The notes beneath the pieces are model-generated. The model worked only from the letters and a program-made list of their open reading frames with translations. It had not been told where the DNA came from and searched no databases. This document shows, piece after piece, positions 1 to 35,440 of a stretch of 35,440 bases of DNA. The translations under genes were made by a program, and so were the position numbers. The DNA is from an uncultured Pseudomonadales bacterium (GTDB lineage: Bacteria; Pseudomonadota; Gammaproteobacteria; Pseudomonadales; Pseudohongiellaceae). Position 1 is the first letter of the stretch. Each line of letters opens with the position of its first letter. The stretch lies in contig CAJQHM010000132.1 of assembly GCA_905478195.1 (NCBI GenBank), positions 1 through 35,440 on the forward strand, in the 5' to 3' direction.

Positions 1-818
1 GTGGGTTTTTCCAGAAAACCACCGTCACTTGCGATCAGGGAGAATTCACGCCCATCAGCGAAGGCAAAGTTAAATGTTCTCGCGTTTGCCGCGTTCAGAA
101 TTCTAAATCTCACCTTGCTTGCAGCTGGAGCAAACAGGGGAGAGGTCGTACCATTTACCAGAATGCGATCGCCGAAAACGCCGGTCATGACATCGCGGTG
201 CATTCCCACATAACGAAATGTGCCATCCTCGTTAAAGCGCCTGTCCTGAACAATCAGGGGAATATCATCGACACCGTAGGTGGACGGAATCTCCAGACTT
301 TCGCTTTCGTCGTCATCGAGAATTATCATCCCGGCCAGGTCGCGATAGACCTGCTCGCCGGTCTTGTTCAAGAGATGAGAGTGATACCAGAAGGTGCCCG
401 CCTTCTGCATAAGCTGAAAAGAAGGCCGCCACGTCTCGCCCGGCGCGATAACCTGGGCTGGGCCGCCATCCGCCTTAGCGGGAACGTGTAAGCCGTGCCA
501 GTGCACGGTACTGGGTTCGGCGAGCCGATTCATTACCGACATGGTGACATCACTGCCGTTTCTGAGTCGCAATGTAGGCCCTAGAAAGCTACCATTGATA
601 CCAAGGGTCGGCGTGTTCAATCCACTGAGAAATTGACTGCTGCCGGCTTGTAACTGCAAGTCATAGCGTAGGCTGTCACCGCTCATCTCGCCGGCATGAA
701 GCGGCGGTATACGGAGCTCATTGTGTGCCCGAGTCTGGGCAAAAACGGGCATGGGCAGTAAGACATTGCTCGCGGCAAAACCCATACTCTGAACTAAACG
801 CCTGCGGGATAACTTCAT
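1..818 (-). CDS. Multicopper oxidase, Tat-exported (partial, C-terminus off the left edge)
   Basis: This is the N-terminal ~272 residues of a periplasmic multicopper oxidase (CueO/CotA/FtsP-like fold). Such enzymes oxidise Cu(I), phenols or similar donors and reduce oxygen to water. The ATG at 818 follows an AAGGA ribosome site. Residues 3-10 (LSRRRLVQ) start a twin-arginine signal, followed by a hydrophobic stretch and an Ala-rich cleavage region ending near PVFAQ. The first cupredoxin domain has the HWHG copper-ligand motif and, about 40 residues later, the WYHSHL motif; together these supply type-2/type-3 copper ligands. The second domain begins before the window edge. The C-terminal HCH type-1 copper motif is not in view, so substrate class cannot be assigned. 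It is divergent from the DUF2855 gene at 1121. Confidence 0.9.
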   Translation of the reverse strand, partial: MKLSRRRLVQSMGFAASNVLLPMPVFAQTRAHNELRIPPLHAGEMSGDSLRYDLQLQAGSSQFLSGLNTPTLGINGSFLGPTLRLRNGSDVTMSVMNRLAEPSTVHWHGLHVPAKADGGPAQVIAPGETWRPSFQLMQKAGTFWYHSHLLNKTGEQVYRDLAGMIILDDDESESLEIPSTYGVDDIPLIVQDRRFNEDGTFRYVGMHRDVMTGVFGDRILVNGTTSPLFAPAASKVRFRILNAANARTFNFAFADGREFSLIASDGGFLEKP

Positions 819-1120
819 GAATTTCCTTCTTACTTCTCAGCAACACAGCAATAGAATGAGCCGACATTAACGACTCGATACATTATATTCAGCACATCGG
901 TCAGGCGAGCTGACATGGGTCAATAAAGCCGGACTAGGCGCGCAAGAATGGCTACGATCATTAATGCAGTAAAGAGCATCGATAGCTTTGCTCTCGATCC
1001 GATTAAAAAATATACTAGCCGGCAAGTCTCCATCGCCTCAGCTTGTCCGCCGAGAACTCTTCAACTCTCTAGCGAATGACAGACCCAAGCCCCAGCAAAG
1101 CAACCAGACAAGGATTCTCG
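819..1120. other. Divergent intergenic region
   Basis: About 300 bases separate the multicopper oxidase (minus) from the DUF2855 gene (plus), so both promoters should lie here. An AT-rich stretch around 1003-1016 could be part of the plus-strand promoter. I see no convincing operator, RNA gene or short coding sequence. Confidence 0.5.
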
Positions 1121-2215
1121 ATGAATGAGCTTCAGGTAGCAAAGAACACTATCACCCAGTGTAGAGTCATAAAATCACAGATCGATATCGACTCGACGCT
1201 AGCTAGTGGCGAGATCCTCTTAAAGGTCGACAAGTTTGGATTCAGCGCAAACAATGTGACCTATGCCGCCGCCGGCGACCAGCTAGGCTACTGGCAGTTC
1301 TTTCCGGCCGCGGATAACGCATCCGGGTCCTGGGGAATTATCCCGGTATGGGGCTTCGCCGATGTTGTGGCGAGCAATGCCGAGGGCGTCGAGGCCGGTG
1401 AACGAATCTTCGGTTATTTTCCAACCAGCGACTACCTGAAGATGCAGAACGTCAGGGTGCTGAATAGTCGGTTAATCGATGGCGCCGAGCACAGATCGAA
1501 ACTGCCTCCCGGGTACAACACCTACCGCAGAGTGGAGACAGAGGCAGGCTACGACAGGAGCATGGACAATTCGCGCATGCTACTCTGGCCACTGTACATC
1601 ACCTCGTTCTGTCTATGGGATAGCCTACAGCACAATGACTGGCATGGTGCACAGCAGGTACTAGTGATTAGCGCGTCCAGCAAGACCAGTATTGGACTGG
1701 CCTATGCGCTGGCTGCCGACGCCGATGCGCCTGCCTCTGTAGGTCTCACCTCGAAAAAAAATCAGCAATGGGTAAAGAGTCTTGGCCTTTATGACAACAT
1801 CGTCAACTATGATGCGCTTGAAGACATAGATGCCTCGCTGCATAGCGTTATCGTCGACATGTCCGGCAATTCGAAATTATTGGCAGATATTCATGCCCAT
1901 CTCGGGGACAATCTACTGCACTGTCTGAACGTAGGCCTAACTCATTGGAGTGCGAGCGGAAGCGATACCGGCATTCCCGATCAGAAGAGAGAATTCTTCT
2001 TCGCCCCCAGCCATATCCAGATGAGATTAAAGGAATGGGGGGCTGAGGAGTTTGACAAAAAATCATCACAATTTATCTATGACTCGGCAAAGAAGAGTGC
2101 AGACTGGATGGCAATCGAGAAGCTGGACGGAGTCGCAGAGCTTGCCGAGATCTATACCGATGTCTGTGAAGGCAAGTTAACACCCGAGCGAGCCCTGGTT
2201 ATAGAACTCTCCTAG
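1121..2215 (+). CDS. DUF2855 family protein (MDR-like oxidoreductase fold)
   Basis: The protein belongs to the uncharacterised DUF2855 family, distantly related to medium-chain quinone-oxidoreductase-like dehydrogenases. Family hallmarks seen: LLKVDKFGFSANNVTYA near the N-terminus, then GYWQFFP, IPVWGFADVV, GERIFGYFP and YNTYRR, and a central segment beginning VLVISASSKTSIGLAYALA that resembles a nucleotide-binding beta-alpha-beta unit. An ATG at 1076 is in frame, but ATG 1121 has an AAGGA site six bases upstream and leaves the usual ~364 residues, so I prefer 1121. No signal peptide. The substrate is unknown. It precedes an FAD oxidoreductase on the same strand with a 56-base gap, so the two may be co-transcribed. 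The stop is TAG. Confidence 0.85.
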   Translation: MNELQVAKNTITQCRVIKSQIDIDSTLASGEILLKVDKFGFSANNVTYAAAGDQLGYWQFFPAADNASGSWGIIPVWGFADVVASNAEGVEAGERIFGYFPTSDYLKMQNVRVLNSRLIDGAEHRSKLPPGYNTYRRVETEAGYDRSMDNSRMLLWPLYITSFCLWDSLQHNDWHGAQQVLVISASSKTSIGLAYALAADADAPASVGLTSKKNQQWVKSLGLYDNIVNYDALEDIDASLHSVIVDMSGNSKLLADIHAHLGDNLLHCLNVGLTHWSASGSDTGIPDQKREFFFAPSHIQMRLKEWGAEEFDKKSSQFIYDSAKKSADWMAIEKLDGVAELAEIYTDVCEGKLTPERALVIELS

Positions 2216-2271
2216 CCTCGTATTCAGCAGATAAAGCTGCATCTCTTTAAACCGGATTCGTAAAGCCAGCC

Positions 2272-3567
2272 ATGTCTATGACCAAGACGTTCCCTGATTA
2301 CCAACAGACAAGCGGCTGGAATGCCTTGCTGCCCGCGCGCGAAGCCTCCCCCTCGCTACAGAAAGATCTGGCAAGCGATGTCTTAATCATCGGTGCCGGC
2401 TGGACAGGCATAGCGGCCGCCAAGCGCTGGCAGAGCCTCTCCCCTGAGACGAATATAGTCTTAATAGATGCCAGCGAAATTGGCGAGGGCAATCCCGGGC
2501 GCAACTCCGGATTCTTGTTAGAGATAGCACTCGCGGAAGACGCCAACCCTGATCAGCTGGAAAAAATGAATATCTGTAACCGACTGACAGCAGCTACGAT
2601 GGCGGACATTCTCGCCGAGATCGAAGGCTCTGGATTACCCGTCGATATAAGCAAGGCAGGGACCTATAGAGCCGCAGCCAGCGAGACGGGCCTAAGATCG
2701 TTGAACAACTACCGCGCCTTCCTGAACTCCGCCGGCCTGGAGTTTCAGAGCCTGGATCGGGCAGCACTCAACTCGAGAATCGGTTCCGAGTTCTATCAGG
2801 AGGGAATCTATTCGCCGAACTGTTATCTCGCCCAACCCGCCGCTGCAATTCGTGCGCTGGCTTCCAACTTACCGGAATCGGTGCAACAGTTTGAGAACAC
2901 ACCCGCTACACGGCTGACGCGCTGCGCTAGTGGATGGCAGGTGCTTACGCCGAACGGCACTATAACTACGCACAAGCTCGTATTGGCCAACAACGCCTTT
3001 AGCAAGGAGCTGGGTATTGCCAGGTCTCGTCTGGCCGCCATGTATACCTATGCGGGTCTCACGCCCGTGCTCGAAAAATCTGTATTGGATGACCTGGGCA
3101 GCGAGTCGAACTGGGGACTGCTTCCCACCCATCGACTTGGCAGCACCCTGCGACAAACGAAAGACGGGCGCCTAATGCTGCGCGCTATGCATGGCTATGA
3201 GAAAGAGGCTCCCAGAAGCGAGATAGAGACCGGGCTGAAAATTCGCCTGCAGAAACGCTTTCCGCAGTTGCCGAGTTTCGAGCTGGAACATTGCTGGGGA
3301 GGCGCGGTTGGCTTCACCTATAACGGCGGTACCGTATGGGGTGAGTTTAAGCCGGGACTCTTCATATCGGCGGGGTGCAATGGTGGCGGCACGGTGAAGG
3401 GAACGCTGCTTGGGAAACTGCTCGCGGAGGCCGCACACGGCCTTAAGGTGCCTGATGTCCCAGAACTATTCGGCCGCGCCAGCTGGATGCCGCCAGAGCC
3501 TGTTCGCCGAATCGGCTTCAAACTAAGCTCCACTATTGAAAGCCATCAGGGGCGACACGAACTATAA
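2272..3567 (+). CDS. FAD-dependent oxidoreductase, DAO family (PuuB-like)
   Basis: This is a flavin amine/amino-acid oxidoreductase of the DAO superfamily, most like gamma-glutamylputrescine oxidase and related glycine/sarcosine-oxidase-like enzymes. An N-terminal segment (TSGWNALLPAREASPSLQ) is followed by the FAD dinucleotide-binding fold at about residues 35-70: VLIIGAGWTGIAAAKRW with the GxGxxG motif, then LIDASEIGEGNPGRNSGF, where DAO enzymes contact FAD. The C-terminal GGAVGFTYNGG and SAGCNGGGTVKGTLLGKLLAE segments are typical of the second FAD-contacting region. At 431 residues it is full length. The neighbouring NhaC antiporter and DUF2855 gene suggest a small catabolic or uptake cluster; the true amine substrate cannot be read from sequence. 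Confidence 0.85.
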   Translation: MSMTKTFPDYQQTSGWNALLPAREASPSLQKDLASDVLIIGAGWTGIAAAKRWQSLSPETNIVLIDASEIGEGNPGRNSGFLLEIALAEDANPDQLEKMNICNRLTAATMADILAEIEGSGLPVDISKAGTYRAAASETGLRSLNNYRAFLNSAGLEFQSLDRAALNSRIGSEFYQEGIYSPNCYLAQPAAAIRALASNLPESVQQFENTPATRLTRCASGWQVLTPNGTITTHKLVLANNAFSKELGIARSRLAAMYTYAGLTPVLEKSVLDDLGSESNWGLLPTHRLGSTLRQTKDGRLMLRAMHGYEKEAPRSEIETGLKIRLQKRFPQLPSFELEHCWGGAVGFTYNGGTVWGEFKPGLFISAGCNGGGTVKGTLLGKLLAEAAHGLKVPDVPELFGRASWMPPEPVRRIGFKLSSTIESHQGRHEL

Positions 3568-3678
3568 GTAGGGAGCAATCCCGCGTGTCTGGATGGCAAC
3601 ACCAGCTATTGCATAACCGCCGGCTATGGGTCAAATTGCCTAGACGAACACCCAAAAAATAATAAAAAGGACTAAAAC

Positions 3679-5085
3679 TTGGAAGCCACAGACTATATTG
3701 GCCCCCTGTCACTAGTACCAGCAAGCGTCGCCATCCTGCTCGCCTTCATAACGCGTAATACCGTCTTCTCACTCGCCGTCGCCTGCCTCGCTGGCGTCCT
3801 GGTCGCCGGAGAGGGTTTTATAGGGTTCCCCAACCTGCTCGTTGGCGCCCTGGGCAACGAAGATTTCTCCTGGATTCTGTTACTGGAATTCTTCATCGGC
3901 ATACTTATCGCCTTCTTCCAGCGCACCGGCGCAATTCTTAATTTTTCGCAGTTTATCGAAAACAGACGCATGACCCGCAAGCGTGTCCAGCTCATCGCCT
4001 GGTTCATGGGGATGTTCGTCTATTTCAGCGACTACTTTAGCCCCTTGTTTGTAGGTTCTACCATGCGCGCCCTCTCCGACAGATTTAAAATCTCGCGCGA
4101 GAAACTCGCCTACATCTGCGACTCCACCTCCGCACCGGTTAGCATATTGGTTCCTATTACCGGCTGGGCCGTGCTTGTGGCTGGCCTTATCATCGGCATG
4201 GGCCCGATCGAAGATCCTGGCGATGCGATGATGGTATTCATCACCTCCATCCCCTTCAACATCTATGCAATATTAGCGGTAGTGATGGTTGGCCTGATTG
4301 CCAGCAATATTATTCCTGACTTTGGCCCGATGAAGGTCGCCGAGAAACGCGCGATGGAGGAAGGCAAGCTGGTACGCGATGGTGCGCAGCCTCTAATGGG
4401 TGATGAACTCACCAGCATCGAGCCGTTTCCTGGAATCAAAACAAGCCTTATATGGAATTTTATATTCCCCGTGCTGCTGGTAATCGTATTCGCTATTGGC
4501 TCTGTCATCATCACGGCTAGCGCCAAGCCTATGGAGGCATTCATGCTGGCCGCGTTCATGGCCGGCATCGTGATGCGTATTCAGGGCGTACCGCTTAATG
4601 AGATCACCACCACCGCCATGTCCGGCATAAAAGGCATCATGCCGGCGGTGGTTATTCTGGCCTTCGCCTATGCCCTGAACGACCTCTCTGCCGCATTGAA
4701 TACCGCCGACTATATAGTTGCGGCTACCGAGGGCTGGCTAACTCCCAGCCTGCTGCCTATGCTCGCCTTTCTTATTACTGGCTTCATCGCCTTCTCAACC
4801 GGCACGAGCTGGGGCACCTACGCGATCATGATTCCGATAGCAGTGCCTCTGGCCTTTAATTTTTCAGACGATGAACTCAACACCATGGTCTACGCCACCC
4901 TCGCCGCAGTTGCCGGCGGCGGCGTGTTTGGCGATCATTGCTCCCCCCTGTCAGACACATCTATACTGGCCTCTACCGGCGCGGCATCAGATCATATCGA
5001 CCATATAAAAACCCAGCTACCCTACGCCGCGCTCATTGGCTTGATCAGCGTCGGACTGTATCTGGTAATAGGCTTTAGCTTCTGA
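3679..5085 (+). CDS. NhaC-family Na+/H+ antiporter or related carboxylate/amino-acid exchanger
   Basis: A polytopic inner-membrane protein of 468 residues with about 11-12 hydrophobic helices. Conserved NhaC-superfamily features are visible: the DYFSPLFVGSTMRALSDRFKISREKLAYICDSTSAPVSI-type region around residues 115-160 and GDHCSPLSDTSILASTGAASDHIDH near the C-terminus, the signature that ends this family. It could exchange sodium for protons or, as for MleN-type relatives, couple organic-acid or amino-acid exchange to sodium or protons. The start is TTG at 3679, supported by AAGGA seven bases upstream. It lies 111 bases after the FAD oxidoreductase and probably belongs to the same functional cluster. 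Confidence 0.85.
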   Translation: MEATDYIGPLSLVPASVAILLAFITRNTVFSLAVACLAGVLVAGEGFIGFPNLLVGALGNEDFSWILLLEFFIGILIAFFQRTGAILNFSQFIENRRMTRKRVQLIAWFMGMFVYFSDYFSPLFVGSTMRALSDRFKISREKLAYICDSTSAPVSILVPITGWAVLVAGLIIGMGPIEDPGDAMMVFITSIPFNIYAILAVVMVGLIASNIIPDFGPMKVAEKRAMEEGKLVRDGAQPLMGDELTSIEPFPGIKTSLIWNFIFPVLLVIVFAIGSVIITASAKPMEAFMLAAFMAGIVMRIQGVPLNEITTTAMSGIKGIMPAVVILAFAYALNDLSAALNTADYIVAATEGWLTPSLLPMLAFLITGFIAFSTGTSWGTYAIMIPIAVPLAFNFSDDELNTMVYATLAAVAGGGVFGDHCSPLSDTSILASTGAASDHIDHIKTQLPYAALIGLISVGLYLVIGFSF

Positions 5086-5252
5086 GTTTGCCCTACTCTG
5101 CCGCCAGGCGAGGCAGGCGTGAGCGATGCCAAGCCTATAGTCTTAAAAAGCAAAGACTCAATGCGAGACAAGATGCTCTCTTTTGACTACACTTTGGACG
5201 TGCTATTTCCGACTAGAACAGACAAGAACAGACAAAAGTAATGAGGCCTACT

Positions 5253-6176
5253 ATGTCCAGAAACAAACTCGTAGCAATAGCTGCAACCTATGCACTTCTT
5301 ATATTTAGCAGCGGCCTCAATGCCGCTGAATTAAAACTGTTGCGCTATGGACCACTGGGCGAAGAAAAGCCTGGACTGGTCGATGCTCAAGGCCGGATTC
5401 ACGACCTATCGGCACATATTGATGACATAGGCCCGGCCACGCTCTCCGACGCGGCATTGGAGGAGATCGCACAGATTCCCCTTAGTGAACTGCCACTGGT
5501 GCAGGGCGATCCGCGAATCGGCGTGCCAGTCACGGGGACCGGCAAGATCGTTGCCATCGGATTCAATTACGTCAATCACGCGGCAGAAATGGCGGTAGAG
5601 CTACCCACGGAGCCTCTGGTTTTCATGAAGGCAACCTCCGCCCTAACCGGCCCCTTCGACAGCGTGATTCAGCCTCGCAACGGCAATAAACTGGACTACG
5701 AATCAGAGTTAGTCATCGTCATTGGGCGCCGCGCGCAATACATCTCCGAAGATGAAGTCTTCGACTATATCGCTGGCTATACCGTAGGGCACGACGTGTC
5801 CGAGCGCGCCTTTCAGCGTGAGCGTGGCGGGCAATTCACCAAGGGCAAGAGTGCCGACACATTCGCGCCCGTGGGTCCCTATCTGGTGACACGAGACAAC
5901 ATCGACGACGTGCAGAATCTTTCCATATGGTCTGAGGTGAACGGTGAGATGCGCCAGCAAGGTAACACCACCGACATGGTCTTCGGCGTTAAGGAGATCA
6001 TCAGTCACCTGAGTCAATTTATGACACTCTACCCGGGCGATCTAGTCTTCACGGGAACGCCCGCGGGTGTAGGTGATGGCATGGTGCCACCGAGCTATCT
6101 GCAACCCGGCGATGTGGTGCGTGTTGGCGTGGAAGGCCTGGATTTTCAGCGCCAGACTATAGCGGCCCCGCGCTGA
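5253..6176 (+). CDS. Exported fumarylacetoacetate hydrolase family protein
   Basis: The protein has an FAH-fold hydrolase/decarboxylase domain. Numbering from an upstream ATG at 5241, the metal site is E154-x-E156 in DYESELVIVIG with D185 in GYTVGHDVSERAFQ. The substrate loop GFNYVNHAAEM and the C-terminal LVFTGTPAGVGDGM are also present. FAH-family enzymes cleave or decarboxylate beta-diketo acids in aromatic catabolism, normally in the cytosol. Here residues 1-25 form a clear Sec signal (RNKL, a hydrophobic core, then GLNA before AELK), so the enzyme should be periplasmic. I chose ATG 5253 because GAGG sits six bases upstream of it. The gene converges with the PQQ dehydrogenase, with only seven bases between the stops. 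Confidence 0.85.
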   Translation: MSRNKLVAIAATYALLIFSSGLNAAELKLLRYGPLGEEKPGLVDAQGRIHDLSAHIDDIGPATLSDAALEEIAQIPLSELPLVQGDPRIGVPVTGTGKIVAIGFNYVNHAAEMAVELPTEPLVFMKATSALTGPFDSVIQPRNGNKLDYESELVIVIGRRAQYISEDEVFDYIAGYTVGHDVSERAFQRERGGQFTKGKSADTFAPVGPYLVTRDNIDDVQNLSIWSEVNGEMRQQGNTTDMVFGVKEIISHLSQFMTLYPGDLVFTGTPAGVGDGMVPPSYLQPGDVVRVGVEGLDFQRQTIAAPR

Positions 6177-6183
6177 GACTCAG

Positions 6184-7812
6184 TTATTCCAAGCCAAATA
6201 CATACAGCGTCTGGCCACCGATAATGGCCACACGCTGATTTCCATCTACCGAGAAGCCCATGGGGTTAGTGCGCACGTGGGCACCGGTGTTGAAGAACCA
6301 CAGCGGGTCTCCATCTTCGCCATCCAGTGCGAAGAAATAGCCTTCGTTACTCGCCCCAAATACTAGCCCGCCGGCGGTGGCCATAACGCCTGACCAGGGT
6401 GGGGTCTGTAACTCAAACTCCCACTGCTGCTCGCCGCTCATTACATCCAGCGCCACGATGGCTCCCGATGCGTCGTCACCATCCATAGGCTGCTCGCCAC
6501 CACCAAGAAAAGGCATGCCTGCCTCGTATTCCACATCGGACTTGAAATAGATGGCGCCCATTCTTCGATTGGGCACGAAGAACTGTTCTGTCTGCGGGTT
6601 GTAGGAGGGAGAAAACCAGTTCGTGGCGCCTTGCAGGCTAGGCCATACCAGATTGCCCTCCCGCGTTGGGTCCGAATTCGGTATCACAATCGGCCGTCCA
6701 TTCTCGTCGATACCCTCGGCCCAGGTCTGAAATGAATACTCCTTGCCTAACAAGTATTCTCCAGTTTCGCGATCTAATAAATAGTAAAAGGCATTACGAT
6801 TTGCCAACGCCAACAGCTTGCGCTGACGCCCCTCAAATTCGCCATCAACCAGAACCGGAATCTGATTCGCATCCCAGTCATGGGTATCGTGCGGCGTGTA
6901 TTGAAAGAACCACTTCATCTCACCGGTATCTGGATCTAGAGCTAACACCGCACAGGTAAAGAGATTGTCGCCGGGGCGCAGGTCGCCGTTCCAGTCAGGC
7001 GCCGGATTGCCCGTGGTCCAGTAGAGTAAATCGAGCTCAGGGTCATAGGAGCCGGTAAGCCAGGTAGAACCTCCCCCGGTCCGCCACGCATCACCCTGCC
7101 AGGTCTCGCTGCCAGGTTCGCCGGGTGCAGGCACGGTGTAGGTACGCCACAGTCGTTCACCACTTTCGGAATCATAGGCATCGATGTAACCACGCACGCC
7201 TGCCTCGGCACCGCTAACGCCTACGACAATCTTTCCATCCAGAGCCAGCGGCGCGAGAGTGAGAGAAAACCCCGACAAGTTGTCGGCAACCTTGCTTTCC
7301 CAACGCACGGCCCCTGTGCGCGCATCGAGGGCGAACAGACGTGCATCCAGGGTGGCTACATAGACCTTGTCATCCAACAGCGCCACTCCGCGATTGATTC
7401 GCGGAAATCCTATATTCAATACATCGTTAGTTATGTCAGGCACGAAGTGCCAAAGCGTGCGACCAGTTCGTGCGTCCAATGCGGTCACGCTGCTGGGAGA
7501 TTCCGTGAGGTACATGATGTCATCAGCGACCAACGGAGTCGTTTCCTGCAGCGCCGCGCCACTTATCCCCGTCGGCCTCATCTGATAGGCCCACATCACC
7601 TTAAGCTGGTCTACATTCACCGTGTTGATTTGAGACAGAGGCGAGAACCGTTCCGATTTATAGCCGCCGGAATAAGAGAGCCAATCGGCACCGTTCTGCT
7701 CATCGGCGAGTAGCGCCTCGAACGGTGTGTCTGCCAGAGCAGTATTGCTGGCAAGTGTTAGCAAGAAGCATAGCGCGAATAGCGAGATAGATAATGGTTG
7801 CTGTAATTTCAT
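6184..7812 (-). CDS. Periplasmic PQQ-dependent alcohol dehydrogenase-type quinoprotein
   Basis: An eight-bladed propeller quinoprotein of the methanol/ethanol dehydrogenase family, exported by a Sec signal ending near TALADT. It oxidises an alcohol or aldehyde with PQQ and passes electrons to a cytochrome c. Repeated tryptophan-docking motifs are visible (ALDARTGRTLWHF, ALDARTGAVRWES, ALDPDTGEMKWFF, ALDGEDGDPLWFF). The active-site loop TPHDTHDWDANQ gives Asp at about residues 312 and 314; Asp two residues after the catalytic Asp is the feature used to recognise lanthanide-dependent members. No fused haem domain is present. ATG 7812 is preferred over 7827 because GGAG lies nine bases upstream of it. 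It follows the cytochrome gene by 18 bases, so the two form an operon. Confidence 0.9.
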   Translation of the reverse strand: MKLQQPLSISLFALCFLLTLASNTALADTPFEALLADEQNGADWLSYSGGYKSERFSPLSQINTVNVDQLKVMWAYQMRPTGISGAALQETTPLVADDIMYLTESPSSVTALDARTGRTLWHFVPDITNDVLNIGFPRINRGVALLDDKVYVATLDARLFALDARTGAVRWESKVADNLSGFSLTLAPLALDGKIVVGVSGAEAGVRGYIDAYDSESGERLWRTYTVPAPGEPGSETWQGDAWRTGGGSTWLTGSYDPELDLLYWTTGNPAPDWNGDLRPGDNLFTCAVLALDPDTGEMKWFFQYTPHDTHDWDANQIPVLVDGEFEGRQRKLLALANRNAFYYLLDRETGEYLLGKEYSFQTWAEGIDENGRPIVIPNSDPTREGNLVWPSLQGATNWFSPSYNPQTEQFFVPNRRMGAIYFKSDVEYEAGMPFLGGGEQPMDGDDASGAIVALDVMSGEQQWEFELQTPPWSGVMATAGGLVFGASNEGYFFALDGEDGDPLWFFNTGAHVRTNPMGFSVDGNQRVAIIGGQTLYVFGLE

Positions 7813-7830
7813 TCTAGTAGGCTCCATGCT

Positions 7831-8616
7831 TCATTTCAGGCTCATAAGATAAGACACAACATCATCGGTTTGCTGCGCATTCAACACCGAGTTATATCCC
7901 GGCATGAGCGAGTGGCCGGGCGCCTTCTCATAACTGATCAAATCTGCTTTTTCGAAGGAGTAGAGTTTTCCAGACAGGTCGCGCATCTGCACGGTGAAAG
8001 CATCCTCGTTGACGCGCATCCCCTCATAGCTGCCGTACTCTGAGACAATTCTTACGGTCAAAAATGCATTGAGCGAACCTCGAAAGCGATCAACCTGGCG
8101 TGGCTGCTCTGCATCCGGAGACATTACCGAGCGGCGCAGGTAAGCCGCATTGCGTCGCTGGCCAACATTACTAAGCTCCGGCCCCACGCCGTTTCCTTCG
8201 CCAAAAATAATATGACAGCTAGCACAATTGCCAACAGACCTATAAATCTCGGCGCCCGCTAGAGGGTCACCGGGCATTTCCTCCGGTGGTAATTCACCCA
8301 GACTGCGAACATAGGCTGCCACATCCGGCCCGTCCTGGCCGCGCAACTGCCGTGAGCCGGGCATGCCCGTACCCGGAATGCCGCCCACTATTAAGGCGAC
8401 TAACGCCTCATCATCAGGCGCATGAACCAGAGTGGGCCGTGTAAGACTTGGACCCTCGCCTCCACCGCCGAGCATGCCATGGCAGCGAGCACATAGAGTT
8501 TGAAAGAGCTGCTGACCGTTCTGTAGATCTTGTGCGAAAGCCGCTGGAGCACAAGATATCGCCACGGCCCACAGAATCAAGGCTGACAAACGAAGCAGGT
8601 AGTTCTTAGCGGACAT
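7831..8616 (-). CDS. Dihaem cytochrome c, partner of the PQQ dehydrogenase
   Basis: An exported c-type cytochrome of 261 residues with a Sec signal ending at PAAFAQ. It has two CxxCH haem sites: C42-C45-H46 (CARCH) and C131-C134-H135 (CASCH). The first domain has a candidate axial Met in the GTGMPG loop near residue 85; the second has a candidate near LMPG toward the C-terminus. It is placed directly upstream of, and on the same strand as, the quinoprotein, with AGGA nine bases before its ATG. This is the usual pairing in which the cytochrome accepts electrons from reduced PQQ and hands them to a terminal oxidase. A single transcript from upstream of 8616 is likely. Confidence 0.88.
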   Translation of the reverse strand: MSAKNYLLRLSALILWAVAISCAPAAFAQDLQNGQQLFQTLCARCHGMLGGGGEGPSLTRPTLVHAPDDEALVALIVGGIPGTGMPGSRQLRGQDGPDVAAYVRSLGELPPEEMPGDPLAGAEIYRSVGNCASCHIIFGEGNGVGPELSNVGQRRNAAYLRRSVMSPDAEQPRQVDRFRGSLNAFLTVRIVSEYGSYEGMRVNEDAFTVQMRDLSGKLYSFEKADLISYEKAPGHSLMPGYNSVLNAQQTDDVVSYLMSLK

Positions 8617-8710
8617 AACGAAACTTCCTATTCTTTTATGATTTCATATGCCTAAAAGTACACTAGAACGGAGCCGTGAACCACGTTTATGCATGCAACT
8701 GACTGGTAGC

Positions 8711-8741
8711 GCAGACATTTGCTTGTAATGGCGGACATTTG
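8711..8741 (+). repeat. Pair of 11-base direct repeats, 20-base period
   Basis: GCAGACATTTG at 8711-8721 and GCGGACATTTG at 8731-8741 differ at one base and are exactly 20 bases apart, about two helical turns. They lie in the divergent promoter region upstream of the cytochrome c gene. A regulator binding the same helix face at both copies is possible; a chance repeat is also possible. Confidence 0.4.
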
Positions 8742-8842
8742 AATGGCTATCTCCTGGCTCTAGCAAACTATAGCCCTGCAAGAGTGATTGGCCCAACTGC
8801 CATCTGAGACATCATCACCGGCCTGAAGATCAACCCGAGAAC

Positions 8843-8873
8843 TAATTCTGATTCTGAAACTGAATCTGAATTA
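8843..8873. promoter_or_regulatory. Imperfect inverted repeat upstream of malic enzyme (candidate operator)
   Basis: Arms TAATTCTGATTCTG (8843-8856) and CTGAATCTGAATTA (8860-8873) flank AAA. Twelve of fourteen positions pair. The same stretch can be read as degenerate hexamers of the type ATTCTG. It sits about 137 bases before the malic enzyme start and has no T-tract, so an operator is more likely than a terminator. No known regulator motif was recognised. Confidence 0.4.
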
Positions 8874-9009
8874 CAATAACTCAAGCATTGCTAATGACAA
8901 TACCTATAAGTCGGCATATTTGCACTTCAGAGAGCATTCCCGATAGACGTTATATACATGAGACGCCCTATTTTTAGACCATGCTTTAATCGAACCCTAA
9001 GAGAGGCAC

Positions 9010-10710
9010 ATGACAACCAGTAAGCCCATCTATATTTCGTACGCCGGCCCCGCACTACTAGAAACGCCAATGCTAAACAAAGGCTCGGCATTCTCAGAGA
9101 AGGAGCGACGCGCATTTAATCTGATAGGCCTGTTGCCGCCGCGCTATGAGAATATCGAGGAACAGGTAAAACGGGCTTATATGCAGTATAAAAGTTTCGA
9201 TGAGCCCATCAACAAACACATCTACCTGCGCGTAGTTCAAGATAATAACGAAACACTGTTCTATCGTTTACTGAACGAACACTTGGTAGAGATGCTCCCC
9301 ATCATCTATACGCCTACGGTGGGCGAAGCCTGCGAACACTTCTCCGATATCTACCGTAGCGCACGGGGCATATTTGTCTCTTATGAAGAGCGCGAGTTTA
9401 TGCACGACATCTTGCGCAGTGTCACCAAAGACAAGGTCAAGGTCATTGTAGTCACCGACGGCGAGCGCGTGTTGGGCCTGGGCGATCAAGGCATCGGTGG
9501 CATGGGCATCGCCATTGGCAAACTGTCTATCTATACATCCTGCGGCGGCATCAGCCCTGCCTATACACTGCCCGTGGCGCTGGATGTAGGAACCAACAAC
9601 CAAACGCTTCTAGATGACCCCTATTACATGGGCATGCGCCATCCGCGCATCGGCAAGGCGCAGTACAATGACTTCGTCGATCAATTTATCGATGCGGCTC
9701 AGGAGCGCTGGCCCGGCGTGCTGATCCAGTTTGAGGATTTCGCACAGCCCAACGCGATGCCGATCCTGCAGCGCCACCGCGAACGGGTGTGTTGTTTCAA
9801 CGATGACATTCAAGGTACTGCCGCCGTAACTCTCGGCTCATTGCTCTCTGCCTGCCGCAAGAAAGGCGAGGCCCTTAGCGATCAGAAGATCGTATTCGTC
9901 GGGTCTGGGTCCGCCGGCTGCGGTATTGCTGAACTCATTATCAGCGCGATGCTTTCTGAAGGCCTAAGCGATGCCGAGGCCCGGGCCAGGGTATTCATGG
10001 TTGACCGTTTTGGCTTGCTGACCGAAGGTATGCCAAACCTGCTGGACTTTCAGGAACTTCTTATACAGTCTCAGTCGGCGTTAAAGGATTGGAATCTTAC
10101 CGAAGGCGGCGACTATGCAAGTCTGCTCGATGTCGTCGTCAATACCGAGGCCAGCATCTTGATTGGCGTTTCCGGTAAACCTGGGTTATTCACCGAAGAG
10201 GTTATTCGCAGGATGCATGCAAGCTGTCCCCGCCCGATCATCTTGCCGCTGAGCAATCCATCCCAGCACGTAGAAGCGCACCCGCGGGACGTAGTTGCCT
10301 GGACAGATGGCAAGGCTATAGTAGCGACCGGAAGCCCATTCGAGGCAGTGGAATACAATGGAGAAAAATACGAAATTTCTCAATGTAACAACAGTTATGT
10401 TTTTCCTGGAGTGGGTCTGGGCATTATTGCCTGCAAGGCAAGACTTGTCAGCGACGAGATGTTGATGATAGCAAGTACGACGTTGGCTGAGTTGTCACCC
10501 GGCCAGGAAGATCAATCCAGCTCGGTACTTCCGCCATTAACCTCGCTGCCGCAGATCAGTCGCAAGATTGCCTTTAAGGTTGCTAAGACCGCAATCGAGC
10601 AGGAACTGGCACGGGTCATGAGCGACGAGGAACTGCTTGCCGCTATTGAAAGAAACTTCTGGACCCCTGCCTATAGGGAATATCGCAGAATTGCGACTCG
10701 CGCCAGATAA
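9010..10710 (+). CDS. maeA: NAD-dependent malic enzyme
   Basis: Malic enzyme decarboxylates malate oxidatively to pyruvate and CO2 with NAD. The protein is full length for the large single-domain class (566 residues). Motifs seen: [11 protein letters not shown] at the N-terminus; Y100 in [17 protein letters not shown] (catalytic Tyr region); the [23 protein letters not shown] stretch ending at Lys171; metal-binding acids in [12 protein letters not shown] and [12 protein letters not shown]; and the Rossmann motif [15 protein letters not shown] near residue 300. An AGAGG site lies a few bases before ATG 9010. It is transcribed alone. NAD preference is inferred from similarity to the MaeA/SfcA type. 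Confidence 0.95.
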
Positions 10711-10742
10711 GACTGCCTAGCTACAAAGACCTGGCAACAAAG

Positions 10743-10777
10743 GATTCATCAGACTCGCTCTACTGCGCTGATGAATC
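10743..10777. terminator. Stem-loop between convergent genes
   Basis: A perfect ten-base stem, GATTCATCAG (10743-10752) with CTGATGAATC (10768-10777), closes a 15-base loop between malic enzyme and the convergent gene at 10826. No T-tract follows, so this may be a factor-dependent terminator or an RNA 3'-end stabiliser rather than an intrinsic terminator. Confidence 0.45.
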
Positions 10778-10825
10778 ACATTCGACCTAATTGATGCGCA
10801 CCGGCAAGGTTAGACCCTGCGCTAT

Positions 10826-11242
10826 TCATTCGATCACCAAGGGTTCTTTGTTACCTTTTTCCCGCAGCCAATTCGCCGACTTAGAGACAGGCTCCCGAGA
10901 AATTAACCAGCGCTCCAGTTTATATTTACCCGGAAATTCAACTAACGCCAGGCCGATCAGTATCATCAACAGACCTTGACCAGGCAACACCAACATCGCT
11001 ATTCCCAGAAGCACAATAATCACACCGACAATATTCTTGACCAGAAAAGCCAGAACTTTGAGAGAGGGCGGAATCTCATCCGGGAGCAGTGAGCCACGCC
11101 GTGATGCTGAAAAATAGTTGGCAGGAATCCTGATAATAAACCAGGGAATAAAAGCCAGCGTGCCCAGGAAACTGATCGCAGATACTATGCCAAGTATCAA
11201 GATCAGGTTCTCATTTTCCTGAAAAAACTCCAACATGCTCAT
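10826..11242 (-). CDS. Small integral membrane protein, PGPGW-like
   Basis: A 138-residue protein with an N-terminal helix (LILILGIVSAISFLGTLAFIPWFII) and a second hydrophobic hairpin (NIVGVIIVLLGIAMLVLPGQGLLMILIGLALVEFPG). The LPGQGLLMILIGLALVEFP segment resembles the putative transmembrane PGPGW family, in which LPGPGW precedes a similar helix. Function is unknown. Met1 (11242) and Met3 (11236) are both possible starts; AGG is better spaced for 11236. It is convergent with malic enzyme and divergent from 11388. Confidence 0.75.
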   Translation of the reverse strand: MSMLEFFQENENLILILGIVSAISFLGTLAFIPWFIIRIPANYFSASRRGSLLPDEIPPSLKVLAFLVKNIVGVIIVLLGIAMLVLPGQGLLMILIGLALVEFPGKYKLERWLISREPVSKSANWLREKGNKEPLVIE

Positions 11243-11387
11243 ACCTAAATCAATGACTATAATGCGTTAACTGTATCATACTCGCCCATCTAAACAGGGA
11301 GATTGTTAGCCTATTGATGTTTTTCAACAAGCCTTATTACCCCATACTTATCAGCCTATAGCTCCTTCTAAATTTTCCACAGATGCC

Positions 11388-12035
11388 TTGAATTATCTCG
11401 CCCACAGGCGGGTCTCCTATTTTTTAAAATTGGTCCTGGCTCTAGGTACAGGCCTTTTGGTCCTGCAGGGCCGGTATCAGGCCGCTATCGAAGTGGCCAT
11501 AATCCTGTGCATCACCTTCCTCCCCCTGCTTTTAGGCCAGCGCTTTCAGGTAAAGATTCCTCATGAGTTTGAATCCCTGGCGGTCGTGTTTGTGTACATG
11601 TCGCTTTTTCTTGGCGAGGTACAAGGCTACTACGCCCGGTTCTGGTGGTGGGATATTGTTCTGCACACCGGGTCTGGATTTCTATTGGGAATTCTAGGCT
11701 TCCTCTTGGTCTATGTGCTTAACGAAAAAGAAGATATTGAGCTAGACCTGCATCCAAAGTTCATCGCCTTCTTTGCCTTCATATTTGCAATGGGCATGGG
11801 CTCAGTCTGGGAAATATTTGAATTTTCCATGGACCAGCTATTCGGCATGAACATGCAAAAGAGCGGACTTGTTGACACCATGTGGGATCTTATCGTTTAT
11901 GGAGTCGGTGCATTAATTATCTCCATACTCGGCTGGGGGTTCTTAAGGACTAGGGAACGGGATTCCTTTCTGGAAAAATGGATCGACAGCTTTATTGACA
12001 AGAACCCTCATCTGTTCAAATCGAATAAACGTTAA
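11388..12035 (+). CDS. Polytopic membrane protein, YjdF/DUF2238-like
   Basis: A 215-residue inner-membrane protein with about six hydrophobic helices. Polar motifs between helices are FWWWDIVLHTGSGFLLG, SVWEIFEFSMDQLFGMNM and GLVDTMWDLIVYGVGA. Buried acids and a His next to a Trp/Glu-rich loop, in this order, resemble the YjdF/DUF2238 group, but the match is by eye. The only plausible start is TTG 11388: the frame is open upstream to 11310 with no ATG or GTG, and the first ATG is about 70 residues in. No clear ribosome site is present, so the start is uncertain. Function is unknown. Confidence 0.7.
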   Translation: MNYLAHRRVSYFLKLVLALGTGLLVLQGRYQAAIEVAIILCITFLPLLLGQRFQVKIPHEFESLAVVFVYMSLFLGEVQGYYARFWWWDIVLHTGSGFLLGILGFLLVYVLNEKEDIELDLHPKFIAFFAFIFAMGMGSVWEIFEFSMDQLFGMNMQKSGLVDTMWDLIVYGVGALIISILGWGFLRTRERDSFLEKWIDSFIDKNPHLFKSNKR

Positions 12036-12489
12036 TCCAAGCCTCAGCTCTACTTGTCAGGATCTGCACAGCATTGTAGCCACCACGAGCAGCTTTCTTA
12101 ACAACAGGAAAGCCGAATGGGCTGTCCACAATCGGAATGTGGCCATCATGTAGGCCGAATTCTGCTGTTGCTATATCCAATTTCTGCAGTAGTTTTTCCT
12201 GCTCTAACTAGTCTACAACGCTCGACAAAAGTTCTGTCTGGGGAAGAATCTCCATTCCCTCTTGAGAGAGACGAGAAAGCTCCTCCACACTGACATTCTC
12301 CAAATCGACGATGTTAATGTCGACTAGTTTCACTAGCGCGGAAAACCCCTCTCCATTCGCCGGATCGCCTGACACATGTTGTCTGCCGACCTGAACTGCG
12401 GGGCAATCCAGATTCGGATCAAGCATGAAGAAATGATGTAGTTGCTCTCGATCTGCCCGCATCAACATTCCAGCCAGTTGGCCGCCGCC
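12016..12489 (-). pseudogene. Degraded in-frame tail or gene remnant downstream of the ADP-ribosylglycohydrolase
   Basis: After the glycohydrolase TAG (12490-12492) the same frame stays open for 93 codons to a second TAG (12208-12210). It then runs another 63 codons to TGA (12016-12018), overlapping the end of the gene at 11388. The first part contains an ATG at 12468 that would give an 86-residue protein (starting MLMRADREQLHHFFML, ending LLSSVVD). The second part (LEQEKLLQKLDIATAEFG, then HDGHIPIVDSPFGFPVVKKA) has no start of its own. The composition looks coding, but I recognise no family. Either a former C-terminal domain or a separate gene has been broken by nonsense mutations. No ribosome site precedes ATG 12468. 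Confidence 0.55.
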
Positions 12490-13635
12490 CTATTTTTCGC
12501 TACAGGTAGCCTCTACGAGTTGTGTGATCTCAAGATCAATAGCTACCCGGTCAACGAGTTGTGAAAAATGATCTGCTAGCGTCTCCCCACTGGCCAAACC
12601 TAGCAGGGTCGCCAACACGGCCCCGCGATGGACATTGTCGCCACCCAGATTCGTATTCGATATCAAACCTGCCTCCGGTGAGTCGCAATATTTGTAGGCG
12701 AGATAGAGAACGCTGGGCCAGGAGTCGGTGATGTAACAGGCCGATGAGAAAAGCTTGCCTACCACATCGTTGTCGCTATAAATCTTGCCCATCAATTCTG
12801 ACAACTGCAAACTTATACTGCGCTTACTCCAGGCACTGATCAACTGCTGCGCAGATTCCGACTCATCGAGAAAGAGAAGATCGTCTAGCAGCCCCACATA
12901 GTCTCTGCATACTTTCGCCAGGTATTGGTCTGGGTGAGTGAGCTTCAGATGGCCCTGACAGATTTCCTGCACGACATCCAACGACGTTCCGCGCAGCCGT
13001 TCTGAAAACACAATGGGGGCAATACAGACAAGTCCTCCAATAGAAGGCGTGTCATGGGTCACGGCGCCGCATTTATGACGCTGCTTGCCAGCTTCAAGGT
13101 TTGCAAAGAAGCCACGATGATAAGACTCTGCATAGGTATCCGGGTGCATGGGCGGGTCGGCGGTCAGCAGCTCGATATACGCATCCAGAAATGCTGCCTC
13201 GTCATACTTTCCTCCGCTGTCGACTAACATTCTGGTTACGGCTCGAGCACAATGGGCATTCAATGTGTTTTCACCGGCGCGCATGCCGTGGTGATAGTGT
13301 TGGTTAGGCTGATTCCAGAATTTGCGCTTACCAATTAGAATTACATCGCCGACAATTTGCTTATTAGAGACGGCCGCTCCTGCCCACCCTTTCGAGCCAT
13401 TCGACCCTCTTGAACCTCTCGCTCCGCGCCCGCCTTTGCTGGTCGAATGCAAAGACATGATAGAGGAAGGGTGAAAATCTGGTGCATCTTCGAAGTGTGC
13501 AATGCCTCCACGGAATTGCCTGTAGATATCCATGGGGTTGTAATACCAATGCACCGGCATTGCCAGAGAATCAGCGACATATAACATTTTTAATGCGGCG
13601 GTCGCACGGTTTCGAGCGAGAGCTAAATTTTTCAT
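12490..13635 (-). CDS. ADP-ribosylglycohydrolase family protein
   Basis: A DraG/ADPRH-fold hydrolase that would remove ADP-ribose from proteins or metabolites using two Mg2+ ions. The N-terminus has ALKMLYVADSLAMPVHWYY, matching the family's opening helix with its early acidic residue. HYHHGMRAGENTLNAHCAR, HPDTYAESYHRGFF and THDTPSIGGLV follow. The C-terminal LGGDNVHRGAVLATLLGLASG corresponds to the GGDxD-type metal motif, with the usual second Asp replaced by His (GGDNVH). Residues 68-86 form six consecutive Gly-X-Y triplets, a collagen-like tract unusual in this family. The stop is TAG and the frame continues in phase beyond it (see the 12016 entry). The upstream ribosome site is poor. Substrate is unknown. 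Confidence 0.85.
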   Translation of the reverse strand: MKNLALARNRATAALKMLYVADSLAMPVHWYYNPMDIYRQFRGGIAHFEDAPDFHPSSIMSLHSTSKGGRGARGSRGSNGSKGWAGAAVSNKQIVGDVILIGKRKFWNQPNQHYHHGMRAGENTLNAHCARAVTRMLVDSGGKYDEAAFLDAYIELLTADPPMHPDTYAESYHRGFFANLEAGKQRHKCGAVTHDTPSIGGLVCIAPIVFSERLRGTSLDVVQEICQGHLKLTHPDQYLAKVCRDYVGLLDDLLFLDESESAQQLISAWSKRSISLQLSELMGKIYSDNDVVGKLFSSACYITDSWPSVLYLAYKYCDSPEAGLISNTNLGGDNVHRGAVLATLLGLASGETLADHFSQLVDRVAIDLEITQLVEATCSEK

Positions 13636-13734
13636 GAATGATGGTACTCAGGTTTTATTCTGGCACTTTATCTGCGAACCAGAGTCCCTAACGGGGGTGT
13701 TACAGGGATGCAGGTCAGCCCTAGTAGCCTAGCA

Positions 13735-14271
13735 CTAGCGGACAGACTGCTGCGGCACAAGGCGCAGTTTATCCAGGTCATAACCCTCTTGCTCAATGAT
13801 GCTAAGCAGTCGCTTATAGTCATCCTCTGCGATGACAGCCTGCCGGGCCATCAACCAGACGTAATCGCGCTTGGTTCTACCTATGATTGTGAACTGATAT
13901 TCTGGATCTATGTAGACGACTCTATATTCGGCCTTGATGGGCCAAACAAACTGCATACCCCAAACCGCATTGCCAGAGCCTTCTCGGACAAAAGCTGTAG
14001 GTTGATAGGTCTTGCGCTCACCTTCAAAACCGCCTTTATTAAAGGTAAAAGTTGTGGCGACCCTTCCATTCACGGGCTCGGCATAGCTTTCAACCGCATT
14101 GTAGGCATCTGTTTCAATGAAGGTAGGAATATTGGCTATGACAAACCAATCACCGGCGAACCTGTTCAGATCTATTGACTCCGCCGTCCTGATAGGCGGC
14201 AGGTTAGAGGCCAGCTGACATCCACCGACTAGTATCATGCCGACCACCAGCAATGCTTTTTGGATTCCCAT
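13735..14271 (-). CDS. Lipocalin family outer-membrane lipoprotein (Blc-like)
   Basis: A 178-residue bacterial lipocalin. The lipobox VGGC places the lipidated Cys at residue 18. The mature barrel starts with NRFAGDWFVIANIPTFIE, containing the GxW lipocalin motif. Later strands include YRVVYIDPEYQFTIIGR and YVWLMARQAVI, the usual Blc C-terminal motif region. Blc-type proteins bind fatty acids or lysophospholipids at the outer membrane. GAGAGGGG lies just before the ATG. The gene follows the DUF6134 gene by 21 bases on the same strand, so they probably share a transcript. The stop is TAG. Confidence 0.9.
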   Translation of the reverse strand: MGIQKALLVVGMILVGGCQLASNLPPIRTAESIDLNRFAGDWFVIANIPTFIETDAYNAVESYAEPVNGRVATTFTFNKGGFEGERKTYQPTAFVREGSGNAVWGMQFVWPIKAEYRVVYIDPEYQFTIIGRTKRDYVWLMARQAVIAEDDYKRLLSIIEQEGYDLDKLRLVPQQSVR

Positions 14272-14292
14272 AACCGCCCCTCTCTCAACAAA

Positions 14293-14970
14293 CTATCCAC
14301 CAAGTGCATAGGAAGAACTCAGTGTGCGCGGCAAATTAACTGGCTCGTATCGCAGAACTTTGCCCCCTTTTACAATAGACTCGAGTGACAGCCAGCGATG
14401 ATCGTCGGCCGCATACCAGAGACTTATCGGCCCTGATGCCAGGCTAAGCGAATACTTGACTGCTTGAACGTCTTGACCCTTTATCGCCAGCACGTCCTCG
14501 CCCTCTCTTTCAATAGAAACACTTTCATACTCACCGGTTTGGCTATTGAGGAGTTGATCTGCCTGCAGAAATTCAGGGTTCCAATAGGCGAACGTCATGA
14601 TGCAGGCCGGCAGATCGTTATTCACCGAGCCGGATCGCATCCGAAAATTCTCTGTATCTGCCCTACCACGGACAATGAAATCTTTGCCATTTGCAGCTGT
14701 GTCTGCGCTGATTGAAGTGAGGCAATTGTCTCGCCAAACTTCCGTGTTCTTGTGCCTATATCTGTAGACATTAACGAATAACAATTTTACGTCGAAACGC
14801 GCTTCGGTCGTAACTGTCTGCACGCCATCGACCTCGCTTACAGAAAAGTCATGGTAGCCAATTTTCTTTCCATCCAGTAATACCTCAAATTCCCATCGAG
14901 CTTGATCTGTCAAATTAGCATTCGCGCTAGCGGCATAGAAAAGAAATAGCATTAGGTATATGTTTTTCAT
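14293..14970 (-). CDS. Exported DUF6134 family protein
   Basis: A 225-residue secreted protein with a Sec signal (LMLFLFYAASANA, cleaved before NLTDQ). The mature part begins WEFEVLLDGKKIGYHDFSV and continues with TTEARFDVKLLFVNVYRYRH and DDHRWLSLESIVKGGKVLRY, the pattern of the beta-rich DUF6134 family, whose function is not established. It may act on lipids or envelope components, because it is co-oriented with a Blc-like lipocalin 21 bases downstream and MlaA lies upstream; that is inference from context only. The stop is TAG. Confidence 0.8.
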   Translation of the reverse strand: MKNIYLMLFLFYAASANANLTDQARWEFEVLLDGKKIGYHDFSVSEVDGVQTVTTEARFDVKLLFVNVYRYRHKNTEVWRDNCLTSISADTAANGKDFIVRGRADTENFRMRSGSVNNDLPACIMTFAYWNPEFLQADQLLNSQTGEYESVSIEREGEDVLAIKGQDVQAVKYSLSLASGPISLWYAADDHRWLSLESIVKGGKVLRYEPVNLPRTLSSSYALGG

Positions 14971-15125
14971 TTCGCTTCTCTAGAATCTTGTAACTCTAAA
15001 AACCAAAGGTTTGTGCTCAGTGACGATCACAGGTGAACAAGGAATGTGAAGCCAACATATACAGGCCGATGGGCAAATATCTTGGTCTCAGTTCTAAATT
15101 ACGCATGACAAGATGACACAGATCA

Positions 15126-15785
15126 CTATTGCTGAACCTGCGCCTGGCGCCTCTGTAAGTAGAAATCTCTGAATAGCGTATAGCGATCTGACGCTGCTGG
15201 GGGCTGGGGAGTGTTTAGCAACGAGGCTCTCAAGGTCACAATCTGTAAGGCGAACAGGCTATTTCGTGTAGGCACGTGTTCTATCGTCAGAGGAATAGAC
15301 GCCACAGTATCCGCGTAACCTCCAGCAAAATCGCGCAGCGTCGTTGGGCCTCTGAACGGAAACACTATATAGGGCCCGGTTGGCATACCCCACAGGCCGA
15401 GAGTTTGGCCGAAGTCCTCGCTGTGTCTGGCCAAGCCCATGTTCTGGGCGACATCAAAAAAGCCAAGCAATCCGACAGTGCTATTGATCAAGAACCGCCC
15501 CGCATCGTTTAAAGCGAGAGCTGGTCGGCCCTGCAACAGCTGATTGGCGGCAGTGTTGGGCTCCGCCAAATTGCTGAAAAATCGCTGCACCGCACGCTCG
15601 CCAGGGTTTGGCATGACTGCCGCGTAACCCATCGCCAGAGGCTTGATCAGCACCTTGTCTGCCCCATTATTGAACGCCTGGAGCTGCCTGTTTACAGGCT
15701 CTAGCGGATCTGGCCCCATTGCGGTACACCCGGTTAAGACAATTGAACAGCACAACATTGCTAGGGGTTTAACCAAGATGTACAT
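15126..15785 (-). CDS. mlaA: MlaA/VacJ-family outer-membrane lipoprotein
   Basis: MlaA extracts mislocalised phospholipids from the outer leaflet of the outer membrane and passes them to the MlaC/MlaFEDB route. The sequence has a lipoprotein signal with lipobox LTGC, then the family-defining DPLEPVNRQLQAFN, followed by RFFSNLAEPNTAANQLLQG, RFLINSTVGLLGFFDVA, HSEDFGQTLGLWGMPTGPYIVFPFRGPTTLRD. ATG 15785 is chosen over 15791 because AGGA lies seven bases before it. At about 219 residues it is slightly shorter than E. coli MlaA. No mlaBCDEF genes are in the window. The stop is TAG followed at once by TGA. Confidence 0.93.
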   Translation of the reverse strand: MYILVKPLAMLCCSIVLTGCTAMGPDPLEPVNRQLQAFNNGADKVLIKPLAMGYAAVMPNPGERAVQRFFSNLAEPNTAANQLLQGRPALALNDAGRFLINSTVGLLGFFDVAQNMGLARHSEDFGQTLGLWGMPTGPYIVFPFRGPTTLRDFAGGYADTVASIPLTIEHVPTRNSLFALQIVTLRASLLNTPQPPAASDRYTLFRDFYLQRRQAQVQQ

Positions 15786-16181
15786 CTTCACTCATTTCCT
15801 GCTACGGCTGTTATGACGCGTTTTCCCCCTCTATATAGTCTCGTTCGTCCTAATTGGATCAATCTAGCCAATGGAGAAAACCGAATAGCCACCCAATTAT
15901 CTAGATTGTATTAGCTACCTAGGAAGGCCTGCCAGACAGGGCAAGAATTGAAAGACCCAGAAAGACGGGGCCAGTTTTCTAGATGCACTTTGTTGCACAC
16001 TAGAGAAAAATCGAAGAGATTTGCCTATATAATCTTGAGGTGAAACGATAAATTGGGTTGAAGAGTCTCGACAATAGACTCTATTCGAGATTGAATAGCA
16101 TTCAACAATAACCCAGCTCGCACAAAAAATAGCAGTGATAAACCAGCACGACTAAAAGACGACGAATTTGGAGATTACATC
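15786..16181. other. Divergent intergenic region upstream of the Tat protein gene
   Basis: About 395 bases between mlaA (minus) and the Tat-secreted protein (plus). It holds an imperfect inverted repeat at 16066-16090, listed separately. Otherwise it is AT-rich, with no coding sequence that I can support. Confidence 0.5.
16066..16090. promoter_or_regulatory. Imperfect inverted repeat (candidate operator or mRNA hairpin)
   Basis: TCTCG-AC-AATAGA (16066-16078), a single C, then TCTATTCGAGA (16080-16090). All eleven bases of the right arm pair with the left arm if the two-base AC bulge is allowed. It lies about 90 bases upstream of the Tat protein start and could be either a regulator site or a 5'-UTR hairpin. 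Confidence 0.35.
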
Positions 16182-16874
16182 ATGAGCAATAATACCGATA
16201 AGCTGCAGGGACGACGCCGATTCCTTACAGGTGTTGGACTGGCGGCAACTACTGCCACTCTCGCTTCATCAGCTCAGGCTGCGAGCAGTGACAGCGCTCA
16301 TCATGGCTTTTCCCCTGCTCGCCACGAGGAAGATGCCTGGATGGATGCAAATTCCGCCAGTCACAGAGTCTTCATCGACTCCTCCAGCACATCGGGCGGT
16401 ATTACCGCATTGAATTACGCCAACAATATATTTGTAGGCCACGCAGAAGGCTATGACGGGGAAGAATCAGACGTCTCGATTGTGGTTTGTTTCCGCCATG
16501 GCTCAACGCCTCTGGGTTATAACGATGCCATGTGGGGTAAATATGGCGAGCAGTTCAGCCAGATGATGAACCTGATGGATCGCAGTACTGATCAAGCCTT
16601 CTTGGTCAATCCCATGAACCTGAGTCGATCCGACTACGGAAATCGAGGCAATACCATCGACTCCTTGATCGCCAGGGGTGTCAGCTACGCAATTTGCCGT
16701 AAAGCGACACGCTCTTTCGCTACCAGACTGGCCCGAGCAACCGGCGGTGATGTTGAAGCGATCAATGCGGAGCTGCTGGCGAACAATGTATCCAATAGCC
16801 GCTTCGTTCCAGCTGGAGTTGTTGCGGCAACGCGCAGTCAGGAATACGGATATAGCCTGTTGTATTCAGCTTAG
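16182..16874 (+). CDS. Tat-secreted protein of unknown function, possible DsrE-like fold (paralogue of 32964-33653)
   Basis: A 230-residue protein with a twin-arginine signal (GRRRFLTGVGLAATTATLASSAQA). The mature part has HHGFSPARHEEDAWMD, a segment ending VVCFRHGSTPLGYNDAMWGKYG, and a C-terminus with GVSYAICRKATRSFATRLA and SRFVPAGVVAATRSQEYGYS. The last element (a strand with a Cys, a helix, then VPAGVxAxxRxQExGY) is the layout of secreted DsrE-like proteins, so I suggest that fold; the assignment is tentative. No metal or redox motif of a known class is visible. GGAG lies eight bases before ATG 16182. The gene stands alone and ends in a terminator at 16959. Confidence 0.7.
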   Translation: MSNNTDKLQGRRRFLTGVGLAATTATLASSAQAASSDSAHHGFSPARHEEDAWMDANSASHRVFIDSSSTSGGITALNYANNIFVGHAEGYDGEESDVSIVVCFRHGSTPLGYNDAMWGKYGEQFSQMMNLMDRSTDQAFLVNPMNLSRSDYGNRGNTIDSLIARGVSYAICRKATRSFATRLARATGGDVEAINAELLANNVSNSRFVPAGVVAATRSQEYGYSLLYSA

Positions 16875-16958
16875 GTCTGACTCTGCATAAAGAGGGTCTC
16901 TGCTGGAAGCGCCACTCGTGTAATCAGAAATTAGGCGCAGAGAAGACTGAAACAAAAC

Positions 16959-16991
16959 GCCAGTGCCTGAGACCGGTCACTGGCATTTTTT
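16959..16991 (+). terminator. Intrinsic terminator after the Tat protein gene
   Basis: Stem GCCAGTG (16959-16965) pairs with CACTGGC (16978-16984), followed by ATTTTTTATT. It lies between this gene and the convergent cytochrome gene ending at 17009. Confidence 0.8.
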
Positions 16992-17008
16992 ATTGGCTAT
17001 AGATCGCC

Positions 17009-17968
17009 TTACAAGTTTCGATAGTACTCACGAATAGGCTCGAATGGGCCCAGCTTATGCTGTTCGTGGGAAAAATTGTCAGCATAGGGTAGATAGGGGC
17101 TATCCACCGGCTTCCTTGTAAGGTCGGGATAATCAACTTCGAGATTCGCTCGAACCGGCCGCTCATGGGAATTCATGTAGGCCGCCACGTCATAGGCCTC
17201 ATCATCACTTAGATCAGGCTGACCAAGTGGCATTCGCGCCTTGATGAATCGGGCCGCAGTGAGCAGGCGCGTCATGCCCGCTCCGTTATTAAAACTATCT
17301 GGCCCCCATAGCGGCGGAAACAGATAGCCGTCTGCTAAATCCCCCGTCTGCTTCAAGCCTGCGCCATCTTCTCCGTGGCACACCTGGCACCTTTCCTGAA
17401 ATACTACTTCACCGGCCTCAAGACTCGCCGCTCGATTCGGCTCCTGAAATGCCGGCGGCTCATCGGGGGCTCGTTTGCTATCGCCCATCAATTGATATTG
17501 GCTCGCGAGCCCCTTGATATACATCTCCATGGAAATCATTTCGATACTATTACGATCCAGCTCCGTGCCATTCATGCTTCGCGTCATGCAACCGTTGATG
17601 CGGTCACGCAGGTCTCCCTCTACGCCGTCTCTGCCGGAAAACCTGGGATACTTGGTGTCCGCGAGCAGTAGTGAGAGAGTGCCCGGTTCGGTGCCCGTGT
17701 CGAGGTGACAGGACGCGCAGTCGAGATTGCTGCCAGAGAAACGCTTAGCTGGATCTTCATGGCCAGGGCCCATCATGGCCGACGTTTCACGAATCAGACG
17801 CCTACCGAATTCGACACTGGGTTGGGCAAACACCTGCTCAGTAGAGACCTCGCCCGAATACATCGATAGCGCTAACACAATGACGGCTATGCCAAGCACC
17901 GCGCTGCTCGCCATCGCCGCGACCAGACTGAAGCCTTGCTGTTTCGATTCGACGCTGAGTTGAATCAT
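17009..17968 (-). CDS. Membrane-anchored TsdA-like dihaem cytochrome c (candidate thiosulfate dehydrogenase)
   Basis: TsdA-type enzymes couple two thiosulfates into tetrathionate, and some run the reverse reaction. Two haem c sites are present: C84-C87-H88 (CASCHLDTG) and C194-C197-H198 (CQVCHGEDG). Between them, INGCMTRSMNG places Cys127 about 40 residues after the first haem site, where TsdA has its unusual haem-1 Cys ligand. The KARMPLGQPDLS loop offers the haem-2 Met. Instead of a cleaved signal, residues 12-37 form an uncleaved-looking helix (GFSLVAAMASSAVLGIAVIVLALSM), so it is probably anchored facing the periplasm. Its ATG overlaps the TGA of the preceding small gene (ATGA), and both follow the fused cbb3 oxidase. 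Thiosulfate specificity is inferred. Confidence 0.8.
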   Translation of the reverse strand: MIQLSVESKQQGFSLVAAMASSAVLGIAVIVLALSMYSGEVSTEQVFAQPSVEFGRRLIRETSAMMGPGHEDPAKRFSGSNLDCASCHLDTGTEPGTLSLLLADTKYPRFSGRDGVEGDLRDRINGCMTRSMNGTELDRNSIEMISMEMYIKGLASQYQLMGDSKRAPDEPPAFQEPNRAASLEAGEVVFQERCQVCHGEDGAGLKQTGDLADGYLFPPLWGPDSFNNGAGMTRLLTAARFIKARMPLGQPDLSDDEAYDVAAYMNSHERPVRANLEVDYPDLTRKPVDSPYLPYADNFSHEQHKLGPFEPIREYYRNL

Positions 17969-18213
17969 TTGGTTTCACCACTGCTATTATTCACTTGAAG
18001 TCCTAATTGGTCTTGATCGTCATTTAACTCATGCCGATCTTCGCTGGCAGACTTCGCGCCTGCCCCCGTCTGCATATCATACATCGACAATTGCCGAAGG
18101 AAAGCAAATTTAGGCTGTTCAACACGTTCGCGCAGCCCCGGCTTGAGCAGATACTGCAACGTAAACCAGCCTGCCATCAATAAGGATGAGAATACGATCA
18201 AGTTACTAATCAT
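17965..18213 (-). CDS. Small single-span membrane protein of the oxidase operon
   Basis: An 82-residue protein with one N-terminal transmembrane helix (MISNLIVFSSLLMAGWFTLQYLL) and a polar C-terminal tail rich in Asp, Glu, Asn and Gln. No family is recognised. Its ATG (18213) lies inside the last codons of the oxidase gene, an eight-base overlap ending in TAG, and its TGA overlaps the ATG of the TsdA-like gene. Coupling on both sides says it works with these two proteins. By position and topology it could be a CcoQ-like accessory or anchor subunit, but there is no sequence match to CcoQ that I can see. A longer in-frame reading up to 18246 is unlikely. Confidence 0.7.
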   Translation of the reverse strand: MISNLIVFSSLLMAGWFTLQYLLKPGLRERVEQPKFAFLRQLSMYDMQTGAGAKSASEDRHELNDDQDQLGLQVNNSSGETK

Positions 18214-20893
18214 CGCCGATTTGCTCCCGATAAAGTGACCGCACATAGTGCACCGCCGCGGTCATTTCCTGAGCGTTCAGCCGATCTCCCCAGGGAGCCA
18301 TAGACGTTCCGGCGACACCCTCACGCAGCGCGCGCAGTGCCGCCGCCTCACTTAGTCTTTCTCTAGTAAAATCCGTAGGCATAATAGGGATAGGCAGGTT
18401 CTGTGCAGCAAATCCATTTCCACCGCCATCATCCCCATGACATTCCGCACAGTTAGTCTCGTAGACACTCTGCCCGGCAGCCAATAGAGTACTAGTAGTG
18501 CTGGCAGCATCTACCAGGCTGAAACTGTCTACCACATCCGCCAGTGCCGCCAGCTCTTCCAATGGAAGGTCTCGCCAGGCCGGCATAGAGGCGCCATGTA
18601 TCCCATTCCAAAGAATTTCTGCAAGCAGATCACGGCGATAGCGGTGTTCTGTAAAAGCGACAGGCGGCGGACTCAACAAGCTGGAAGCTGGCCCATCGCC
18701 CTCTCCGCTGTCACCATGACAGCCACTGCAGTTGTCGCGAAAAAGCTGCATGCCCAAGCCACTATTGTCAGAGCCCTGTAGCTCCCCAGAGGGAAGTGCT
18801 GGAGCCAAACCCAGCGGCCGGGTTCGCCCGGGATGGGCATTCAAGACCTCGGCCGTCAACGACATAAGCGCACGCTCATCATCGGTGAGAGCTCTCGCTC
18901 TCTCATCGCCCTCCGGCCATGCCAATTCACGTTCTCTGCCCAGGCTCTCTATATAGGCTAGAAGATCCAAGGCTTCGCGGCCAGGCCTGTCGGCGGAGCC
19001 TTCGAACAGTTCCGGGTAGCCTGGCATGACAGACAGAGGCACAACTGTTCTAGGTGCATACAGGTGGGCGAGATGCCACTGATCGGTTCTGGTCCCGGAC
19101 GCTCTCGCCAAATCCGGGCCGATGCGGCGCGTGCCCAGCATATGTGGCGTATCCTGCCTTCCCTCCCAGGCCAGGCTCGGCGCACCGAAGCGTCGCATAT
19201 CAGATTCGGTGTAGCGAACCTGCTGGGTATGACAGTAGGCACAACCCTCGCGTGCGTAGATTACCCTGCCGCGCTCCTGCGCCGGCGATAGGGCAAGCGA
19301 AGCGGTTGGAGCGAGTAATGCCGTCTCATCCTGCAGCGATTGAAGGGGAATGACGCCAAGTATAGAAACCGAAAGCACGAAGAATCCGATGCCACACACA
19401 AATGCTGCAACGTATGACATCCGCAGCGCCGGCGAAAGACCGATTGAGCCTATGGCACCCTTCGCTGTCGTATCCGATTGATTCTGTTCATTGCCACTCG
19501 TGCTGACTGCTTGATCCGTTGCAGATGCTGTTCGGCTGCTCAACAAGCCATAGAACAACAGACCAAAACCGAGCGTAACCGGTATTGCCGAGAGACTGCG
19601 AACTGCCCAGTAAGGTGCCGATGCCCGCACCGAGTCGATCCACGGCGCGGCATCCTGCCACAATGCTCCCTGAACAAAACCCGCCAGGGTAAGATCCAGC
19701 ACCATTAGCCAGATACCAAACACCAATAGGTAATAGGACCAATCGAGAATCTTTGCATCGAGACTAAAACCGGGAAGTCGCTGCCAGGCATGGATGATTC
19801 CTGCGATACCCGCGAAGGTAGCGAAGCCCAACATGGCAAGATGGGAATGACCAATGATGAAATCGGTAAAATGCACCAAGCTGCTAAATGACATATCCGC
19901 CTGCATCGAACCCTGCAGGCTAACAACGAGATAGAACACAACACCCATGGACGCGAAACGCAGCGCGATATTCTTCGGAATGAGACCGAAGCCTCGCTGC
20001 GAGAGCAAGAGATTAGACACAACGATGATGACAACCAGCCCTAACAGAAACGAGGCAACTATGGCGGTGAGCTGAGCAGCCATCGGTATAGCAGAGTAGA
20101 TGTAGTGGTGAATGCCGTTCAGCGGGTAGAGAAAGAACAGGCCCCAGAAGCCAAGCATGGACAGAAAATGGCTATAGATTGGCTTGCCGGTACTGGCAGG
20201 CACCACATAGTAAAGGATAGCCAGCGCCATGGGTGTCACGAACAGGCCCACAGCATCGTGGATCCACAAACCGCTGAAGGCAGCTCCTGCCGCTCCCGGC
20301 ACTAATTCCGGCACGATATTACCCATGGGAAACGATAACAGGGTAAAAACCAGCCCGCCGATGATGTACCAGCTGGACACATAGAGGTTCTCGAAGCCTT
20401 GCTTGAAGAACCCGGGTAAGAACTGCACCGCGGCCAGAATGAAGCCGGCGACGATGACGACATCAACGGGTAGAGGGAATTCGGCCCATTCCAGCGGCTG
20501 GCTGAAACCACTGAGCACCAGAATCCAGCCCGGAATCATTACGGCAAAATTCCAGATCGCAAACAGGCACAGCCCCAGAGTACGGCTGGTGACAGGCCTG
20601 CCACTGAGCACAGGCACCGCATGGTACATGAACGCCAGGAATGCATTGCCTAGCCAGCCCAGCATAATCCCTTGGGTGTGGGCATAGCGCATCCGACCCC
20701 ATGAGGGGAAGGCCCCCAGAGATTCTGGAAATACAAATTGCAGTGAAACCAGAATGCCGAAGCATACGGCGATCAGAAGCGTCGCGAAAGCGGCCAGAGA
20801 ATGGGCTCTAACCAGCAGGCTCTCTACTTGAGGGTTAAACTCGGCGTGGGACTCCACAGAGGATTGCTTCGTATGACTATCAGTTGAATGCAT
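18206..20893 (-). CDS. Fused cbb3-type oxidase: CcoN + CcoO-like + two cytochrome c domains
   Basis: One ~895-residue polypeptide. Numbering from an upstream in-frame TTG (20947), residues ~45-475 are a CcoN-type haem-copper subunit with about 12 helices: H90 (low-spin haem), H230 and H280/H281 (CuB), Y274, and H367/H369 (haems). Y274 lies 44 residues after H230, the same spacing as the cross-linked His-Tyr pair of cbb3 oxidases. A helix at ~508-534 leads into a CcoO-like domain (C569-C572-H573, then RRIGPDLARASGTRTDQWH and VMPGYP). Two more cytochrome c domains follow, at C740-C743-H744 and C833-C836-H837, with candidate ligands M788 and M883, replacing the dihaem CcoP. ATG 20893 is preferred to the TTG; neither has a strong ribosome site. 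It reduces oxygen to water and conserves energy. Confidence 0.93.
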   Translation of the reverse strand: MHSTDSHTKQSSVESHAEFNPQVESLLVRAHSLAAFATLLIAVCFGILVSLQFVFPESLGAFPSWGRMRYAHTQGIMLGWLGNAFLAFMYHAVPVLSGRPVTSRTLGLCLFAIWNFAVMIPGWILVLSGFSQPLEWAEFPLPVDVVIVAGFILAAVQFLPGFFKQGFENLYVSSWYIIGGLVFTLLSFPMGNIVPELVPGAAGAAFSGLWIHDAVGLFVTPMALAILYYVVPASTGKPIYSHFLSMLGFWGLFFLYPLNGIHHYIYSAIPMAAQLTAIVASFLLGLVVIIVVSNLLLSQRGFGLIPKNIALRFASMGVVFYLVVSLQGSMQADMSFSSLVHFTDFIIGHSHLAMLGFATFAGIAGIIHAWQRLPGFSLDAKILDWSYYLLVFGIWLMVLDLTLAGFVQGALWQDAAPWIDSVRASAPYWAVRSLSAIPVTLGFGLLFYGLLSSRTASATDQAVSTSGNEQNQSDTTAKGAIGSIGLSPALRMSYVAAFVCGIGFFVLSVSILGVIPLQSLQDETALLAPTASLALSPAQERGRVIYAREGCAYCHTQQVRYTESDMRRFGAPSLAWEGRQDTPHMLGTRRIGPDLARASGTRTDQWHLAHLYAPRTVVPLSVMPGYPELFEGSADRPGREALDLLAYIESLGRERELAWPEGDERARALTDDERALMSLTAEVLNAHPGRTRPLGLAPALPSGELQGSDNSGLGMQLFRDNCSGCHGDSGEGDGPASSLLSPPPVAFTEHRYRRDLLAEILWNGIHGASMPAWRDLPLEELAALADVVDSFSLVDAASTTSTLLAAGQSVYETNCAECHGDDGGGNGFAAQNLPIPIMPTDFTRERLSEAAALRALREGVAGTSMAPWGDRLNAQEMTAAVHYVRSLYREQIGDD

Positions 20894-21454
20894 GTATGCG
20901 TCTTGTCGTTTGAACCGGAACAAAGCCTTTTGGGCGCTTCGAGCCAACTACGGTGGTATTTTTAGTAATCATAGACCACTGAAATTACGACTCCCGGCCT
21001 TTATCTATTTGCTTTGAGATCGGCCTTGGCCAGACCTTCTCACTGCTGCTCTCCTGCCAATGCAAGTCTACTTCTATCTAGAGGGGAGAGCAAAATACTA
21101 AATCTTGCACGAATTGCTAAGCAATAGCCCCAGGATCCCATGCTATGTGGAGCAATGCTGATCAAGATCAGTAGAATCCGGGTGTGTTCTCACCCCAATG
21201 CCGTAAAATGGCGCTCAATCAGAGCATCCGCGCGTCACACAGTGTTACACATTATTGCAGCGCTGTTGTAGTGTTAGCGTTTTACCCTGTAGAGTAACCG
21301 AGTAAACTAACAGGCTTGGATGTGTGGGAGTATAAATCTGTAAAATGTCTACGGGGATAGCAGCTCTATCCGCTAGAGAACGAATTGAATTGGTACAAAT
21401 TAGCATAGAACGTAACCTTAGAACTTAACCAAAATAAGAGAGTTGGAGGAAGTA
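20894..21454. other. Divergent regulatory region of the oxidase operon
   Basis: About 560 bases separate the fused oxidase (minus) from the exported protein at 21455 (plus). An FNR/ANR-like palindrome sits almost midway (21158-21171). No ORF here is convincing. The region is long enough for a 5'-UTR or small RNA, but I see nothing specific. Confidence 0.5.
21158..21171. promoter_or_regulatory. FNR/ANR-like binding site
   Basis: CTGATCAAGATCAG is a perfect inverted repeat (arms CTGATC and GATCAG around AA). It matches the FNR/ANR consensus TTGAT-N4-ATCAA in the TGAT-N4-ATCA core, with the outermost base changed on each side. FNR/ANR proteins commonly control cbb3 oxidases. It lies 265 bases from the oxidase ATG and 284 bases from the ATG at 21455, so it could serve either or both. 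Confidence 0.55.
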
Positions 21455-22045
21455 ATGTCGAAACTAACTATTACACTGGGTCTACTAACAGCCGGACTAT
21501 TGGCATCCAGTCAGGTCGCAGCACAATCTGATGCGGCAACTATCGCAAAAGCCGTATCCCCACTGCCACAGGATCTACGCGCCGATGCAACCGTGTATAC
21601 CTATGATGACAATGGCAATCGGGTAACTCTCAAGGTTGGCTCAAACCACGTTGAGTGCCAACCAACAGACGAGGAAGGCTTCACTCGCTGTGCCCCTGTT
21701 TCACAACGCGCGCGTCGCGACCTGCAAGCGAAATTGTCAGCCCAGGGTCTTGAAGGCGATGAATTAGAGATGGCCATGCAGAAGGCCGAAGACGAGGGTA
21801 CTATTCCTGCGCGCAAATTCGGCATGCTGAGCTATCGCCGATTTGATACACCAGATCGTATTCAGTACCTGATGGTCGTGTCCCTGCCAAACGCATCTGC
21901 CGAAGAACTCGGCATGCCAGTCGGTCCACAGCGCGACAACTCGCTCGCCGGCATGGGTACTCCATGGATGATGCGCCCAGGCACTTCCGGTGCTCACCTG
22001 ATGATTCCAATTAACGGTACCGAGTATTCCAATTCACCGCACTAG
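21455..22045 (+). CDS. Exported protein of unknown function
   Basis: A 196-residue periplasmic protein with a Sec signal (KLTITLGLLTAGLLASSQVAAQ, cleaved before SDAA). The mature part begins ATIAKAVSPLPQDLRADATVYTYDDNG and is mainly polar, with two cysteines about 12 residues apart (VECQP and TRCAP) that could form a disulfide. A coiled or helical stretch follows (RARRDLQAKLSAQGLEGDELEMAMQKAEDEG), then SYRRFDTPDRIQYLMVVSLP. I recognise no family. ATG 21455 has a near-perfect GGAGGA site; an upstream TTG at 21443 lies within that site and is rejected. It is followed by a strong terminator and is probably monocistronic. The strong site suggests good expression. Confidence 0.75.
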   Translation: MSKLTITLGLLTAGLLASSQVAAQSDAATIAKAVSPLPQDLRADATVYTYDDNGNRVTLKVGSNHVECQPTDEEGFTRCAPVSQRARRDLQAKLSAQGLEGDELEMAMQKAEDEGTIPARKFGMLSYRRFDTPDRIQYLMVVSLPNASAEELGMPVGPQRDNSLAGMGTPWMMRPGTSGAHLMIPINGTEYSNSPH

Positions 22046-22093
22046 GTGACCCTTGGAATGCCTTGAGACATTCAAGGTAAAGATTAGCGAAGA

Positions 22094-22119
22094 GCCCACC
22101 TCCCGGTGGGCTTTTTTTT
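22094..22119 (+). terminator. Intrinsic terminator
   Basis: Stem GCCCACC (22094-22100) and GGTGGGC (22105-22111) with a TCCC loop, followed by eight T residues. It ends the gene at 21455. Confidence 0.92.
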
Positions 22120-22247
22120 GCACGACGGTCTGCAAGGAGCTATGCGGCCTTTTCCTGTTAACTTCGTAAAGTGGTGCTTTTTGCAAGCAATGTGTGTGAT
22201 TTGACACTGTGCTAATATTCATACCACATCTACGGCCATGCAAAGCA

Positions 22248-23246
22248 ATGACACAGACTACACTGATCCTCGATGCGAATGACCCAGAAGCGCTGAAGAA
22301 GGCGCACGCACTGCTCAAGAGCGGGAACGTCGTAGCCTTTCCAACCGAGACAGTTTACGGCCTTGGAGCGAATGGTTTAGACCCAGCGGCTGTTGCCAAG
22401 ATATTCAAGGCTAAAGGCAGGCCGGGGGACAATCCGTTAATTCTGCATGTAAGTTCTATAGAGCACGCCATACCCCTATGGCAAACCACCGACGCGCATA
22501 TCGATCTTGCCATCTTGCTAGCTGAGCATTTCTGGCCAGGGCCACTAAGCCTTGTGCTTCCTGCAGCCCCCCATATACCAAAGGCAGTGATCGGAGGGCT
22601 AGACTCAGTCGCTGTGCGCGCGCCTGCAGGAACACTAGCGCAAAAGCTACTACAGATGTGTGACTTCCCCGTCGCCGCGCCTTCGGCAAATCTATCCGGC
22701 CGGCCCAGTCCCACTACTGCCGCCCATGTAGCGAAGACCCTGGAGGGTAAAATAGCGGCGATCCTCGATGGCGGCCCTACCAGTATAGGCATCGAATCTA
22801 CGGTGCTGGATCTAGGCAGCGAGGTGCCTCAAATTTTGCGACCCGGCGACATCAGTGCCGAAGCAATTCAAACGGTGATTGGCGAACTGGCGCCGGGTAA
22901 TGCGGGTGCAGATGCCCCCTCCCCCGGCTTGCGCCATCGACACTACCAGCCCAAGGATATGCAGCTTAGTCTAGTAGATGAAGCCGCAATAGCTGCAGCT
23001 TGGCAGCAAAATATAGCGATACTGTGTTTCGAGGAAACGGCGAACTACTTAACTGAAAATACGGGTGAGCGAGGGGCGCCTCTGCTGGTATTACCCAAGG
23101 AAGCCAGAGCCTATTCGGCGAGACTCTACGACGCCCTCTACGAGCTAGAGCAATCCGGGCCAGGTCAGTTGTTTGTTGAGGCTGTGCCGCAGACCTCTGA
23201 ATGGGTAGCGGTACAGGACCGGCTACTGCGAGCATCCGCATCCTGA
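22248..23246 (+). CDS. tsaC: L-threonylcarbamoyladenylate synthase, Sua5/YwlC type
   Basis: The enzyme makes threonylcarbamoyl-AMP from threonine, bicarbonate and ATP, the first step of the t6A37 modification of ANN-reading tRNAs. The N-terminal YrdC domain has VVAFPTETVYGLGANGLDP, IFKAKGRPGDNPLILHV, VAVRAPAG, FPVAAPSANLSGRPSPT and the SIGIESTVLDL and LRPGDIS motifs. A C-terminal Sua5 domain of about 110 residues follows SPGLRHRHYQPK. This two-domain form differs from the short E. coli TsaC. An upstream GTG (22209) is in frame, but ATG 22248 gives the expected N-terminus and 332 residues. No strong ribosome site is visible. Confidence 0.92.
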   Translation: MTQTTLILDANDPEALKKAHALLKSGNVVAFPTETVYGLGANGLDPAAVAKIFKAKGRPGDNPLILHVSSIEHAIPLWQTTDAHIDLAILLAEHFWPGPLSLVLPAAPHIPKAVIGGLDSVAVRAPAGTLAQKLLQMCDFPVAAPSANLSGRPSPTTAAHVAKTLEGKIAAILDGGPTSIGIESTVLDLGSEVPQILRPGDISAEAIQTVIGELAPGNAGADAPSPGLRHRHYQPKDMQLSLVDEAAIAAAWQQNIAILCFEETANYLTENTGERGAPLLVLPKEARAYSARLYDALYELEQSGPGQLFVEAVPQTSEWVAVQDRLLRASAS

Positions 23247-23386
23247 CTGACCGCTTCGTTCAATGTGGCGGGCAGTAGACGCCTGCACTAGCTTTTATAT
23301 CTATTCCCACTCCCCCCCGCCAAACACTGAGATAACACGGCAAGCTTGACCGTTCTTGGGCTCACTTTCGCCCTCGATTCAGTTCT

Positions 23387-23434
23387 CTATTTAAATTCCT
23401 ATTTGGACCCTTATTTAGACCCCTATTGAGCTCT
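23387..23434 (+). repeat. Four degenerate 12-base tandem repeats
   Basis: Successive 12-base units read CTATTTAAATTC, CTATTTGGACCC, TTATTTAGACCC and CTATTGAGCTCT. The shared core is YTATT at the start of every unit. They lie about 65 bases upstream of the pho box. They may be a decayed repeat or an array of regulator sites. Confidence 0.5.
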
Positions 23435-23498
23435 CTCTTTTCCCGTACTTGCGGCTTCCGCCCATCGAGGCTGTAACGGCGCTGCTGCAAATCTGTCA

Positions 23499-23532
23499 CT
23501 GTCATATAACTGTAATATTCGTGCAATATACT
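23499..23532 (+). promoter_or_regulatory. PhoB-dependent promoter: pho box and -10
   Basis: CTGTCAT (23499-23505), four bases ATAA, then CTGTAAT (23510-23516) match the pho box pattern of 7-base direct repeats with an 11-base period (consensus CTGTCAT). A weaker third unit, GTGCAAT, keeps the period at 23521. TATACT at 23527-23532 is exactly ten bases after the 18-base box, the spacing at which PhoB boxes stand in for a -35. The downstream gene is a phosphate-selective-type porin, which fits phosphate-starvation control. Confidence 0.8.
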
Positions 23533-23636
23533 GCGCCCGTTGACTAATTTTATCTAACTTTCTATCGGTGTTCAGTCTCAAGAGCCAACACTTTTGCTGA
23601 ATAAATCTAGAATCGCAAAGACCTGAAGAGAATCAC

Positions 23637-25061
23637 ATGAATATAAAGAAAGCACTCATCAGAACTAATCAGATAGCGCTACTAACCGCATCCCTTGGGG
23701 TAGCAGCCAGCAGCAATGCGGCAGATCAGGAGTTGCTGGACATACTCCTAAGCAACGGCGCCATAGATCAGAGTCAGTACGATGCCCTAATGCAGAGAGA
23801 GACTCTCAATAGCACTGATATCCTGCCTGATACCAGCACCGAAATTATATCCAGCCCCGCCGTTGCCACTGAGGTTAGCAGGCAGATTGAAGAGAAATTT
23901 CCGGTCAAGGCTAGCCGCGTAAGCAGTGGCTTTCGTTTTGAAACAAGCGATGAAAAATTCAGAACCGATTTGCAGTGGCGAGCCCAAACACGGTACACCA
24001 CTCCCTTCCGCTCAGACCCAAGAAAGCTATCCGCTTTCGGAAAAGACCAATCGAACTTCGAGGCACGCCGACTGCGCATGAAAATAGGCGGTCATGGCTT
24101 TCAACCTTGGCTGAGATACTATTTCGAAGTCGATCTGCAACCTTCACGAGACACAGACGACGGCGCGTCTAATGCAAGTGCCAGAGTGATCGATTGGCGT
24201 ATCGATGTCGCCAAATGGGACTGGGGCGGCATACGGCTTGGTCAGTGGAAGGTCGATATGAACCGCGAGCGCGTCGACTCTTCAGGACGCCAGCAGTTCG
24301 TCGAACGTTCAATCGCCAACCGTGTGTTCACTATCGACAGACAGGTCGGTATCCAGCTTAGAGGTCACCTGTTTCAGGACACACCAGCCGACATGCGCTA
24401 TTTTGCCGGCGTATTCAATGGCGAAGGCCGCGGCGTAAATAACACCGACGACAACATGATGTATATGGGTCGCCTGCAGTGGAACTTCCTGGGACGAGAC
24501 GTACCGTTTCGCCAGACCGACGTCGAATACACCGAACTCCCTATGGGTAGCCTGGCAATCGCCGGCGCCACTAACAAGGGTAGTTGTACTCGATGGTCAT
24601 CATCGGGCTGTGGCAATCTCGATGGCTTCGAGTCTGCCGCCAACGCAGCTCCAGATCAATACGACATAAATCAGGTAGTGCAGGAATTTGCCTTTAAGTA
24701 TCGGGGTTTTTCTGCTCAGCAGGAGCTACATAGAAAGCGCATTACCGACACTGTTAACAACACCAAGAGTGAGCTGACCGGCGGCTATGTTCAGGCGGGC
24801 TACTTCTTTCACAATATGTTCCCGGCTGTACCCGAGCCTCTGGAGCTGGCTATACGCTATGCCTTCGTTGACGAGCCTAACGCAAGCACTTTGCAATTCG
24901 AGAATGCGCGCGAAGAATTAACAGTAGGTGCCAATTGGTTCTTTAGTGGTCACAACAACAAGATTACGGTGGACTTCTCTCACCTAAAGCTTGACGACGC
25001 TCTTGTGAATATCGGCGAGTCTGAAAACCGTCTTCGCATGCAATGGGACGTGTCGTTCTAA
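23637..25061 (+). CDS. OprO/OprP-family phosphate-selective-type porin
   Basis: A 474-residue outer-membrane porin with a Sec signal (NIKKALIRTNQIALLTASLGVAASSNA, cleaved before ADQE). A short N-terminal segment, LLDILLSNGAIDQSQYDALMQRE, is typical of OprO/OprP proteins before the barrel. Barrel strands follow, including FRTDLQWRAQTRY, FEARRLRMKIGGHGF, YYFEVDLQPSRD and LRMQWDVSF at the C-terminus, with the terminal Phe needed for barrel assembly. Such trimers pass phosphate or polyphosphate. Induction on phosphate starvation is supported by the pho box upstream. The insert GSCTRWSSSGCGNLDG carries two cysteines and may form an external disulfide loop. The gene ends in a strong terminator. Confidence 0.9.
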   Translation: MNIKKALIRTNQIALLTASLGVAASSNAADQELLDILLSNGAIDQSQYDALMQRETLNSTDILPDTSTEIISSPAVATEVSRQIEEKFPVKASRVSSGFRFETSDEKFRTDLQWRAQTRYTTPFRSDPRKLSAFGKDQSNFEARRLRMKIGGHGFQPWLRYYFEVDLQPSRDTDDGASNASARVIDWRIDVAKWDWGGIRLGQWKVDMNRERVDSSGRQQFVERSIANRVFTIDRQVGIQLRGHLFQDTPADMRYFAGVFNGEGRGVNNTDDNMMYMGRLQWNFLGRDVPFRQTDVEYTELPMGSLAIAGATNKGSCTRWSSSGCGNLDGFESAANAAPDQYDINQVVQEFAFKYRGFSAQQELHRKRITDTVNNTKSELTGGYVQAGYFFHNMFPAVPEPLELAIRYAFVDEPNASTLQFENAREELTVGANWFFSGHNNKITVDFSHLKLDDALVNIGESENRLRMQWDVSF

Positions 25062-25085
25062 CCTCCTCGTAAGTTGAAGAGAACC

Positions 25086-25121
25086 AAAAAACCCCGCACT
25101 CAAACAAGCGCGGGGTTTTTT
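25086..25121. terminator. Bidirectional intrinsic terminator
   Basis: AAAAACCCCGC (25087-25097) pairs with GCGGGGTTTTT (25110-25120). The A-tract and T-tract make it usable by both the porin (plus) and the CDF transporter (minus), which converge here. Confidence 0.9.
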
Positions 25122-25211
25122 ATAGGCGAAAATGAAGACCCCTTCCAGCTGAGACTCAAAGAAGCCTATTGAAGCACGTTCTGGGTCTACCGTATCGAGA
25201 ACTGCGCATTA

Positions 25212-26126
25212 CTAATCATCATCCGTATTGTCAGGCTCGAAGAAACACCAGGCTACTGCCGGAAAGCGTACCCGAAACGCGGCTTCCACCTTGTTGATGT
25301 CGGCAATCAGCTTCATTGCGTCTTGCTGCTCTGTGAGTTTCGCCTTGATAGCCACCATCACATCTGCCCCCATATGCAGCGTGCGCAAATTGTAGATCTG
25401 CTTAATCGTAGCCTGCTGATTGAGAAAATCTAACATGTCCGTGTGCACGTCGGGCGAGACCCCCTGCCCGATCAGAAGCGACTTTACTTCGACACTAATA
25501 AAAAAGGCCACGGCGATAAGCAGTACTCCAATCCCGATACTGCCCAGGGCATCGTACATTGGGTCGCCAGTGAGCCACGCCGCCAGCACCGCCAAGAACG
25601 CAAAGGACAATCCTAGCAATGCCGCCAGGTCTTCACCGAAGATCACCAGCAGCTCTACTTCACGGGTACTGCGAAACCATCGCCAGAGGTTCTGACCGGC
25701 CCTTATTTTATTGATCTCTCTAAGACAGCCGGCAAATGACAGACCCTCGACAATGATGCCAAACAGGAGCACGCCTAGGGCCAGCATAGGATAAGATAGC
25801 GGTTCCGGCTCGTGCAGCTTGTGCCAGCCCTCATAGATAGAGAAGAGCCCGCCCATGCTGAATAACAGCAAGGCGACGATGAAAGACCAGAAGTACGTTT
25901 CCTTGCCATAGCCCAGCGGGAAACGATCCGAGGCTGGCCTCTTTGATCGCTTCATTCCCAGCAGAAGCAGTAGCTGGTTCCCGCAGTCAGCCGTGGAGTG
26001 CACGGCCTCGGCCAGCATAGACCCCGACCCGGTGATAACTGCAGCCACATATTTGGTTATTGCTATCGCACCGTTGGCAGAGAACGCATAATAAATAGCC
26101 TTGGTTGAATCGGCACCGTGAGACAA
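25212..26126 (-). CDS. Cation diffusion facilitator (CDF) family transporter, ZnT9-like
   Basis: An inner-membrane metal/proton antiporter of 304 residues that would export Zn2+ or a related divalent ion. Helix 2 has the CDF motif H43-x3-D47 (EAVHSTADCGNQ); helix 5 has GEDLAALLGLSFAF with the second acidic site. A cytoplasmic C-terminal domain follows (SVEVKSLLIGQ to VRFPAVAWCFFEPD). The GSGSMLAEAVHSTADC and RPASDRFPLGYGKETYFWSF segments are characteristic of this CDF subgroup. The start is TTG 26126 with GAGG eight bases upstream; no ATG is available nearby. The metal cannot be assigned. TAG is followed directly by TAA. Confidence 0.9.
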   Translation of the reverse strand: MSHGADSTKAIYYAFSANGAIAITKYVAAVITGSGSMLAEAVHSTADCGNQLLLLLGMKRSKRPASDRFPLGYGKETYFWSFIVALLLFSMGGLFSIYEGWHKLHEPEPLSYPMLALGVLLFGIIVEGLSFAGCLREINKIRAGQNLWRWFRSTREVELLVIFGEDLAALLGLSFAFLAVLAAWLTGDPMYDALGSIGIGVLLIAVAFFISVEVKSLLIGQGVSPDVHTDMLDFLNQQATIKQIYNLRTLHMGADVMVAIKAKLTEQQDAMKLIADINKVEAAFRVRFPAVAWCFFEPDNTDDD

Positions 26127-26268
26127 TGCTGTTACCTCGATTTAATTACAATCACAGAAGTAACTCTATCGCAGTTTGGCAGTAGCTCCCACTCGATTAA
26201 GCCACTATTCAGGGAAAATACGCTATTAGTCCTTTTCAGCCTACTCACAAGCTATTGGAGTCTTACCT

Positions 26269-26805
26269 ATGGTAGTTAGAAATAAGCCGATGCTCGTCTT
26301 CGCCGCAGCTATCCTGGCAGCCCTTCTTATTTTCTGGGAATACCTCAATGGAGGTGTAGTAACCCACTACCCGTTGGCTGACGCCGATAACCCCGGCATC
26401 TCCAACTGGTGGGGGCTACTTACCTTCCCTCTCCTTACTTGGGCCGCGCTAATTATCGCTGAAAAACGAAAAGCCATAACCGACGATGAGGCATCCGCTG
26501 GAGACACCTTAGTATTGCAAAAAAACTACCTCAAAGGCGGACTGGCTTTTGGCTTGTTAATGGGGGTGCTGTGGGAGTTGGGGCAGCAGGAAATTTTGCA
26601 GTATTTAATTCTCACGCCTTGGCTACTGTCATTTTTTCTGCGCATTTATTTACCTGAAACAACTTTGGGCTTCGTGCTAGGCATGGCTTATACCTTTGGC
26701 GGCGTGTTACCAGTTGTATTCGCGCTGGTAATACAGACAGTAGGATTTTTTATCTATTTGCTGTTCAATAGAGGCGGAAGATGGCTGTATAAAAAGCTAT
26801 CGTAA
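26269..26805 (+). CDS. Polytopic membrane protein of unknown function
   Basis: A 178-residue protein with about five hydrophobic helices: VFAAAILAALLIFWEYL, LLTFPLLTWAALIIA, GLAFGLLMGVLWELG, ILTPWLLSFFLRIYL and a long C-terminal region FGGVLPVVFALVIQTVGFFIYLLF. A loop between the first two helices has THYPLADADNPGISNWWG. No family is recognised. GGAG lies eight bases before ATG 26269. The gene is divergent from the CDF transporter and stands apart from the small genes at 27046. Confidence 0.65.
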   Translation: MVVRNKPMLVFAAAILAALLIFWEYLNGGVVTHYPLADADNPGISNWWGLLTFPLLTWAALIIAEKRKAITDDEASAGDTLVLQKNYLKGGLAFGLLMGVLWELGQQEILQYLILTPWLLSFFLRIYLPETTLGFVLGMAYTFGGVLPVVFALVIQTVGFFIYLLFNRGGRWLYKKLS

Positions 26806-27045
26806 CTGGCAAAGCGATAAACTAACAGGAAAACGTAGCAAGAGATTATTCTAAATCTCCGCCACTCCTGCTTGGTGTTGGACTTTGTGCCCCCTCAAAA
26901 CAACCCCTCTTAAAGATAAAAACCTTCGTAACGTACCCATCTATTGGGTCGCAATATCGACTACCCGACTCTCTTTTCATAGGCAATAGATCCAAAGTGC
27001 CGATTTGTGCGTTTAAATGGTTGATATAAACGGAATAAAAACATA

Positions 27046-27267
27046 ATGACATTTCTAAACACCAAGGGCCTGAGCCGGATGAGGAGAGTCTTCGCCTTTA
27101 CGGGCATGGGATTGCTAGCCCTCGCCCTCCTGCTTTTTGCGAGCACGCTTCTGGGTATTTCCTCGCTAGACTCGTTCGCCGTTTTAGGTAATAGCGGAGT
27201 CCGAACTCTTGCGGGTATAGCTGTAGCAGGCTGTATTCTCGCTGCCATTGGTTTTTTCGACGAGTAA
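27046..27267 (+). CDS. Small two-span membrane protein
   Basis: A 73-residue protein with two hydrophobic helices (GMGLLALALLLFASTLLGI and TLAGIAVAGCILAAIGF) and a basic N-terminus (RMRRVF). ATG 27046 gives 73 residues; ATG 27079 is a possible shorter start. It ends 13 bases before the next small gene. No family is recognised. Confidence 0.6.
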   Translation: MTFLNTKGLSRMRRVFAFTGMGLLALALLLFASTLLGISSLDSFAVLGNSGVRTLAGIAVAGCILAAIGFFDE

Positions 27268-27280
27268 CTGGAGAAGCAAC

Positions 27281-27460
27281 ATGTTCAAACAATCAGATTT
27301 TTTTATACTTCTGGCCGTGGCAATTTCATTTGCCGTCTCAGGCTACCTTTGGTTTTCAGGTCAGCGTGAAGAAGGGCTCTTCACAGCGGTATGGGTGCCC
27401 TCAATATTATGTTTTGGGATCTACTTTAAACTTATGGCGATAAGAGGATCCAAGTCATGA
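27281..27460 (+). CDS. Small two-span membrane protein
   Basis: A 59-residue protein (MFKQSDFFILLAVAISFAVS, then YLWFSGQREEGLF and VWVPSILCFGIYFKLM). It has two hydrophobic helices joined by a short charged loop. The motif pair LWFxGxxxxGLF and VWVPSILxFGIYFKL looks like a conserved small membrane protein, but I cannot name the family. ATG 27281 follows GGAG seven bases upstream. Its TGA overlaps the next ATG (ATGA), showing translational coupling. Confidence 0.7.
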   Translation: MFKQSDFFILLAVAISFAVSGYLWFSGQREEGLFTAVWVPSILCFGIYFKLMAIRGSKS

Positions 27461-27597
27461 GTTCAATGACATTATTTTATATTGCTATCGCCGTTTTTGG
27501 TCTCATGATCACCGGCCTTTTCCTGTCAGTTCGTGAATTCGTCCTAAACAGCAACGAACCTTCTCAGGTTAAAGGCTCAAAACCCGGCAACGAGTAA
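27457..27597 (+). CDS. Very small single-span membrane protein
   Basis: A 46-residue ORF beginning MSSMTLFYIAIAVFGLMITG and ending in a polar tail (NSNEPSQVKGSKPGNE). One transmembrane helix is followed by SVREFVLN. Its ATG overlaps the preceding TGA by four bases, and a strong terminator follows 30 bases after its TAA, so it is the last gene of the unit. It is easily missed because of its length. Function is unknown. Confidence 0.65.
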   Translation: MSSMTLFYIAIAVFGLMITGLFLSVREFVLNSNEPSQVKGSKPGNE

Positions 27598-27626
27598 TTG
27601 CTGTAAGGAACGCGCCGCAGACTTGA

Positions 27627-27670
27627 AACGGGTAGCAGGGGTACATTCTTAACCCCTGCTACCCGTTTTT
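27627..27670 (+). terminator. Intrinsic terminator after the small membrane protein operon
   Basis: AACGGGTAGCAGGGGT (27627-27642) pairs with ACCCCTGCTACCCGTT (27652-27667) around a nine-base loop, with a five-base T run at 27666-27670. The 16-base stem is perfect. Confidence 0.92.
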
Positions 27671-27789
27671 GGCTGTCTGTTGTGGATCTAGATTGGCAAG
27701 CGGCGTTCAGGCAGTCTATTATCCCTTACATAAACAGGCTCTCCGTCGAATTGGACAGTCATTGACGCCTATTCCATGCTCTCTTAGTT

Positions 27790-28728
27790 ATGAAGTTGCC
27801 ATCGATGCACTCCCACTACCCAGATACCAAATTAATTCCATTTAACCTTGCTGGGATAACGAGCAGTCTTCCCCTACATTTCATAGGTTCCAGAACGGGT
27901 GCCACCGGAACGCTCGATGATCTGAAGACTAGCCCTCCAGTACCGAAGGCCTGGTTAAACCCCTCACTTGTTAATGCCGTCATAGATCGTCTAAAAGCAC
28001 ATCAGCAGCTTCATTCCCGGCTAGATCAGCACGCCATCATTCACGAGAATCTGTTCGATCCAACACGTAACCGCTACAGAATAGTCTGGTCCAAAAACAT
28101 GATCACCTCTGCGGGGGTGTCCGAGGTTCACAGAAAAGGCGCTGAGCCGGAGCTTGTTCTGCACCTAAGAGACGGCGAGGAAGAGCGCAGAGATGGTCAA
28201 CGCTATATGCGTCAGATACTCGAGGGAATCTACGCTAAGGGCGGACGAGGACAGGAATCGGTTGAGGATTTTCTACATCTCATCCTGGTGCATGAGGCGA
28301 GTGAGATCCATCAAAGAAAGAAGGCAGAGACCCTGGCCCCCAGCATCAAGGCCGAGATCAGAGCTATCATAGAAGAAGCAAAGGCTTACTTTGCGTTTCC
28401 TATGGATAAAAGAAGAAATCTAGACCAGCTGTACAAGATACTCGATAAAACCAATGACCCGCGCAGAAAAATATACAGTCGCTCACTCGATGTCTTCGAG
28501 AGCATAGGCGAGGAAAATCTGGCCACAATCGAAGGCTTGCTGGCGTTAATTGAATTTGTTCTAATCACACCCGATTATGCCGCGGACGCAAAGCGCTATC
28601 ATGACGAGCGAACCAGGCTCCAGCTGGCGAAGAGTCTCTATGTTGACATTCTTCATGATTTTGCAGGCTCCAGCAAAGCTGACGATTGGGTGAAGGATGT
28701 TGAAGCTAGCGGTATATTTTCGGATTAG
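27790..28728 (+). CDS. Unknown protein, N-terminal part of a frame interrupted by TAG
   Basis: A 312-residue cytosolic protein without signal or membrane helix and with no recognised family. It is mostly helical and charged. Visible segments are PVPKAWLNPSLVNAVIDRLKAH, NRYRIVWSKNMITSAG, a region LRDGEEERRDGQRYMRQILEG, and HLILVHEASEIHQRKKAETL. HEASEIH is HExxxxH and not the HExxH zinc-protease motif. The reading frame ends at TAG 28726-28728, but the same frame continues in a coding-like way through 29730, and the downstream part has no ATG start. I therefore think this is the first part of one ~646-residue protein. The ribosome site before ATG 27790 is weak. Confidence 0.6.
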   Translation: MKLPSMHSHYPDTKLIPFNLAGITSSLPLHFIGSRTGATGTLDDLKTSPPVPKAWLNPSLVNAVIDRLKAHQQLHSRLDQHAIIHENLFDPTRNRYRIVWSKNMITSAGVSEVHRKGAEPELVLHLRDGEEERRDGQRYMRQILEGIYAKGGRGQESVEDFLHLILVHEASEIHQRKKAETLAPSIKAEIRAIIEEAKAYFAFPMDKRRNLDQLYKILDKTNDPRRKIYSRSLDVFESIGEENLATIEGLLALIEFVLITPDYAADAKRYHDERTRLQLAKSLYVDILHDFAGSSKADDWVKDVEASGIFSD

Positions 28729-29730
28729 GCCGTCACCTATAGTTACACTGAAAATTCCAATGGCCTCAGCAATCAGGCCCAGGAGATCTTTAACTCTGCC
28801 GCGAGAATTCTCGAAGCATTGAAACGAGAAGACCCAGAACCCGACTACCTGCCGAGCAAGAGCCAAAAGAAACAAGTAATCGAAAGTTTCAATAATAAGA
28901 TCAAACAACTGGACCCAATCAAGAGCCAGCTAAGTCTTAATGAAGTATTAAGTATACCTTTACAACTAAGGAATGCGCTTGAGGACAACAGTCTTAATCG
29001 ACACTTCTCTTACTTGGATTCGTTCGGAATCTATAATTCACTCAACCTGTCACGCCTAGACCTTAGGGGTTTGAACTTGCATTCTGGCTACGATGAGAGA
29101 ACGGCAAGAGACAAAGACCGGGAGATCAATCCACACAAGGACGAACGCAGCAACCTAAGAGGCGCTCATCTGGTAGGTAGTGACATTTCCGAACGGGCAA
29201 ATTTTGCTGCAGCACATATGGACTTTGCCATCGCCTCCTATTCAGATTTTCGAGAACTCATCTTTACGCGAACCAAGGCGATTGGAATGGTATTTTATGG
29301 CGCGAATGCTAATGAGGCGCAATTCGAGCACGCGAAAATGACTGCGGTAGACGCCAGAGGTATGAGCGCAAACTTTGCCCGCATTCAGACACAGGAAACC
29401 GACATTAACGGAATGAAAATCTGGCAATCAGATGTGCCAAGCTGGCAGCGCGCTTATGTCGATATCACTCGCCTTAAAGAACCCAACAAGCATGACGATT
29501 CTCAGATCGCCGATCGCAAATCCCTAAAAGCAGAACTCGACTTTCTGGAAGACTCGTTTCTGGACGAGCTGGACGCGATAGAAGAAACTGGCGCCGCTCA
29601 AGGCGAGGAAAAATGGATTGAGCTGAGAGAGGTTGACGGGCAGCTTGAACTATTGAAGGGCCGCGGCGTTGTATTTTACTCGAAAGAGAAGAAACTGGAA
29701 TACAGTAGCAGCGAACAGTCCGAGACTTAA
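28729..29730 (+). pseudogene. Pentapeptide-repeat-like C-terminal part, separated by an in-frame TAG
   Basis: This continues the 27790 frame in phase. Thirty codons after the TAG (starting AVTYSYTENSNGLSNQAQ) lead to TTG 28819, the only possible start for a separate protein; it has no ribosome site, and the first in-frame ATG is about 130 residues further. Residues from SRLDLRGLNLHSG through RSNLRGAHLVGSDISERANFAAAHMDFAIASYSDF to ANANEAQFEHAKMTAVDARGMSANF have the A/L-x-x-x-x periodicity of a pentapeptide-repeat beta-helix. An acidic helical tail follows (ELDFLEDSFLDELDAIEE). It is either a broken gene or one expressed by amber readthrough. Pentapeptide domains often bind partner proteins; the role here is unknown. 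Confidence 0.55.
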
Positions 29731-29766
29731 AAAAAATAAACCCCTCCTAGCCCTTCAATTACTTGA

Positions 29767-30639
29767 TCAGTGCGCAGTCGCACTTGCGGGTGCTGTTTCG
29801 CCTGCTAGGAACACCTGCTCGATGTCTATGCGGTCGAAACTATATTGCGCGTTGCAAAATTCACAGGTAACTGCGACTTCACCCTCCTGCTCGATGATGT
29901 CGATCACCTCGGCCTTACCGAGGGTTAGCAACATCCCGCCGGTACGTTCCCGCGAACAACTGCAGAAAAATTCCACCAGATGGGGATCGAAAAGCAGCAC
30001 CGTTTCCTGATGGAAGAGCCGGTGCAAGAGGTTCTCTAGGGCAATCTGCTGCAACTCCTCATCTGTGACCGTCGCAGCCAAAAGCGATACACGATCCCAG
30101 GCATCATCGTCTGTAGATTGTCCGGGCAACTTTTGGATTAGCATGCCGCTAACGTTTTCCTCATCGCAGGTTAACCAGAAGCGGGTCGGCAACTGTTCGG
30201 ATGTGGAGAAATAATGCTCCAGCGCTTCAGCCAGATTTTCCCCTTGCAGCGGTGCGATACCCTGGTGAGGTTCGGCGCCCTCCGTCTTAATGGTGATAAC
30301 AAGATAGTCGCTGCCGAAAATTTGCTGAAGATCCATTCCCTCTTCAATCTTGTCTTGCTGACGAGCAATTCCTCTTACTTTCTGATCTGAATTGGCCTCC
30401 ACAACCAACAATCCCAGCGGCCCGCTGCCACGAACCTGCAGCGTAACGCTGCCGTCGATCTTAAGAGTGTCCACTAGCAGAACCACTGCAGCTAACGCCT
30501 CACCTAACAGGGTTAAGCCCCTGCCCTCTAGACCTGCTTGCTGGGAAATCGTCTGCCAGGACTCATCTAGTGATACATGTTGCCCACGTATAGGGTGATT
30601 CTCAAAGAGATAACGCTGGCTCTGATCGGGCTTCTTCAT
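29767..30639 (-). CDS. hslO: Redox-regulated chaperone Hsp33
   Basis: Hsp33 is a cytosolic holdase activated by oxidative unfolding. The 290-residue sequence is full length. The N-terminal domain shows YLFENHPIRGQHVSLDESW and GLTLLGEALAAVVLLVDTLK, then IDGSVTLQVRGSGPLGLLVVEAN. The C-terminal zinc redox switch has C226-x-C228 (CSCSRERTGGML) and C259-xx-C262 (CEFCNAQYSF), the CxC...CxxC arrangement that binds Zn2+ when reduced. AGGA precedes the ATG. It stands alone on the minus strand, convergent with the pentapeptide-repeat locus. Confidence 0.95.
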   Translation of the reverse strand: MKKPDQSQRYLFENHPIRGQHVSLDESWQTISQQAGLEGRGLTLLGEALAAVVLLVDTLKIDGSVTLQVRGSGPLGLLVVEANSDQKVRGIARQQDKIEEGMDLQQIFGSDYLVITIKTEGAEPHQGIAPLQGENLAEALEHYFSTSEQLPTRFWLTCDEENVSGMLIQKLPGQSTDDDAWDRVSLLAATVTDEELQQIALENLLHRLFHQETVLLFDPHLVEFFCSCSRERTGGMLLTLGKAEVIDIIEQEGEVAVTCEFCNAQYSFDRIDIEQVFLAGETAPASATAH

Positions 30640-30851
30640 CGTGTTCCTGGGTGTAAAATTTTGGGTTGGTCTTGTGTATCCGCGTGGCTACCTGAGTAGC
30701 GTCGAGTTGAAGGCAGTATAGTAGTACTTTGGGCCTTGGAAATACATTCAGTATCGCCAAAAATGAGAAGGCTTTGGGCTATGCAATCCGCAGGAATTTT
30801 TGGCAGAAACTGACTTGAGAAAAGCCCTCCCCCCTTCTGCTGCTGCCTCAA

Positions 30852-31400
30852 TTAATTCCTTTCTTTATAGAGTATCGGCGCTCCATCCATCACTATAACG
30901 GGCTTGGATACCCTGCCACCCGAAAGCAAGTCATAGATTGCCTGCTCTAGCCCCGCCCCCACCGGACCTCTATATTTCACGGTAAAAGTTTTGGGGTCAA
31001 ACAAAAAAACTTCGCCAATCGTTGTAATGTTCAATGCTCTCGAGATCGTCTGCGAGTCATCCATTAGCACGGGGATATCGACGCCATAGCCCAGGACTTC
31101 CTGCCGAACCGCATCGCTATCATTCAGGCCCATCGGATTAATCATAAGAAACTCAAAGCCCTGTCTATCGAATCGAGCCTTGAGCGCATTGTAGGCAGAC
31201 ATTGATCCGGCAACCGTCCTGTCGCCATTGGCCTGCACCAGCAGCGCGACAGCAACATGGTCAACGTAGAAGCTCATTCTATGAGTGTCGCCATTTTGAT
31301 CTGGCAGGGAAAAATCGCCCACGCTGTCCGCCGCATTGCAGGTCTGGGAAAGCAGCAGCAGTGACAGCATACCGATTCTAAAGAAATTGACAGGGCTCAT
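30852..31400 (-). CDS. Exported thioredoxin-fold (redoxin-like) protein lacking the catalytic cysteines
   Basis: A 182-residue exported protein with a Sec signal ending at CNAADS. The mature part opens VGDFSLPDQNGDTHRMSFYVDHVAVALLVQANGD, the pattern of AhpC/TSA-redoxin proteins. Where a CxxC or peroxidatic Cys is expected, the sequence is QANGDRTVAGSM, with no Cys. The rest keeps the fold: FEFLMINPMGLNDS, VDIPVLMDDSQTISRALNITTIGEVFLFDP and the RGPVG segment near the C-terminus. The only Cys is in the signal peptide. It is unlikely to be a reductase or peroxidase and may be a binding or scaffold protein. GAGGAG lies eight bases before the ATG, a strong site. Confidence 0.75.
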   Translation of the reverse strand: MSPVNFFRIGMLSLLLLSQTCNAADSVGDFSLPDQNGDTHRMSFYVDHVAVALLVQANGDRTVAGSMSAYNALKARFDRQGFEFLMINPMGLNDSDAVRQEVLGYGVDIPVLMDDSQTISRALNITTIGEVFLFDPKTFTVKYRGPVGAGLEQAIYDLLSGGRVSKPVIVMDGAPILYKERN

Positions 31401-31655
31401 TAGATTTCTCCTCGGCCGAAAGAACTAGGGGACACTAACAACTTAACAACTTAATGACATATCTATTCACTCATGCTGTTTCATTGCCAGCCTCCGAATT
31501 GTTCCAGCTGACAGGTGTAGAAATATGACGGAACCAACGTTAACTAAAATGAGTTGGCCCCATTGATGCAATCAGAGTCTCCAGAAAAAGGTCTCCTATG
31601 CTCTGGACTATAGAGCAGCGAATAGTCAATTTGACCTTAGTGTTCCGGCGCCCGC

Positions 31656-32708
31656 TTATTGTTCATTTTGTTCATTGAGAATCGACTTCATCGGTGCCAG
31701 ATATTTCTCAAAACGCTTCCATGCTTCCGAACTCCCCTGGTACATGGGACGCTGCACTTGCGCCCAACTCATGGTTTCTACTTTCCTCTTATTCTTATGA
31801 AACTCCAAACAGGCGGGATCCCAATCGAGCCCACAATAACTTAGCAGTTTACGCGTTTCCTCATCCTGATTTGTAGTGAGTCGTTCGTAGTGAAGATCGT
31901 ATATCTTACCCGGGAACTTGCTTCGCCAGAAATCCATCAGATCAACATAGAGATTATAGAACTCAGCAACTTCCTCTTGACTGCACGAGTATCCATTTGA
32001 AGTTCCTGCGAAGGGAGATTTATAGATAGACCAACAGGTAGCCATAGGGCTGCGCATCGTGTGAATTATTTTAGCTTCGGGAAATGCTGACAGTATGAAG
32101 CCCAGCCATAGAAAGTTCACCGGCATCTTGTCAGTGACATAGCTTTTGGTTGTCAATGCCTTTAGGCCTTTAAGATAGTGATCCTGCAACCCCGCTAGAT
32201 TGTCCTCTAACTCTATTTCCGCCTGGTTACGAAAATGTTTGACGTATCCGAAACACCATTGCCCCATTAACTTGAGCTCACCGCCGCCATAGACATCGGC
32301 GTGTGATGCCAGAATTTGTTCGACCAGCGAAGTTCCGGAACGAGGCATCCCAACGATAAAGATTGGCTGATATTCGCTACTTGCTTGCTGTGGCTCGATT
32401 GGCTCGGCAGAGAAGATCTGTCTAACCGTGGATATTGTAGTCCTGGCGTCATCAATCGTGTCAGTCTTACCTTTTTTGTGCTGCTCGTTACCCTGAGCAA
32501 GCATGGCAAAGCACTTATCTATTTCATTCAGGTCATCGTAAACCTTTGCCAGAGCGAAGCATAAGACTATTCCCTCCTGACTGGCAGTATCAATGCTGCT
32601 ATGTAGCGCCTCCATTTCAATCAGCAACTCATTGCGAGTAGCCCATCGCTTGGAGTCGGCAAGATTACTAAAATCGAGAATAGACTGTTGCGTTGGAGTG
32701 AGTGGCAT
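31656..32708 (-). CDS. PAPS-dependent sulfotransferase family protein
   Basis: A 350-residue cytosolic sulfotransferase that would move a sulfuryl group from PAPS to an unknown acceptor. The 5'-phosphosulfate loop is FIVGMPRSGTSLVEQIL (residues 117-133), with PRSGTS as the P-loop-like motif. The 3'-phosphate region is HTMRSPMATCWSIYKSPFAG (about 216-235). Residues 1-100 are helical (EGIVLCFALAKVYDDLNEIDKCFAMLAQGNEQHK) and look like one or two TPR-like repeats; many relatives carry a much longer TPR array, so this is a short form. The start lacks a clear ribosome site. No sulfate-activation genes are in the window. Confidence 0.88.
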   Translation of the reverse strand: MPLTPTQQSILDFSNLADSKRWATRNELLIEMEALHSSIDTASQEGIVLCFALAKVYDDLNEIDKCFAMLAQGNEQHKKGKTDTIDDARTTISTVRQIFSAEPIEPQQASSEYQPIFIVGMPRSGTSLVEQILASHADVYGGGELKLMGQWCFGYVKHFRNQAEIELEDNLAGLQDHYLKGLKALTTKSYVTDKMPVNFLWLGFILSAFPEAKIIHTMRSPMATCWSIYKSPFAGTSNGYSCSQEEVAEFYNLYVDLMDFWRSKFPGKIYDLHYERLTTNQDEETRKLLSYCGLDWDPACLEFHKNKRKVETMSWAQVQRPMYQGSSEAWKRFEKYLAPMKSILNEQNEQ

Positions 32709-32963
32709 CTGAACTAGTATTTAGTAGAGCATAAGAAAAACAAAGGGTATGTCCGAAACCAGGCGTTGTCTAGCTTCATTAGGACTGGGGCTTTTATCGA
32801 GCCGCACTCCCTCCGCTTCTTTCGGATAGTCGATGACAGCTGCGCCTGAAACCGCGCAGTAAGAGGCCGATGCACGAAAACTTGCACCGGGGCTTTCCCT
32901 GTTGTTCCTGAAGCTTATGGTGGCCAAGGAAGAAATTGATCAAGAATAAATCCCTCCGACCCC

Positions 32964-33653
32964 TTACCCAGTCGCGTACATGAAGCTGTACCCATACTCC
33001 TGCGCGCGAGTAGCTGCCATAACGCCTGCGGGAACGAAGTGACTGGAAGGGATGGCGTTGCTAACCAGTTCCTCATATACCTCTTCCGTCGTTCTGCCGG
33101 CAGAGCGCGCCAACATGCCAGCCATACCACGGGTAGAGAGATCGCAGACGGCAAAGCGAACACCTCGGCCACTCATCGCGTCGATCGTATTGGAGCGATT
33201 GCCATAAGTCCGCTCTACACTGAGGGGATTGATCGTAACGGGGTCGCCATTACTATTGCTCACGCCTGTGCGCCCCACGAATAGATCACCATACTTTTCC
33301 CACATGGCATCGTTGAAGCCATAGGGAGATGAGTCATGGCGAAAACAGACGATCAGACCATAGTCTTCATCACTGCCGCCGTATCCCTGTGCATGGGCCA
33401 AGAGAATATTGGATGCAAAATTCATTGCAGCAATGCCACCTGAACCGGTTGAAGAATCTACGAAGGCACGGTGAACCCCGCCCATTTCGTCCATCCAACT
33501 GTCTTCGGCATGGCGCGCCGGCGTGAAGCCAGAATTACCATGATGGGAATGACCGGCCTCCTGCGCATTCGCTGCGACCGCTGCACCGGCGGCGGCTACC
33601 AGGCCGGCACCGGCAAGAAATTTGCGTCTATTGTGGGTTTGATCTGCACTCAT
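32964..33653 (-). CDS. Tat-secreted protein, paralogue of 16182-16874
   Basis: A 229-residue protein with a twin-arginine signal (NRRKFLAGAGLVAAAGAAVAANAQ). It is plainly homologous to the gene at 16182: both share HHGxxxFxPARHxEDxWMD, a stretch ending VCFRHxSxPxGxNDAMWxKYG, the RxxYGNRxNTIDxxxxRGV segment and FVPAGVxAATRxQEYGYSxxY at the C-terminus. The C-terminal layout resembles secreted DsrE-like proteins, and this copy lies 134 bases downstream of a clear DsrE-family gene on the same strand, which supports that reading. GGAG precedes the ATG. The His residues near the mature N-terminus (GHSHHG) might bind metal. Function is unknown. Confidence 0.7.
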   Translation of the reverse strand: MSADQTHNRRKFLAGAGLVAAAGAAVAANAQEAGHSHHGNSGFTPARHAEDSWMDEMGGVHRAFVDSSTGSGGIAAMNFASNILLAHAQGYGGSDEDYGLIVCFRHDSSPYGFNDAMWEKYGDLFVGRTGVSNSNGDPVTINPLSVERTYGNRSNTIDAMSGRGVRFAVCDLSTRGMAGMLARSAGRTTEEVYEELVSNAIPSSHFVPAGVMAATRAQEYGYSFMYATG

Positions 33654-33787
33654 AACTAATCGCTCCAGCTTGTAGTTCTAGTATGAAGGTAACTAGATAC
33701 ATTGTTCTCAATTACCGACTCAATTGAGCCGCGGAATCATTAGCATCCTAATGAACTCCGCCGCACTCCTGACTAACACTCAACGTC

Positions 33788-34327
33788 CTAACCACCGATC
33801 TTCACATAGCCTTGGCGGCCAAGTTCAATAAGCGTTGTCAGAGCCCAGTAGTCCACCTGAATTTCATCCAGCAGATCATCTTCCTTAACATTGCGCGATA
33901 GCACACCCTGGCCGCAGAGATGAAATGTTACGCCTGCTGCATGCAGCTGCTTGATGAGGTCGATGTTCGGATTATCCTTGCCGTCGTGGCGAGCCTTGAA
34001 TTCTTCATTTTTCAATCCGATCAGACCGGAGCCCTGATGCATCACGATGGCGATCTTGCGATTCTCTTTCGGCACGCCCAGATTGGCCAGCGTATTCACA
34101 TAGCGCGCGATCAACGGCAGCATGGGATAGGGGTCATCCAGATCCTCATCAAAAACGACCAGGTCGAACAACACCTTGTATTCGGTATTCGGGTCGGGGG
34201 TCAGGTGTGCCCCCGGATAGTCCCGACTGGCGTTGTAACCGGAAATTGGCAGTTCATCGGCGGCAAACACCGGATTCAGTAGAAAGATTGCGGGCAGTGA
34301 AATCAGTAGTAACTTGAACAGCTTCAT
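33788..34327 (-). CDS. Exported DsrE-family protein
   Basis: A 179-residue DsrE-fold protein with a Sec signal (KLFKLLLISLPAIFLLNPVFA, cleaved before ADEL). DsrE-family hallmarks are present: KIAIVMHQGSGLIGL (strand and loop), DLIKQLHAAGVTFHLCGQGV with Cys138 at the end of the conserved strand, and VDYWALTTLIELGRQGYVKI at the C-terminus. In sulfur oxidisers, cytosolic DsrE and TusD proteins carry persulfide on a Cys. Here the protein is periplasmic and the single conserved Cys138 is retained in the mature chain. A very strong ribosome site (AAGGAGATATACA) precedes the ATG. Next downstream on the same strand is the Tat-secreted DsrE-like gene. Confidence 0.88.
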   Translation of the reverse strand: MKLFKLLLISLPAIFLLNPVFAADELPISGYNASRDYPGAHLTPDPNTEYKVLFDLVVFDEDLDDPYPMLPLIARYVNTLANLGVPKENRKIAIVMHQGSGLIGLKNEEFKARHDGKDNPNIDLIKQLHAAGVTFHLCGQGVLSRNVKEDDLLDEIQVDYWALTTLIELGRQGYVKIGG

Positions 34328-34722
34328 TTTGTATATCTCCTTTTGGATAACTTGAGACTAATTAACACAGAGCTGAAACCAAAGGGGTTCAAGCCTTCGA
34401 TCCGGCAACTCATCAGTCGAAATAAATCTAGCCGCATTGTAACCGAATCACTGGGCACACCGCGAATAGAACGCCTAGCGGAAACGGGACTGCCGACTCC
34501 CGCTATCGAATGGGTCTAGCCGGCTACACTTCATCGAGCAAAAGGGCTGCCCTTTTCACCATAGGGCCAGCACCACGGCTAAAGTAAGACTCGACGCGTG
34601 CGTGAAGAAATCAGCAAATTCTGCAGGTGAAAGCCCTCGCAGCAATCGAAAGGAATACGGGGCAGCTATGCTTTAATAGCCTATTCCGTTGGGCCAGTAA
34701 GCTCAGAGTGCCACCTGACCTT
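34328..34722. other. Intergenic region between ridA-like and dsrE-like genes
   Basis: A 395-base gap between two minus-strand genes. It holds a short stem-loop (34540-34556), listed separately, and the strong ribosome site of the DsrE gene at its left end. A 29-codon ORF (34324-34413, minus) overlaps the DsrE start but has no ribosome site. Nothing else is supported. Confidence 0.5.
34540..34556 (-). terminator. Stem-loop, candidate terminator of the ridA-like gene
   Basis: AAAAGGG (34540-34546), CTG loop, CCCTTTT (34550-34556). The stem is a perfect palindrome whose own ends supply a short T-tract on either strand. It lies about 170 bases after the ridA-like stop, so it could also be independent of that gene. 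Confidence 0.5.
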
Positions 34723-35169
34723 TTACGCCGCTGCAATGCACTCAATCTCTACTCGGGTATCTCCACCCAAGCTGATACCTACAGCCGTGCGGGCTGGCTT
34801 ATTCTCCGGGAAGAACTCGGCGTAAACCTCGTTCATAGCGCCCCACTCTGCCATGTCGACCAGAAAAACCGTGCATTTCACCACTCGATCTATGGACGAG
34901 CCGAAGCGCTCTAGCGCGTCCTCTATAGACTCAAGAGTGCGTCGCGTTTCAGGCTGCACTCCCGACTCGCCGGGCCCGCCGGTTTTGCCAGCGAGAAAGA
35001 TCAAACCACCGTGGCGTACACCTTCGGAATAAGGCGCACGGGGGTTGGGGTTCATGTATTCCGGAGTATCAGATAGATGAACTGTTTCAGCGCCGGAGTC
35101 AATTCTTGCCTCGATTTGACAGGCAAACAATAGTGGGCACAGGGCTAACGCGACGATGACTCTAAACAT
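34723..35169 (-). CDS. RidA-family protein predicted to be a lipoprotein
   Basis: A 148-residue protein with a RidA (YjgF/UK114) domain. RidA enzymes deaminate reactive enamines/imines formed by PLP enzymes, normally in the cytosol. The catalytic Arg is R127 in KPARTAVG, and TRVEIECIA gives the conserved Glu near the C-terminus. SEGVRHGGLIFLAGKTGG and DRVVKCTVFLVDMAEWGAMNEVYAEFF are family-typical. The N-terminus is a lipoprotein signal with lipobox LFAC (lipidated Cys17), which places the enzyme in the envelope. AGGAG precedes ATG 35169, a strong site. Confidence 0.88.
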   Translation of the reverse strand: MFRVIVALALCPLLFACQIEARIDSGAETVHLSDTPEYMNPNPRAPYSEGVRHGGLIFLAGKTGGPGESGVQPETRRTLESIEDALERFGSSIDRVVKCTVFLVDMAEWGAMNEVYAEFFPENKPARTAVGISLGGDTRVEIECIAAA

Positions 35170-35195
35170 GATGATTCTCCTAGGATTGTTTGTGT

Positions 35196-35440
35196 ATGAG
35201 GATAAGAGCTATCTTTCAACATGTCCATGCGCCCATTAAAGAAAAGGAATATCGATTCATTCTGACTCAGGCACCCCTTAACTCGGGTCTAATGTTTCGG
35301 CATGCTCTTCTTCAAGAAATCGCATACGAATCTCTGCTCCGCAAGGAACGTTTGTCGTTCCATAAACAAGTCGCAAATATGCTTCGCGATAAGTACCCCA
35401 AAACAATAGCTCGAAGTCCAGAGGAGTTTGCAAGACATTG
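35196..35440 (+). pseudogene. Fragment of an adenylate-cyclase/ATPase-type signalling protein (5'-truncated, runs off the right edge)
   Basis: The plus frame from ATG 35196 encodes LMFRHALLQEIAYESLLRKERLSFHKQVANMLRDKYPK followed by SPEEFARH. This matches the conserved element FxHALxQExAYxSLLxxxRxxLHxxIAxxL...PExLAxH, found between the ATPase and TPR parts of class III cyclase/STAND-type proteins of more than 1000 residues. The upstream frame stops at TAG 35181-35183, and nothing before this element looks like the missing cyclase or ATPase domains. This is therefore probably a decayed remnant. The 3' part lies outside the window. Confidence 0.55.

What the first reader, a model, noticed from the sequence alone, without database searches (positions are those of the whole stretch)
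18206..20893. Single-polypeptide cbb3 oxidase: CcoN, CcoO and two extra cytochrome c domains fused
Seen: one uninterrupted frame with a complete haem-copper subunit (six His ligands, and the cbb3 Tyr 44 residues after the CuB His), a CcoO-like domain with its own membrane helix, and two further CxxCH domains in place of the dihaem CcoP. Known: cbb3 oxidases are normally encoded as separate ccoN, ccoO and ccoP genes; CcoN-CcoO fusions are reported in some bacteria. Inference: the whole N-O-P set in one chain is a compact oxidase, perhaps with altered assembly because subunit stoichiometry is fixed.
Basis: partly seen in the sequence, partly recalled or inferred. Interest (0 to 1): 0.75.

Follow-up and report, generated by a model that had tools for sequence, protein, structure and literature searches.

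The report
Sulfur-linked single-chain cbb3 oxidase
A bacterium carries a respiratory oxygen-reducing enzyme whose three usual subunits are joined in one protein, and its gene sits in an overlapping run with a gene for a likely thiosulfate-oxidising cytochrome, so together they would form a compact route predicted to pass electrons from sulfur compounds straight to oxygen.

Summary
It is not an artefact: 119 of 119 database homologues aligned keep every haem site, and 78 of 80 named-genome loci carry CcoN and CcoO in one frame. The fusion itself is not new: Nitrospina gracilis was reported in 2013 to have the three cbb3 subunits in one gene (PMC3578206). The oxidase stop overlaps a small membrane-protein gene, which overlaps a TsdA-like thiosulfate dehydrogenase gene; an exported DsrE-fold distant relative of the Acidithiobacillus thiosulfate dehydrogenase lies beyond. 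Across Gammaproteobacteria, Acidobacteriota, Planctomycetota and Melainabacteria, 75 of 80 loci keep a thiosulfate (TsdA/TSD-like) or sulfite (SorA) dehydrogenase relative beside the oxidase; the other five are cut by contig ends. Canonical ccoN loci do so in 2 of 20. Best reading: a divergent cbb3 clade serving as terminal oxidase of sulfur-compound oxidation, with an exchangeable donor enzyme. Direct electron transfer is inferred. New variant of a known kind.

The parts
18206..20893 (-). fused cbb3-type oxidase, 895 aa (CcoN-CcoO-cyt c-cyt c)
19523..20821 (-). CcoN (haem-copper subunit I) domain, residues about 25-457
   Evidence: Pfam COX1 and TIGR00780 matches; PDB 3mk7_A match E 2e-33
18986..19393 (-). 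CcoO (FixO) mono-haem domain, residues 501-636
   Evidence: Pfam FixO E 4e-33; PDB 9g6b_B E 4e-28
18536..18760 (-). first extra cytochrome c domain, residues about 712-786 (CxxCH 722-726, Met770)
   Evidence: limits set by eye
18233..18484 (-). second extra cytochrome c domain, residues about 804-887 (CxxCH 815-819, Met865)
17965..18213 (-). small single-helix membrane protein (82 aa) with a conserved ExPK motif; its inferred start overlaps the oxidase stop by 8 bases
   Evidence: sequence; helix 5-23; relative next to the oxidase at 66 of 80 loci (sum over the groups) and at 11 of 11 family loci (8 of these not among the 80)
17009..17968 (-). TsdA-like dihaem cytochrome c (319 aa) with a likely N-terminal membrane anchor; its start overlaps the stop of the small gene (ATGA)
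   Evidence: PDB TsdA 4wq7 E 3e-35; Cys127, Arg113, Arg123, Ser131 in 49 of 49 rows; helix 15-33
16182..16874 (+). TAT-exported DsrE-fold protein (predicted), distant relative of A. ferrooxidans thiosulfate dehydrogenase (TSD); invariant Cys172
21455..22045 (+). divergently oriented conserved secreted-looking protein of unknown function (start inferred; the frame opens at 21443), found at 22 of 34 loci of the gammaproteobacterial group

Best explanation
It is a one-gene cbb3-type oxygen reductase (CcoN, CcoO and two cytochrome c domains in one chain) that is predicted to be the terminal oxidase of a dedicated thiosulfate-oxidation module, likely taking its electrons from the TsdA-like cytochrome encoded two genes downstream in the same overlapping gene run. 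Shown: the chain, its haem and copper ligands, the overlapping genes, the TsdA catalytic residues, and the retention of a thiosulfate or sulfite dehydrogenase relative beside this oxidase clade in several phyla. Inferred: TsdA, held at the membrane by its N-terminal helix, joins two thiosulfates to tetrathionate on its Cys-ligated haem. Electrons then pass through TsdA haem 2 to the two C-terminal haems of the oxidase (which stand in for CcoP/TsdB), on to the CcoO haem, to haem b and to the b3-CuB site, where O2 is reduced. In other phyla the donor is exchanged for SorAB, which would feed sulfite electrons into the same oxidase. The small ExPK-motif helix is probably a CcoQ-like accessory subunit, and the exported DsrE-fold protein probably handles thiosulfate or tetrathionate through its invariant cysteine.
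For: (1) Oxidase identity: His ligands, cross-link Tyr and three CxxCH/Met c sites kept; CcoN/CcoO PDB matches. (2) Overlaps ATGATTAG (18213-18206) and ATGA (17968-17965) tie oxidase, small gene and tsdA together. (3) TsdA: Cys127, Arg113, Arg123 and Ser131, by spacing and alignment the equivalents of Cys123, Arg109, Arg119 and Ser127 of A. vinosum (PMC4423706, passages; alignment), are in 49 of 49 rows. (4) 75 of 80 loci have TsdA, TSD-like or SorA in the flanks; the five without (L018, L032, L038, L041, L077) are cut by contig ends near or in the oxidase. Canonical ccoN loci: TsdA 1 of 20, SorA 1 of 20; TsdA 1 of 30 with 1.5 kb flanks. (6) Oxidase and TsdA distances agree over 48 pairs (Mantel r 0.94; 0.88 within each of two groups). 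(7) The association survives re-ordering: among the gammaproteobacterial group the TSD-like gene is convergent downstream in 25 of 30, upstream in 4 and farther downstream in 1; in Acidobacteria it follows the oxidase on the same strand. (8) Split relatives on Paraburkholderia and Acetobacter plasmids have TsdA-like cytochromes just upstream (E 7e-71, 2e-71). (9) soxB does not reach its cut-off in the own genome, and there is no second strong TsdA.
Against: No expression, activity or interaction data. The residue just before the haem-2 Met is Arg in 30, Asn in 15, Lys in 2, Thr in 1 of 49 rows, 1 cut; it is Lys in thiosulfate-oxidising A. vinosum and Asn in the tetrathionate reductase of C. 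jejuni (PMC5146829, passages), so the direction of TsdA is not settled by sequence. The A. ferrooxidans TSD reduces neither ubiquinone nor horse cytochrome c (PMC6335251, passages), so the TSD-like protein may not donate electrons. The annotated DsrE genes near the plasmid copies did not match the TSD-like profile at E 1e-4. Pseudomonas loci have an extra cytochrome gene between SorB and CcoN, so a shuttle may be needed. More distant relatives (about 34%: Sinorhizobium, Phyllobacterium) show no SorA or TSD-like gene and only weak TsdA-profile matches (best E about 1e-13) in the flanks, so the link belongs to this clade and not to every relative. The profiles were built from the same loci that were then counted, the 80 loci are the nearest of 156 found with two peptides, and the loci are related, so 75 of 80 are not independent events.
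Confidence: 0.6

Rival explanations
1. A general high-affinity cbb3 oxidase fed by the bc1 complex and soluble cytochrome c; the sulfur dehydrogenases are merely co-regulated and share the common cytochrome c pool.
For: The oxidase keeps the canonical haem ligands. In the own genome it is the only FixO-bearing oxidase. Pseudomonas loci carry a separate cytochrome gene as a possible shuttle.
Against: 13 of 21 family genomes with the fused oxidase also carry canonical CcoN and CcoO elsewhere. Canonical loci rarely have such neighbours (2 of 20). Gene overlap with the partner.
Confidence: 0.25
2. The TsdA-like protein works in reverse as a tetrathionate reductase or as redox poise or detoxification, and the oxidase serves to scavenge O2 or protect the cell, with little energy gain from thiosulfate.
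For: The haem-2 neighbour residue is mostly not the A. vinosum Lys, and is Asn, as in C. jejuni, in 15 of 49 rows (PMC5146829).
Against: A reductase would compete with the adjacent oxidase for electrons. SorA, a relative of sulfite dehydrogenases, takes its place in other phyla.
Confidence: 0.1
3. Nitric oxide reductase or another non-O2 reductase with a CcoN-like fold.
For: The N domain is far from canonical CcoN (branches of 4 to 5 changes per column; TIGR00780 score 161 against a cut-off of 583), and Trp203 is replaced by Gly in 81 of 81 rows.
Against: The cross-link Tyr is present in 81 of 81 rows, and the residue four after the CuB His is Gly (G216, invariant in the 26 rows), not the Glu that NORs carry there (recalled). 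CcoO domain intact.
Confidence: 0.05

Closest known systems
Nitrospina gracilis fused cbb3 oxidase (2013 genome paper, PMC3578206; passages seen)
   Same: CcoN, CcoO and dihaem CcoP in one gene (954 aa); Trp203 replaced by Gly, as in 81 of 81 rows here
   Different: N. gracilis has His202 and uncommon Tyr at 205 and 208; here these places hold Ser207, Trp210 and Asp213 (window numbers). There it is proposed to take electrons from nitrite oxidation; a sulfite:cytochrome c oxidoreductase is mentioned but was not tied to the oxidase in the passages seen. Its sequence and neighbours were not obtained here.
Canonical ccoNOQP cbb3 oxidase (P. stutzeri 3mk7 and others)
   Same: CcoN and CcoO by sequence, His ligands, cross-link Tyr; Thr215, Ser240 and Asn293 equivalents kept in 81 of 81 rows
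   Different: one chain; no separate membrane helix for the CcoP part; Trp203 to Gly, His243 to Gly or Ala, Glu323 to Gln (79 of 81); separate, strongly supported clade
TsdA thiosulfate dehydrogenase/tetrathionate reductase (A. vinosum, C. jejuni) and the TsdBA fusion
   Same: dihaem cytochrome with the Cys, Arg, Arg and Ser of the active site and the haem-2 Met
   Different: likely membrane-anchored and overlapping an oxidase run; no gene between or beside them was recognised as TsdB, so the oxidase c domains may take that role; the Lys before the Met is mostly not kept
SorAB sulfite dehydrogenase
   Same: SorA and SorB relatives sit upstream of the oxidase in Planctomycetota, Melainabacteria, three Acidobacteria and Pseudomonas loci
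   Different: not in the window; the Pseudomonas pair scores below the NCBIfam equivalog cut-offs
A. ferrooxidans TSD (AFE_0042; NF052225)
   Same: distant sequence match; exported protein
   Different: far below the model cut-off; predicted DsrE fold with an invariant Cys; function here unknown

Membership tests
C-family (cbb3) haem-copper oxygen reductase | six His ligands and helix-VII cross-link Tyr | tested here: met
   81 of 81 rows for five His and the Tyr; H72 in 77 of 81, 4 gaps
C-family (cbb3) haem-copper oxygen reductase | CcoO mono-haem subunit with membrane helix | tested here: met
   FixO domain, hydrophobic helix 497-515, CxxCH and Met
C-family (cbb3) haem-copper oxygen reductase | dihaem CcoP subunit | tested here: met
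   two C-terminal cyt c domains, but no membrane helix between CcoO and them
C-family (cbb3) haem-copper oxygen reductase | conserved Trp203 near CuB (common, not defining) | tested here: not met
   Gly in 81 of 81 rows; the same change is reported in N. gracilis and Sinorhizobium cbb3 enzymes (PMC3578206), so it does not exclude membership
canonical ccoN equivalog (TIGR00780) | score above curated cut-off 583 | tested here: not met
   160.7 bits; filed as a divergent clade, not as the equivalog
C-family (cbb3) haem-copper oxygen reductase | O2 reduction, haem spectra, proton pumping | not testable with these tools
   needs purified protein
TsdA | two CxxCH haem sites | tested here: met
   haem-1 site 49 of 49, haem-2 site 48 of 49, one row cut
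TsdA | Cys ligand of haem 1, invariant Arg119, TsdA-specific Ser127 | tested here: met
   49 of 49 each (residues from PMC4423706)
TsdA | thiosulfate to tetrathionate activity | not testable with these tools
   no assay
TSD (NF052225) | score above curated cut-off 300 | tested here: not met
   32 bits for the window protein, 94 for the Edaphobacter relative
DsrE-like fold | DsrE/YchN fold | tested here: met

The most novel reading that the evidence does not exclude
This clade is a hard-wired sulfur oxidase: a single-chain oxygen reductase with built-in cytochrome wires that docks an exchangeable sulfur dehydrogenase (TsdA for thiosulfate, SorAB for sulfite), forming thiosulfate:O2 and sulfite:O2 oxidoreductase complexes that by-pass bc1 and soluble cytochrome c, spread across at least four phyla and also found in split form on plasmids.
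Probability: 0.38. Interest if true: 0.77.

Novelty: new variant of a known kind. Interest (0 to 1): 0.6.

Why it matters
TsdA and SorAB are widespread, but where their electrons go is usually assigned to a generic cytochrome c pool (recalled). Here a distinct oxidase clade stays beside them in distant bacteria, most of them known from metagenome-assembled genomes. If the link is real, thiosulfate or sulfite respiration could be predicted from one marker gene in organisms such as this one, where no true soxB was found, and a compact cbb3 enzyme that may do without the usual assembly factors becomes available for structural work.

Tried and rejected
Frameshift or assembly artefact: rejected. 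Novelty of the fusion itself: rejected, because of N. gracilis. NOR test by tree: not usable. The 12 rows that I labelled NorB were only assumed to be NOR, three of them (L142, L143, L148) were wrong-strand frames, and the seven that aligned well carry the Tyr and Gly of oxidases. Structure of the oxidase: model mean pLDDT 67.6, too weak; used for no claim. Foldseek on the DsrE-like model: no hit with E below 0.001, resolved by the VIA second look. Profile search of that family in the PDB: best E 0.03, to MTH1491 (1l1s), which the VIA look also ranks high. Promoter and terminator scan: no minus-strand promoter-like site found in 16000-22200; counts near or below those of shuffles; no use. The library is partial, and of the listed papers I looked into six, passages only (PMC3578206, PMC10839748, PMC4423706, PMC5146829, PMC6335251, PMC4040986). 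In PMC4040986 a cbb3 terminal oxidase is proposed for Obscuribacter, and the word sulfite does not occur in its main text. N. gracilis itself was not fetched.
Full report
What is there. On the minus strand, 20893 to 18206, one frame of 895 residues encodes a cbb3-type oxidase in a single chain. Pfam finds COX1, FixO and two cytochrome c stretches in order. The best PDB matches are CcoN chains (3mk7, E 2e-33) and CcoO chains (9g6b, E 4e-28).

It is a family, not an accident. A protein search found 1174 homologues at E up to 0.001 among the 7998 candidates scored; the best 120 are listed, each with the COX1, FixO and cytochrome c Pfam families. The 119 other than the window's own copy keep all three CxxCH sites and their Met candidates. 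A scan of named species genomes gave 156 relatives, of which the best 80 were kept (the scan used two exact peptides, so it favours near relatives). In 78 of 80 the N and O parts share one frame; 76 of these have three CxxCH motifs, and two (L032, L082) run off their contigs after the first. The two Pseudomonas loci have CcoN and CcoO-c-c as two genes. Split relatives at about 49-50% also sit on plasmids of Paraburkholderia and Acetobacter and, by the listing, Komagataeibacter.

It is a separate clade of CcoN. In a quick maximum-likelihood tree the 79 rows of this family (window plus 78 of the 80 loci) stand apart from 30 canonical gammaproteobacterial CcoN with full SH-aLRT support and a very long branch. 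Family marks are Gly in place of Trp203 (81 of 81 rows), Gly (79) or Ala (2) in place of His243, and Gln in place of Glu323 (79 of 81), while Tyr251, Thr215, Ser240 and Asn293 stay in 81 of 81 (P. stutzeri numbers; those of His207, His257, His258 and Trp203 from PMC3578206, the rest recalled or counted from them).

The association is kept across phyla. With profiles of each neighbour, 75 of 80 loci have TsdA, TSD-like or SorA in the flanks: gammaproteobacterial group 32 of 34, Acidobacteria 22 of 24, Melainabacteria 7 of 8, Planctomycetota 12 of 12, Pseudomonas 2 of 2. The five misses (L018, L032, L038, L041, L077) end at contig edges in or close to the oxidase, and L038 still shows SorB. TsdA was found in 32 of the 34 and in 16 of the 24 acidobacterial loci, TSD-like in 30 and 19; SorA in 12 Planctomycetota, 7 Melainabacteria, 2 Pseudomonas and 3 Acidobacteria. 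In the tree the TsdA-bearing Acidobacteria lie with the SorA-bearing groups and apart from the gammaproteobacterial TsdA group, so the donor enzyme was exchanged at least once. The profiles were built from these same loci. Controls with the same profiles: of 30 canonical ccoN loci with 1.5 kb flanks one had TsdA; of 20 of these fetched with up to 8 kb flanks (some cut by contig ends), one had TsdA and another a SorA-like gene. They are 11 of the 20 other genomes in which that search lists the oxidase. Oxidase and TsdA divergence run together over 48 loci (Mantel r 0.94; none of 1000 permutations as high); shared ancestry of the genomes alone could give much of that.

The own genome. It is 2.97 Mb and 96% complete. 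It has one further COX1-family oxidase, no other FixO, no match to the CcoG, CcoS/FixS or FixH models, one SCO1, and a SoxB score far below the cut-off (78 against 550 bits). Among 59 family genomes, the window's included, I count 21 with the fused oxidase (some in pieces) in the listing, and 13 of these also carry separate canonical CcoN and CcoO (the listing is cut off at weak matches). So the fused enzyme is an addition to ordinary cbb3 in some relatives and is the only cbb3 enzyme seen in others, including this one.

How it likely works (inferred). TsdA would join two thiosulfates through a Cys-thiosulfonate (mechanism from PMC4423706, passages) and send electrons by haem 2 to the C-terminal haems of the oxidase, then to CcoO and the b3-CuB site. 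Swapping TsdA for SorAB would make the same oxidase a sulfite oxidase terminus. Against a simple story: the residue before the haem-2 Met is Arg in 30 and Asn in 15 of 49 rows, Lys as in A. vinosum in 2, so sequence does not fix the direction of TsdA. TSD from A. ferrooxidans is reported not to reduce cytochrome c (PMC6335251, passages). More distant relatives in Sinorhizobium and Phyllobacterium lack clear partners.

Known or new. The one-gene cbb3 was reported for Nitrospina gracilis (PMC3578206, passages), including the Trp203 to Gly change then called unprecedented; in this clade that change is fixed. The steady link of this oxidase clade to thiosulfate or sulfite dehydrogenases was not seen in what searches listed (open-licence library only, mostly seen as listings). 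I file it as a new variant of a known kind.

Noticed in passing
window 32964-33653 (-): a second TAT-exported paralogue of the DsrE-fold TSD-like protein (49% identical), about 12 kb from the oxidase
   Followed up: partly
window 33788-34327 (-): a further exported-looking small protein that by eye resembles DsrE proteins, next to the paralogue above
   Followed up: no
window 6184-8616 (-): PQQ-dependent alcohol dehydrogenase (TIGR03075 above cut-off) preceded on its strand by a two-domain cytochrome c
   Followed up: no
window 21455-22045 (+): secreted-looking protein without a Pfam match, kept beside the cluster in 22 of 34 loci of the gammaproteobacterial group, on either side of it
   Followed up: partly
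L129 9366-10349 (-): one canonical ccoN locus (G013) with a strong TsdA gene about 450 bases upstream on the same strand
   Followed up: no
L157, L159: Sinorhizobium and Phyllobacterium plasmids carry a 34% relative (split CcoN and CcoO-c) with SCO, hemA, groL and TauE genes; soxY and soxZ lie about 5 kb away in Phyllobacterium
   Followed up: partly
L067 11516-12466 (+): a ModA/CysP-like solute-binding protein lies between the TSD-like gene and TsdA; its cluster spans 17 acidobacterial loci, and substrate-binding proteins are annotated by the plasmid copies
   Followed up: no
L163: the copy in family genome G134 is split over several frames
   Followed up: no
L144-L147, L149-L151: another divergent 470-aa CcoN-like group in Gammaproteobacteria that keeps the cross-link Tyr
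   Followed up: no
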